Of a stretch of 50,907 nt of DNA, positions 1-50,907 are shown in pieces (within the stretch, counting starts at the first letter, position 1; each line of letters begins with the position of its first letter). A model generated the notes under the pieces. It worked only from the letters and a program-made list of their open reading frames with translations, was not told the origin of the DNA and searched no databases. Origin of the DNA: Ichthyobacteriaceae bacterium (GTDB lineage Bacteria > Bacteroidota > Bacteroidia > Flavobacteriales > JADGDT01); assembly GCA_016744755.1 (NCBI GenBank), contig JADGDT010000010.1, positions 1 to 50,907 of the forward strand, given 5' to 3'. The translations under genes and the position numbers were made by a program.

Positions 1-69
1 AAAATAGAAATTACGCAAAAAATTAAAACGGTGCTCAATACCAAATTTAAAGATTTTACCAATTTATAA
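1..69 (+). CDS. C-terminal end of an unidentified protein (partial)
   Basis: The first reading frame is open from the window edge for 22 codons and ends in TAA at 67-69. The tail is lysine-rich and ends KDFTNL. It looks like a real protein end rather than a random frame, but it is too short to assign to a family. It precedes the left boundary sequences of the restriction island on the same strand. Confidence 0.3.
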   Translation, partial: KIEITQKIKTVLNTKFKDFTNL

Positions 70-130
70 TCGCCCAACACACCATACATCAACCGTTAGG
101 TGCAAGCTGAAAAAAAATCCCACCGCACAG
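70..130. other. Intergenic boundary sequence with a short attC-like pair
   Basis: This stretch carries GCCCAAC (72-78) and GTTAGGT (95-101). These match the outer core pattern RYYYAAC...GTTRRRY of integron attC sites, but they are only about 16 bases apart, too close for a normal attC. It sits between the end of the preceding gene and the left copy of the island-flanking repeat. It may be a degenerate recombination scar. Confidence 0.25.
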
Positions 131-179
131 TCAAGCACATTTCATTTTGCTCGTGCCTCACAAAATAAAAAGAGCTTTC
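131..179. repeat. Left copy of the ~50-bp direct repeat flanking the AbiE/Hsd island
   Basis: The segment starts TCAAGCACATTT, continues TTTGCTCGTGCCTCACAAA and ends AAAAGAGCTTTC. The same blocks occur in the same order and orientation at 9258-9307, just after hsdR, with only about six differences. The two copies enclose exactly the six-gene unit 316-9246. This is seen directly; a role in insertion or excision is inference. Confidence 0.75.
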
Positions 180-234
180 CTTTCCCCACCACCGCCCATA
201 TTATTCGAAATCTCTGAATACCATTAATCAGTTT

Positions 235-314
235 GTCCCAAATAACTTATATTTTCGGGACAAAATAAATCCAACAAATAGTGTTAAGTCCCATTTATTT
301 ACTATTTTTGGGAC
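235..314 (+). promoter_or_regulatory. Twin 27-bp inverted repeats and -7 box controlling the abiE-hsd unit
   Basis: Two inverted repeats of identical design are present: GTCCC at 235-239 with GGGAC at 257-261, and GTCCC at 288-292 with GGGAC at 310-314. Each spans 27 bp and they start 53 bp apart. The second overlaps a Bacteroidota -7 box, TATTTTTG (303-310), and ends two bases before the ATG at 316. The transcript would be nearly leaderless. AbiEi antitoxins are known to repress their own operon by binding paired inverted repeats, so these are very likely AbiEi operators. Confidence 0.75.
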
Positions 315-315
315 A

Positions 316-897
316 ATGCTAGATTTAACTACCATAGAGAAAGAAATTAATAAAGGAGAAATCTTCTTTATCTCAGATTTTACTGAACTTGGTAATTATG
401 AAGCTGTGCGAAAATCTCTGCAACGTCTTACCAAAGACAGTATCATTAAGCGCATTGCAAAAGGAATATATTTTTTGCCAAAAAAACATAAATTACTAGG
501 TATCATTTACCCTCACGCAGAACAAATTGCAAAAGCAATAGCAAAACGTGACAAAGCAAGAATAATAGCTACTGGCTCTACGGCATTAAACTTATTAGGC
601 TTATCTACACAAATTCCATTAAAAATTGTGTTTTTAACAGATGGTTCAGCAAGAAAAATTAAAGTGGGAAACCAAACGATTCAGTTTAAAAAGACAAATC
701 CAAAAAACCTGAGTATTGAACACCGATTAACTAATCTTGTAATTCAAGCATTAAAAGAAATTGGAGAAAAAAATGTAACAAAAGAACAGATTGATAAAAT
801 ACAGAGCATAATTAAAGAGAGTAATGAACGAGATATTATCAATGAAAATTTAAAAAACGCCCCTGTTTGGATTCAAAAAACAATGATAAGCAAATGA
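316..897 (+). CDS. AbiEi-like type IV antitoxin / transcriptional repressor (DUF6088 type)
   Basis: This 193-residue protein has an N-terminal winged-helix-like region (about residues 1-60, including YEAVRKSLQRL and IIKRIAKGIYFLPKK). A C-terminal AbiEi/DUF6088-like part follows, with the ATGSTALNLLGLSTQIP segment at about 92-108. AbiEi proteins counteract the partner nucleotidyltransferase without binding it and repress their own promoter. The ATG at 316 lies directly after the second operator. The stop overlaps the next start (ATGA), typical of antitoxin-first abiE operons. Unusually, the operon continues into a type I restriction system. The family call is fairly sure; control over the downstream genes is inferred. 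Confidence 0.8.
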   Translation: MLDLTTIEKEINKGEIFFISDFTELGNYEAVRKSLQRLTKDSIIKRIAKGIYFLPKKHKLLGIIYPHAEQIAKAIAKRDKARIIATGSTALNLLGLSTQIPLKIVFLTDGSARKIKVGNQTIQFKKTNPKNLSIEHRLTNLVIQALKEIGEKNVTKEQIDKIQSIIKESNERDIINENLKNAPVWIQKTMISK

Positions 898-1877
898 ATA
901 ACTGGCTAAAATTAACAAAAGAGGAGCAAATAGAATTGTTTACCCAAATTGGTGTAAAAACAAATCTACCACCACAAGCAGTTGAAAAAGATGCTTGGGT
1001 AACGCTAATGCTACGGATGATTTTCACTTCCGATTTAGCAAGCCATTTAATATTCAAAGGTGGAACGTCTTTAAGTAAGGCTTTTAATTTAATTCATAGA
1101 TTCTCGGAAGATATTGATTTAGGAATTGACCGTAAACACTTAAATTTTGAAGGAGATTTGTCTAAAGGACAAATTCGAAAATTAAGAAGAGCTTGTCACA
1201 CGTTTGTTTCTACTAATCTATCTGAATTACTTCAAAAACAACTTACAGCATACGGCATTGATTCTAATTTGTATGAGATGATTGTTGAAAACACACAAGT
1301 ATCTGACCAAGACCCTGAAACAATTAAAGTGAATTATCAATCATTATTTGAAGAAGTATCCTATCTACCTAAAAGGGTATTGATAGAAGTTAGCGCAAGG
1401 TCATTGATAGAACCAAATCAAGAAGTTGCAATAAAATCAATGATTGATGAACACTATCCAGAAACGGGTTTTGCAGAACAAGAATTTATAGTAAACACAA
1501 CCAGCCCTCAAAAAACATTTTTGGAGAAACTGATTTTACTACACGAAGAATTTCAAAAACCAATTGAAAAAATTAGACACCTACGAATGTCTAGACATTT
1601 TTATGATATAGGACAAATACTAAATTCAGATTACGGTGTAAAGGCTTTGAAAAACACAACGCTGTTTGAAAGTATTATTGCTCATAGAAGCGTATTAACG
1701 CCTATGAAAACAACAGACTATAATGGTTTGACCTTAAAAAATCTTAACATCATTCCACCAGATGAGTTACTTGAAAGTTACAAATCTGATTATAAAGAAA
1801 TGCAGAATAGTATGATACACGGTGAATCACTTGATTTTGATGAGCTATTACAAAATATAATAAAAGAATTGAAATAA
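894..1877 (+). CDS. AbiEii-like nucleotidyltransferase toxin
   Basis: This 327-residue protein carries the minimal nucleotidyltransferase signature FKGGTSLSKAFNLIHRF then SEDIDLGI (about residues 53-78). The GGTSL and DxD elements bind nucleotide and metal. AbiEii toxins are GTP-binding nucleotidyltransferases that halt growth, originally in phage abortive infection. A TTG start upstream at 867 is possible, but the ATG at 894 forms an ATGA overlap with the antitoxin stop and is preferred. The TAA stop abuts the hsdM ATG with no gap, so toxin and methyltransferase should be co-translated. Catalytic residues look intact. Confidence 0.82.
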   Translation: MNNWLKLTKEEQIELFTQIGVKTNLPPQAVEKDAWVTLMLRMIFTSDLASHLIFKGGTSLSKAFNLIHRFSEDIDLGIDRKHLNFEGDLSKGQIRKLRRACHTFVSTNLSELLQKQLTAYGIDSNLYEMIVENTQVSDQDPETIKVNYQSLFEEVSYLPKRVLIEVSARSLIEPNQEVAIKSMIDEHYPETGFAEQEFIVNTTSPQKTFLEKLILLHEEFQKPIEKIRHLRMSRHFYDIGQILNSDYGVKALKNTTLFESIIAHRSVLTPMKTTDYNGLTLKNLNIIPPDELLESYKSDYKEMQNSMIHGESLDFDELLQNIIKELK

Positions 1878-3446
1878 ATGTCAGACGAACAAAAACAAAT
1901 ATTACAGAACAGCCTTTGGGCAATTGCCAACTTGCTTAGAGGAAAAATGAATCCTGATGATTATAGGGATTATATTTTAGGTTTTATTTTCTTTAAATAC
2001 CTTTCTGAAAAGCAAAATATTTATGTAACAGAACTTCTACAAGGCGAAGACGAAACCGACTTTAAAAAAGTAACTGATACCGAAACTTTAGAAGCTTTAC
2101 GTGAAGAGTGTATTATAAAATTAGGATATTTTTTAGAGCCAAAAGAGCTTTTTGAAACCATTGCCGAAAAAGGAAGTCGCAAAATTGAAGGCAAAAGTGA
2201 ATTTATCCTGGACGATTTACAAGCAGTCTTAAACCACATTGAACAAAGTACAATGGGCGAAGACTCAGAAGAAGACTTTGCTGCTCTGTTTGAAGATTTA
2301 GATTTAACTTCAACTAAACTAGGCAGAACCGTAAGTGCAAGAAATGAGATTATTGTAGATATCATTAAAGAATTACATAAGATTGATTTTAAATTAGAAG
2401 ATTTAGAATCTGATGTTTTGGGTGATGCTTACGAATACTTAATCGGAAATTTCGCTGCCCTTTCTGGAAAATCCAAAGGTGAGTTTTATACACCACAACA
2501 AGTATCAAAAATACTAGCGAAAATTGTTACACTTGGTAAGACTAAAATAAAATCTGTTTACGACCCAACTTGTGGTTCAGGTTCGCTTTTGTTACGTGTT
2601 AAACGAGAAGCAGATGTAAGTGAGTTTTACGGACAAGAATTAAACCGTACTACTTACAATTTAGCACGTATGAATATGATATTACACGATATTCATTACC
2701 GAAAATTTGACATTAAAAATGAAGACACCATTGAAAATCCTCAACATCTAGACAAAAGGTTCGAAGCTGTTGTTGCAAATCCACCGTTTTCGACACATTG
2801 GAAAGGAAAAGACAATCCTCTCAACAGCACAGATGAACGCTTTTCTCAATTTGGGAGACTTGCACCTAAAACTAAAGCCGATTACGCTTTTGTACAACAT
2901 ATGTTTTATCAATTAGCAGATAATGGGACTATGGCTGTTGTTTTACCACACGGAGTATTATTTAGAGGAGCTGCTGAAGGTGTAATTCGTAAATACTTAA
3001 TAAATGATAAAAACGCTTTAGATGCTGTAATTGGTTTACCAGCCAATATTTTTTACGGAACCTCTATTCCTACTTGTATTTTAGTACTTAAAAAATGCAG
3101 AAAAGCAGATGACAATATTGTCTTTATTGATGCAAGTGGAGATGACTATTTTATTAAAGGAGTTAATCAAAATGAACTACGAGATAAAGATGTAGAAAAA
3201 ATTGTAGACACGTATTCTGAAAGAATAACTACAGAAAAATATAGCAAAGTTGTAGAGTTAAAAGAAATCAAAAAAAATGACTACAATCTAAATATAGCAA
3301 GATATGTAGACACTTTTGAAGATGATGAGCCTATTGATATTGAAGCTTTAGCTACTGAATTAAAAGCTATTGATAAGCAAATAGCACCACTTAATGCAGA
3401 AATAAAGGCTTTTTGTGATGAACTCAATATTTCAACACCTTTTTAA
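1878..3446 (+). CDS. hsdM: Type I restriction-modification DNA methyltransferase subunit M
   Basis: This 522-residue N6-adenine methyltransferase has an N-terminal helical HsdM_N domain (about 1-140, with LWAIANLLRGKM and FIFFKYLSE). The Rossmann catalytic domain follows. YTPQQVSKIL leads into the SAM-binding DPTCGSGSLLLR (about 230), and motif IV is ANPPFS (about 307). It would form the M2S trimer with HsdS and methylate the HsdS target. It starts immediately after the abiEii stop and ends one base before hsdS. All expected motifs are present and the length is normal. Confidence 0.95.
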   Translation: MSDEQKQILQNSLWAIANLLRGKMNPDDYRDYILGFIFFKYLSEKQNIYVTELLQGEDETDFKKVTDTETLEALREECIIKLGYFLEPKELFETIAEKGSRKIEGKSEFILDDLQAVLNHIEQSTMGEDSEEDFAALFEDLDLTSTKLGRTVSARNEIIVDIIKELHKIDFKLEDLESDVLGDAYEYLIGNFAALSGKSKGEFYTPQQVSKILAKIVTLGKTKIKSVYDPTCGSGSLLLRVKREADVSEFYGQELNRTTYNLARMNMILHDIHYRKFDIKNEDTIENPQHLDKRFEAVVANPPFSTHWKGKDNPLNSTDERFSQFGRLAPKTKADYAFVQHMFYQLADNGTMAVVLPHGVLFRGAAEGVIRKYLINDKNALDAVIGLPANIFYGTSIPTCILVLKKCRKADDNIVFIDASGDDYFIKGVNQNELRDKDVEKIVDTYSERITTEKYSKVVELKEIKKNDYNLNIARYVDTFEDDEPIDIEALATELKAIDKQIAPLNAEIKAFCDELNISTPF

Positions 3447-3447
3447 T

Positions 3448-4671
3448 ATGTCGTTACTAAAAAACAAACCATTACTGCGTTTTCCTGAATTTACATCTGC
3501 TTGGGAAGAAAAAAAAATCTCTGAGATTTTTGAAAGAGTTGTAAACCCAGTTGATGTAGATAAAAAAGAGACCTATCAAGAATTAGGGATTCGTTCTCAC
3601 GGTAAAGGTATATTTCATAAACAACCGAAACTTGGTGCTAAAATTGGAAACAAAAGAGTGTTTTGGGTTAAAGAAAATACGTTCATTGTGAACATTGTAT
3701 TTGCTTGGGAACAAGCTGTAGCAAAAACTACAGAAAAGGAAGTTGGTTTAATAGCTTCCCATAGATTTCCAATGTATGACCCAATTAAAAATGTTTTAGA
3801 CCTCGATTTTATTTTATCTCTTTTTCTGCGTAAAAAAGGAAAAAATATTTTAGAATTAGCTTCACCTGGAGGTGCAGGTAGGAATAAAACTTTAGGGCAA
3901 AAAGTTTTTTCAGATACTGAAGTTATTATACCAAAAATTCAAGAACAAACTAAAATATCAAGTTTCTTAAAACTAAATGATGATAGGTTGAATGTACTAA
4001 TAAATAAAAAAGAGACACTAGAAGCATATAAAGAAGGTATTATCCGCAAAATCTTTAATAAAGACATTCGGTTTAAAGATAAAAATGGGAATGATTTTCC
4101 TGATTGGGAAGAAAAATTCTTAGGAGAAATAGGAGAATTTAGAACAAGTAGTGTTGACAAGAAAACGATTGAAGGAGAACCAGAAGTAAGACTTATAAAC
4201 TATATGAACGTTTATAAACACGAAAACATCACTAATAAGAACAAAGACAAACTAATGATAGTTTCAGCTAAAGAAACTCAATTAAAAAGCAGTAATTTGC
4301 TAAAAGGTGATATCCTATTTACACCTTCATCTGAGACGCCAAGCGATATTGGCCATTCAATCGTTATTTCAGAAAACTTAGAGAACACATTATTTAGCTA
4401 TCACTTAATGCGTTTCCGTCCAGCGATTGAAATTGATATTTTGTATTCTCATTATTTCTGCAATATTCCTTCTGTATTAAAGCAAATAACAAGATATACT
4501 ATTTCAGTTGGTTCATTCTCGAAAATTAAAGTTCAACTACCATCTATAAAAGAGCAAAAAAAAATAGCATCTTTTCTTTTTAATATTGACAATTCGATAA
4601 AGAATATTTCAAACCAAATTAAAAAATCAAAAAAGTTTAAAGAAGGGCTTGTTCAAAAAATGTTTGTGTAA
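3448..4671 (+). CDS. hsdS: Type I restriction-modification specificity subunit S
   Basis: This 407-residue protein has two target-recognition half-repeats. Each opens with a similar phrase (LRFPEFTSAWEEKKISEIF at the start, then NDFPDWEEKFLGEIGEF near 220). Each closes with a helical spacer (PKIQEQTKISSFL...KEGIIRKIF, and PSIKEQKKIASFL...KEGLVQKMF). HsdS sets the bipartite DNA target of both methylation and restriction. The ATG at 3448 is preferred over a start at 3415, because the latter would overlap hsdM and adds a tail unlike the family. The FRG gene begins one base after its stop. Confidence 0.93.
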   Translation: MSLLKNKPLLRFPEFTSAWEEKKISEIFERVVNPVDVDKKETYQELGIRSHGKGIFHKQPKLGAKIGNKRVFWVKENTFIVNIVFAWEQAVAKTTEKEVGLIASHRFPMYDPIKNVLDLDFILSLFLRKKGKNILELASPGGAGRNKTLGQKVFSDTEVIIPKIQEQTKISSFLKLNDDRLNVLINKKETLEAYKEGIIRKIFNKDIRFKDKNGNDFPDWEEKFLGEIGEFRTSSVDKKTIEGEPEVRLINYMNVYKHENITNKNKDKLMIVSAKETQLKSSNLLKGDILFTPSSETPSDIGHSIVISENLENTLFSYHLMRFRPAIEIDILYSHYFCNIPSVLKQITRYTISVGSFSKIKVQLPSIKEQKKIASFLFNIDNSIKNISNQIKKSKKFKEGLVQKMFV

Positions 4672-4672
4672 T

Positions 4673-6391
4673 ATGAATTTAACAACAATAAATAATAAAA
4701 TACAAGAAGAGTTTGAATCTTATTTAGTAAGCTTTCTAGACAATAAAAAATACTACTATTGGACGTTAGACTATTTTGAATCTGTAGGTGGTTTATCATT
4801 TCAACATTATTTTTTAAATGATGATGTAAAAAAAGAGATTAACACAACAGGAGAAACGTACTTTACAGAATCTAAAATTAATTTAAGCATTAATCGTAAT
4901 TCCCATAGAAACGATTTAGCTATAAAAAACATTGCCTCTCTTTTTGAAGACCATAAAGAAGATGGTCAAACAAAAAGATATGAATACATTAAAGAATTCA
5001 TCCTTTGGCAACTACTAACCCAACTCAATAAAAAAGACCCAAATAATAAAATTGAACTACAGAAAAACAACTTTCTGTACACCTATTTGCAATACTTAGT
5101 AAATAATCAAGCCCCAAGAAAAAGGTCTGATTTTATAGCTTACGCAAAAGCAGAACAAGGACGCGATTTGTTTATTCAATTAGCAGGTTTAGTAAAGGAA
5201 AACGAAAACCCTAATCAAGAACTACAATCGAGAGTTGAAAAACTTTTTATCTCAAAAGAATATGACGATAAAATTCATTTTGTGTTTTCAAAAGTTGGTA
5301 AAGAGGATAAAGAAGAATTACGAGAGTTATTGGATGTTTTAAGTAAAGGAAGCGTAAACAACTATTACAGAGGTCAAGCAGATGCAACGTGGTATCTAGA
5401 CTCTAGCCTTACAAGGGAAGAGAAATATGTAGAAAATGAAGCAAGAATGTATTATGATATTCTCTCGCTTAAACCAGAAGCATTTGTAAATGATTATAGT
5501 ATTTATGACCGCTTAATTACAATGCAGCATTTTGGAATGCCAACAAGGCTATTAGATATTACTCGTAATCCTTTAGTTTCCATCTTCTTTGCTTGTAATA
5601 ATTTAGACCGCGCAAATGCAGATGGTTTGGTATATTCCTTTGTACCAGATTCTGACAACTTCCTAAATTTTGATGATGAGCGTTTAAAATGTATCACAAA
5701 CAATGTTGTAAGTAAAGATGAAGATTATAAGAACAATTCTTGCAACTTAACCCAAACACAAAAAGAAGAATGCTTTGCTAAAAATTGGTTCGTTCAAGGA
5801 ATTGCTAAAAACCAAAGAATCAACAATCAAAGCGGTGATTTTATTTTTGTAAGTAGCGAAGCATCTAGAAAAAGTTTAGATAGTTTACCTACTAAGATTG
5901 TCATTATTGATGCAAATTCAAAGAAAGTATTACTTGAACAATTGGAATCTTTAAATATTCATAGTGGTTCGGTTTATCCAGACCTTAGCCATATGAGTAG
6001 TTATATAAGAGAACGCTATAAAGACGACAGTTACATTGCAAGTATTTCGCATAGACCAATTCCTGTTTACATAGATTCTAAAACCATAAACGAAAGACCA
6101 AAAGACAGCACGCCTAAAATACTCAGCAGCAAATTTGACGAAACCACTTTTTGGACAGATGATAGAAATAAGCAACTTACCGCTTATGCGAAATCAGAAA
6201 AACTTAAAATAAGCGAACTAAAAAAAGTAATCAGCACCTATTTATACGATGAAAAAGCACCTTTACCAGATAGTGTAATATCTGCATTAAAAAGTAAACC
6301 TAGCTTAAAAAACCGCAGAGGTATAGCAGAAGAAACCACTAATAAAATAGTTGCATTTGCAAAATCTTTAAATAACGAATCTAACAAATGA
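4673..6391 (+). CDS. FRG-domain protein with an HsdR-type C-terminal domain
   Basis: This 572-residue protein has three parts. Residues 1-210 are helical and unrecognised. Residues about 215-420 are an FRG domain, shown by NNYYRGQAD (about 233-241) and MQHFGMPTRLLDITRNPLVS then IFFAC (about 283-307). Residues about 503-570 match the C-terminal end of HsdR from this locus: KKVISTYLYDEKAPL against EKVIGDYMFTEKIPL, then KPSLKNR against RPSLKER, and TNKI in both. Roughly 40 percent of 66 positions are identical by eye. FRG domains have no settled biochemical function. The gene sits between hsdS and hsdR, one base after hsdS and overlapping hsdR by ATGA, so it is part of the restriction unit. A second effector recruited by the methyltransferase is inference. 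Confidence 0.85.
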   Translation: MNLTTINNKIQEEFESYLVSFLDNKKYYYWTLDYFESVGGLSFQHYFLNDDVKKEINTTGETYFTESKINLSINRNSHRNDLAIKNIASLFEDHKEDGQTKRYEYIKEFILWQLLTQLNKKDPNNKIELQKNNFLYTYLQYLVNNQAPRKRSDFIAYAKAEQGRDLFIQLAGLVKENENPNQELQSRVEKLFISKEYDDKIHFVFSKVGKEDKEELRELLDVLSKGSVNNYYRGQADATWYLDSSLTREEKYVENEARMYYDILSLKPEAFVNDYSIYDRLITMQHFGMPTRLLDITRNPLVSIFFACNNLDRANADGLVYSFVPDSDNFLNFDDERLKCITNNVVSKDEDYKNNSCNLTQTQKEECFAKNWFVQGIAKNQRINNQSGDFIFVSSEASRKSLDSLPTKIVIIDANSKKVLLEQLESLNIHSGSVYPDLSHMSSYIRERYKDDSYIASISHRPIPVYIDSKTINERPKDSTPKILSSKFDETTFWTDDRNKQLTAYAKSEKLKISELKKVISTYLYDEKAPLPDSVISALKSKPSLKNRRGIAEETTNKIVAFAKSLNNESNK

Positions 6392-9246
6392 CCACACAAC
6401 CAGAACAATTATTAGAAAACAATTTGGTGAGTCAATTAGCACAATTGGGTTATGAAAAAGTGATTATTAAAAATGAAGCAGATTTACTAATCAATCTAAA
6501 GTCACAGTTAGAAAAACACAATAAAATTACATTATCTGATAACGATTTTAAGCAGGTTTTAAACTACATTAACAAAGGTTCTATATTTCAAAGAGCCAAA
6601 ATACTGCGTGATAGAGTTCCATTTACAAATGACAAAGGAGAAAACAAAACCATAGAACTCATCAACCAATTACATTGGTGTAAAAACGAGTTTCAAGTTA
6701 CCCAACAAGTAACTATGGAAGGAAAATACAAAAACCGTTACGATGTAACCATCTTGATAAACGGTTTGCCTTTGGTTCAAATAGAACTAAAACGTAGAGG
6801 ATTAGAACTTAAAGAAGCTTTCAACCAAATTAACCGTTATGAGCGTCATAGTTTTGGTGCAGGAGCTGGATTATTTCAATTTGTGCAAATATTTGTTATT
6901 AGCAACGGTGTAAACACAAAATACTATGCTAACAGCCCAATAAAAGCACGAAGTTTTAAACAAACCTTTTATTGGAGCGATACCAAAAACAAACTCGTTA
7001 CCCAACTTTCAAAATTTACAGATATATTTTTAGAGCCTTGCCATATCTCTAAAATGATTACAAGATATGTTGTACAAAACGAATCTTCAAAAATATTAAT
7101 GGTACTTCGTCCCTATCAATATTTTGCAGTAGAAGCGATAATAGAAAGAGTAAAAAACACTAGTAAAAATGGATTTATTTGGCACACTACAGGTTCAGGT
7201 AAAACCTTAACCAGTTTTAAAGCCAGTCAAATTCTAACGAATATGCCCAAAGTTCATAAGGTGATTTTTGTGGTAGATAGAAAAGATTTGGATTACCAAA
7301 CTACAAAAGAGTTTAATAGTTTTAGCAAGGGTAGTATTGATGGCACAAATAACACTAAAGCTTTAGTAAAACAATTGTCTGGCGATAATAAATTGATTGT
7401 AACCACCATTCAAAAACTGAATACTGCCATTAGTAAAGCGAAGTATTTAAATCAAATTTCTGTTTTGAAAGACAAAAGAGTTATTTTTATATTTGATGAA
7501 TGCCACAGAAGTCAGTTTGGAAAAACACACGAAGACATTAAAAGCTTTTTCGAAAAAAGTCAGATGTTCGGTTTTACAGGAACACCAATTTTTGAAGAAA
7601 ACGCAGGAACCAATGAATTTGGAAAACGAACAACTGCAATGCTATTTGGTGGCGAAAAAGCTTTACACAAGTATGTTATTACAGATGCCATAAGAGATGA
7701 AAATGTTTTAAAGTTCTCAATTGAATACATTAATACATTCAAAAAGAAAGAACACATTTTGGATATTGATGTTGAAGCTATTGACGAAAAAGAAGTAATG
7801 GAAGCACCTGAGCGTTTAGATGCCATTACTGAATACATAATTGCCAACCACAACAGAAAAACACATAGTAAAGAGTTTACAGCAATAATGTGTGTAAGTA
7901 ATATAGAAACACTCATTAAATATTACCAACTTTTTAAAGCGAAAGACCATAATATAAAAGTAGCAACTATATTTTCTTATCAAGCCAACGAAGAAGACAA
8001 AGATGCTTTAGGTTTTACAACTTCAGATTTTGACGAAGTAGATTTGAATGTTGTTGCTGAACCAGTTACTAAATATAAATCTCAACATACAAGAGAACAT
8101 TTAGATAGTTTTATTGCAGATTACAACAAAACCTTTGGAACAAATTATTCAACAAAAGACACTCAAAGTTATTATAACTATCACAACGATATTGCTAAAC
8201 GAGTAAAACACAGACAGGTTGATATTTTATTGGTAGTAAATATGTTTTTAACTGGTTTTGACAGTAAAACATTAAATACTATTTACGTTGATAAAAACTT
8301 AAAATATCACGGTTTAATCCAAGCATTTTCAAGAACAAACAGAATTTTAAACGAAGTAAAATCACAAGGAAATGTAGTTTGTTTTAGAAATTTAAAACAG
8401 CATACAGATGATGCAATCGCTTTATTCTCAAACATAGAATCTAAGGATGAAATAATTATTGAACCTTATGAAGATTATGTAAGTAAAATGAATGAAGCAT
8501 TTATACAATTGCTTCAAATTGCACCAACAATAGATAGTGTTTCGAATTTAGAAAGTGAAGAAGATGAATTAGCTTTTGCTAAAGCGTTTAGAGAACTAAT
8601 GCGAACACTAAATGTTTTAAAGACCTTTACGGAATTTAGTTTTGATGATATAAGTATAAATGAACAAACTTTTGAAGATTACAAAAGCAAGTATTTAGAT
8701 TTAAGAGACAAAGTAAAAAGAGAAAATGCAAAGGAAAAAGTTTCTATTCTTAATGATATAGATTTCGAATTAGAGTTAATTCATAGAGACGAAATTAATG
8801 TTACCTATATTTTAAAATTACTGGCAAATCTTAAAAATTCTGTATCTGTTGAGGAACAAGAAAAACAACTGAAAAACATAATGGATATTGTGGCTGGAGA
8901 TACACAGCTAAGAAGTAAACGTGAGTTAATTGAAAAATTCATAAATGAACATTTACCAATAATTGAGGATTCTGAAGATATTCCGGATGAATTTGTGAAG
9001 TTTATGACAACTGAAAAATTAGAAGCCATAAAATCATTGAGTAAAGAAGAGAATTTGGATTCTGACAAACTAGAAAAAGTAATTGGCGATTATATGTTTA
9101 CAGAGAAAATCCCATTACGTGACGACATAATAGACACAATGAGAACTCGTCCAAGTTTGAAAGAAAGAAAAACCAAAGCGGAAAGAATAACTAATAAGAT
9201 ACTGGAATTTGTGGAGACATTTATTAGCGGAATTATGACGGAATAG
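6388..9246 (+). CDS. hsdR: Type I restriction endonuclease/translocase subunit R
   Basis: This 952-residue protein is of the EcoR124I kind. The PD-(D/E)xK nuclease lies near residues 115-140 (RYDVTILINGLPLVQIELKRRG is its D...ExK core, split here as RYDVTILING and LPLVQIELKRRG). The superfamily 2 motor has Walker A HTTGSGKTLTSFK (about 268), the DECH box in FDECHRSQFG (about 370) and motif VI QAFSRTNRILNEV (about 650). A helical C-terminal domain follows, homologous to the end of the upstream FRG protein. It translocates DNA and cleaves unmodified DNA with M2S. The start overlaps the FRG stop by four bases. No inactivating change is visible. Confidence 0.95.
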   Translation: MTTQPEQLLENNLVSQLAQLGYEKVIIKNEADLLINLKSQLEKHNKITLSDNDFKQVLNYINKGSIFQRAKILRDRVPFTNDKGENKTIELINQLHWCKNEFQVTQQVTMEGKYKNRYDVTILINGLPLVQIELKRRGLELKEAFNQINRYERHSFGAGAGLFQFVQIFVISNGVNTKYYANSPIKARSFKQTFYWSDTKNKLVTQLSKFTDIFLEPCHISKMITRYVVQNESSKILMVLRPYQYFAVEAIIERVKNTSKNGFIWHTTGSGKTLTSFKASQILTNMPKVHKVIFVVDRKDLDYQTTKEFNSFSKGSIDGTNNTKALVKQLSGDNKLIVTTIQKLNTAISKAKYLNQISVLKDKRVIFIFDECHRSQFGKTHEDIKSFFEKSQMFGFTGTPIFEENAGTNEFGKRTTAMLFGGEKALHKYVITDAIRDENVLKFSIEYINTFKKKEHILDIDVEAIDEKEVMEAPERLDAITEYIIANHNRKTHSKEFTAIMCVSNIETLIKYYQLFKAKDHNIKVATIFSYQANEEDKDALGFTTSDFDEVDLNVVAEPVTKYKSQHTREHLDSFIADYNKTFGTNYSTKDTQSYYNYHNDIAKRVKHRQVDILLVVNMFLTGFDSKTLNTIYVDKNLKYHGLIQAFSRTNRILNEVKSQGNVVCFRNLKQHTDDAIALFSNIESKDEIIIEPYEDYVSKMNEAFIQLLQIAPTIDSVSNLESEEDELAFAKAFRELMRTLNVLKTFTEFSFDDISINEQTFEDYKSKYLDLRDKVKRENAKEKVSILNDIDFELELIHRDEINVTYILKLLANLKNSVSVEEQEKQLKNIMDIVAGDTQLRSKRELIEKFINEHLPIIEDSEDIPDEFVKFMTTEKLEAIKSLSKEENLDSDKLEKVIGDYMFTEKIPLRDDIIDTMRTRPSLKERKTKAERITNKILEFVETFISGIMTE

Positions 9247-9257
9247 CCAACGCAAGT

Positions 9258-9307
9258 TCAAGCACATTTAAAGTTTGCTCGTGCCTCACAAATTTAAAAG
9301 AGCTTTC
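9258..9307. repeat. Right copy of the ~50-bp direct repeat flanking the AbiE/Hsd island
   Basis: This segment begins 11 bases after the hsdR stop and matches 131-179 in the same orientation (TCAAGCACATTT, TTTGCTCGTGCCTCACAAA, AAAAGAGCTTTC). It marks the right edge of the island. The flanking sequence CACGCCAACGCTAGCAAG has no gene. Confidence 0.75.
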
Positions 9308-9349
9308 ACGCCAACGCTAGCAAGTTTGCGGAAAGAAAAAAAGCCAGAC

Positions 9350-9545
9350 ACCTAACAATGTATAAAAAACATAGGGCAGTTTGTGCTAAACTCTAAGGTC
9401 TGTACATATTAACAAAGTCCGCTAAATATAAAATTTGGCATTTAAGAGAAAAATAAAAGCAAAATATTTATATTTAGCTAAGTAATAAACCGAAACGAAA
9501 TTGCTTATTTATTGCCCTACGTTTCTTATACTAACCGTTCTACAT
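9350..9545. repeat. Long hairpin boundary element A
   Basis: The outer arms GTATAAAAAACATAGGGCA (9360-9378) and TGCCCTACGTTTCTTATAC (9513-9531) pair at 17 of 19 positions. An inner perfect 12-bp stem pairs GCTAAATATAAA (9421-9432) with TTTATATTTAGC (9467-9478). The left end reads ACCTAACAA and the right end ends in GTTCTAC. There is no gene here; the element fills most of the gap between hsdR and the AraC gene. Confidence 0.6.
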
Positions 9546-9573
9546 AAGCTAAAAAAAGACAAATGAAATAATA

Positions 9574-10443
9574 ATGACAAATGAGATAAAAGAATATGTT
9601 TTCAGAAAGGAGATTGAGACTGTTGGATTTGAAATTATCAAGTTAGATTATTTCTTTAATGAGCGTTCAAGTATTGAAGTTGTAAATCCTCACAAAATCA
9701 ATTTTTATATCATATTGTTTATCACAGAGGGAGAAGGGAAACACAGTATTGACTTTAAAACGTATAATTATTCTAAAGGTAGTATATTGTTTGTTGAAAA
9801 AAATCAAGTACACGCTTGGAAGCAATCCAAAAATATTGATGGATTCTTAATCCTTTTTACAGAAGAATACTTGTATAATAACCAAATCAAATTTCAAGAT
9901 ATTTCATATACCTACCCATACAATAATAGTCTTTATCAACCTATTATAAATTTAAGTAAGCAAAACTACAAAACCTTTTACTCCCTAATTAGCTATCTTT
10001 TTCAAGAATATTACTTACAGAACACTCCTGTTAAACAAGAAATTTTACAAAATCTTTTAAGAACTACATTACTTAAAATTAGGTCTTACCCTTCAAAAGA
10101 ACACAAAGACATTGATTCTGATAAAAAGGATTTATTCATTCGTTTTCAAAAGATATTGGAAGAAAAAATTTCACTCACACGAAATGCGAAAGATTATTGT
10201 GTTTCACTTAATACTACTTATAGAAAACTCAACACCACTTGTAAGACATTAACCAATAAAACAATTAAAGAGTTTATTGATGACTTTTTAATCTTAAAAG
10301 CAAAACGGTTATTATCAGGAAGAGTGATAGGCATAGGTGAAATAGCTTACAGCCTTGGTTTTGACGAAGTAACAAATTTCACAAAATTCTTTAAAAAACA
10401 TACAAGCCAAACTCCAAAATCATTTACAGAATCAGCTAAATAA
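9574..10443 (+). CDS. AraC-family transcriptional regulator
   Basis: This 289-residue protein has an N-terminal cupin-like sensing region (about 25-110, with EGEGKHSIDFKTY and FVEKNQVHAW). The C-terminal double helix-turn-helix covers about 190-285 and includes the typical second helix IGEIAYSLGFDEVTNFTKFF and the ending HTSQTPKSF. AraC regulators of this build usually activate an adjacent operon on sensing a small molecule. It lies 104 bases upstream of a co-directional cluster for NTF2-like proteins and ergothioneine enzymes. A matched pair of direct repeats begins right after its stop. The ligand is unknown; histidine- or thiol-related compounds are possible but unsupported by sequence. 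Confidence 0.9.
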   Translation: MTNEIKEYVFRKEIETVGFEIIKLDYFFNERSSIEVVNPHKINFYIILFITEGEGKHSIDFKTYNYSKGSILFVEKNQVHAWKQSKNIDGFLILFTEEYLYNNQIKFQDISYTYPYNNSLYQPIINLSKQNYKTFYSLISYLFQEYYLQNTPVKQEILQNLLRTTLLKIRSYPSKEHKDIDSDKKDLFIRFQKILEEKISLTRNAKDYCVSLNTTYRKLNTTCKTLTNKTIKEFIDDFLILKAKRLLSGRVIGIGEIAYSLGFDEVTNFTKFFKKHTSQTPKSFTESAK

Positions 10444-10456
10444 TTTTATTTCCGTC

Positions 10457-10517
10457 AAGATTAACCATTCTTACTAAAGACTAACCTTTTGCAAAGGCTA
10501 TACTCCTACTACTTTTG
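10457..10517 (+). promoter_or_regulatory. AraC-type direct repeats and promoter of the NTF2/egt cluster
   Basis: AAGATTAACC (10457-10466) and AAGACTAACC (10477-10486) are direct repeats exactly 20 bp apart, nine of ten bases identical. Downstream is a Bacteroidota promoter: TTG at 10489-10491, an 18-base gap, then TACTTTTG at 10510-10517. The gene starts at 10548. Tandem half-sites two helical turns apart, abutting the -33 element, are the usual layout for activation by an AraC dimer. Confidence 0.7.
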
Positions 10518-10547
10518 TGCTATTAATTAATTATAAACAATAATAGT

Positions 10548-11432
10548 ATGAAAAAAATGACAATTATGAGTGTAGTATTAGCAATGGCAATAAGCTCTTG
10601 CTCTCAAGCACAACAAAAACAAGAAGTATCAATAAAAGACGATACGCAAGAAACAAAAACTGTAGTAACGCTATCAAATAAAGAAAAAGCAGTAGCCTTA
10701 CTTACAAGTATCCAAACTGGAGAGCAAGCTCCTGTAGGATACATTAATCCCAATAAATACATACAGCATAATTTAGGAATTGCAGATGGATTAGCAGGTT
10801 TTGGAGCAGTTTTACAAAACGCACCAGAAGGAGGTTTTAAAGTAAGTGTAATAAGAACATTTCAAGATGGCGATTATGTTTTTACTCAAACAGATTATGA
10901 CTTTTTTGGACCAAAAATTGGCTTTGATGTATTTCGCTTTGAAGATGGGTTAATCGTTGAGCATTGGGATAATTTAGCTCCAAAAAGTGATAAACAAAAC
11001 CCAAGTGGACACACACAGCTGGACGGAACAACAACGGTTGAAGATTTAAAGAAAACAGAGGAAAACAAAACCTTGGTTGAAGACTTTGTAAATACCATTT
11101 TAATTGGTCAAAAATATGAAGAGTCAGCAAGATTTTTTGATGGCGACAACTACATTCAACACAATACACAAGTGCCTGATGGAGTTTCTGGTTTCGGTGC
11201 AGCTGTAAAAGCTATGGCGGAACAAGGAATATTTATGGTTTACACTAAAACACATAAAATTCTTGGAGAAGGAAATTTTGTTTTAGTAATGAGCGAAGGA
11301 ACTTTTGGAGGAAAGCCAACAGCTTTCTACGATTTATTTAGAGTAGAAAATGGAAAAATTGCTGAACATTGGGATGTAACCGAAACAATTCCAGCAAAAG
11401 AAAATTGGAAAAATAGTAATGGAAAATTTTAA
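10548..11432 (+). CDS. Lipoprotein with two tandem NTF2/SnoaL-like domains
   Basis: This 294-residue protein starts with a lipoprotein signal (MKKMTIMSVVLAMAISSC, lipobox cysteine at 18), so it should be anchored in an envelope membrane. Two SnoaL-like domains follow (about 45-150 and 165-290). They share YIQHN near their starts and F(R)xxxGxIxEHWD near their ends. SnoaL-like folds bind or convert small hydrophobic or polar ligands; a specific reaction cannot be read. It is the first gene after the AraC-linked promoter and lies 11 bases before a cytoplasmic paralogue. Internal duplication is clear; function is unknown. Confidence 0.82.
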   Translation: MKKMTIMSVVLAMAISSCSQAQQKQEVSIKDDTQETKTVVTLSNKEKAVALLTSIQTGEQAPVGYINPNKYIQHNLGIADGLAGFGAVLQNAPEGGFKVSVIRTFQDGDYVFTQTDYDFFGPKIGFDVFRFEDGLIVEHWDNLAPKSDKQNPSGHTQLDGTTTVEDLKKTEENKTLVEDFVNTILIGQKYEESARFFDGDNYIQHNTQVPDGVSGFGAAVKAMAEQGIFMVYTKTHKILGEGNFVLVMSEGTFGGKPTAFYDLFRVENGKIAEHWDVTETIPAKENWKNSNGKF

Positions 11433-11443
11433 AAGGCTAAATA

Positions 11444-12214
11444 ATGAGCAATAAATTAGAAAACGCAAAAAAACTCTATCTCGAAGGAATTCGAGATGGA
11501 AAAATGGAAGTTGTTAAAGAATACTCTGGTGATAGATATACTCAACATAGTACAGGTGTAAAAGATGGTTCACAGGGTTTTATGGATTTCTTCAAAGACT
11601 TTCTTGAACGAACAAAAGACCGAGATATAAGAGTTATTAGAGCTATCGAAGATGGAAATTTTGTTTTTGTACAAGTATTTCAAGACATAGATAATGGTGA
11701 GGCAAAATGGATTACCACAGATATGTTTGATACTGATGATAACGACAAATTAATTGAACATTGGGATGTAATTTCTCCTTACAAGGAAATAAGCGAATCA
11801 GTGAATGGAAATGATATGATCTTGGGAGGTTTCGAACTTAAAGACCTTGATAAGACAGAAGAAAATAAAGCGGTAGTTCGTAGTTTTTTTGTAGATATTT
11901 TCCAGAATAGAAATCATAAAGACTTGGGTAAATACATCTCTACAGAAAAATATATTCAGCACAACCCAAATGTTCCTGATGGTTTTGAAGCAGTACAGGT
12001 TTTTTTAGCTACACAAGATTTTAATTATGATTTTATCTTTAAAGTAATGGGGCAAGGAGATCACGTAGTAAGTTACGGAAAATCCACTTATAACGGTCAA
12101 GAGTTTGCTGTGTTTGACCTTTTTAGAATCGAGAACGGGAAAATCGTTGAACATTGGGACAATATGGAACCTATTCCTCCAAGAGAAGAATGGGCGAATA
12201 CTGGTAAATTTTAA
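11444..12214 (+). CDS. Cytoplasmic protein with two tandem NTF2/SnoaL-like domains
   Basis: This 256-residue protein without a signal peptide is a paralogue of the upstream lipoprotein. The first domain (about 1-115) has YTQHSTGVKDG and LIEHWDVISPY. The second (about 130-250) has YIQHNPNVPDG and FRIENGKIVEHWDNMEPIP. The YxQH and EHWD residues line the cone-shaped pocket in this fold family. It sits 11 bases after the lipoprotein gene and nine bases before egtB, so it is probably co-transcribed. The paired envelope and cytoplasmic versions suggest the same ligand is met in two compartments, which is inference. Confidence 0.82.
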   Translation: MSNKLENAKKLYLEGIRDGKMEVVKEYSGDRYTQHSTGVKDGSQGFMDFFKDFLERTKDRDIRVIRAIEDGNFVFVQVFQDIDNGEAKWITTDMFDTDDNDKLIEHWDVISPYKEISESVNGNDMILGGFELKDLDKTEENKAVVRSFFVDIFQNRNHKDLGKYISTEKYIQHNPNVPDGFEAVQVFLATQDFNYDFIFKVMGQGDHVVSYGKSTYNGQEFAVFDLFRIENGKIVEHWDNMEPIPPREEWANTGKF

Positions 12215-12223
12215 TTATCTATT

Positions 12224-13372
12224 ATGAAAACTATAGAAAATTTTAATGCAATAAGAAAATATTCTGAGACACTATGTAAACCTCTAAAAACAGAGGATTA
12301 CGTAGTTCAGATTGCTACTTTTACAAGTCCTGCCAAATGGCATTTAGGACATACAACTTGGTTCTTTGAAGAATTTATTCTGAAAAGTTTTGCTAAAAAC
12401 TACACGCAATTTGATGAGAATTTCAACTTCATTTTCAATAGCTATTATAACAATGCTGGCGACCGTGTAAAAAGAGCTGATAGAGGGAATATTTCTCGTC
12501 CAACAGTAGAACGAGTTTATGCCTACCGAGAATATGTAAATGAAGCTATAATAGATTTATTATCTCAAAATTCTAATGAGAAAATAATAGAACTACTTAA
12601 ATTGGGTTTAAATCACGAACAGCAACACCAAGAATTATTTTTGACAGACATAAAATATATGTTTGGTAATAATCCATTATTCCCCGCATACGATACAGGT
12701 TTTAAACTCATTAATGATGAGAATAAAGAATCTGGTTTTGTAAACATAAAAGAAGGTGTTTATGAAGTTGGATTTAAAGGAGATGATTTTTGTTATGATA
12801 ATGAGCTTAATCCACACAAGGTTTATCTTAATGATTTTGAGGTTAGTAAATCACTTGTAACCAACGGAGAGTTTATTGAATTTATAGAATCTGGAGGGTA
12901 TCAAGATTTTAACCTCTGGTTAGAAGAAGGCCTACATTGGAAAGAGAAAAACAATATTGACTGCCCTTTGTATTGGCTAAAAAAAGATGACGTATGGTTT
13001 CAATATACCTTGGCAGGTTTACAAAAAGTAAACTCAAAAAACATATTAACACATATTAGCTTTTATGAAGCCGCTGCCTTTGCCGAATGGAAAGAAATGC
13101 GACTACCTACCGAGTTTGAATGGGAAATAGCTTCTGAAAAAATAAATTGGGGACAACGTTGGGAATGGACAAATAGTGCCTACTTGCCCTATCCTAAGTT
13201 TAAAAAAGTCAAAGGAGCTGTTGGCGAATACAATGGTAAATTTATGGACAAACAAAAAGTGCTAAAAGGTGCTTCTGTTGCCACTTCAAAAAATCATAGT
13301 CGAAAAACCTACCGTAATTTTTTCTATTCAGAAGAAAGATGGCAGTTTACAGGTATACGTTTAGTAAAATGA
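12224..13372 (+). CDS. egtB: EgtB-type sulfoxide synthase (ergothioneine biosynthesis)
   Basis: This 382-residue protein has an N-terminal DinB-like iron-binding domain and a C-terminal formylglycine-generating-enzyme-like domain. Candidate iron ligands are His43 in WHLGHTTWF and His131/His135 in the HEQQHQE motif. GDRVKRADRGNISRPTVE is a typical family stretch, as are the C-terminal LPTEFEWE, GEYNGKF and TYRNFF. EgtB is a non-haem iron enzyme that couples hercynine with gamma-Glu-Cys or Cys and O2. OvoA is related but usually carries its own methyltransferase; here the methyltransferase is the separate next gene of EgtD type, which favours EgtB. The preferred thiol donor cannot be read. Stop and egtD start overlap (ATGA). 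Confidence 0.88.
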   Translation: MKTIENFNAIRKYSETLCKPLKTEDYVVQIATFTSPAKWHLGHTTWFFEEFILKSFAKNYTQFDENFNFIFNSYYNNAGDRVKRADRGNISRPTVERVYAYREYVNEAIIDLLSQNSNEKIIELLKLGLNHEQQHQELFLTDIKYMFGNNPLFPAYDTGFKLINDENKESGFVNIKEGVYEVGFKGDDFCYDNELNPHKVYLNDFEVSKSLVTNGEFIEFIESGGYQDFNLWLEEGLHWKEKNNIDCPLYWLKKDDVWFQYTLAGLQKVNSKNILTHISFYEAAAFAEWKEMRLPTEFEWEIASEKINWGQRWEWTNSAYLPYPKFKKVKGAVGEYNGKFMDKQKVLKGASVATSKNHSRKTYRNFFYSEERWQFTGIRLVK

Positions 13373-14328
13373 TAGAGCAATTTAAAAAAGATGTAGATAA
13401 TGGATTAAGTGCTACTCCAAAAACGCTCCCGTCAAAATATTTTTACGATAAAAAAGGAGATGACTTATTTGTACAAATAATGAACTTGCCTGAATATTAT
13501 GTAACTAGGGCTGAACTGGATATTTTCACAAATCAAACTCAAAATATCATAGACGCTTTACAGCTAAATCCTGATATATATTTTGAACTCATTGAACTTG
13601 GTGCAGGAGATGGACTAAAAACAAAAGAGCTTTTAAAATTATTAGATAAACAGAATTATAAGTTTGATTACCTTCCTATTGATATATCTCAAAATTCACT
13701 TAATAATCTTGAAAATACGATAAATAAAAAACTGCCTAATATTTCTATAAAAAAGCAACAAGGTGATTATTTTCAGGTTTTAGAGTCATTAAAAGATAGT
13801 CACCACCCCAAAGTAGTATTGTTTTTAGGTTCAAATATTGGCAATATGACCGATGAAATGGCAAGTAATTTCATCTATGAATTAGGAGAAAGTCTTTGTG
13901 CTAAGGATAGACTATTTTTAGGTGTTGATTTAATAAAATCAGAATCCATTGTACTTCCCGCATACAATGACAGCAAAGGAATTACTCGTGATTTCAATTT
14001 AAATTTATTACTAAGAATAAACCGGCAATTAGAAGCAAATTTTGACGTTAATACATTTAGGCACGAACCTGAATACTCGGAAAAAGAAGGTGTTGCTAAA
14101 AGCTTCTTGGTTAGCGATGTAAAACAAAGTGTATATATTAAAGCTATTGGGAAAACATATACTTTTGAAAAAGGAGAAAAGATTGCCACAGAAATTTCCC
14201 GAAAATATAATGATGTAATTATTCAAAAAATAATAAAGAAAACCGACTTCTTTATTACAGAAAAACTTACTGATAGCAATAACTATTTTTCTAATTATGT
14301 TTTAAATCGCACTATAAGTGAAAGTTAA
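13369..14328 (+). CDS. egtD: EgtD L-histidine N-alpha-methyltransferase
   Basis: This 319-residue SAM-dependent methyltransferase (DUF2260 fold) would trimethylate histidine to hercynine. Visible landmarks are KYFYDKKGDDLF, LPEYYVTRAELDI, the SAM loop ELGAGDGLKTKELL (Gly78 onward), DISQNSLNNL and FLGSNIGNM. The ATG at 13369 overlaps the egtB stop and is preferred to the in-frame ATG at 13339, which lies inside egtB. Together with egtB it gives the two central steps of ergothioneine synthesis. No EgtA, EgtC or EgtE C-S lyase homologue is adjacent. Confidence 0.9.
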   Translation: MIEQFKKDVDNGLSATPKTLPSKYFYDKKGDDLFVQIMNLPEYYVTRAELDIFTNQTQNIIDALQLNPDIYFELIELGAGDGLKTKELLKLLDKQNYKFDYLPIDISQNSLNNLENTINKKLPNISIKKQQGDYFQVLESLKDSHHPKVVLFLGSNIGNMTDEMASNFIYELGESLCAKDRLFLGVDLIKSESIVLPAYNDSKGITRDFNLNLLLRINRQLEANFDVNTFRHEPEYSEKEGVAKSFLVSDVKQSVYIKAIGKTYTFEKGEKIATEISRKYNDVIIQKIIKKTDFFITEKLTDSNNYFSNYVLNRTISES

Positions 14329-14971
14329 ATCCATTGGCATATTAGGTTTAGGTGACCAAACTACTCGTTTTTATATAAAAGAGCTAAATGATTATTATAA
14401 CGATAAAAACGGTGTACACTCTACTTACCCTTTCAAACTATTGAATACAAATTTTGATATAATAAACGATTTATTGCCCAACCCTTCTAAACAATTGGAA
14501 CGTATTGTTAAAGAGTATCTTGAAAAGATAATAGAATTAGACATTGAAGCTATTTTAATTCCAAATATCACATTACACGAAACAATAGACAAATTAAACA
14601 TTGAGACTACAATCATTCATCCAATACATTGTACTGTCTCAGAAATCAAACAAAACAATTATAAACAAGTTGTTTTGTTTGGTTCAACCTACACAATGGA
14701 ATCAAACTACATAAAATCCAATTTTGCGGAAAATGACATTAAAATTTTACTTCCTTCAAAAAAAGATATGCAATTTACGGATGAAGTTAGAAAACAAGTT
14801 TATCAAAAAATGGAAACTAAAGAGTTACTTGATAATTTTAATTTGATCATTAAAAAATATGCACAAAATAATGCTGTTGTAATTGCTTGTACGGAATTAT
14901 CCATTGCTTTAGAAAATGAAAATTTAAAAATCTTTGATATCGCACGTATTCAAATTAAACAGATTGTATAG
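14318..14971 (+). CDS. Asp/Glu racemase-superfamily protein lacking the first catalytic cysteine
   Basis: This 217-residue protein starts at GTG and overlaps egtD by 11 bases. The glycine-rich opening SIGILGLGDQTTRFY and the second-half motif VVIACTELSIAL (Cys191) identify the superfamily. The first catalytic site, normally PCNTAH, reads IPNITLH, so Asn83 replaces cysteine. Two-cysteine racemases use both residues as acid/base pairs; some relatives keep only one cysteine and act as one-sided racemases, isomerases or lyases. Its coupling to egtD suggests a role on an amino-acid-like substrate of the same pathway, which is unproven. Confidence 0.78.
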   Translation: MKVKSIGILGLGDQTTRFYIKELNDYYNDKNGVHSTYPFKLLNTNFDIINDLLPNPSKQLERIVKEYLEKIIELDIEAILIPNITLHETIDKLNIETTIIHPIHCTVSEIKQNNYKQVVLFGSTYTMESNYIKSNFAENDIKILLPSKKDMQFTDEVRKQVYQKMETKELLDNFNLIIKKYAQNNAVVIACTELSIALENENLKIFDIARIQIKQIV

Positions 14972-15182
14972 CTCAATTTTAAACAGATAAATTCAATTTT
15001 CTGTTCCATAGTTGTTGTTTCTTTCCAAGGCATAATAATCTGATTTTTATCTCAAATTACAACTTAAAAAGTGTAAACTATGTCCCTTTAACTTGTGTAA
15101 AGCAGGTCTCTTAACGAACAGTGTGCAAAAGTGCTCCTAAAAAATAATTTATTGTAAATAAGTAGCAATAAAACAGAACTAC
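14972..15182. other. Intergenic stretch without a recognisable gene
   Basis: About 210 AT-rich bases separate the racemase-like gene from the MntA/HepT promoter. No open frame of credible length, tRNA-like fold or strong terminator is visible. GTGTAAACTATGTCCC (around 15070) resembles an insertion-sequence end in flavour, but no matching partner was found. Confidence 0.4.
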
Positions 15183-15213
15183 TTGAACTTATGACAAAAT
15201 AATTTTATCTTTG
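15183..15213 (+). promoter_or_regulatory. Bacteroidota promoter of the mntA-hepT pair
   Basis: TTG at 15183-15185, a 20-base gap and TATCTTTG at 15206-15213 form an almost ideal -33/-7 promoter. The TTG inside the -7 box could be misread as a start codon at 15211; the promoter favours the ATG at 15226 instead. Confidence 0.7.
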
Positions 15214-15225
15214 AAAAAAAACATC

Positions 15226-15534
15226 ATGAATAGGATAATTTCAGAAAATCAGAATGAACTCACTAAATTATGTCAATCATTGAATATTAAAAGGATGAAC
15301 GTGTTTGGTTCTGTTGTATCTGGAGAATTCAATGCAAATAGTGATATAGATTTTTTGATTAAATTTTCTGAAAAATTATCAGGAGAACAATACACTGAAA
15401 ATTACTTTGAACTTCATTATAAATTAAGAAAAATATTCAATAGAGAAATTGATATAATTACCGAATCTACTTTATCAAACCCTTACTTTATTGAAAGTAT
15501 AAATAAATCTAAAAAACTAATCTATGAAGCTTGA
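15226..15534 (+). CDS. MntA-like minimal nucleotidyltransferase antitoxin
   Basis: This 102-residue protein has the nucleotidyltransferase signature FGSVVSGEFNANSDIDFLI (about 26-44), and Asp residues around EIDII later supply the third acidic site. MntA antitoxins AMPylate a tyrosine in the partner HepT to silence it. The ATG at 15226 follows a good promoter. The 3' end overlaps hepT by 11 bases, as in known mntA-hepT operons. Confidence 0.85.
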   Translation: MNRIISENQNELTKLCQSLNIKRMNVFGSVVSGEFNANSDIDFLIKFSEKLSGEQYTENYFELHYKLRKIFNREIDIITESTLSNPYFIESINKSKKLIYEA

Positions 15535-15865
15535 GGTTAAGAAGTATTTATACGATATTCAAACTTCAATAAATTCTGTAGAAGAATTTTTAGGAGGTAA
15601 AAAAGATTTTTTCGAATACAAGAAAAATAAATTGCTTAGACGAGGAATTGAAAGAGAAATAGAAATCATTGGAGAGGCAATGAATAGAGTTCTTAAAATT
15701 CAACCTGAATGTAGAATTGAAAATGCTCGAAAAATAGTAGATACACGTAATTGGGTAATTCATGCCTACGATAGTGTCGATGATGTCGTAATTTGGAATA
15801 TAGTTTCAAATCATCTTCCAAAGTTAAAGGTAGAAATAGACAACTTGCTGAACACTAAAGATTAG
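15524..15865 (+). CDS. HepT-like HEPN ribonuclease toxin (DUF86)
   Basis: This 113-residue helical protein carries the HEPN RX4HXY motif as RNWVIHAY (about residues 74-81), the catalytic and AMPylation site of HepT toxins. LLRRGIEREIEIIGEAMNRV is the characteristic second helix. It overlaps the MntA-like gene, giving a complete type VII pair. Both active sites look intact. Confidence 0.87.
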   Translation: MKLEVKKYLYDIQTSINSVEEFLGGKKDFFEYKKNKLLRRGIEREIEIIGEAMNRVLKIQPECRIENARKIVDTRNWVIHAYDSVDDVVIWNIVSNHLPKLKVEIDNLLNTKD

Positions 15866-15952
15866 ACCTATCTCAAAAAAGAGGTTAAGTAAGACTCTTA
15901 CAATATTAAGAAAATTAATTATGTTCTCGTCTGGTCGTAGAACACCGAAAAG

Positions 15953-16141
15953 CTAACAAAACCTATAGCGCATATGGCGTACAATTATTCTTTTTTATAA
16001 AATTTATTCAATGAAAAACACCTTCGCAAGCTTATTTTTTCTATTTTTAAAAAGGTAATTTATAGAAAAAATAAACTTGCTTATTGGTACTTTACAACGT
16101 TATTGAAAAACGCCATCCGCACCATAGCCCAGTCGTTGTAG
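15953..16141. repeat. Long hairpin boundary element B
   Basis: The outer arms CTATAGCGCATATGGCGT (15963-15980) and ACGCCATCCGCACCATAG (16110-16127) pair at 14 of 18 positions. A strong inner stem pairs GCAAGCTTATTTTTTCTAT (16026-16044) with ATAGAAAAAATAAACTTGC (16062-16080), 18 of 19. The left end is CTAACAA and the right end is GTTGTAG. The element fills the 321-base gap after hepT; no gene is seen in it. Confidence 0.6.
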
Positions 16142-16186
16142 CTAAGCTTAAGACATTCTGCTAAATTCAAAATTAAATATATTTTC

Positions 16187-16831
16187 ATGAAAAGAATAAT
16201 AGCATTTATAAAACTAATTGGTATCATTTTCGTGTCTATCATGTTCATTGGAACTGTTATGATAATTGTAATACTAGCTGGATATAAATTTTCATGGAAA
16301 AAATACATTGATAAAAAACAAGTAATAGAATTTTCTGAATTAATAAACAGTTCTGATAAATTACCTGAAAATTTCTATTATATATATGATAAAATCTACC
16401 CAAGTAAAAGAAAAACAACTATATGGGAAACATATACAATCGGACAATTATTATATAGTTTAAATTTAAAAGATAGAACTGAAATTATCAGTCCTACAAG
16501 AACTTTAAGTGGAATGGCATATTATTCGTTTGTAACTAATATAAAACCATCTAGGCCTACAAACTATCCTGTATATTTTTCTATTGGTGTTGATGAAAAT
16601 ACAACTCCTCAAAAATGTTTTGACTACTATATGTCAATATATGATTTCGGTGATATGATAATTGGGATAAGAAATATGAGTATAAAAATGTATGATAAAA
16701 AATTAGAAAAATTAACTGATGATGAAATTATTGAAATAATTGCATTTATGAATGTTCCCATTCTTAGAATTGATTTTGAATACGATAGATTAATGGATGA
16801 AAAAAATAAATTGAAATTACGAATAGAATAG
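16187..16831 (+). CDS. Membrane-anchored protein with a divergent transglycosylase (GT51-like) domain
   Basis: This 214-residue protein has one N-terminal membrane helix (about 8-32) and an outside domain. The last 60 residues, GIRNMSIKMYDKKLEKLTD then DEIIEIIAFMNVPIL, resemble the end of the peptidoglycan glycosyltransferase domain (YFGK...LTLAEAALLA...P). The N-terminal catalytic glutamate motif of true GT51 enzymes is not seen, so activity is doubtful. It stands alone between hairpin element B and the recombinase remnant. The family link is by pattern only and could be wrong. Confidence 0.5.
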   Translation: MKRIIAFIKLIGIIFVSIMFIGTVMIIVILAGYKFSWKKYIDKKQVIEFSELINSSDKLPENFYYIYDKIYPSKRKTTIWETYTIGQLLYSLNLKDRTEIISPTRTLSGMAYYSFVTNIKPSRPTNYPVYFSIGVDENTTPQKCFDYYMSIYDFGDMIIGIRNMSIKMYDKKLEKLTDDEIIEIIAFMNVPILRIDFEYDRLMDEKNKLKLRIE

Positions 16832-16851
16832 CCTAGCTACAATAAATAGGA

Positions 16852-17913
16852 CTATGAGCGGTCTGCAAGACCCAGCGATGAGTCTAGTGTTGAACTACAT
16901 CCGTGCATCCTGCCTTTTTTACATTTCTGGCATAGACCAATATCAAAACCTGTAAGTCTTTTTATACGCTCTGTGGGAGTTTCCTTTTTTTTGGATTCAA
17001 TTAATTCATCTATATCAGGTTTATGCTCTGCTTCAAACTGTAATTCTAAATTACGTTTTGTGGTATGATTGTAAATACTATAACGTCTTATTCGTACAAA
17101 ACGTTTGGGTAAAACATAAAGACAGAATCGCTTTAAAAATTCAACTCCTTCTTCGAGCAAATGAGTTGCATAAGTATGTCGTAATGAATGGAGGTTTACT
17201 TCTTTTGTAATCGATGTTTTCTTTAAGTTTTCTCGCATTACCCACGATAGTCCCCTAACACTATATTGACTATCTAACTGTTTACCATTGAATAACCAAA
17301 TATGTGGATTTTCTGCTTTTAAATACTTTTTCAATCCATATGACATGGTTGGTGATAGAGGTAATATTCTATCTTTCTTATACTTGCTTTGGCGAATATG
17401 TATTGTCATACGCTCAAAATCAACATCAGATATTTTAAGATTTATAACTTCTTGTCCTCGTAAACCTGCTGAATATATTAAAGTTAAAACTATACGTTGC
17501 TTTAGTAGTGACGGTGCCAAAAACAACTCTCTAAGTTCTTTACGATTTAGAATAATAGGTAGTTTGGTCTCTCGTTTTAAGCTAGGTAATGCTATTGCAT
17601 TTTTATTCATACCTAGTAGTCGATAATAATAGCGGAGACCATAAACCATATGCTTAAAACTACTACGTGAAGGAGATTTTGGATCGCGAGCTAGAGATAC
17701 CAAATACTCATTAATCTCATCTTCACTTACTTGTTCTGGTAGCCTTTTAAAATGGAGTACAAACAAAGCTATGCGTCTTCCATAATTACTTAAGGTACTT
17801 TCACTTTGTCTTCGTAAAGTAACTTGTTGTGATAATTTCACAAGTACTTTTTTGAAACCAGGAACTACAATAATTGCCCGTTCCAAAATGGTTGGAGAGA
17901 TTCTATTTCTCAT
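16852..17913 (-). pseudogene. Chimeric remnant: tyrosine recombinase fused to an IS91-type transposase tail
   Basis: This 353-codon frame has two unrelated parts. Residues 1 to about 252 are a tyrosine recombinase: an N-terminal SAM-like core-binding domain, the first catalytic Arg in SAGLRGQEVINLKISDVDF, the Lys-bearing strand RQSKYKKDRILPL, and the HxxR motif HSLRHTYATHLLEEGV. The second His and the catalytic Tyr are missing. From EFLKRFCLYVLPKRFVRIRRY onward it is the end of an IS91-type (HUH) transposase, with a terminal CQKCKKGRM zinc-knuckle-like motif. Bacteroidota carry elements in which such an integrase precedes an IS91 transposase. An internal deletion joining the two in frame explains the product, which should be inactive. 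Confidence 0.8.
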
Positions 17914-17997
17914 ATCTGTATCTTTTAAAATTAGTATTACAGATATAGTAGACTATTTTTTTTGAATTCACTACTTTTGAACTAGAGATGAGCTAGC

Positions 17998-18141
17998 CGC
18001 CGTTGGCGGATTTAGTTCAACAATGGCTATAGTTAATACGGGTTTTAGTGATAAAAACAAAGATTAGTTCATTAAATAAACTTAGTACAAGTCCGAAAGT
18101 TCAGTTCTCTGAACTCCCGTACTAACCATAGCCGAGACGTT
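17998..18141. repeat. Long hairpin boundary element C
   Basis: The arms GGCTATAGTTAATACGGG (18025-18042) and CCCGTACTAACCATAGCC (18116-18133) pair at 16 of 18 positions. Smaller perfect hairpins are CCGCCGTTGGCGG (17998-18010) and GTTCAGTTCTCTGAAC (18099-18114). The ends read GTTCAACAA and GACGTTGTAC. It lies between the recombinase remnant and the Fic pair; no gene is seen from 17914 to 18228. Confidence 0.65.
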
Positions 18142-18228
18142 GTACACCATTTGGAGACACAATCACAGAATAGGAAAATTTGACAAAAATGATTAAATTT
18201 GCAGTGATTAATTTAAATCAGATAGAAT

Positions 18229-18450
18229 ATGTTTAATACGATAGAAATAGACCGTAATAAGCTGACAATTATGGGAGTGCAATTTTCCAATTTAAAAATC
18301 TTGGAAAGTACGGCAAATGCAATTGGGAGTAATATGTTTGAAGGTTTTGAACCCACTTCGAAAGGCGTTGAAATAATTAGAGATTATGTAATTGGAAAAA
18401 TCACATTGTCTGAATTGATAAAATTTGCAAAGGAAAAATCGTATGTCTGA
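18229..18450 (+). CDS. VbhA-like class I Fic antitoxin
   Basis: This 73-residue protein contains the Fic-inhibitory motif (S/T)xxxE(G/N) as SNMFEG (residues 34-39). The helical tail IIRDYVIGKITLSELIKFAK is typical of VbhA-type antitoxins. In class I Fic pairs the motif glutamate inserts into the Fic active site and blocks ATP binding. The stop overlaps the fic start by eight bases. Confidence 0.82.
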   Translation: MFNTIEIDRNKLTIMGVQFSNLKILESTANAIGSNMFEGFEPTSKGVEIIRDYVIGKITLSELIKFAKEKSYV

Positions 18451-19042
18451 TTCTTATAAATACGTTGACCCCGATTACACCTATACTGACCCCAAAACAG
18501 GAATACTCAGAAACTTAGCTGACATAATAGACCAAGATGTTTTACTCTTTTTTGAAAGTGGAGCTGTTGCAAAACGCATACAAGAACTTTACGAAAACCC
18601 CATAAAGATAACGGGAGTAGAAAGTCTTTTGACTATTCACAAACACTTGTTTCAAGATGTTTATTCTTGGGCAGGAAAAAAGCGAAAGGTTGAAATAAGT
18701 AAAGCAGGCAAACAATTTTTCCCAACGACACATTTTGACAATGCTTTTCGCTTCATTGACACTTTAATTTCAGATTATAAAAACACATCAAAAAACGATA
18801 AACATCGAATAGCCGAGAAATTATCTGAAATATTGGATAATATAAATTACCTACATCCTTTCAGAGAAGGAAACGGGCGAATGCAACGAGAATTTTTAAG
18901 ATTATTAGCATTGGAAAAGGACTTAGTATTAAACCTGAATCCACCTGACGATAAAAAGATTTACGACCAATATATGCAAGGAACAATAAATAGTGATGTG
19001 AAAGCCTTGACAAAATTGATTTTTGAACTAATTGAAACGTAA
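18443..19042 (+). CDS. Fic-domain adenylyltransferase toxin
   Basis: This 199-residue Fic protein has the full active-site motif HPFREGNGRMQRE (about residues 138-150). The flap region KRKVEISKAGKQFFP (about 75-90) is also present. It would AMPylate host proteins such as topoisomerases in the manner of VbhT/FicT; the target is not readable. An upstream TTG at 18425 is possible, but the ATG at 18443 gives the usual small overlap with the antitoxin. The pair is bracketed by hairpin elements C and D. Confidence 0.9.
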   Translation: MSDSYKYVDPDYTYTDPKTGILRNLADIIDQDVLLFFESGAVAKRIQELYENPIKITGVESLLTIHKHLFQDVYSWAGKKRKVEISKAGKQFFPTTHFDNAFRFIDTLISDYKNTSKNDKHRIAEKLSEILDNINYLHPFREGNGRMQREFLRLLALEKDLVLNLNPPDDKKIYDQYMQGTINSDVKALTKLIFELIET

Positions 19043-19063
19043 AGAAGAAGAAAAAAAACTGTG

Positions 19064-19189
19064 GCCAACAATATATATAAAATTATCGAAACATTAGTAA
19101 AATCAAAAATTGTAGCCCGATTAAACTTTATCGTAAGTTGAAACATTGTGCTTCGCAATCGCCTACATTTTCATAGCCCAACTGTTGGC
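19064..19189. repeat. Hairpin boundary element D
   Basis: GCCAACA (19064-19070) and TGTTGGC (19183-19189) are perfect inverse repeats enclosing AT-rich sequence just after the fic stop. The arms are much shorter than in elements A-C. Position and end sequences resemble them, but the grouping is tentative. Confidence 0.4.
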
Positions 19190-19306
19190 GTTCATTACAA
19201 AAAATCACATCAAATATGCCCAACATCAGTGAATCAAAGCAAAATGGATTGAAAAAGTATATGAATGTTTTGCTTTATATGGACCAGACAATTTAAATAT
19301 TAACTA

Positions 19307-19896
19307 AAGTTTCGCATCCATCCTAAGCCACTAATTTTAGTGACTCATCCTTTAGATTATATGTTTCAATAAATTTAAGATTATCACTGTGAGCCGTTAA
19401 AACACTAATAATTTTGTGAGTTTCATCCTCTCCAAGTAAAAACTCCAAAACATTGGATAAATCGGCAATTAATGCTAGAATTATTTCATTTAGCCTATGT
19501 TCAATGTAGTCTTGTTTAAGATTCTTGAATAATCATCCAATAGTTCCATAGGCTTCTATTCTGTACTTTAGACTTATTAACAAATAGTTGAATCATTCTA
19601 ATTGTAGTTTGAGCCACCTGAATATCAAAATTGGTTGATTGTATTTTTTCAAGACTGAGTAATTGCTTTACTTCTCTAAAAAACACCACAATAGTCCATC
19701 TTATGCTATATATCTTTAGGGTTTTAGTGAAAGAAAAACTGGTGTTTGTTGATAAAATAGTATGCTATTTTCTATTATTCCCCTTTCTTACAAAAAACAA
19801 CTTAACATCAATTCCACCTATTTTTACTACAAATATTTTATACTGATAATTCTTTGCTCTTAAACGTATAGTGTTTTAAGGGTGCGAAACTTGAAC
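19307..19896 (-). mobile_element. Decayed, internally deleted IS4-like insertion sequence
   Basis: Terminal inverted repeats AAGTTTCGCATCC (19307-19319) and GGGTGCGAAACTT (19880-19892) match at 12 of 13 positions. Between them is a broken transposase on the minus strand. At about 590 bp it is less than half the length of an intact IS4-like element, so the 5' half of the transposase has been lost while both ends remain. Confidence 0.75.
19323..19839 (-). pseudogene. Transposase remnant, IS4-like DDE family (C-terminal part)
   Basis: Reading the minus strand gives KIFVVKIGGIDVKLFFVRKG, then a TAG stop, then LSTNTSFSFTKTLKIYSIRW and FFREVKQLLSLEKIQSTNFD. This is the typical IS4-family stretch (RWTIE.FF...KQ.L.L...Q). 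After one frame change it continues as QDYIEHRLNEIILALIADL and ends at a TAG complementary to 19323-19325. At least one stop and one frameshift make it non-functional. The DDE glutamate region is mutated (RWTIVVFFREVK). Confidence 0.78.
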
Positions 19897-19915
19897 GGAT
19901 TACTCCCAACTGTTT

Positions 19916-20545
19916 TTAACCTTTAAATTTCATAGGCAAATACACTACCTTCTTTGTTTCAAAAAACTCCTCTTCAAAAAAGTCTGGTAATTCAAAAAGC
20001 TCTACATTTTTGTAATCTTTTAACTCTTCCGATAAATCTCCTCCTTTTAAATAAAGGATTCCATTTCTACGATCGTGAACAGAATCTTTCTTTATTCTTT
20101 TACGCACCCAACCTACAAAATCAGGCATATTAGTAACTGCTCTACTAACTATAAAATCAAATTTTTCTTTTACATTCTCTACTCTATCATGAAGAATATT
20201 TACATTTTTTAATCCTAGTTCGTCAGCTACAGCTTTTACGACTTTCAACTTTTTACCTATAGAGTCAACTAGCAAGAAATTAGTTTTAGGAAACATAATC
20301 GCTAAAGGTATACCAGGGAAACCTCCTCCAGTACCAACATCTAATACACTTGACCCTGTATTGAATTTCTGAATTTTAACTATTCCCAACGAATGTAGTA
20401 CATGACGTAAATACAACTCCCCAATGTCTTTACGCGAAACAACATTAATTTGAGCATTCCACTCTTTGTAAATACTTTCTAATTTAGAAAATTGATCCAA
20501 TTGTTTTTCACTTAAATCAGGAAAATATTTTTTAATTAACTCCAT
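19916..20545 (-). CDS. rsmG: 16S rRNA (guanine527-N7)-methyltransferase RsmG
   Basis: This 209-residue protein shows the RsmG/GidB pattern: WNAQINVVSRKD (about 29-40), LRHVLHSLG, the SAM-binding VLDVGTGGGFPGIPLAI (about 67-83), LLVDSIGKKLKVV and FDFIVSRAVTNM. It methylates G527 of 16S rRNA. It is divergent from the aminotransferase gene and begins the core-chromosome part of the window. Confidence 0.95.
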   Translation of the reverse strand: MELIKKYFPDLSEKQLDQFSKLESIYKEWNAQINVVSRKDIGELYLRHVLHSLGIVKIQKFNTGSSVLDVGTGGGFPGIPLAIMFPKTNFLLVDSIGKKLKVVKAVADELGLKNVNILHDRVENVKEKFDFIVSRAVTNMPDFVGWVRKRIKKDSVHDRRNGILYLKGGDLSEELKDYKNVELFELPDFFEEEFFETKKVVYLPMKFKG

Positions 20546-20635
20546 AATATATAATTAAATATTTTTTTAACAATTAAATCTGAAAACATATTAATATCTA
20601 ACATCAAAGTTCTAACAACTTATACATGATATTTC

Positions 20636-20643
20636 TATTTTTG
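20636..20643 (+). promoter_or_regulatory. -7 box upstream of the aminotransferase gene
   Basis: TATTTTTG matches the Bacteroidota -7 consensus TAnnTTTG and lies 36 bases before the ATG at 20680. No clear -33 TTG is seen at the expected distance. Confidence 0.5.
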
Positions 20644-20679
20644 CCTTCAGAAATTTGAATTTACAAAACTAGTAATAAA

Positions 20680-21864
20680 ATGAGTTTATTAGCAGAAAGA
20701 ATACAGCGATTATCGGTTGCACAAACTTTAGTGATGAGTAAGAAAGCTAGAGAGCTTAGAGAAGAAGGTAAAGATATCATAAGCTTAAGTATTGGCGAGC
20801 CAGATTTCAATACTCCCGATTTTGTGAAAGAAGCTGCAATATCTGCTATCAACAGTAATATTACAAAGTATCCTCCAATCTCTGGGTTCAAGGAATTAAA
20901 AGAATCAGTAAGTCATAAATTTAAAAGAGACAATGGACTGAAATACGATTTAAATCAAATTGTGGTTTCTACAGGCGCTAAACAATCCATTATAAACATT
21001 TTACTTTCTATACTATCTAAAGGTGATGAAGTAATTATTTTAGGTCCTTTTTGGGTGAGTTATTTCGAAATGATAAAGATGGCTGATGGTATTCCTGTAA
21101 CTATCAAATCTAGTATAGAACATGATTTTAAGGTTAATGCAAATCAAATAGAAGAAGCGATTACCTATAAAACTAAAGCAGTATTATTCTCTTCTCCTTC
21201 AAACCCTAGTGGTGCCGTTTTCTCTAGAGAAGAATTGGGAGAAATGGCAAGAGTTATTTCAAAACATACACAGATAACAATTATTTCTGATGAGATTTAC
21301 GAACACATTAACTACAACAACGAGCATGTAAGCATTGCTAGCTTTCCTGAAGTTTACAATCAAACTGCTACAATAAATGGAGTTTCGAAAGCATTTGCCA
21401 TGACCGGTTGGAGAATTGGATACATGGGTGCTCCACAGTGGTTAGCATCAGCATGCGAAAAAATCCAAGGACAGGTAACTTCGGGAGCCTCAACAATTTC
21501 GCAGATGGCTGCAATTGCTGCTCTAAAAGCAAATCCTAACGAAACAAACTACATGCGTGATGAGTTCTTAAAAAGAAGAAATATGATGTATAAGCTATTG
21601 GTTGATATAGAAGGATTTAAAGTAAATATGCCAGATGGAGCATTTTATTTTCTGCCAGATATTTCATCTTTCTTTGGTAAAACAATAAGAGGTTACAAAA
21701 TAAACAATGCCCAAGATTTATCGATGTTCTTACTAGTAGAAGCAAATGTAGCTTTGGTGTCGGCGGAAGGTTTTGGTGAGCCAAATTGTATTAGACTTTC
21801 TTACGCTTCTTCCGAAGAAAATTTACGAGAAGCTGTGAGGAGAATTAAAGAGGTCTTAATATAA
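20680..21864 (+). CDS. Class I PLP-dependent aminotransferase (aspartate aminotransferase type)
   Basis: This 394-residue fold-type I aminotransferase shows SIGEPDFNTP (substrate loop), SPSNPSGAVFS, the PLP-binding Asp-Tyr region ISDEIYEHINY and the Schiff-base lysine in NGVSKAFAMTGWRIGY. The C-terminal substrate-carboxylate Arg is in NCIRLSYA. This matches bacterial aspartate/prephenate aminotransferases of about 395 residues. The exact substrate cannot be fixed by eye. Confidence 0.9.
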   Translation: MSLLAERIQRLSVAQTLVMSKKARELREEGKDIISLSIGEPDFNTPDFVKEAAISAINSNITKYPPISGFKELKESVSHKFKRDNGLKYDLNQIVVSTGAKQSIINILLSILSKGDEVIILGPFWVSYFEMIKMADGIPVTIKSSIEHDFKVNANQIEEAITYKTKAVLFSSPSNPSGAVFSREELGEMARVISKHTQITIISDEIYEHINYNNEHVSIASFPEVYNQTATINGVSKAFAMTGWRIGYMGAPQWLASACEKIQGQVTSGASTISQMAAIAALKANPNETNYMRDEFLKRRNMMYKLLVDIEGFKVNMPDGAFYFLPDISSFFGKTIRGYKINNAQDLSMFLLVEANVALVSAEGFGEPNCIRLSYASSEENLREAVRRIKEVLI

Positions 21865-21878
21865 TTGGTTCTATGTCG

Positions 21879-22091
21879 TTTGTAATGGGTTACTAAAAAG
21901 GTAATTTGAGTAATATCCTTGTTGTGGCTATCCTTTTGTACAGTGATAATGAAATTTTGCTTGGAAAAGCTATGCTTTCGTGAACTCCTAAATATTAAAT
22001 TGTTAGTGAACTAATTGCGTTTCGCTTTTTTTTTGCAAAACATAGCATGTAAAGCAAGAATTTAATGGTCGCTTGCGAATCACATTACAAA
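21879..22091. repeat. Palindromic intergenic element
   Basis: TTTGTAATG (21879-21887) and CATTACAAA (22083-22091) are perfect inverse repeats. Nested inside, GCTATG (21969-21974) faces CATAGC (22041-22046) near matching pyrimidine-rich tracts. The element borders the truncated receiver-like frame on its right. It looks like a roughly 210-bp dispersed element; copies elsewhere would confirm this. Confidence 0.45.
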
Positions 22092-22297
22092 AGGTGCCTT
22101 TTCTTTTGGTTCGTTTTCTTTGGGCAAGCAAAGAAAATGCTATTTATTAAAATGAAATCATAATTACATATATCTAAATAGTATTCTAGATCTTTTACCT
22201 CTTCAACACAATCATACTTAATTGTTTCGTTTTCATTTGCAATTTTCTTTAAAGAACCACATATCTTTTTACTAGTTGACAGTGATATTATTCTCAT
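22085..22297 (-). pseudogene. Truncated receiver-domain-like fragment
   Basis: The 70-codon frame opens MRIISLSTSKKICGSLKKIA and continues to YYLDICNYDFILINS, the layout of the first half of an OmpR/CheY receiver. It then breaks off where the phospho-acceptor Asp would lie. The rest (FFACPKKTNQKKRHLL) is translated from repeat-like DNA. The usual acidic pair after the first strand is also absent (LSTSKK). This is most likely a gene fragment cut by the adjacent palindromic element; chance similarity is possible. Confidence 0.45.
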
Positions 22298-22603
22298 GAT
22301 CTTATTTTAATGCTATTTATTTTCTTTTGAAAAAAAATAGTTCTACCCCGAATATCTATTGAAAACAATGGGAGTAATTGCGATAACAGCAATAAAATAT
22401 AAATAAATAAGAAATGAATCTCCCAAAATATTTTCACATAATCACATGTAAAATAATAAAGTTTTATAATACATTTTGATTTTAATATTCAACCTAATAT
22501 TTACTACATTCGTCCTATATTTACAACTTAACATTGCCACATATATAAAATCTCATATATTCGGTAATAAAATAAATAGTGAAAATTAAAAACAATAATT
22601 AAT
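22298..22603. other. AT-rich intergenic region without a gene
   Basis: These 306 bases lie between the receiver-like fragment and the secreted-protein gene. There is no credible open frame, RNA fold or clear TAnnTTTG box; TATATTTA near 22510 is the closest approach. Confidence 0.5.
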
Positions 22604-23656
22604 ATGAAAACTAAAATTGGATTTTTAATAATTATTTTCATAGCTGTATTAACCACTATGAACGCTCAAGATGTTCCTGCAACAGAAACGGATAATGATA
22701 CAGAGCTGTTAGGATTACCTGGAGACAACTTAGATCTTTATGCCGTATTAGACCTTTTTCAAAAATCAAAAACAATAGAGGAATTTGAAAAATCACTAAA
22801 CGACGAAAAAACAGGAGTTAATAACCTTGATTTAAATCTTGATGACAAAGTTGATTTTATAAAGGTTGAAAGTAAGCAAGATAAAGATGATTTCGTATTT
22901 GTATTGCAAGTAGATGTACTTGAGGGAGAAATACAAGATGTAGCTGCAATTCTTGTAACTAAAGATAAAGAAGGAAAAGTCACATTACAAATGTCTGGAA
23001 ATGAAGATTTATACGGTAAAGACTACGTTATTGAGCCAAAGCTAGAAACTCCAGCAGTTACAGCTAATCCTGGCTATACAGGTGCTGACACTGTTGTTGT
23101 TGTCAGCGAGACATCTAATGTGGTAGTAATAGAATCTGAACCCATAATACATTACATATACTCTCCTGTATATGTACCTTACTACCCTCCTTATTACTAC
23201 GGATATTATCCTCCTTATTACAGACCATACCCAGTAATACATATTAGTTTTTATAGCAGAAATAATCGATATCACCGTAATCATTACCATGGAGGACGTC
23301 ATAATCATGGTGGAAATACCGTGGTAATTAATAATAATAACAATACTTACAATAATTACAGCAAGAAATCAAACACATCTAAAACTGTAAACAATAACAA
23401 AAATAAAGGTAATTATAAAAGTAAGAATTCGTCTAATAAAGCTTCAACAGCAAAGACAAATAATACCTCAAAAAAGACAAATAAAGCAGATATAAATAAA
23501 GCTAGTACAAAATCTACTAAGAACATGCAAAATAGTAGTGTTAAAAAACCTTCTACTAGGCCTGCTAATACTCCATCTACTAGACCTGCTAGTAAGCCAG
23601 CAAGTAGACCTGCTGCTAGACCAACGAGTAGACCTAGCGGTGGAAGAAGAAGATAA
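22604..23656 (+). CDS. Secreted protein with calcium-binding-like motif and low-complexity tail
   Basis: This 350-residue protein has a Sec signal peptide (1-21, cut near NAQ). A conserved-looking domain (about 30-150) contains LPGDNLDLYAVLDLFQKS and VNNLDLNLDDKVDFIKV, the latter resembling a dockerin/EF-hand calcium loop. Next is a Tyr/Pro-rich stretch (about 185-215) and a His/Asn/Gly-rich patch (HRNHYHGGRHNHGGN). A Lys/Asn/Ser/Thr-rich tail ends in SRPxxRP-type repeats and GGRRR. The layout suggests an envelope or extracellular matrix-associated protein. The basic tail could bind polyanions. Function is unknown. Confidence 0.7.
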   Translation: MKTKIGFLIIIFIAVLTTMNAQDVPATETDNDTELLGLPGDNLDLYAVLDLFQKSKTIEEFEKSLNDEKTGVNNLDLNLDDKVDFIKVESKQDKDDFVFVLQVDVLEGEIQDVAAILVTKDKEGKVTLQMSGNEDLYGKDYVIEPKLETPAVTANPGYTGADTVVVVSETSNVVVIESEPIIHYIYSPVYVPYYPPYYYGYYPPYYRPYPVIHISFYSRNNRYHRNHYHGGRHNHGGNTVVINNNNNTYNNYSKKSNTSKTVNNNKNKGNYKSKNSSNKASTAKTNNTSKKTNKADINKASTKSTKNMQNSSVKKPSTRPANTPSTRPASKPASRPAARPTSRPSGGRRR

Positions 23657-23676
23657 ATTATAAGTTACACTAATAT

Positions 23677-23748
23677 AAAATAAGCGATAGGTATTATTTT
23701 AATATTTCAGATAAGTTGGAATATTAATACTACTAAATCGCTTATTTT
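23677..23748 (+). terminator. Hairpin terminator after the secreted-protein gene
   Basis: AAAATAAGCGAT (23677-23688) pairs perfectly with ATCGCTTATTTT (23737-23748). An inner partial stem joins GGTATTATT and AATATTAATAC. It begins 20 bases after the stop. Confidence 0.6.
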
Positions 23749-24064
23749 ATTTAACTCATAATTAAACGAAATTAATAGTTCTAAACTCATCACTTACACC
23801 AAAGTATCATATAACTATTCTACTAATTATAGTAGTCCTGATAACACCTCTATTCTAATAATTCTTCCATAATTAAAATCATCAGAAATAATATTTACCA
23901 ATAAAACAACAACCTACTAATACTCTAAAAGTGGAGTGTTCAATATATCCATCTCAAGTTTTATTTAACTTAATTTTAATTCAAATATGTTTTAAATTGT
24001 AAGTTTTATTCATGCTGATTTTATACTTTTACATCACTATAAAAATCGCAATAAACTATAATTT
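23749..24064. other. AT-rich intergenic region upstream of hutI
   Basis: No gene, RNA or strong repeat is seen in these 316 bases. The hutI promoter presumably lies near 24020 (TATACTTTTA), which is only a weak match to TAnnTTTG. Confidence 0.4.
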
Positions 24065-25309
24065 ATGAAAACTATTATTCAGAATATAAGTCAATTAATA
24101 CAAGTTAGAGATGAAGCAATTGACGCTGTTGTTGGTAATAACATGAAAGAATTACCAATTATTGAAAATGCTTTTTTAGAAATTGAAAATGGAATTATAG
24201 TTAATTATGGTTCGATGTCTGATATTCATGGATATGATTATGCAAATACCACAAAAGTAATTAATGCCAAAGGAGGAATTGTATTGCCTACTTGGGTTGA
24301 CTCTCACACTCACATAGTTTATGCCGGAAGTAGAGAAAAAGAATTTGTAGATAAAATTAATGGACTTTCATACGAAGAAATAGCAAAAAAAGGTGGAGGC
24401 ATTTTAAACTCTGCCAAAAGGTTACATAACACTACAGAAGAAGAATTATACAACCAAGCAAAAGTTCGTATTGAAGAGATTATGGGAATGGGAACTGGAG
24501 CTGTTGAAATTAAGAGTGGTTATGGACTTACAGTTCAAGACGAAATAAAGATGCTTAGGGTTATTAAACGTCTTAATCAAGACTATCCTATCACAATTAA
24601 AGCTACCTTCTTGGGAGCTCATGCTATTCCTGCAGAGTACAAAGAAAATAGAATGGGATACCTAAATCTCATTATCGAAGATATGATTCCGTTAGTTGCA
24701 GAAGAGAAACTTGCAGAATATGTTGATGTATTTTGCGATAGAGGATTCTTTACTCCTAACGAAACTGATATGATACTTGAAGCTGGTGTAAAACATGGAT
24801 TAATTCCTAAAATTCACGCTAACGAATTAGATTATTCTGGAGGAATACAAATAGGTGTAAAACACAAGGCTCTTTCTGTTGATCATCTAGAGTTTACTGG
24901 CGATGAGGAAATTAATGTTTTAATGAAATCTGAAACTATGCCTACACTTATGCCATCAACAGCATTCTTTTTAGGATTAGAATATCCACCTGCTCGCAAA
25001 ATGATGGAAGCTGGACTTCCTATAGCATTAGCAACAGATTACAATCCAGGTTCATCTCCCTCAGGAAAAATGGCATTCACTTTATCTCTGGCATGCATTC
25101 AATTAAAAATGACTCCAGAAGAAGCAATTAATGCTGCAACAATGAATTCAGCTTATGCAATGGGGGTTGAAAAAGAATTAGGCTCAATCACCAAAGGTAA
25201 GAAAGCAAGTGTAATTATTACAAAACCAATAAACTCTTATGCTTACATACCTTACTCTTTTGGTAGCGATTTGGTAAGTGAAGTTATAATTGAAGGACAA
25301 ATTATTTAG
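24065..25309 (+). CDS. hutI: Imidazolonepropionase
   Basis: This 414-residue amidohydrolase-fold enzyme is of the HutI type. The metal-binding DSHTHIVYAGSRE (about 79-91), GGGILNSAKR, the EIKSGYGL stretch, IHANELDYSGG, SVDHLEFTG and LATDYNPGSSPS are all family landmarks. It hydrolyses 4-imidazolone-5-propionate to N-formimino-L-glutamate in histidine degradation. ftcD, the next step, lies 94 bases downstream on the same strand. HutH and HutU are not in the window. Confidence 0.95.
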   Translation: MKTIIQNISQLIQVRDEAIDAVVGNNMKELPIIENAFLEIENGIIVNYGSMSDIHGYDYANTTKVINAKGGIVLPTWVDSHTHIVYAGSREKEFVDKINGLSYEEIAKKGGGILNSAKRLHNTTEEELYNQAKVRIEEIMGMGTGAVEIKSGYGLTVQDEIKMLRVIKRLNQDYPITIKATFLGAHAIPAEYKENRMGYLNLIIEDMIPLVAEEKLAEYVDVFCDRGFFTPNETDMILEAGVKHGLIPKIHANELDYSGGIQIGVKHKALSVDHLEFTGDEEINVLMKSETMPTLMPSTAFFLGLEYPPARKMMEAGLPIALATDYNPGSSPSGKMAFTLSLACIQLKMTPEEAINAATMNSAYAMGVEKELGSITKGKKASVIITKPINSYAYIPYSFGSDLVSEVIIEGQII

Positions 25310-25403
25310 TTTCGGGATACAAGTTACGGGTTGAAACAACAACTAAACATCCCAACAATTCAACAACTGAACAGTTAAACGAATAAACAAATCAACAAAA
25401 AAG

Positions 25404-27098
25404 ATGAAACAGATAATAGAATGTGTGCCTAACATTTCGGAGGGTCGCGATGAAAATGTAATTAAACAAATTACTGAAGTAGTAGAGACTGTAGAAGGGG
25501 TTAAGCTTTTGGACGTTGATCCAGGCAAAGCTACAAACCGTACAGTAATAACATTTGTAGGAGAACCAGAACCAGTAATAGAAGCTGCTTTTCTTTTAAT
25601 TAAGAAAGCTTCTGAGCTTATTGATATGAGTAAACATTCTGGAGAACACCCACGTATGGGAGCTACAGATGTTTGTCCGTTGGTGCCAATTGCCAACATC
25701 AGTATGGAAGAAACTATTGAGTTTGCTCATAAACTTGGAGAGAGGGTTGGAAAAGATCTTCAATTACCAGGATATTTTTATGAATTTGCTGCAAAAGAAA
25801 ATAGTCGTAAAAACCTTGCTGTAAACCGTGCTGGAGAATATGAAGGTTTAGCAAAAAAAATTGATTCTAGTTATAAACCAGATTTCGGTCCTGCTAAGTT
25901 TACTGATAAAGCAAAACGCTTTGGCGCAATAAATATTGGAGCTCGTAACTTTCTTGTAGCTTACAACATAAACCTTAACACTACTTCCACTCGACGCGCA
26001 AATTCTATTGCATTTGATAATCGTGAGTTAGGCAGATTTAAAAGAGAAGGAAACCCTATTACAGGTAAAAAAGTAAAAGACGAAAATGGAAACTTTGTTA
26101 GAGAGCCAGGGAAACTTAAATCTGTAAAAGGTATAGGTTGGTTTATTCCAGAATACGGAGTTGCACAAATTTCATACAACCTTACTGATATTACAATCAC
26201 TACTATTCACAAGGCTTTCGAAGAAACTGTTAAGTCTGCTGATGAAAGAGGAATTAGAGTTACAGGATCAGAATTAATTGGACTTGTTCCACTACACTCT
26301 CTTATTGATGCAGGTAAATATTTCCTTAAAAAACAAAATCGTTCTGTAGGTATTTCTGATGCTGAAATAATTAAGATAGCAGTAAAATCTTTAGGTCTAG
26401 ATGAGCTTGCTCCTTTCAATCCTCAAGAAAAAATTATTGAGTACAAAATGACTCAAGGTGGAGAAAAGCAACTTATTGATATGAACCTTACTGAGTTTGC
26501 ATACGAAACAGCTTCAGAAAGTCCTGCTCCAGGAGGTGGCTCAATTTCTGCATACGTTGGTTCTTTAGGAGTTTCACTTGGAACTATGGTAGCAAATTTA
26601 TCCTCCCATAAAGCTGGTTGGGATGATAGATGGGAAGAATTCTCTTATTGGGCTGAAAAAGGTCAGGCTTACAACGATAAATTATTGAAACTTGTTGATG
26701 AAGACACTAATGCATTCAATAAAATAATGGATGCAATACGTTTATCTAAAGGTAGTAACGAGGAAAAAGCTATTCGTAAACAAGCCATTGACAATGCTAC
26801 AAAATACGCTATAGAAACTCCTTTTAAAGTAATGAAAACAGCATACGAAAGTATGGATGTAATGAAAGCTATGGTTGAAATAGGTAATCCAAACTCAGTT
26901 ACCGATGCTGGTGTTGGAGCACTTTGTGCAAGAACTGCGGTAATTGGAGCATTTATGAATGTAAAAATTAACTGTGCCGGATTTGATGACAAAACATATG
27001 TTGACCAAATGATTGCTAAAGCTCAAGATATTGAAAATAAAACAATTGTTCTTGAAGCTGAAATAATTAAAATTACAAACGAGAAAATAGGATTGTAA
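25404..27098 (+). CDS. ftcD: Glutamate formimidoyltransferase / formiminotetrahydrofolate cyclodeaminase
   Basis: This 564-residue bifunctional protein has an N-terminal formiminotransferase domain (about 1-300) with ECVPNISEGRDE, HSGEHPRMGATDVCP and ELIGLVPL. A C-terminal cyclodeaminase domain (about 350-560) has SESPAPGGGSISAYVGSLG and VTDAGVGAL. It moves the formimino group from formiminoglutamate to tetrahydrofolate and then releases ammonia, completing histidine degradation to glutamate. The fused arrangement is the usual form in Bacteroidota. It follows hutI on the same strand and is probably co-transcribed. Confidence 0.95.
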   Translation: MKQIIECVPNISEGRDENVIKQITEVVETVEGVKLLDVDPGKATNRTVITFVGEPEPVIEAAFLLIKKASELIDMSKHSGEHPRMGATDVCPLVPIANISMEETIEFAHKLGERVGKDLQLPGYFYEFAAKENSRKNLAVNRAGEYEGLAKKIDSSYKPDFGPAKFTDKAKRFGAINIGARNFLVAYNINLNTTSTRRANSIAFDNRELGRFKREGNPITGKKVKDENGNFVREPGKLKSVKGIGWFIPEYGVAQISYNLTDITITTIHKAFEETVKSADERGIRVTGSELIGLVPLHSLIDAGKYFLKKQNRSVGISDAEIIKIAVKSLGLDELAPFNPQEKIIEYKMTQGGEKQLIDMNLTEFAYETASESPAPGGGSISAYVGSLGVSLGTMVANLSSHKAGWDDRWEEFSYWAEKGQAYNDKLLKLVDEDTNAFNKIMDAIRLSKGSNEEKAIRKQAIDNATKYAIETPFKVMKTAYESMDVMKAMVEIGNPNSVTDAGVGALCARTAVIGAFMNVKINCAGFDDKTYVDQMIAKAQDIENKTIVLEAEIIKITNEKIGL

Positions 27099-27129
27099 TA
27101 AATGGGTCAAGCATTAGACTTTATACTTT

Positions 27130-27309
27130 AACCTTAAATCCACAAGGGTTTTCGTTGCGAAAAGCTGAAATGTGCTTTGGCATTGGTGTAGCGCAGAAAA
27201 AAGTAACGCAAACATAGCCTTAGCTATGGTGAGTAAGTTTTTTTGAGAATTGCCAATGAGAATGTGCAGTACAGCTTTGTAGTAGATATACCTTTGCGGA
27301 TTTAAGGTT
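27130..27309. repeat. 180-bp palindromic element with terminal inverted repeats
   Basis: AACCTTAAATCCACAAGGGT (27130-27149) and ACCTTTGCGGATTTAAGGTT (27290-27309) are terminal inverted repeats, 18 of 20 pairing. The centre is a hairpin, CATAGC (27213-27218) facing GCTATG (27223-27228). No open frame is present. The layout fits a MITE-like or structured dispersed element. Confidence 0.65.
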
Positions 27310-27319
27310 TAATAAAAAA

Positions 27320-27357
27320 ATGACTTTCGCAGAGTGCAAAACACCTGCGAGAGTCAT
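27320..27357. terminator. Strong hairpin, probable bidirectional terminator
   Basis: ATGACTTTCGCAG (27320-27332) pairs with CTGCGAGAGTCAT (27345-27357), 12 of 13. It lies in the convergent gap between ftcD and the DUF721 gene, with an A-run on its left that is a T-run for the minus strand. Nothing gene-like is seen between 27358 and 27509. Confidence 0.6.
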
Positions 27358-27509
27358 CATAAAACTTATACCAGCTACTCCTCAAAATGCAATTGATATT
27401 AAACACTTTTTGTGATAGTGTTGTGAAATCAAATAAACAGCAGACATCAAATATTTAGACACCCACTCTAAACAACACAAACACAATCATTTTATTCTAC
27501 AATAAAAAA

Positions 27510-27824
27510 CTAGTAAAGTATAACCTCTTTAATCATGTCCTTTTTCAATGCTTTATTCATATGAGATTTGATTTTATCCTTGCCAAAAGACAACTCTTGT
27601 AGCAGAACTGAAGAAGTAATTTTTACTCTTAAAATTCCATTATTTAAACCAATAGAAGCCGTTTTTTTACTAATGGCACCACCCATTATCTCACTCCATC
27701 TATTTCTAATATCAACAACATCTAATTTCTCTTCAATTCTATATTCCGAAAACACACCCTTCAACCCTTCACTCAAACTTATAGGTTCGTTTCTTCTAGT
27801 AAATTTAGATTTCTTTTTATACAT
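27510..27824 (-). CDS. DUF721 (DciA-like) protein
   Basis: This 104-residue protein matches the DUF721 layout: LSEGLKGVFSEYRIEEKL, WSEIMGGAISKKT, and the C-terminal GILRVKITSSVLLQELSFGK leading to IKSHMNKAL. DUF721/DciA proteins load or assist the replicative helicase in many bacteria. It follows recF by 21 bases on the same strand, a common Bacteroidota pairing. Confidence 0.85.
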   Translation of the reverse strand: MYKKKSKFTRRNEPISLSEGLKGVFSEYRIEEKLDVVDIRNRWSEIMGGAISKKTASIGLNNGILRVKITSSVLLQELSFGKDKIKSHMNKALKKDMIKEVILY

Positions 27825-27845
27825 TCTGATTGTAATTTCTAATCA

Positions 27846-28928
27846 TTAATCAAGTTTGAATAACTTGTAATCTTCATTTATTGACTTTACTATTCCCTCT
27901 GTTCTTTCGGCATGAGTATCCGAGATAAAAATCTGCCCAAAATGATGTTGATTTACCAAACGCACTATCTGCCCTACTCTATTCTCGTCTAACTTATCAA
28001 AAATATCATCTAGCAATAAAATAGGAGTTACTTTTTTCAACCTTTTCAAATACTCAAATTGAGCTAGTTTTAATGCAATCAAGAAAGTTTTTTGCTGACC
28101 TTGAGATCCGAATTTCTTAATAGGAAAATCACCTAAATTAAAACTCAAATCATCTTTGTGAATTCCTACAGATGTGTAGTGTAAAATTCTATCTTTATCT
28201 CTGTTCTCCTTTAGTTGCTGTAGTAGAGTCTCATCTTCTATGCTAGATTTATACTCTATAATTACATCTTCTTTATTGTCTGAAATAGAATTATATCTCT
28301 CTAAAAAAGTTGGTAACATATCCTCTATAAACTCTTTCCTTTTCTGATAAATATTATGTGCCAAATTACTCATTATCTCATCGTAAACAAGCAAACTAGG
28401 CTCGTCCCAAGCTCTGTTATTTGCAAAATATTTCAAAAGAGCATTTCTTTGAGCCAGCTGCTTGTTATAGCTCAATAAATCGTTTAAATACTCAGAGTTG
28501 AACTGAGATATTACACCGTCAATAAATTTACGTCTTACCTCACTACCTTCCGAAATTAAATCTCTATCCGAAGGCGATATTATTACCAATGGAAATTCGC
28601 CAATGTGATCTTGTAATTTTGGATATAGTTTTGAATTTCGTTTTACTGCCTTTTTCTTTCCTTTCTGTACTCCACAAAAAACATACTCTTCTCTCTCGTT
28701 CTTATCAAAAACACCTTCAACTACAAAAAAAGATTCCCCATGCCTTATGTTCTGACTATCTACCGAATTGAAATAGCTCTTTGTAAAAGACATGTAATAT
28801 ATAGCATCTAGCACATTAGTTTTACCAATGCCATTATTTCCAACAAAACAATTTATTTGAGGAGACAATTCGAACTGTGCAGACTCGAAATTCTTATAAT
28901 TAACCAGGTTTAATTTTTTGAGATACAT
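27846..28928 (-). CDS. recF: DNA replication/repair protein RecF
   Basis: This 360-residue SMC-like ATPase has Walker A in [19 protein letters not shown] (about 29-47), the ABC signature region [19 protein letters not shown] (about 272-290) and Walker [14 protein letters not shown] (about 302). It binds single-strand/double-strand junctions and helps load RecA at gaps. A TAACTTTG -7 box lies upstream at 28956-28963 (minus strand). Confidence 0.95.
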
Positions 28929-28955
28929 TATTAAGTTTCAATTTTTATGATTTTG

Positions 28956-28963
28956 CAAAGTTA
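28956..28963 (-). promoter_or_regulatory. -7 box of recF
   Basis: On the minus strand the sequence reads TAACTTTG, an exact TAnnTTTG match, 28 bases before the recF start. No -33 TTG was found at the normal spacing. Confidence 0.5.
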
Positions 28964-29177
28964 AAAGGATATAGCAAACTACTGTTATATAATTTATAAA
29001 TAACCTTCAAAAAGACGCTGACTTTTCAACAATAATTCTTTCAATATTTTACAACCCTACACCAAACCTACAACACTAATAAAATATATAACTGCAACGA
29101 TAAATAGCTTCTCAAATAAAAATGAAAAATTTATAAATAAAAAAGCTATTAAAAGTTTCACTTCTGTTATAAAATAT

Positions 29178-29185
29178 TATTTTTG
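29178..29185 (+). promoter_or_regulatory. -7 box of the TPR protein gene
   Basis: TATTTTTG matches TAnnTTTG and lies 24 bases before the ATG at 29209. Confidence 0.5.
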
Positions 29186-29208
29186 CTCAGTAAAATTAAA
29201 AAGAACTG

Positions 29209-29907
29209 ATGTCAAAGAAAGTAAAACACCAAGAAAGTACTACTGAGGAAGTATTTAAAAATTTAGAAGTTACTGCAAGTAAATCTGAAAAATTTGTTGA
29301 AGAAAATAAAAATATTATAATTGGAGCTATTCTTGCTATTGTTTTAGTGATAGGTGGCTACATGGCATACAACGACTACTATTTAGCTCCTTTGCAAAAG
29401 GAAGCTACTAACGAATTGTTTAATGCAAAACAATATTTCGAGAAAGGATCTTACGATACAGCCCTTAAGGGAGATGGACAATATTTAGGTCTTTTAGATA
29501 TTGCTGATGATTACAGCATGACTAAGTCTGGTAATGTTGCAAACTATTACGCAGGTCTATCTTACCTTAAATTAGGTAAGTTTGATGATGCAATCAATTA
29601 CCTTGAGAAGTTTTCTTCTGATGATAAAATGGTTGGATCTGTAGCAAATGGAGCTATTGGTGATGCTTTTGTTGGACTAAACCAACTTGACGATGCATTA
29701 GATTACTACGTGAAAGCTTCAAATGCAAACGAAAACGAATTCACCACTCCTTTATATTTATTAAAAGCTGGTAACACAGCAATGGAATTAAAGGATTATA
29801 GTAAAGCACAAGATTTATTCGAAAGAATTAAGAACGATTTTTCTAAATCAGCTGAAGCAGAATCTATAGATAAATTTATCGAAAGAGCTATTGCTTCACA
29901 AAAATAA
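29209..29907 (+). CDS. Membrane-anchored tetratricopeptide-repeat protein
   Basis: This 232-residue protein has a charged N-terminus, one membrane helix (about 37-55, IIIGAILAIVLVIGGYMAY) and TPR-like helix pairs to the end (for example YYAGLSYLKLGKFDDAINYL and LLKAGNTAMELKDYSKAQDL). The build resembles YfgM-type periplasmic TPR proteins. It is nine bases upstream of ribH, a linkage common in Bacteroidota. The partner proteins are unknown. Confidence 0.82.
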   Translation: MSKKVKHQESTTEEVFKNLEVTASKSEKFVEENKNIIIGAILAIVLVIGGYMAYNDYYLAPLQKEATNELFNAKQYFEKGSYDTALKGDGQYLGLLDIADDYSMTKSGNVANYYAGLSYLKLGKFDDAINYLEKFSSDDKMVGSVANGAIGDAFVGLNQLDDALDYYVKASNANENEFTTPLYLLKAGNTAMELKDYSKAQDLFERIKNDFSKSAEAESIDKFIERAIASQK

Positions 29908-29916
29908 TCAGATATA

Positions 29917-30417
29917 ATGGCAACGGTAAATAAAAATTTATCACATTACGATCAGTCAACAATCCCAAACGCTGCAAACATGCGCTTTGGGATTGTTGTT
30001 TCTGAATGGAATTCAGAAATTACTGATAACCTTTACAAAGGGGTCGAAAAAGCTCTTTTAGACAATGGCGCAAATGCTGACAATATTGTTAGATGGGATG
30101 TACCTGGTAGCTTCGAGCTTATCTATGGTGCTACACTTATGGGCGAAAGACTAGATGTTGATGCAATTGTAGTGTTAGGAAGTATTATTCAAGGAGAAAC
30201 TCGTCATTTCGAATTTATTAGTCAAGCAGTAGCACAAGGTATTAAAGACCTAAATATGCAGATTGATATTCCAATTATCTTAGGAGTTCTAACCGACGAT
30301 ACTTTACAGCAATCAATTGATAGATCTGGTGGAAAGCATGGGAACAAAGGTATTGAGTGCGGTATTGCAGCAATAAAAATGGCTCATTTAAGAAATCAGT
30401 TTTCTGATGAAGAATAG
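29917..30417 (+). CDS. ribH: 6,7-dimethyl-8-ribityllumazine synthase
   Basis: This 166-residue protein has the lumazine synthase landmarks: FGIVVSEWNSEIT, DVPGSFELIYGA, VLGSIIQGETRHFEFISQ (with the catalytic His in TRHFEF), LGVLTDDTLQQSIDR and GNKGIECG. It condenses the ribityl-uracil amine with dihydroxybutanone phosphate in riboflavin synthesis. No FMN riboswitch is seen; the gene follows the TPR gene directly. Confidence 0.95.
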   Translation: MATVNKNLSHYDQSTIPNAANMRFGIVVSEWNSEITDNLYKGVEKALLDNGANADNIVRWDVPGSFELIYGATLMGERLDVDAIVVLGSIIQGETRHFEFISQAVAQGIKDLNMQIDIPIILGVLTDDTLQQSIDRSGGKHGNKGIECGIAAIKMAHLRNQFSDEE

Positions 30418-30447
30418 TTCTTCTTAAAGAAAATAATAATTACTTTT

Positions 30448-30485
30448 AAAACCGCTTATTCAATATTTGATTAAGTGGTTTTTTA
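30448..30485 (+). terminator. Rho-independent terminator after ribH
   Basis: AAACCGCTTA (30448-30457) pairs with TAAGTGGTTT (30472-30481) with one G-U pair and is followed by a T-run. It lies 31 bases after the ribH stop. Confidence 0.7.
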
Positions 30486-30501
30486 TTAACCATTTATCTA
30501 T

Positions 30502-31149
30502 ATGAACGAATTATATACATTTGCTTTAATAGTTTTTACTTCATTCTTTACACTGATAAATCCACTTGGAGTGATGCCTGTATTTATGACTATGACAAGT
30601 ACTCTATCAGTAAAAGATAGAAACAGAACAGCACTTAAAGCTTCTATAGTTTCGTTTTTCACATTAGCAGTATTTGCATTTACAGGTCAACTTCTTTTTA
30701 AGTTTTTTGGCATTTCGGTTAATGCACTTCGTATAGTTGGTGGAATAATTTTCTTCATGATGGGACAAGATATGCTTCAAGCACGATTGACAAGCATAAA
30801 ACTAGACACGCAAAAGCAAGCAGATGAGTACGTGGGAGATATTTCTATTACTCCACTTGCCATTCCTATGATTACCGGCCCAGGAGCAATAACTAACGCA
30901 ATTGTTATGATGGAAGATGCTAATTCTATTAGTTTAAAGATTGTTCTTATTGTCGGTTTATTTATAGTTATGCTACTCACCTATTTAATTCTATTGAGTT
31001 CTGGCAAAATAATGAAAATACTAGGAGATACAGGTAATAAGATTATGATGAGAATTATGGGATTAATTGTGATGATAATCGCTGTAGAGTTTTTCTTATC
31101 TGGTTTCAAACCAATTTTTATTGATTTAATGAAAGAAGTTTTAAATTAA
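30502..31149 (+). CDS. MarC-family integral membrane protein
   Basis: This 215-residue protein has six hydrophobic segments and MarC/UPF0056 signatures: FFTLINPLGVMPVFMTMT near the start, FGISVNALRIVGGIIFF and ITPLAIPMITGPGAI (about 115-129). It sits in the inner membrane. Despite the name, MarC has no established role in drug resistance; transport of a small molecule is suspected for the family. Confidence 0.9.
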   Translation: MNELYTFALIVFTSFFTLINPLGVMPVFMTMTSTLSVKDRNRTALKASIVSFFTLAVFAFTGQLLFKFFGISVNALRIVGGIIFFMMGQDMLQARLTSIKLDTQKQADEYVGDISITPLAIPMITGPGAITNAIVMMEDANSISLKIVLIVGLFIVMLLTYLILLSSGKIMKILGDTGNKIMMRIMGLIVMIIAVEFFLSGFKPIFIDLMKEVLN

Positions 31150-31224
31150 CTTGATATTTTATATCTTGTATTTTACATTATCCCCATATTGTATAACCAA
31201 AATTAAAATAAATTAATTTTTACT

Positions 31225-33054
31225 TTGAAGAATAAAATTATAAGTCTGCTTAAGCTTTTAAGGGAATTCATCAATATAAAACTATATGACTCTCAAAAAA
31301 AGAGTCAAGTATTTTTAGACCGATGGAGTTTGTTTATGGTTATTGCCGGACTCTTCACATACCTACAATATCACGGATTTCCAGAGAACGAATTTCTAAA
31401 TACTTTTTTAGTTTATTCTTTCGATTCTCTTATAGCCTTGCAAGTAATAAAATACATTGTAGGCTATGTGTATACCTATAGACCAAAGGAATATTTCTCA
31501 AATTCTCCTATTGAGCTTATAGTAGTGTTAGTAGTACTTACACATGGTTTAATTACTCTACTTGGGTTTAATATTGTAGAGTGGATTGGAATGGAATTTA
31601 ATTTCCAAGGAGATAAAATCCACTTAAAACAATATTTCGAGCAAATATATTTTTTATTATTTTTCTTTATAGAGATAGGTAGAGTAAGCTCTAGGATACC
31701 TACCATAAAATTATCCCCTCCAAAATTGTTGTTGTTATCATTCTTGGGATTAATAACTATGGGAGCATTTCTTTTAATGCTACCTAAAATGACCACAATA
31801 GATGGTAGTATGCCTTTTTTTGATGCCTTTTTCACGTCAATTAGTGCATCTTGTGTTACAGGGTTAGTTGTTGTTGACACTTCTACTTATTTTACCATTA
31901 GAGGACAATTTATAATTATGCTACTCATTCAATTAGGAGGGCTTAACATAATTTCGTTTGCAACACTTTTTGCTTTAATGGCACGTAGAAGTGTTGGAAT
32001 AAAACATCAATCAATAATACAAGACAATTTTAATATTGGTAGTATACACGAAAGCAAAACCCTAATAAAGAAAGTTTTCCAATTTTCGTTTTTAATAGAA
32101 ATTATTGGAGCAGTTATCATATTCTTTTCGTGGGGAGATAATATTGAATTTGTTAATTTAAGAAACAAAGTATTCAACTCTGTATTTCATTCTGTTTCAG
32201 CCTTTAATAATGGAGGATTTTCTACTTTTAGCAATGGCCTTTTTGAAAATTCTATTAAACATCAAAATATTCTACAAATTACAATAGCCTTTCTAATAAT
32301 CTTAGGAGGTACTGGTTTTACTGTATTACACGAAGTGTTTAACTTAAGAGAGTTAAAAGAAAAATGGAATAAGCCATGGAAAAAGTTATCTGTTAATTCA
32401 AAAATATCATTAAATACTTCTGTGGTTTTAATAATTGTAGGAACTGTAGCATATTTATTACTAGAACAAAACCATACCTTGGATGGATTAAATTTTGCAG
32501 ACCAAATAACTTCTGCATTTTTTCAATCGGTAACAACTCGTACAGCTGGGTTTAATACTGTTGATATTGGAGCTATCAGCGTACCTATGGTAATTTTTAT
32601 GCTGATGCTAATGTATATCGGGGCATCGCCTGCATCTACAGGTGGTGGTATTAAAACAAATACATTTACCGTTTTATTTATGTCGGCATATTCTACAATT
32701 AGAGGAAAAAAAACTATTGATATCGACAAGAAAACTATTAGCTTTGACTCTGTGAATAAAGCATTGCTTATTTTCTTATTTTCAATTTTTGTTATTTTCA
32801 TAAGTGTTTTTATTTTAACAATTACCGATGGAGATAAGGCAATTCTAGATCTTGCTTTCGAAGAAGTTTCTGCTTTTGCAACTGTAGGTCTTACAAGAGG
32901 AATTACCTCAGACTTATCGACAGGTGGAAGAATAGTAATTATGATATCTATGTTTGTAGGTAGAGTTGGATTACTGACTTTAGGTTATGCGTTGAGTAAA
33001 AGATTAATTTCATCAGATTATAAATATCCAAAAGCTAAAATAATTATAGGCTAA
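31225..33054 (+). CDS. TrkH/KtrB-family potassium transporter
   Basis: This 609-residue membrane protein carries the four pore-loop motifs of the family: SASCVTGLVVVDT (about 210), HSVSAFNNGGFSTF (about 324), QSVTTRTAGFNTVDIG (about 434) and EEVSAFATVGLTRGIT (about 551). Each supplies the filter glycine. An extra N-terminal region (1-160) adds several helices. The start codon appears to be TTG at 31225; the next in-frame Met would cut into the first membrane segment. It overlaps the cotransporter gene by one base (TAATG). A TrkA/KtrA regulatory subunit is not adjacent. Confidence 0.9.
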   Translation: MKNKIISLLKLLREFINIKLYDSQKKSQVFLDRWSLFMVIAGLFTYLQYHGFPENEFLNTFLVYSFDSLIALQVIKYIVGYVYTYRPKEYFSNSPIELIVVLVVLTHGLITLLGFNIVEWIGMEFNFQGDKIHLKQYFEQIYFLLFFFIEIGRVSSRIPTIKLSPPKLLLLSFLGLITMGAFLLMLPKMTTIDGSMPFFDAFFTSISASCVTGLVVVDTSTYFTIRGQFIIMLLIQLGGLNIISFATLFALMARRSVGIKHQSIIQDNFNIGSIHESKTLIKKVFQFSFLIEIIGAVIIFFSWGDNIEFVNLRNKVFNSVFHSVSAFNNGGFSTFSNGLFENSIKHQNILQITIAFLIILGGTGFTVLHEVFNLRELKEKWNKPWKKLSVNSKISLNTSVVLIIVGTVAYLLLEQNHTLDGLNFADQITSAFFQSVTTRTAGFNTVDIGAISVPMVIFMLMLMYIGASPASTGGGIKTNTFTVLFMSAYSTIRGKKTIDIDKKTISFDSVNKALLIFLFSIFVIFISVFILTITDGDKAILDLAFEEVSAFATVGLTRGITSDLSTGGRIVIMISMFVGRVGLLTLGYALSKRLISSDYKYPKAKIIIG

Positions 33055-35294
33055 TGAGTTTACATTATATAAAAAGTAAAGCTACACTAGGCTCTGGCCC
33101 AGTGTTTACTACAGCAATATCAACAATTTTAGGAGCAATATTATTCCTTAGATTTGGATACTCTGTGGCTCACACCGGTTTTTTGGGGACTGTAGCAATA
33201 ATTCTACTGGGACACTTAGTTACCATTCCTACCGCCATGGCTGTTGCCGAAATTGCAACAAACCAAAAAGTTGAAGGAGGCGGTGCATACTACATAATCT
33301 CTCGTTCGTTTGGACTTAACATTGGTGCTGCTATTGGTATTGCATTATTCCTATCGCAAGCTATTAGTATTGCTTTTTACATAATTGCATTTGCCGAAGC
33401 TTTTCATCCATTTGCAGAATATTTGAGTAGAAACTACGCTGACACTTTGGGACCTATTTTACCTTATTTGCTTAGTAAAAGAATAATTGGATTAATATCT
33501 ATGGGATTGATGAGTGCCCTAATGCTTACCAAAGGCGCAAATATTGGCGTTAAAGCCCTTTACGGTATTGTTGCTCTTTTATTTTTATCATTATTAATGT
33601 TCTTTTTTGGAGAATCTCAAATACCATTCAACGAAGTAGATTTTGTTGCAACTATAGATAATCCAGATTCTTTCTTCTTAGTATTTACAATCATATTCCC
33701 TGCTTTTACTGGTATAGCTGCTGGATTAGGTCTTTCTGGAGATCTTAAAGAACCAAAGAAGTCTATTCCTAGAGGAACACTTTGGGCTACCGCAGTTGGT
33801 ATAATTGTTTACATGTTGGTAGCTTATAAATTAGTTACTTCAGCATCTTTAGAAGATATGGCTAACAACCAATTAATTATGGAAAATATTGCTGTATGGG
33901 GACCAATAATACCAATAGGACTTGGAGCTGCTGCAATATCTTCTGCTTTGGGGTCTGTTATGGTTGCCCCTCGTACCCTACAAGCTCTAGGCATTGATAA
34001 TATTTTTCCATCTAACAAACTTAATGGTTGGATTTCTAAAGAAAAAGAGAGCAATAACGAACCTTTGAATGCTACTGTAATAAGTATTGCCATAGGGTTC
34101 TTTTTTATAGCCATTGGCGATATTAACTTTGTAGCACAAGTAATTGCAATGTTTTTTATGGTAACCTATGGAGCTCTTAACAGTATTTCTTTTCTAGAAC
34201 ACTTTTCAGCCGATCCATCATTTCGCCCTACTTTCAGGTCGCATTGGTATATTTCTCTTACAGGAGCGGTATTCTCTTTCTGGTTGATGTTTAAGATGAA
34301 TTCAGGCTTTGCATTTTTATCTCTTGTTTTCATGGGATTAACCTATATATACATATCTAGGCACAACAAGGATAAGGCCGGTTTTGTAAAATTATTTAGG
34401 GGTGTTATTTATCAAGTTAGTAGACAACTTCAAGTAATGACTCAGAAGAAGGATTATAATAGCACAGAGAATTACTGGAGACCATTTGCAGTTACAGTTA
34501 CCGAAAGTAGCTACAAGCGTAAAGATGGTTACGACCTTATGCGTTGGATTTCTCAACGATATGGTTTCGGCACTTACATACATTACATAAAAGGATTTCT
34601 AACAAAAGATACACATAAATCAGCTCAGGACTCTATAAATAAATTAATAACTATGAATAGAGGTTCACACTCTAATGTAGTTGTAGATACTATTGTTAGT
34701 CCATCATACACATCGGCAATGGCACAGGTAGTACAGCTTTCTAGTATTTCAGGTAAGAGTCATAATATGATGGTTTTTGAATATTTTAGAGAAAACACAA
34801 ACGAATTAGATAGATTTAAAGAAGTATCGCCCTTAATGCAAGCAACTGATTTTGATGTTTGCATACTTTCTAGTTCATACCGTAGATTTGGTTTTATGAA
34901 GAATATTCATATTTGGATGACCAGCGACAGCTACGAAACTTCTAGTTTAATGATTTTACTCTCTTATATCTTACTAGGACACAAAGAATGGAAAAAAGGA
35001 GAAATTAAAATTTCATCTATCTACCAAGGTTCAAGAGAAGAAGAAGCTAATAGATTGAATAAATTGATACTAGGTAGAAGATTACCTATTTCGTCTTCTA
35101 ATATAGAACTACACGAATGTAAAACTAAGAATGGATACAAAGATATTATCAACAAAAAATCTATAGATGCCGATTTAGTAATGATGGAATTTTCTTATGA
35201 TGAAATTGACGATGATTACAATGTGTTTAAAGGCTATGATTCTCTAGCTAATATTCTTTTTGTAAATAGTAGAAATGAGAAAGGATTAGATTAG
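33054..35294 (+). CDS. SLC12-like cation-chloride cotransporter / APC-superfamily permease
   Basis: This 746-residue protein has about 12 membrane helices (to about residue 440) and a soluble C-terminal domain (about 450-746). GTVAIILLGHLVTIPTAMAV, EGGGAYYIISRSFG, and PAFTGIAAGLGLSGDLKEP with KKSIPRGT are typical of the cation-chloride cotransporter branch. The family moves K+ and/or Na+ with Cl-, but bacterial members are poorly characterised and may carry amino acids. Translational coupling to a TrkH-type K+ transporter supports an ion-balance role. A terminator follows at 35325. Confidence 0.85.
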   Translation: MSLHYIKSKATLGSGPVFTTAISTILGAILFLRFGYSVAHTGFLGTVAIILLGHLVTIPTAMAVAEIATNQKVEGGGAYYIISRSFGLNIGAAIGIALFLSQAISIAFYIIAFAEAFHPFAEYLSRNYADTLGPILPYLLSKRIIGLISMGLMSALMLTKGANIGVKALYGIVALLFLSLLMFFFGESQIPFNEVDFVATIDNPDSFFLVFTIIFPAFTGIAAGLGLSGDLKEPKKSIPRGTLWATAVGIIVYMLVAYKLVTSASLEDMANNQLIMENIAVWGPIIPIGLGAAAISSALGSVMVAPRTLQALGIDNIFPSNKLNGWISKEKESNNEPLNATVISIAIGFFFIAIGDINFVAQVIAMFFMVTYGALNSISFLEHFSADPSFRPTFRSHWYISLTGAVFSFWLMFKMNSGFAFLSLVFMGLTYIYISRHNKDKAGFVKLFRGVIYQVSRQLQVMTQKKDYNSTENYWRPFAVTVTESSYKRKDGYDLMRWISQRYGFGTYIHYIKGFLTKDTHKSAQDSINKLITMNRGSHSNVVVDTIVSPSYTSAMAQVVQLSSISGKSHNMMVFEYFRENTNELDRFKEVSPLMQATDFDVCILSSSYRRFGFMKNIHIWMTSDSYETSSLMILLSYILLGHKEWKKGEIKISSIYQGSREEEANRLNKLILGRRLPISSSNIELHECKTKNGYKDIINKKSIDADLVMMEFSYDEIDDDYNVFKGYDSLANILFVNSRNEKGLD

Positions 35295-35324
35295 GCAGTG
35301 TGCTGCTAAACCTATCAATCATAG

Positions 35325-35364
35325 AAACACCCAAACCTTTGATTATTTAAGGGTTTGGGTGTTT
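35325..35364. terminator. Bidirectional terminator
   Basis: AAACACCCAAACC (35325-35337) and GGTTTGGGTGTTT (35352-35364) pair perfectly. It lies between the convergent cotransporter and ferritin-like genes. Confidence 0.85.
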
Positions 35365-35374
35365 TATTTTGAGT

Positions 35375-35833
35375 TTAGTTTTCTCTTAAAACAAATTCAT
35401 CGTATTCCAACTCAAATTTTAGTTTATGATTTGCTTCTTCTTCGGCCAATCTAGAAAAAAGTTTTCTTAAATCTTTATTATTTGTAGAGTTAGCCAACTT
35501 TGTATAAAGCTTAAATGCTCCTTTTTCTCTATGCATTGCTAATCTAAGTGCATCGGCATAATCATCAATTTTACTTGGGGGCTTAGGAACAGTGTAATCA
35601 GAAATCTTTAAATCTATTACTTCTCCTGCTAACTCATCAGAAAATACTCTTTCTTTCTTTACCTTTTCTAGTTTCAACTTATGCACTTTTTCTTCGTTGG
35701 CATTCTGAATAAAAATCTTTCTAACTGCAATGTTGTTTGTCTTCTCTGCAAGATTGTTATAAAAATCAACTGCATCTTGCTCAGATTGAATTGCATAATC
35801 TAAAATTTCATCAATATTATTAAATTTTTCCAT
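35375..35833 (-). CDS. Ferritin-like / rubrerythrin-type di-iron protein
   Basis: This 152-residue four-helix protein has paired metal-ligand motifs: EQDAVDFYNNLAE and ANEEKVHKLKLE in the first half, HREKGAFKLYTKLA and AEEEANHKLKFE in the second. These give the Glu...ExxH pattern of rubrerythrin. No rubredoxin domain is attached. Such proteins handle peroxide or iron; the exact activity is not readable. Confidence 0.85.
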   Translation of the reverse strand: MEKFNNIDEILDYAIQSEQDAVDFYNNLAEKTNNIAVRKIFIQNANEEKVHKLKLEKVKKERVFSDELAGEVIDLKISDYTVPKPPSKIDDYADALRLAMHREKGAFKLYTKLANSTNNKDLRKLFSRLAEEEANHKLKFELEYDEFVLREN

Positions 35834-35877
35834 GCTTAGTTTGTATATCTATTTATTTTAATATGATTCATCTGATT

Positions 35878-35885
35878 CAAAATTA
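35878..35885 (-). promoter_or_regulatory. -7 box of the ferritin-like gene
   Basis: The minus strand reads TAATTTTG (TAnnTTTG), 45 bases before the start codon. Confidence 0.4.
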
Positions 35886-35946
35886 AATAAAATAAATTCC
35901 TTAAAACATGATATTTAATATCTAATAAAACTTCAATTAACAAAAA

Positions 35947-35970
35947 AGGTCACCCAAAAATGGATGACCT
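35947..35970 (-). terminator. Terminator of the SPOR-like gene
   Basis: On the minus strand AGGTCATCC pairs with GGGTGACCT (one G-U pair) and is followed by six T residues. It lies 24 bases after the stop at 35994. Confidence 0.8.
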
Positions 35971-35993
35971 AGTAAAATACTAAAGATATCTAT

Positions 35994-36614
35994 CTAATTC
36001 CTTTCAAGTTTAATGCCTTCTTTTACGTCAATACGTTTTCCTTTATACTCAGCAACAAGAAATGCCTGTCTGAAACCTAGGCGTTTTACTTCTATTTTAA
36101 ACTTTAAAGCATCGTTATATTTTGTAAAACTACCTAAAGAATATTTCTTGTATCCTGATTCATTCTCTTCTTTTATAGCTTCTTTATCTTGGTTGTAACT
36201 CTTTAGAGCAAATGATTTGAAAGCACCAATCTGAACTTTGTAAAGTAAATCTGGCTTATCTCCTACTACACCTCCACCATTGGCCAACTGTAATTTAAGT
36301 TTATCTATATCGCTTTTGTATTTTAGATTTTGTTTCTCTATACTTTTAACATACAAGTCGTACGAAGCTTTTTCTTTTCTCTTAGTTTCTACAACAGGAC
36401 CATACATATAAACAAAAACAACAGCTATAACTAGCAATGAAATTACAGCAATAAGAGCGTATTTTACAGTACTTGCTTTGTCTAAATTAGCAATATTCCT
36501 CTTTCTACTGTTATCAAATTCTTTTAGAATATCTGTTTTTTGAGATTCTAGCCTATCTATATCTGCCATTAATTTGGCTATTTGTTCTTTTGCCTCTTGG
36601 GGAATATATGTCAT
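35994..36614 (-). CDS. Membrane-anchored protein with a SPOR-like C-terminal domain
   Basis: This 206-residue protein has a coiled-coil-prone N-terminus (about 8-40), one membrane helix (about 50-70, YALIAVISLLVIAVVFVYMY), another helical stretch (about 80-110) and a C-terminal SPOR-like domain (about 122-200). The last starts LYKVQIGAFKSFALK, with repeat-like KYSLGSFTKYNDALKFK. SPOR domains bind denuded peptidoglycan glycan at division sites. The topology places the domain in the periplasm. The specific role is unknown. Confidence 0.78.
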   Translation of the reverse strand: MTYIPQEAKEQIAKLMADIDRLESQKTDILKEFDNSRKRNIANLDKASTVKYALIAVISLLVIAVVFVYMYGPVVETKRKEKASYDLYVKSIEKQNLKYKSDIDKLKLQLANGGGVVGDKPDLLYKVQIGAFKSFALKSYNQDKEAIKEENESGYKKYSLGSFTKYNDALKFKIEVKRLGFRQAFLVAEYKGKRIDVKEGIKLERN

Positions 36615-36660
36615 TATGTTTAGATTTACGGGGTTAGCCAGTTATTGTTTCAAAAACATC

Positions 36661-36668
36661 CAAAAATA
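36661..36668 (-). promoter_or_regulatory. -7 box of the SPOR-like gene
   Basis: The minus strand reads TATTTTTG, 46 bases before the start codon at 36614 and just past the end of the HD-domain gene. Confidence 0.45.
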
Positions 36669-36673
36669 TACTT

Positions 36674-37912
36674 TTATTCTAATTCACGAGGAAAAATAAG
36701 AAAATATTTTTTCATAGATTCAGAAATAGCAGTAATACTTTGCTGATCGGGTGAAAAAGCAATGTCCTGAACCTCTCCATTTTTCTTTAGAAGATATATA
36801 CTATCACTTCCTTTTTTGTAAGCGTTGTTTTCTACTTTTCCAGTTATAACATAGTTTTTGGTCTCTTCAAAACTAATATTAAACAATTCTGAAACCTTAT
36901 TTCTAAGACTAATAACGTGATCTTTATCTATTTTTCTTTCTCCTAATTCAATTTTTGGGAGCCTTCTATCTATTAACCTCCTCGATAAATCAGAAAGGAT
37001 TTTATCGCTACTATTAGTCCATTCTTTTATTGCCCCAAATACATCATAATCATCTAATTTAGAAAACAAATCTAAATCTTGATCTACAAATTGTTTGTCT
37101 TCACTACGTTTAAGAAAATAATTTAAAGCTGAGCTTGAAAATAATTCTTCGCCAGATAAACTTAATTTTCTAGCCCTTTGTAAAACTTTAGTAAGTAGGT
37201 TTTCAGAAACAATGACTGTTTTATGCAAGTATACTTGCCAATACATCAGCCTACGAGCAACTAAAAACTTTTCTACAGAATAAATACCTTTATCGTCTAT
37301 TGCTAAATTATCCCCAGCGATATTTAACATTGCAATAAGTCTTTTTGAATTCACAGACCCTTCAACTACTCCCGAATAAAATGAATCTCTATTTAAATAA
37401 TCCAACCTATCCATATCTAATTGAGATGAAATTAACTGATGAAGAAATTTCTTTTTATAATTATTCCTGAAAATTTCAATTGCTAATTCTAGTTTACCAT
37501 TAAATTCTTGGTTTAATTTATCCATAAACTTCACCGTAATTTCTTCGTGACTAATTACTGGTACAATACTGTATTCCAAAGCATGAGAATAAGGACCGTG
37601 ACCAATATCATGAAGTAAAATAGCAATTAAAGTAGATAATTCTTCTTCATCGGTAATTTCTTGTCCTTTGAAACGCAATACTTCTATTGCTTCTTTCGTT
37701 AGATGCATAGCTCCAATGGCATGATGAAAACGAGTGTGATGAGCTCCAGGGTATACGTTTGAAGTTAGTGCCGTTTGGCTAATACGTCTCAAACGTTGAA
37801 AATACCTATGTTCTATTAAATCGAAGATAAGTTCGTCTGTTATGGCGATAAACCCGTAAACAGGGTCGTTTATAATTTTTAACTTATTTCTATCAGTGTT
37901 ATTAGCTATCAA
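36674..37912 (-). CDS. HD-domain phosphohydrolase (dGTPase/SAMHD1-like)
   Basis: This 412-residue protein has the HD metal-binding signature: HHTRFHHAIGAMHL (about 58-71), LLHDIGHGPYSHALE (about 98-112) and a third metal site in QLDMDRLDYLNRDSFYSG (about 162-179). The set matches the YdhJ/SAMHD1-like branch rather than RelA-type HD proteins. Members remove triphosphate from dNTPs or hydrolyse other nucleotides. It is divergent from porX, with a -7 box at 37939-37946. Confidence 0.88.
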   Translation of the reverse strand: MIANNTDRNKLKIINDPVYGFIAITDELIFDLIEHRYFQRLRRISQTALTSNVYPGAHHTRFHHAIGAMHLTKEAIEVLRFKGQEITDEEELSTLIAILLHDIGHGPYSHALEYSIVPVISHEEITVKFMDKLNQEFNGKLELAIEIFRNNYKKKFLHQLISSQLDMDRLDYLNRDSFYSGVVEGSVNSKRLIAMLNIAGDNLAIDDKGIYSVEKFLVARRLMYWQVYLHKTVIVSENLLTKVLQRARKLSLSGEELFSSSALNYFLKRSEDKQFVDQDLDLFSKLDDYDVFGAIKEWTNSSDKILSDLSRRLIDRRLPKIELGERKIDKDHVISLRNKVSELFNISFEETKNYVITGKVENNAYKKGSDSIYLLKKNGEVQDIAFSPDQQSITAISESMKKYFLIFPRELE

Positions 37913-37938
37913 AGCAAAAGAGTTTTAAATTCGTGACA

Positions 37939-37946
37939 CAAAATTA
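37939..37946 (-). promoter_or_regulatory. -7 box of the HD-domain gene
   Basis: The minus strand reads TAATTTTG, 27 bases before the start codon, inside the 53-base divergent gap shared with porX. Confidence 0.45.
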
Positions 37947-37965
37947 ATCTTTATACGATAAGAAA

Positions 37966-39516
37966 ATGGCTGAAATCAAAATATTATGGGTCGATGATGA
38001 AATTGATCTATTAAGACCACATATAATTTTCCTAGAAAAGAAAGGATATACTGTAGACACTTGTACTAATGGTACCGATGCTATTGACAAAATTGATCAA
38101 GAAAATTTTGATATTGTTTTCTTAGACGAAAATATGCCTGGTATTTCAGGACTAGAAACTTTGATGGTAATTAAAGAGAAACGTCCTACTTTACCTATAG
38201 TTATGATAACTAAAAGTGAGGAAGAATTAATTATGGAAGATGCTATTGGCTCGCAGATTTCAGATTATTTAATAAAGCCCGTAAACCCAAATCAGATTCT
38301 TTTAAGTTTGAAAAAGAACTTGGATAATTCTCGTTTAGTTTCAGAAAAAACAACTTCTAATTACCAGCAAGAATTCCGTAAAATATCTATGGATTTGATG
38401 GATGTTAGAACATACGAAGATTGGGCATCTATTTATCGTAAACTTCTTTACTGGGAATTAGAATTAGAAAAAATCCAAGATGAAGGAATGATACAAATTC
38501 TTGAAACTCAGAAAAAGGAAGCCAATTCTCTTTTCTTCAAATTTGTAAAAAATAATTACGAAGATTGGTTCTACGAAGATGAGAAACCAATAATGTCACA
38601 CACTGCTTTCAAAAAATATATTTATCCTAAAATGAAAGAAGGCGAGCGTTCTGTTTTGTTAATGATAGACAACCTGCGTTTCGACCAATGGAAAATACTT
38701 GAACCATTAATTCACGAACATTACAAAACTGTTAAAGAAGATACCTATTACGCTATTTTACCTACTGCCACACAGTATGCACGAAATGCTTTCTTTGCAG
38801 GTTTAATGCCTTTAGAAATAGAAAAACGTTTCCCCGACAAATGGCTTAATGATACAGATGAAGGGGGAAAAAACATGTTTGAGAAAGATTTCCTTTTAGA
38901 TCAAATTAAACGATTAGGATTGCAGGTAAATGTTAATTATACTAAAATATCTAGTTTAGCTCAGGGTCGAAAATTTGTAGATAATTTCAAAAACATTACT
39001 ACTAGCAACCATTTTACAGCTGTTGTATACAACTTTGTTGATATGCTATCTCACTCTCGTACAGAGATGGAAGTAATCAAAGAATTAGCATCTACCGATA
39101 AATCTTATAGATCACTTACATTGAGTTGGTTTAAGAATTCTCCTTTATTTGATATTATTAAAATGGCAGCTAAATCAGGGTTAAAGCTTTACGTTACTAC
39201 CGATCATGGTACTATAAATGTAAACAATCCTACTAAGCTTGTTGGCGATAAGAATACTAGTTTGAATTTGAGGTACAAACAAGGAAAGAGTTTATCTTAC
39301 CAAAAAAGAGATGTTTATGCTGTACAAGATCCTCACGATGTATTTTTACCAAAAGTAAATGTTAGTAGTTCTTATGTGTTTGCTAAAGAAGATTTATTCT
39401 TTGCGTATCCAAATAATTTCAACCATTACGTTAAATACTATAGGAATACTTATCAGCATGGAGGAATATCATTAGAGGAAATGATAATACCTTTTATAGA
39501 ATTAGAACCTAAATAG
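37966..39516 (+). CDS. porX: PorX response regulator with PglZ domain
   Basis: This 516-residue two-domain protein has an N-terminal receiver (1-120) with acidic Asp10/Asp11, phospho-acceptor Asp54 in FLDENMPG, the Thr of MITKSEEE and the Lys of LIKPVNP. After a helical linker comes an alkaline-phosphatase-like PglZ domain (about 215-515). Its metal-site segments are LLMIDNLRFDQWK and YVTTDHGTINVN, and it ends GGISLEEMIIPF. PorX works with sensor PorY in control of the type IX secretion system, and the PglZ domain of the Porphyromonas protein is a phosphodiesterase. All key residues look intact. PorY is not in the window. Confidence 0.95.
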   Translation: MAEIKILWVDDEIDLLRPHIIFLEKKGYTVDTCTNGTDAIDKIDQENFDIVFLDENMPGISGLETLMVIKEKRPTLPIVMITKSEEELIMEDAIGSQISDYLIKPVNPNQILLSLKKNLDNSRLVSEKTTSNYQQEFRKISMDLMDVRTYEDWASIYRKLLYWELELEKIQDEGMIQILETQKKEANSLFFKFVKNNYEDWFYEDEKPIMSHTAFKKYIYPKMKEGERSVLLMIDNLRFDQWKILEPLIHEHYKTVKEDTYYAILPTATQYARNAFFAGLMPLEIEKRFPDKWLNDTDEGGKNMFEKDFLLDQIKRLGLQVNVNYTKISSLAQGRKFVDNFKNITTSNHFTAVVYNFVDMLSHSRTEMEVIKELASTDKSYRSLTLSWFKNSPLFDIIKMAAKSGLKLYVTTDHGTINVNNPTKLVGDKNTSLNLRYKQGKSLSYQKRDVYAVQDPHDVFLPKVNVSSSYVFAKEDLFFAYPNNFNHYVKYYRNTYQHGGISLEEMIIPFIELEPK

Positions 39517-39537
39517 ATTTTTCTAACAATCTTAAAT

Positions 39538-39575
39538 CACAATAGTTATATCTAATAATTATTGTGGTTTTTTTT
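39538..39575 (+). terminator. Terminator after porX
   Basis: CACAATAGTTAT (39538-39549) pairs with ATAATTATTGTG (39555-39566) with one wobble and is followed by a run of eight T residues after GG. Confidence 0.75.
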
Positions 39576-39727
39576 GAGAAATATTTTTACACTCACCTGA
39601 TTATCAGTGTAATATATCACATGTAATAATATATATATGTAGATAATTGACAATCATCATCTAAGTTTATAAAACACATCATTAATTTAGCATTAATGAA
39701 TAAATTAATAAATACAATTTTATAATC

Positions 39728-40600
39728 ATGAAACACATCTTAAGCGCATTATTAATGCTAATTACATTTTCGGTATCTGCCGAAAAAATACCAGCTTACT
39801 TTAAATCAAATACCCAACTAGGAGGTTTAAGTTCGGCAATAAAAGAGGTAAAAGCTAATATAGCTACTGCTGATTTTAAAGTAATAGGAGAATACAGTCC
39901 TGCAGGAAACTCTAAACATAAGGTTATTGTTTTTACTAATGATAATTTAAAGAAATTTTCTACAGAATTTAAAGACAGAGGAGCTCTAGGTTCTGTATTA
40001 AGAATTGGATTGATAGAAAAAAATGGTAAAACTACTGTTTCTATTGCTAACCCTATTTATATGTTTAATGCATATTGGGGTAAAAGTGCAAGCACAAATC
40101 AGAAACTAACAATGAAAACTCTTAGCAATAAAGCATTAACTATTTTAGGAAATGACCTTAAACCGTTTGGAGGTGAGATGAGTGAGAAAGACCTTGCTAA
40201 ATATCACTATAAAATGATGATGCCTTATTTTGATGATCCAATTGAATTAGCTGACTACTCTTCTTTTGCAGAAGGGTCTAAGAAAATTGAAGCAAACATA
40301 AAATCAGGAAAAGGAAATACAAAGTTAGTTTACAAATTAACTTTCCCTGGAAAAGATGTTGTTGTTTACGGTGTTGCTCTTAAAGGTGAAAAAGGAGAGA
40401 AAGGTTTCTTATCTAAAATTGGAGAAGACCATATTGCTGCTATGCCTTACGAAATAATCCTTCAAGGAAAGGAAGCAACTATGCTTCACGGTAAATATCG
40501 TTTAGCTTTATACTGGCCAGAATTAAGTATGGGACAGTTTATGGATATAATGAGTACTCCCGGAAACATAGAAGAGTCTTTAGAGGCTGTTTGCGAGTAA
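39728..40600 (+). CDS. Secreted protein, DUF302-like
   Basis: This 290-residue protein has a signal peptide (1-18, cut after VSA). The early part SSAIKEVKANIATADFKVIG followed by YSPAGNSKHKVIVFTND has the DUF302-type pattern, in which an amphipathic helix precedes a beta-rich core. It continues with SIANPIYMFNAYW and MPYEIILQGKEATMLHGKYR. No catalytic motif is evident. It probably acts in the periplasm; function is unknown. A perfect-stem terminator follows. Confidence 0.6.
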   Translation: MKHILSALLMLITFSVSAEKIPAYFKSNTQLGGLSSAIKEVKANIATADFKVIGEYSPAGNSKHKVIVFTNDNLKKFSTEFKDRGALGSVLRIGLIEKNGKTTVSIANPIYMFNAYWGKSASTNQKLTMKTLSNKALTILGNDLKPFGGEMSEKDLAKYHYKMMMPYFDDPIELADYSSFAEGSKKIEANIKSGKGNTKLVYKLTFPGKDVVVYGVALKGEKGEKGFLSKIGEDHIAAMPYEIILQGKEATMLHGKYRLALYWPELSMGQFMDIMSTPGNIEESLEAVCE

Positions 40601-40620
40601 ATATTTAAGCTTATTAAATT

Positions 40621-40680
40621 GGGTTAAAAGGTTAAAAGATGAAAGGATTATCTCCTATGAACTTCATAACCTTTTAACCC
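40621..40680. terminator. Bidirectional terminator
   Basis: GGGTTAAAAGGTT (40621-40633) and AACCTTTTAACCC (40668-40680) are perfect inverse repeats between the convergent DUF302-like and ltaE genes. The loop is longer than usual (34 bases). Confidence 0.65.
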
Positions 40681-40684
40681 ATAT

Positions 40685-41710
40685 TTATATTCTATCCAGT
40701 ACAGAAAGTACTATTTCCAAATCTGCATCATTAAAATCAAGGTGAGTTGTCATTCTCAACTTCCCTCCTCCCATAGAAACGATGTAAATATTATTTTCAT
40801 TAAGTTTTTTCATAAAATAATCCTGAGAAATAGTTTCATTTAATTCAAAAATTACAATATTAGTTTCTACCGTTAAAACAGATTTAATATAATTCTGTTT
40901 TTTTAAGGTCTTCTCTATTTTTTTAGCTCTTACATGGTCATCTGCCAAACGTTCTACATTATTTTCTAGAGCATAAATGCACGCAGCGGCTAAGTATCCT
41001 ACTTGACGCATTCCACCACCCATTATCTTCCTTACTCGCAAAGCTTTTTTTATGTGATCTTTTGTTCCCATTAACACAGATCCAACAGGAGCTCCAAGTC
41101 CTTTAGAAATACAAATAGAGAGAGTATCGAACAATTCGCCATACTGTTTAGGAGTTTCGTTATTGGCAACTAGTGCATTAAATAATCTAGCACCATCCAT
41201 ATGAAAAGGGATATTGTTTTCTTTACAAACTTCAGAAATTTTCTTTACATCTTCTAAATTCCATGTTGCTCCACCACCTAAATTTGTAGTATTCTCAATA
41301 CTTACCAATCCAGTTTCTTGCATGTAGTAAGTGCTGTGTACTTGAATTGCATTCTTCAAATCATCGGCTGAATATCGTCCTCTATCTCCATCTATCAATT
41401 TTACAGAACATCCAGAATTAACTGCTATTCCTCCATTTTCGAAATTATAAATATGAGCGGTTTTATCGCAAACAACTTGTTTACCCGGTTGTGTGTGAAT
41501 ATTTATTGCTATTTGATTGGCCATAGTACCAGATGGAGTAAACAGTGCTGCTTCTTTTCCAAACATTGTAGCAACTTTGCTTTCTAATTCTAGTACAGTA
41601 GGATCTTCTCTAAATACATCATCTCCAACTTCTGCTTTCATCATACAACTAAGCATCTCGGGTGTTGGTTTTGTAACAGTATCGCTAACTAGATTAATTT
41701 TTATTGACAT
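40685..41710 (-). CDS. ltaE: Low-specificity L-threonine aldolase
   Basis: This 341-residue PLP enzyme of the beta-eliminating lyase group shows LVSDTVTKPTPEML at the start, FTPSGTMANQIAI, PFHMDGARLFNA and the Schiff-base lysine in SICISKGLGAPVGSVL. RVRKIMGGGMRQVGYLAAA follows. It cleaves threonine/allo-threonine to glycine and acetaldehyde. The length is normal. Confidence 0.93.
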   Translation of the reverse strand: MSIKINLVSDTVTKPTPEMLSCMMKAEVGDDVFREDPTVLELESKVATMFGKEAALFTPSGTMANQIAINIHTQPGKQVVCDKTAHIYNFENGGIAVNSGCSVKLIDGDRGRYSADDLKNAIQVHSTYYMQETGLVSIENTTNLGGGATWNLEDVKKISEVCKENNIPFHMDGARLFNALVANNETPKQYGELFDTLSICISKGLGAPVGSVLMGTKDHIKKALRVRKIMGGGMRQVGYLAAACIYALENNVERLADDHVRAKKIEKTLKKQNYIKSVLTVETNIVIFELNETISQDYFMKKLNENNIYIVSMGGGKLRMTTHLDFNDADLEIVLSVLDRI

Positions 41711-41897
41711 AATATGTGGGTTTAAAAAGTTGAAAAATAGATTATAAAAATAGGAATTAGATTTTATTTGTCCCCTAACATCACACTACCAAACGTATAT
41801 TTTTTGAAGATTAAATTTAGCTAAAATAGTATACAATCATAATCTCGAATATTAAAAAGGATCTACCCCTTATTTGTGTGTAGCATATTTTAGAATC
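41711..41897. other. Intergenic region upstream of ltaE
   Basis: AT-rich sequence without a gene. No exact TAnnTTTG box is seen near the ltaE start on the minus strand. Confidence 0.4.
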
Positions 41898-41985
41898 TTC
41901 ATTTCGACTGGAGCTTGCGGAATGGATAAATCTATTTTTTTTACTGATGAGAACTATCTACTCCTAACGTCGGTCGAGGATGACG
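41898..41985. repeat. REP-like imperfect palindrome
   Basis: The left half holds CATTTCGACTGGAGC, GGAATGGATAAATCT. The right half, read in reverse complement, holds TCATCCTCGACCGACG and GGAGTAGATAGTTCT. The halves align over about 34 bases with gaps. The pattern resembles repetitive extragenic palindromes of other Bacteroidota. Copy number cannot be judged from one window. Confidence 0.5.
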
Positions 41986-42040
41986 TAGAATACTAAATTA
42001 TTTATATTTCCAATATATTAGTGGTCGAAGCAATAAAAAA

Positions 42041-42073
42041 GGCTCAACTATTTTTATGAAAAATAATTGAGCC
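42041..42073 (-). terminator. Rho-independent terminator of the AGCS symporter gene
   Basis: On the minus strand GGCTCAATTATTTTT pairs with AAAAATAGTTGAGCC (one wobble) and is followed by six T residues. It lies 23 bases after the stop. Confidence 0.88.
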
Positions 42074-42095
42074 TTAGATTCTATTTTATAATATT

Positions 42096-43760
42096 CTACT
42101 TCTTATCCCAACCTTCTTTCTTGAAGTCTACCCAATATTTATCTACAGTATCTTTCATGTCTTTACGTAGCATTAGAATACCAAACAAGTTAGGTAATGT
42201 CATAAATGCAATGGCAATACCCGAAAATGTCCAAACTATTGTAGTATCGGTAAACGATGCAACAAAGAACATTATCACATAGAAGAGTCTGTAATATTTC
42301 ACATACTGTAACCCAAACAAATAATTAATAGCTCTACCTCCGTAATAAGACCATGCAATTGCTGTTGAGAATGCAAATAAAAGTAAACCTATAGTAACAA
42401 TATACTCACCATAATCGCCAAAATAACCACGTTTAAATGCCAATGCTGTAAGAGGAGCACTGTGCAATAATGATTCTCCACGAATAACTAAACCTGACGT
42501 TAATACTTCTCCATTTTGGACATTAACATCGCCAGTATAGAGTTTACCATCTTTTTTTATCTCAATATTTTCTGCCAAAGAACGAGCGTGAACAATACTT
42601 AATGCTGATACCAATTTACCATCAACAACTTTCACGTCACCCGTAAACATTGGCCACTCTTTATCCCCTTTTATAAATTCTCCAAGCTCTTGTTTATCTT
42701 CTTGTATTGTATCATCATATTTTTCAGATAGAACTTTCATATCAGAAAACTGAAATTTATTCTCATGCTTTTCGTTCCAAACTCCTGACGATAACAACGT
42801 AACACCTGTAAGCGAACAGATAAGAATAGTATCGATAAATGGCTCTAGAATTGCAACCATACCTTCCGATACTGGTTCGTGAGCCTTAGCAGCTGCATGA
42901 GCAATTGGAGCAGAACCTTGTCCAGCTTCATTTGAAAACAAACCACGGTTAACTCCTCTATTAAATGCAAAGGCAATGGTGGCTCCCAAGAAACCTCCTG
43001 ATGCAGCACTACCTGTAAATAAATCTCCGAAAATAGCTTCTAAAGAAGGTATAACGTTCTCATAATTATAAAATATTACAGATAAGGATCCTATTAGGTA
43101 AATAGTTGCCATTGCAGGAACTAGCTTATCAGTTATTTGCACAATACGACTAATACCTCCAATAATTACTATTCCTAATAAAACTGCAAGAACAGCCCCT
43201 GTAATCATATGATCTATTCCAAAAGTTGAAAACATTGAATTGGAAATAGAGTTTATCTGAGGCATATTACCTGTGCCAAACGATGAAAAAACTGTAGCAA
43301 CAGCAAATAATGCTGCTAGCCATTTCATGTTTAGTTTATTTTTCATGTAGTACATTGGACCTCCTGCAATAGAACCATCACTAGCTTTTTCTCTATACTT
43401 GTGAGATAAAGTTACCTCAACAAATTTAGTTGTCATACCGAAAAAAGCAGTAACTATCATCCAAAATAATGCCGCTGGTCCTCCTAAGTGAATTGCCAGT
43501 GCTACACCTGCAATATTTCCTGTTCCTACGGTTCCGGACAAAGCAGTTGCCAATGCTTGAAAGTGAGAAGCATCTCCTTCATCAGTGCTTTTATCAAATT
43601 TTCCTGCAACAACTTTCAATGCATGCTTGAAATATCTAATCTGTGGAAATTTCAAATATATTGTAAAGAATAACCCTGTACCTAGTAGTACAAATACAAA
43701 CCATTCTGAACCACCAAGATAGCCATCTAGAATTAGCATTACATCATTTAGCTTTTGCAT
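42096..43760 (-). CDS. AGCS-family sodium/alanine symporter with an inserted domain
   Basis: This 554-residue symporter has core signatures [18 protein letters not shown] (about 75-92), [31 protein letters not shown] (about 275-295) and [16 protein letters not shown] region of about 100 residues (about 330-430) interrupts the usual short loop after TGVW. It contains two similar units, [13 protein letters not shown]...ARSL and [13 protein letters not shown]...GESL. The start at 43760 is chosen because a -7 box at 43789-43796 lies upstream of it and the longer frame adds no family sequence. It imports alanine or glycine with Na+. Confidence 0.9.
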
Positions 43761-43788
43761 AAATATTTTTTTATAGTTTATTTGTGTC

Positions 43789-43796
43789 CAAATATA
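43789..43796 (-). promoter_or_regulatory. -7 box of the AGCS symporter gene
   Basis: The minus strand reads TATATTTG (TAnnTTTG), 29 bases before the chosen start. This supports that start over the frame opening at 43823. Confidence 0.5.
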
Positions 43797-43974
43797 TAAA
43801 ACCATATATATAATATTGAACATTTACTTATAACTTATAATACTTTTATTAGAAAAAATGGTAATTTGATAATATGGAAGCCTTAAATATGAATAAGATA
43901 TTAAATCACTATATTTAGGTAACAAATATTTAAACGATTTTTTGTTTATTTGCACATCTTAAAAATCAACCAAA

Positions 43975-44523
43975 TTGAAGGTAAACAGAGTTATTATTAC
44001 AGGAGGGCCAAGTACAGGTAAAACTTCTTTGATAAAAGAGTTAGAGATTGGTGGGTATAATTGTATTCACGAAACTTCACGAGAAATAATACAAGAATCG
44101 TTGGCTAATAATAGTGATGTTTTACCTTGGAAAGATTTAATGAAATTTAGTGAGAAAGTAATCCTACAGCGCAAAGATCACTACCACAGCGCTAAGAGTA
44201 AGCATTCAAAGAAATTTACTTTTTTCGATAGAGGTATACCTGATGTATTTGCATACATGGAATACGACAATCTAGAAATACCTAAAGAATATTTAGAATT
44301 AGGAGATTCATTGAGATATCATTCTAAAGTATTTCTTACTCCTGCTTGGAAATCAATATTCGAAAATGATGATGAGCGTGTAGAAGATTTCCGTAAGGCC
44401 GAACAGTTAGAGCATTTCATACACAACACTTACAAAGATTTGGGGTACGAAGTGGTTTTAGTACCTAAAGGGACTATAGAAAATAGAATCAAATTTATTT
44501 TAGAGAATCTTGAGAAGGAGTAA
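43975..44523 (+). CDS. P-loop ATPase/kinase-like protein (AAA_28, NadR-C-like)
   Basis: This 182-residue protein has Walker A GGPSTGKTSL (about 10-19), HETSREIIQES (about 33-43) and FFDRGIPDVFAYMEY (about 83-97). That resembles the AAA_28 group related to the ribosylnicotinamide kinase domain of NadR and to deoxynucleoside kinases. It starts at TTG (43975). The substrate is unknown. It lies 28 bases upstream of recQ on the same strand. Confidence 0.75.
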   Translation: MKVNRVIITGGPSTGKTSLIKELEIGGYNCIHETSREIIQESLANNSDVLPWKDLMKFSEKVILQRKDHYHSAKSKHSKKFTFFDRGIPDVFAYMEYDNLEIPKEYLELGDSLRYHSKVFLTPAWKSIFENDDERVEDFRKAEQLEHFIHNTYKDLGYEVVLVPKGTIENRIKFILENLEKE

Positions 44524-44551
44524 TTAAAAGATTTTCGCATCTTTGTACTAC

Positions 44552-46453
44552 ATGCCAAATTCCATTCACAACATACTAAAACAATATTGGGGATACGATA
44601 GTTTTAGACCAAAACAGGAAGAAATAATAAATTCTGTTTTGCAAAAAAAAGATACTATTGCCTTACTCCCTACAGGTGGCGGAAAATCTATTTGCTACCA
44701 AGTACCCGGAATGGCGAGTGATGGAATCACCATTGTTATTTCTCCACTTATTGCATTGATGAAAGATCAAATTGAAGCTCTAAATTCTAAGAATATATCT
44801 GCAATTGCTTTAACTAGCGAGTTAAGCAAAAAAGAAACAGATACTGCTTTGGATGATTGTGTTTATGGAGAGATTAAATTCCTTTATATATCGCCAGAAA
44901 AACTAAAAAACGAAATTGTACAAATCAGAATTTCGTTGATGAATGTAAATCTTGTTGCTGTAGACGAAGCTCACTGTATCTCGCAATGGGGGCACGATTT
45001 CAGACCTTCATACTTAGAGATAGCTGCAATTAGAAATATTATTCCGAATACTCCTATTCTAGCACTTACAGCTACAGCCACTAATCTTGTATTAAAAGAT
45101 ATTCATAAATTTTTAGAACTTAAAAAATACGAAACTTACCAAACTAGTTTCAAAAGAGATAATCTTTCTTTTTGGGTACTTAACGAAGAAGATAAATTTT
45201 TTAGATTATTACAAATTTTAAATAAAAACAAAGGTAGCGCAATAGTTTACGTTAGAAACAGACGTATGACTAAAGAGATTAGCGATATCCTAAATAACAA
45301 CAATATCTCTTCCACTTTTTACCATGCAGGAATAGATAAAGTAGAGAAAACAAAACGTCAGCATCAATGGATGAATAACGATGTTAGAGTTATTGTATCG
45401 ACCAATGCATTTGGTATGGGGATAGATAAACCAGATGTGAGAACAGTAATTCATTTAGATTTACCAGATAGTCCCGAAGCATATTTTCAGGAAGCTGGTA
45501 GAGCTGGACGTGATGGAAATAAGGCCTTTGCCATTATGATTTATAATCAAGGTGATATTGACAACCTCGTATCTTTCCATTTGAACAATTTGGCAGATAA
45601 ACACATTGTTGCAAACGTTCTAGCACTACTCTACAAAAATTATAGAATTGCAAATAATACTGAAGATCAGAACCTTTATGAGTTCAGATTAGCAGAATTT
45701 TCAAACAGAAATAATTTGCATTTGGTACAAACATATAATGCTATAAATATACTTACAAAGGAAGATGTAATAATGGTTTCAAACTCATCTTCAGAATTAT
45801 CTAAAGTTAAATTTATTATAGATAATAATTATCTTTTTGACTACAAAGAAAAGATAGAATATTTGGGGATTTTTGCTACTTCGCTCCTACGTACTTATGG
45901 AGGAATAACAGATGATTACGTTAAAATTAATGAGTATAATTTTGCGAATAGAAATAAGTTATCTCTTCAACAAGTTAGAACTAATCTTTTGGCTCTGCAG
46001 AAAGATGGGATAATAAAATATTTTCCTTCAAAAAAAGAACAGCAAATAAAATTTATTGTACCTCGAAGCGAAAAATATACTATTGGAAGGATATCTAAAT
46101 CAATAAAAAACAGGAATAATGTAATCAGAAATAGAATTGAGGCTATGATTGATTATTCTCAAAACAACAAGGTCTGTAGGAATCAGCAAATGCTTAAGTA
46201 TTTCGATCAGCATATTGGAGATGAATGTGAAATATGTGATGTTTGTATCTCTAAAAAAGCTATACGAATTAAAGCAAGTTTTATCAAAGATGAAATAATA
46301 GATATTCTTAAAAAAGGGAATGCATCATCTAGGGAAATTTCATTTTATATTGATAAATCTGATAAAGATATTTTGAAAGTTATAAAATATTTACTTGAAG
46401 AAGGTGAAATCAGAATTACTAAAGACAATAAATACCAATTATTAAATAAATAA
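44552..46453 (+). CDS. recQ: RecQ-family ATP-dependent DNA helicase
   Basis: This 633-residue superfamily 2 helicase has the RecQ N-motif YWGYDSFRPKQEEII, Walker A LLPTGGGKSICYQVPG (about 38-53), the DEAH box in VDEAHCISQWGHDFRP (about 133-148), STNAFGMGIDKPDVR and motif VI YFQEAGRAGRDG. The RecQ-Ct zinc cysteines appear in CRNQQMLKYF...CEICDVC (about 540-570). The ATG at 44552 is preferred over a TTG three codons earlier, which overlaps CATCTTTG, a possible -7 box. It unwinds recombination and replication intermediates. Confidence 0.93.
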   Translation: MPNSIHNILKQYWGYDSFRPKQEEIINSVLQKKDTIALLPTGGGKSICYQVPGMASDGITIVISPLIALMKDQIEALNSKNISAIALTSELSKKETDTALDDCVYGEIKFLYISPEKLKNEIVQIRISLMNVNLVAVDEAHCISQWGHDFRPSYLEIAAIRNIIPNTPILALTATATNLVLKDIHKFLELKKYETYQTSFKRDNLSFWVLNEEDKFFRLLQILNKNKGSAIVYVRNRRMTKEISDILNNNNISSTFYHAGIDKVEKTKRQHQWMNNDVRVIVSTNAFGMGIDKPDVRTVIHLDLPDSPEAYFQEAGRAGRDGNKAFAIMIYNQGDIDNLVSFHLNNLADKHIVANVLALLYKNYRIANNTEDQNLYEFRLAEFSNRNNLHLVQTYNAINILTKEDVIMVSNSSSELSKVKFIIDNNYLFDYKEKIEYLGIFATSLLRTYGGITDDYVKINEYNFANRNKLSLQQVRTNLLALQKDGIIKYFPSKKEQQIKFIVPRSEKYTIGRISKSIKNRNNVIRNRIEAMIDYSQNNKVCRNQQMLKYFDQHIGDECEICDVCISKKAIRIKASFIKDEIIDILKKGNASSREISFYIDKSDKDILKVIKYLLEEGEIRITKDNKYQLLNK

Positions 46454-46454
46454 A

Positions 46455-46494
46455 AAACACCAAATTGAAATTTAATAATTTCAATTTGGTGTTT
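46455..46494. terminator. Bidirectional terminator between recQ and the acyltransferase gene
   Basis: Eighteen-base arms (46455-46472 and 46477-46494) pair perfectly around a four-base TAAT loop, with A- and T-runs outside. It serves the convergent genes on both sides. Confidence 0.9.
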
Positions 46495-46517
46495 TTTTAC
46501 AATTTATAACGTCTATT

Positions 46518-48332
46518 CTACTCTACATTACCAATTCTCTCAGCTGCAGCTTTCTTTTCTAATTCTGCTTGAAGATCTTCTAAAACTGGCTGAACGGTGC
46601 TATCTGGTAATTTATCTATTTCAATATACATTAAACCATCTAAAGCATCATTAAACGTAGGATCAACGTTAAATGCAATAATTCTAGCATTTTGCTTTAC
46701 GTATTTTTTCATCAATACAGGTAACCTTAAACTACCTGGCTCTACATCATCAATAATTTTATCAAACTTATTAAGGTCTGCCTTTGTAGCATCAAAAACA
46801 AAGTCTTTATCTTCATCTTTTAGCTTTACTTTGTATTCTTGTTTAGGTCTAATAAACTGAGCAATATATGGATCGTAATAGTGAGATTTCATAAACTCTA
46901 TCATCAACGACTTAGAAAAGTTTGAAAACTTATCGCTAATTGTCACTCCTCCAATCAAATATTTATACTCAGGGAACTTTACTGTCATTGTTACAATTGC
47001 TTTCCATAATAAAAATAAGGGCATTGGTTTTTGCTGATATTCTTTAATAATAAAAGCTCTACCCATTTCAATTGACTTAGACATCATCTCGTATAGTTCG
47101 GGTTCGAAACGGAAAAGATCGTGAGTATAGAAACCATCTATCCCATACTTATTATAAATATCTTTACCCATACCCATACGGTATGCACCGGCTAGAACAT
47201 TATTCTCACTATCCCACAAAAACAGATGGCGATAGTATTCGTCGTATTTATCTAAGTCTAATGCTTCGTTTGTTCCCTCCCCTACTTCCCTGAAAGTGAT
47301 TTCTCGTAATCTACCTAACTCTGTAAGAATATTAGGGATAGAATCTGACTCTGCTAAGAAGACCTCGTAATTCTTACTTCCAAGAATTAGGTTATCATTT
47401 TCTCGTAAAGCGTCTACTTCTTTAATAATATCTACAATAGGTACAGGAAGTATAATATTTTTAGGTGTTGTGGTATGTGAAAACTTTGTAATTTTATTCT
47501 TTTTAGTTTTTTTGAATGCCTTAGCAAGTAAGTAAGTTTTTTTTCTGAGGAAATCACTAAACTCTTCTATGGTTTTATGTTCGGTCTGTTCTTTAACAGG
47601 TATGGCTTTACCTATTCTTATTTTTATTATCCTTTTCTTTTGAGTTAGTACCTCTGAAGGTAACTTTGCTGTTCTGAAAATTCCATTAATCGTTGATAAA
47701 AAATAAAAGAATTTGCTGTTTTTGGCATGAAAATAAATAGGAACAACTGGAACTTTCAACTTTTGAATAAGTTTTACAGCACCATCTTCCCATTCACGAT
47801 CAACAATAGTATGTTTTTCTTTATTATAAGTAGACACTTCACCAGCAGGAAATACTCCAAGTGGATGACCATCTCTTACATGCATCAACGATTCTTTTAC
47901 GCCAACCATGCTAGATTTTGCATCTTTATGATTTTCGAAAGGATTTACTGGGATAACCATATCTTTCATAGGCTCAATTTTCTGTAAAAGAAAATTACCC
48001 ATAACCTTAAAATCTGGTCTTTTTTCTAAAAGAAGTTTTAAAAGAATAATTCCATCAAGAGCTCCAAGAGGATGATTTGATACAGTTATAAAACCTCCAT
48101 CTTTAGGGATACGTTTTAAATCGGTATCGTCTACTTCAAACTCTATTTCAAAATCGTTAAGTAGCCCGTTTAAAAAATCTACTCCTTCGTATTTTAAGTT
48201 CTTATTATAAACATCAACTATTTTATCTAGCTTTATTAGTTTATACAAACTATATGCTATCCCTTTCCCAATAAAACCAATTTTATTTAGTTTTAATGCT
48301 TTTGATAATTCATCGACACTTATTAATCCCAT
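46518..48332 (-). CDS. Two-domain acyltransferase (PlsC-like plus hemolysin-type GNAT; OlsF/GlsF-like)
   Basis: This 604-residue protein has an N-terminal lysophospholipid-acyltransferase domain (about 60-265) with the HX4D motif in VSNHPLGALDGIIL and LGVFPAGEVST. A C-terminal GNAT-like N-acyltransferase domain of the hemolysin type (about 315-520) has LREITFREVGEGTNEALDL, LAGAYRMGMG and SIEMGRAFI. This order matches bifunctional OlsF/GlsF proteins that make ornithine or glycine lipids: the GNAT half forms the N-acyl amino acid and the PlsC half adds the ester chain. Which amino acid is used cannot be read. It lies at the inner membrane. Confidence 0.82.
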   Translation of the reverse strand: MGLISVDELSKALKLNKIGFIGKGIAYSLYKLIKLDKIVDVYNKNLKYEGVDFLNGLLNDFEIEFEVDDTDLKRIPKDGGFITVSNHPLGALDGIILLKLLLEKRPDFKVMGNFLLQKIEPMKDMVIPVNPFENHKDAKSSMVGVKESLMHVRDGHPLGVFPAGEVSTYNKEKHTIVDREWEDGAVKLIQKLKVPVVPIYFHAKNSKFFYFLSTINGIFRTAKLPSEVLTQKKRIIKIRIGKAIPVKEQTEHKTIEEFSDFLRKKTYLLAKAFKKTKKNKITKFSHTTTPKNIILPVPIVDIIKEVDALRENDNLILGSKNYEVFLAESDSIPNILTELGRLREITFREVGEGTNEALDLDKYDEYYRHLFLWDSENNVLAGAYRMGMGKDIYNKYGIDGFYTHDLFRFEPELYEMMSKSIEMGRAFIIKEYQQKPMPLFLLWKAIVTMTVKFPEYKYLIGGVTISDKFSNFSKSLMIEFMKSHYYDPYIAQFIRPKQEYKVKLKDEDKDFVFDATKADLNKFDKIIDDVEPGSLRLPVLMKKYVKQNARIIAFNVDPTFNDALDGLMYIEIDKLPDSTVQPVLEDLQAELEKKAAAERIGNVE

Positions 48333-48397
48333 CCTTCTTTTTAATGTTTTTCCTAATAATTGACAAATATATAAATTTAGAACCTAATATTTAGTTG

Positions 48398-49648
48398 CTA
48401 TTTTATAATATATTGGGCTGTTTCTCTACTAAACTGCTTCAGTAAAATTGTCTTTCCTTTCTCAAATTTATTAATACTCTCATCGTCGTAATGACGTATT
48501 GTGTACAAATCAACACCAGTGTTATACTTAAGCCTATATTTACTTTTTAGGCTAGATAAAAAGGAATCAAAACTATTAAATTTGTCATCAATAGATAATG
48601 TGAAACTAATTGCTGAATTCTGCATCAAGCTTACTTTTAATTTATGATCAGAAATTAGTGCAAAAATCTCACTTACATTCTCTTCAACAATAAAAGAGAA
48701 ATCTAAAGCTGAAATAGATAAGAAAATCTGATTTTTCTTAATTATGTAACATGGGATTAATGGCTCCATTATTGCACCTTTTGTAATCACAGTACCTTTT
48801 AAAGCAACTTTATTGAAATTACGTACATATAGAGGTATTTCTTTATGCTGAAGTGGCTGAATAGTTTTAGGGTGAATTACAGTTGCACCAAAATACGATA
48901 ACTCTATTGCTTCTCTGAAAGAGATATGGTTCAACAAAGTAGTATCATCAAAATAACGTGGATCAGCATTAAGAATCCCTTCTACATCTTTCCAAACTGT
49001 TACGCTTTGGGCATTAACACAGTAAGCAAATATCGCAGCGCTATAATCAGAACCTTCCAACCCTAGAGATGTAGTAAAATTGTTTTCATCGGAACCTATA
49101 AAACCTTGTGTAACACTGATTTCACTATTATCTATAAATTCTTTAGTATTTGCTAACGTTTGAGTCCAATCTACTGCAGCATCTCTGTAATTACTGTTAG
49201 TTTTTATTATCGATCTAACATCTACCCAAGTATTACTAATTCCTGAATATTGCATATAACTACTTACAATACTAGAAGACAACATCTCTCCAAAATATAT
49301 TATCTGATCATAAATAAATGGTCTTTTTGGCGATTTATTTAATCTTAAAAAAGTAATGAGTTCTTCTTTTAGACTATCAAGCTTTTTAAAAATATCATTG
49401 TTTTTATTGGTAAATAAATCTACACAAATATCAAAATGATAATCAAATATTAAATTTACTTGATAGTTAATATCTGATGACTCTGACATGTACAAATCAA
49501 CCAACTTCTCTAGATCTCTAGTGGTTTTATTCATTGCCGACACTACCAAAACTAGTTTCTTAACATTTTCAGTTTTTAGTATCTCAACTAGGTTCTTTAC
49601 TCCTACTGCATCTTTTACTGATGCTCCTCCAAACTTATATACATTCAT
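48398..49648 (-). CDS. Aspartate kinase (monofunctional)
   Basis: This 416-residue protein starts VYKFGGASVKDA, the KFGG signature of aspartokinases. It continues with VVSAMNKTTRDLE, LGLEGSDYSAAIFAY, VWKDVEGILNADPR and SYFGATVIHPKTIQP. The C-terminal third is an ACT-like regulatory region. No homoserine dehydrogenase domain follows, so it is not the fused ThrA type. It makes aspartyl phosphate for Lys/Thr/Met synthesis. It is divergent from fbp. Confidence 0.93.
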   Translation of the reverse strand: MNVYKFGGASVKDAVGVKNLVEILKTENVKKLVLVVSAMNKTTRDLEKLVDLYMSESSDINYQVNLIFDYHFDICVDLFTNKNNDIFKKLDSLKEELITFLRLNKSPKRPFIYDQIIYFGEMLSSSIVSSYMQYSGISNTWVDVRSIIKTNSNYRDAAVDWTQTLANTKEFIDNSEISVTQGFIGSDENNFTTSLGLEGSDYSAAIFAYCVNAQSVTVWKDVEGILNADPRYFDDTTLLNHISFREAIELSYFGATVIHPKTIQPLQHKEIPLYVRNFNKVALKGTVITKGAIMEPLIPCYIIKKNQIFLSISALDFSFIVEENVSEIFALISDHKLKVSLMQNSAISFTLSIDDKFNSFDSFLSSLKSKYRLKYNTGVDLYTIRHYDDESINKFEKGKTILLKQFSRETAQYIIK

Positions 49649-49668
49649 TTTTTCCGAAATAATAAATT

Positions 49669-49700
49669 CAAAAATAATCCATTTTAGTCTAAAAAATCAA
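49669..49700 (-). promoter_or_regulatory. Promoter of the aspartate kinase gene
   Basis: The minus strand reads TTG (49698-49700), a 21-base gap and TATTTTTG (49669-49676). The -7 box lies 20 bases before the start codon. No lysine or threonine riboswitch-like structure is visible in the divergent gap. Confidence 0.55.
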
Positions 49701-49911
49701 TAATGAGATAAATCTTTTTTCATGTGTTTGTAAAACACTAATTGCTTAAACACTACACATACATCAATTTAAATTGGAGGTTGGTTTTTTTATATAAACA
49801 CTCTATTTTTTCGATATTTGTTAGACAACAACAACTAACAAAAATAAGATACAATAGAGTATATATAGTAATTAAATTAAAATACTGTAATTGTATCAAA
49901 AACAAAAGCTT

Positions 49912-50907
49912 ATGGGAACAACAATTGGAGAATTCATTATCGAATCTCAAAATCATTTCAAATACACTTCGGGTGAACTTTCTAGATTACTTAGCTCCAT
50001 TAGGCTAGCAGCAAAAGTTGTAAATAGAGAAGTAAATAAGGCCGGACTTGTAGATATTTTGGGAGACCAAGGAAGTGAGAATATTCAAGGCGAAGCACAA
50101 CAAAAATTAGATGTATTTGCAAACGAAGCTTTCATAACTGCACTAACAAATCGTGAAGTTGTATGTGGTATTGCTTCAGAGGAAAATGATGAATTTATAA
50201 CTATAGAAAATGGAGATAATATTGCATCTAAATATGTTGTTTTGATGGATCCTTTAGACGGTTCTTCAAACATAGATGTGAATGTATCCGTAGGTACAAT
50301 TTTTTCTATTTATCGTAGAATTTCCGAAACAGGATCGCCAGTAACAATAGAAGATTTTTTACAGCCTGGTAGCGAACAAGTTGCTGCGGGGTATGTCTTG
50401 TACGGATCTTCTACAATGATGGTTTATACTACAGGACATGGTGTACACGGTTTCACTCTTGATCCTTCAATTGGCTCTTTGTATTTATCTCATCCAGATA
50501 TGAAAACCCCTAATAATGGAAGTATTTATTCAATTAATGAAGGTAACTATGTTCATTTTCCACAAGGGGTAAAAGATTACTTGAAGTACTGTCAAGAAGA
50601 AAAAGGAGATAGACCTTACACATCGAGATATATTGGATCGTTGGTTTCTGATTTTCACAGGAATTTAATTAAAGGAGGTATATATATTTACCCAACTAGT
50701 ACAAAAGCCCCTAAAGGAAAATTACGATTACTTTACGAGTGCAATCCTATTGCTTTTTTAGCAGAACAAGCTGGAGGAATGGCTACAGATGGTCATAAGA
50801 GGATTATGGAAATTAAACCTACAGAGTTGCATCAAAGAGTACCTTTCTTCGTGGGATCAACAAATATGGTAATGAAAGCCATGGAGTTTATGGAAGATTG
50901 TAAAGAG
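49912..50907 (+). CDS. fbp: Fructose-1,6-bisphosphatase class I (3' end outside window)
   Basis: The frame is open from the ATG at 49912 to the window edge, 332 codons, close to the full family length. It shows [17 protein letters not shown], the metal-site glutamates in [10 protein letters not shown], the hallmark [20 protein letters not shown] (about 116-135), [15 protein letters not shown], the active-site [20 protein letters not shown] and GGMATDG. It dephosphorylates fructose-1,6-bisphosphate in gluconeogenesis. Only the last few codons and the stop should be missing. Confidence 0.95.

Follow-up and report, generated by a model that had tools for sequence, protein, structure and literature searches.

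The window, meaning the whole stretch of 50,907 nucleotides analysed here (contig JADGDT010000010.1 of an Ichthyobacteriaceae bacterium, assembly GCA_016744755.1), begins with approximately 230 bp of non-coding DNA, followed by two palindromes, the single base A315, and the ATG of abiEi at 316. The genes abiEi-abiEii-hsdM-hsdS-FRG-hsdR are all on one strand, each abutting or overlapping its neighbour, and hsdR is presumed to be the end of a single operon. The features are:

235..261, no strand: distal dyad GTCCC-AAATAACTTATATTTTC-GGGAC, a putative operator without a usable -7 box (TATTTTCG)
262..287, no strand: spacer of 26 bp between the dyads, its length kept among relatives and its sequence not
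288..314, no strand: proximal dyad GTCCC-ATTTATTTACTATTTTT-GGGAC, a candidate operator overlapping the promoter, found in 15/15 loci of the twin clade described below
303..310, plus strand: -7 box TATTTTTG (TAHHTTTG), its final G being the first base of the right arm of the proximal dyad
315..316, plus strand: transcription start predicted at A315 or A316 from published numbering and spacing, for a leader of 1 or 0 nt
316..897, plus strand: abiEi, antitoxin of the DUF6088 family, 193 aa, a wHTH protein with recognition helix residues 28-40
894..1877, plus strand: abiEii, nucleotidyltransferase toxin, joined to abiEi by an ATGA overlap
1878..3446, plus strand: hsdM, beginning directly after the abiEii stop
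3445..4671, plus strand: hsdS, by homology
4676..6391, plus strand: FRG-domain protein (PADLOC PDC-S15), by homology
6388..9246, plus strand: hsdR, from its open reading frame and translation and from type I R subunit homology in L005, L007 and L010; overlaps the FRG gene

The first two genes constitute a predicted AbiE type IV toxin-antitoxin system, consisting of an AbiEi protein with a wHTH domain and a C-terminal antitoxin domain and an adjoining AbiEii protein. AbiEi matches Pfam DUF6088 (1.7e-66) and PADLOC AbiEi (4.7e-67), and AbiEii matches the Pfam (1.4e-36) and PADLOC (1.4e-95) models of its own family; the NCBIfam AbiEi equivalog falls below its cut-off for this protein (34.8 of 150 bits). 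An AlphaFold model of AbiEi built from 57 aligned proteins (mean pLDDT 91) contains a wHTH whose third helix, residues 28-40, is one helix. The three best PDB matches of this model by Foldseek are AbiEi of Streptococcus agalactiae (6Y8Q, two chains) and Rv2827c of Mycobacterium tuberculosis (1ZEL), with whole-chain TM-scores of only 0.34-0.46, as expected of two domains with a variable hinge. The start codon of abiEi is supported by the point at which synonymous change sets in, right after the ATG: of 387 pairwise codon differences in codons 2-6, 159 are synonymous, as against 22 of 278 for the in-frame codons preceding the ATG. A TTG start at -30, inside the proximal dyad, was considered and rejected because its frame is not conserved.

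Both palindromes are 27 bp long, with GTCCC and GGGAC arms around a 17-nt spacer, and their starts are 53 bp apart. A whole-genome search for the exact pattern located it at these two sites only in the 3.64 Mb genome. The same arrangement characterizes a clade (SH-aLRT 99) of 14 loci from GTDB genomes with 75-88% protein identity to the window, plus L019, which was found by whole-genome search; the counts out of 15 include the window and leave out L019, which is near-identical to L018. This twin clade spans the Flavobacteriaceae, Reichenbachiellaceae, Fulvivirgaceae and Cyclobacteriaceae, and is rare: whole-genome searches gave no further member in one family (399 genomes) and L019 alone in another. 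The proximal palindrome is present at 15 of the 15 loci and always ends 1 nt before the ATG, and the distal palindrome is intact at 13 of them, with a spacer 1 nt longer in L015; L011 has one arm mismatch, and L008 lacks the distal copy. The mean pairwise identity of the DNA between the dyads is 0.40, versus 0.87 for the proximal dyad and 0.72 for the distal dyad. The dyad-to-dyad spacing is 53 or 54 bp in most loci, 43 bp in L014 and 32 bp in L007, which correspond to approximately five, four and three helical turns; from these three spacing classes we infer, as seems reasonable, that the dyads may cooperate from the same face of the DNA.

Outside the close clade of the window, L148 possesses independent twin 26-bp dyads with GTCAC arms, 42 bp apart, of which the proximal one lies 3 nt before the ATG. 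An exact-pattern scan of IMG/VR produced 64 matches, none of them with a DUF6088 gene, and a protein scan of IMG/VR found no relative, so the module is not phage cargo in that collection. DUF6088 genes on plasmid records have at most 44.5% identity among the matches listed. Rfam yielded only a chance-level match to OrzO-P.

The proximal palindrome is locked to a promoter element. In 44 of 48 representatives of the wider DUF6088 family, TAHHTTTG, the -7 box of Bacteroidota sigma-ABfr promoters, spans positions 15-22 of the dyad, so that the right arm opens with the final G of the box. In the window, TATTTTTG is the only TAHHTTTG within 315 bp upstream of abiEi. Within the twin clade, the proximal dyad retains TTTG at 15/15 loci and TA at 12/15; the Cytophagales-type loci L015-L017 have CATTTTTG as the proximal box, with T-12 missing. 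The distal dyad has TTTG in none of its intact copies, a C replacing the last T to give CGGGAC in every case, and therefore only the proximal copy is credible as a promoter. The possibility of a second promoter in the distal copy was rejected for this loss of TTTG, and by its sequence the distal palindrome is a candidate operator without a promoter. No -33 TTTG or TTG was found by eye at the usual distance in the window, and this element is reported to be weak or absent in flavobacteria (PMC6847099, PMC7366714).

In the numbering of Baez et al. (PMC6847099), the -7 box runs from T-12 to G-5 and the start follows after 4-5 nt; PMC9723704 likewise places the box at -12 to -5. Applied to 303-310, this spacing gives A315 or A316 as the start, and the abiEi mRNA of the window is therefore predicted to be leaderless, its 5' end at or next to the AUG. 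An earlier note on this DNA, made from the sequence alone, had described two inverted repeats of identical arm and spacer lengths 53 bp apart, the proximal one overlapping the -7 box, and both descriptions hold (235-261 and 288-314, with the box inside the latter). It was right to place the proximal repeat close to the ATG, from which it is separated by one base (A315) rather than two, and its start site about 7 nt after the box gives way to the published 4-5 nt. Its proposal of essentially no leader agrees with a predicted leader of 0-1 nt in 15/15 twin-operator loci. The suggestion that repression and translation initiation share the same DNA applies to neighbouring bases of one DNA segment and not to a single RNA site, since the palindrome itself would be absent from the mRNA. 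The same spacing rule predicts leaders of 4-142 nt (median 17) for single-dyad relatives, and leaderless or very short-leader mRNAs make up only approximately 4-6% of cases in published surveys (PMC7366714, PMC9723704), which makes the predicted leader of abiEi uncommon, yet with precedent.

Transcription may instead start farther upstream, from a weak promoter in the distal copy or the spacer, giving a leader of 30-60 nt that includes the proximal palindrome, with AbiEi still acting on the operator pair. Such a start would suit the retention of TATTTTCG in the distal copy at four loci (the window, L009, L010 and L017), the additional TAHHTTTG at -35 in L009 and L010 (TATATTTG), which would give a short leader, and the fact that most flavobacterial mRNAs have leaders (PMC6847099, PMC9723704). 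However, the proximal box is the sole upstream TAHHTTTG in the window, TTTG is missing from every distal copy and TA from most, and the -35 box is not conserved, all of which makes an upstream start unlikely.

The DUF6088 proteins of Bacteroidota with 38-55% identity to AbiEi mostly have a single 27-bp dyad with different arms, namely GTCGC, GTCAC, GTAAC and rarely GTCAG. The earlier note had proposed a search for the motif upstream of DUF6088 homologues, and dyads of the same geometry are indeed found across Bacteroidota: a good-quality 27-bp dyad precedes 56 of 70 homologues, compared with 228 of 2800 Markov shuffles (8%), counts that lean upward because dyads were chosen with at least 4/5 arm matches. 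Among the 48 representatives, base 4 of the arm is G, A or C, and its complement is on the opposite side in 48/48, whereas arm partners dealt out at random average 16 complementary pairs and reach 26 at most; the selection favours pairing, yet it cannot by itself account for three arm types that are all fully complementary.

The arms also covary with the protein. The residues with the highest mutual information with arm type, over all columns, are 36, 32 and 29 (i+7, i+3 and i), which lie on one face of helix 28-40. Residue 29 is K or R in 18 of 18 proteins with GTCG arms and in none of the 44 others, and residue 36 is E in all 18 and in one protein besides. A tree from which the recognition-helix columns were left out requires at least nine changes of arm type; for residue 29 and the arm, two independent contrasts on supported branches agree, too few for significance, and the covariation as a whole is partly phylogenetic, with only 2-4 independent pairs, again too few for significance. 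Together, the wHTH model, the Foldseek matches and this covariation make AbiEi the likely ligand of the palindromes. The reading of the palindromes as an AbiEi operator pair, which the earlier note had put forward, gains support from the dyad geometry, the covariation of arm and helix, and the -7 box locked in the dyad.

Two other arrangements were observed among the relatives. On contig C199 of the same genome as the window, a second DUF6088 homologue (48% identity; L002) is interrupted by a stop codon in frame, and its GTCGC operator has decayed; gene and operator appear to degrade together. A remoter branch of longer AbiEi-like proteins (approximately 250 aa; L037, L039, L040, L042 and L043) is preceded by a different conserved dyad, GTCCAG-N16-CTGGAC.

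It is improbable that the palindromes bind another regulator, such as a host repressor, because the motif accompanies abiEi in different families and orders, is found nowhere else in the genome, and has an arm type that tracks the helix residues of AbiEi. Still less probable is a role of the arms as RNA hairpins, in an attenuator or in translational control: inverted repeats are able to pair in RNA, but these have arms of 5-8 bp around a 17-nt AT-rich loop, the 22-bp distance between half-site centres fits a pair of proteins on DNA, and with a -7 box in fixed register inside the dyad, most of the dyad would be untranscribed. Chance similarity of AT-rich promoter DNA, which the short arms might have suggested, is refuted by conservation at 15/15 loci together with uniqueness in the whole genome, the 64 IMG/VR matches devoid of DUF6088 showing what chance matches look like.

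The palindrome pair is thus quite probably a double operator for AbiEi, through which the toxin-antitoxin pair and the restriction-modification (R-M) genes would be autorepressed at a leaderless promoter. From the dyads, their register and conservation, the covariation and the gene order, all of which are features of the sequence itself, we infer binding, cooperativity, the start site and the single transcript. Within one dyad, two wHTH domains of AbiEi would bind to the GTCCC arms, which would place them two turns apart along the same face of the DNA. AbiEi on the proximal dyad would cover the -7 box and the start site, shutting off the sigma-ABfr RNA polymerase. The distal dyad, on the same face approximately five turns upstream, may no longer function as a promoter and may instead be an auxiliary site, which reinforces repression through cooperative contact or bending. 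At low levels of AbiEi, transcription would proceed from A315 or A316, producing a leaderless abiEi mRNA on which the tightly coupled abiEii-hsdM-hsdS-FRG-hsdR genes would follow, and AbiEi would in this way autoregulate both the toxin-antitoxin pair and the downstream restriction system.

Similar modules precede various defence genes. A defence gene lies behind abiEii in at least 10 of the 15 twin-clade loci: type I R-M genes in the window, L005, L007, L010, L011, L012, L014 and L016, a C5 cytosine methyltransferase in L015, and PARIS AriA-AriB in L017 after a gap of 278 nt; L008 and L018 retain hsdM fragments. The next gene starts -4 to +5 nt from the end of abiEii in the window, L005, L007, L010, L012, L014 and L015, and overlaps it by 14 nt in L016. 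At L011 (3046-3434), approximately 200 codons of abiEii are missing. The locus nevertheless retains AbiEi, the promoter with its proximal operator, and the type I R-M genes, which points to a benefit of the regulator even in the absence of the toxin. None of 20 single-dyad loci has the R-M genes of the window by tblastn, and two of these 20 have close defence genes (Lamassu-like in L173, Druantia-like in L183), the searches for defence genes having been non-identical between the twin-clade and single-dyad loci. At L016:8388-10154, a GmrSD-type (type IV restriction) gene is located within the type I hsdM operon behind the AbiE module.

Several repeats surround the operon. A hairpin-forming stretch at 120-179 is repeated (85%) at 9247-9307, directly after the hsdR stop, which leaves the AbiE/R-M block between two direct repeats. 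Hairpins of a related kind, with compensated stems, are found upstream of the operators in L006, L007, L012, L014, L015, L016 and L018, and there is a second related copy at L012:523. Sites resembling attC (RYYYAAC...GTTRRRY, imperfect stem) are present in the window at 92-98, 9350-9543 (ACCTAAC...GTTCTAC, ssDNA fold z -3.4) and 18019-18145; ACCTAAC at 9350 and GTTAGGT at 92-98 are exact complements, and therefore 93-9537 could be one 9.4-kb cassette. A search of the genome for an integron integrase gave no TIGR02249 match over the cut-off (best single stretch, 120/265 bits). A tyrosine recombinase gene is encoded on the minus strand at 16852-17913, beside the attC-like site at 18019-18145.

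The large uncharacterised DUF6088 family thereby obtains a concrete candidate operator and a candidate protein-DNA recognition code. Control of R-M genes by a toxin-antitoxin pair in the same operon may be explained by repression of the shared promoter by the antitoxin. The operator, -7 box, predicted start site and AUG fall within approximately 30 bp at 15 loci of several families, which would be a natural case for leaderless translation in a phylum without Shine-Dalgarno sites, where a few percent of mRNAs are leaderless. Tentatively, and with some doubt, we propose that a portable AbiE module with a double operator and a leaderless mRNA has spread through the Bacteroidota, acting as the regulatory head of unrelated defence operons, with a code in helix residues 29, 32 and 36. 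If so, one antitoxin would set the expression of whichever defence system follows, and DNA specificity could be read from these three residues.

Controller proteins are small DNA-binding proteins encoded ahead of restriction genes, the expression of which they time or limit. The putative regulator in the window would work in a similar manner, but it does not belong to this class: it has an AbiEi/wHTH fold, the R-M system is of type I, and the regulator is an antitoxin whose toxin is encoded in the same operon.

Autorepression of AbiE through inverted repeats is already known, as AbiEi proteins described in PMC7319586 and PMC11062541 act in this way. The AbiEi of S. agalactiae binds cooperatively as two monomers and bends the DNA (PMC7319586). 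Both S. agalactiae abiE and the window encode an AbiEi-family wHTH antitoxin, the fold being matched by Foldseek, with inverted repeats that overlap the promoter (IR1-IR2; PMC7319586 and its reference 29). Negative autoregulation with positive cooperativity is reported there for S. agalactiae, and the parallel in the window is predicted. The S. agalactiae repeats, two of 23 bp located 3 bp apart, form one set, whereas the window has two complete 27-bp dyads at 53 bp, a fixed -7 register, a predicted leaderless mRNA and type I R-M genes in the operon.

Rv2827c of M. tuberculosis is another AbiEi-like antitoxin with two pairs of inverted repeats upstream, which cover the promoter and reach -1 from the start codon (PMC7319586). 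It differs in phylum, in repeat length and in having gaps of 13 bp within pairs and 4 bp between them, as well as in its reported negative cooperativity, and the consulted passages of PMC7319586 mention no restriction genes. The AbiEi of a Streptococcus suis ICE binds two promoter palindromes, both of which are required for repression, and also controls other functions of its element, but its other targets, oriT and the sezAT promoter, are not restriction genes transcribed together with it (PMC11062541). As far as searches of the open-access literature show, the putative operator of the DUF6088 branch and its fixed lock with the Bacteroidota -7 box are new, as are the correlation with the recognition helix, the twin leaderless variant, and the placement ahead of diverse defence operons.
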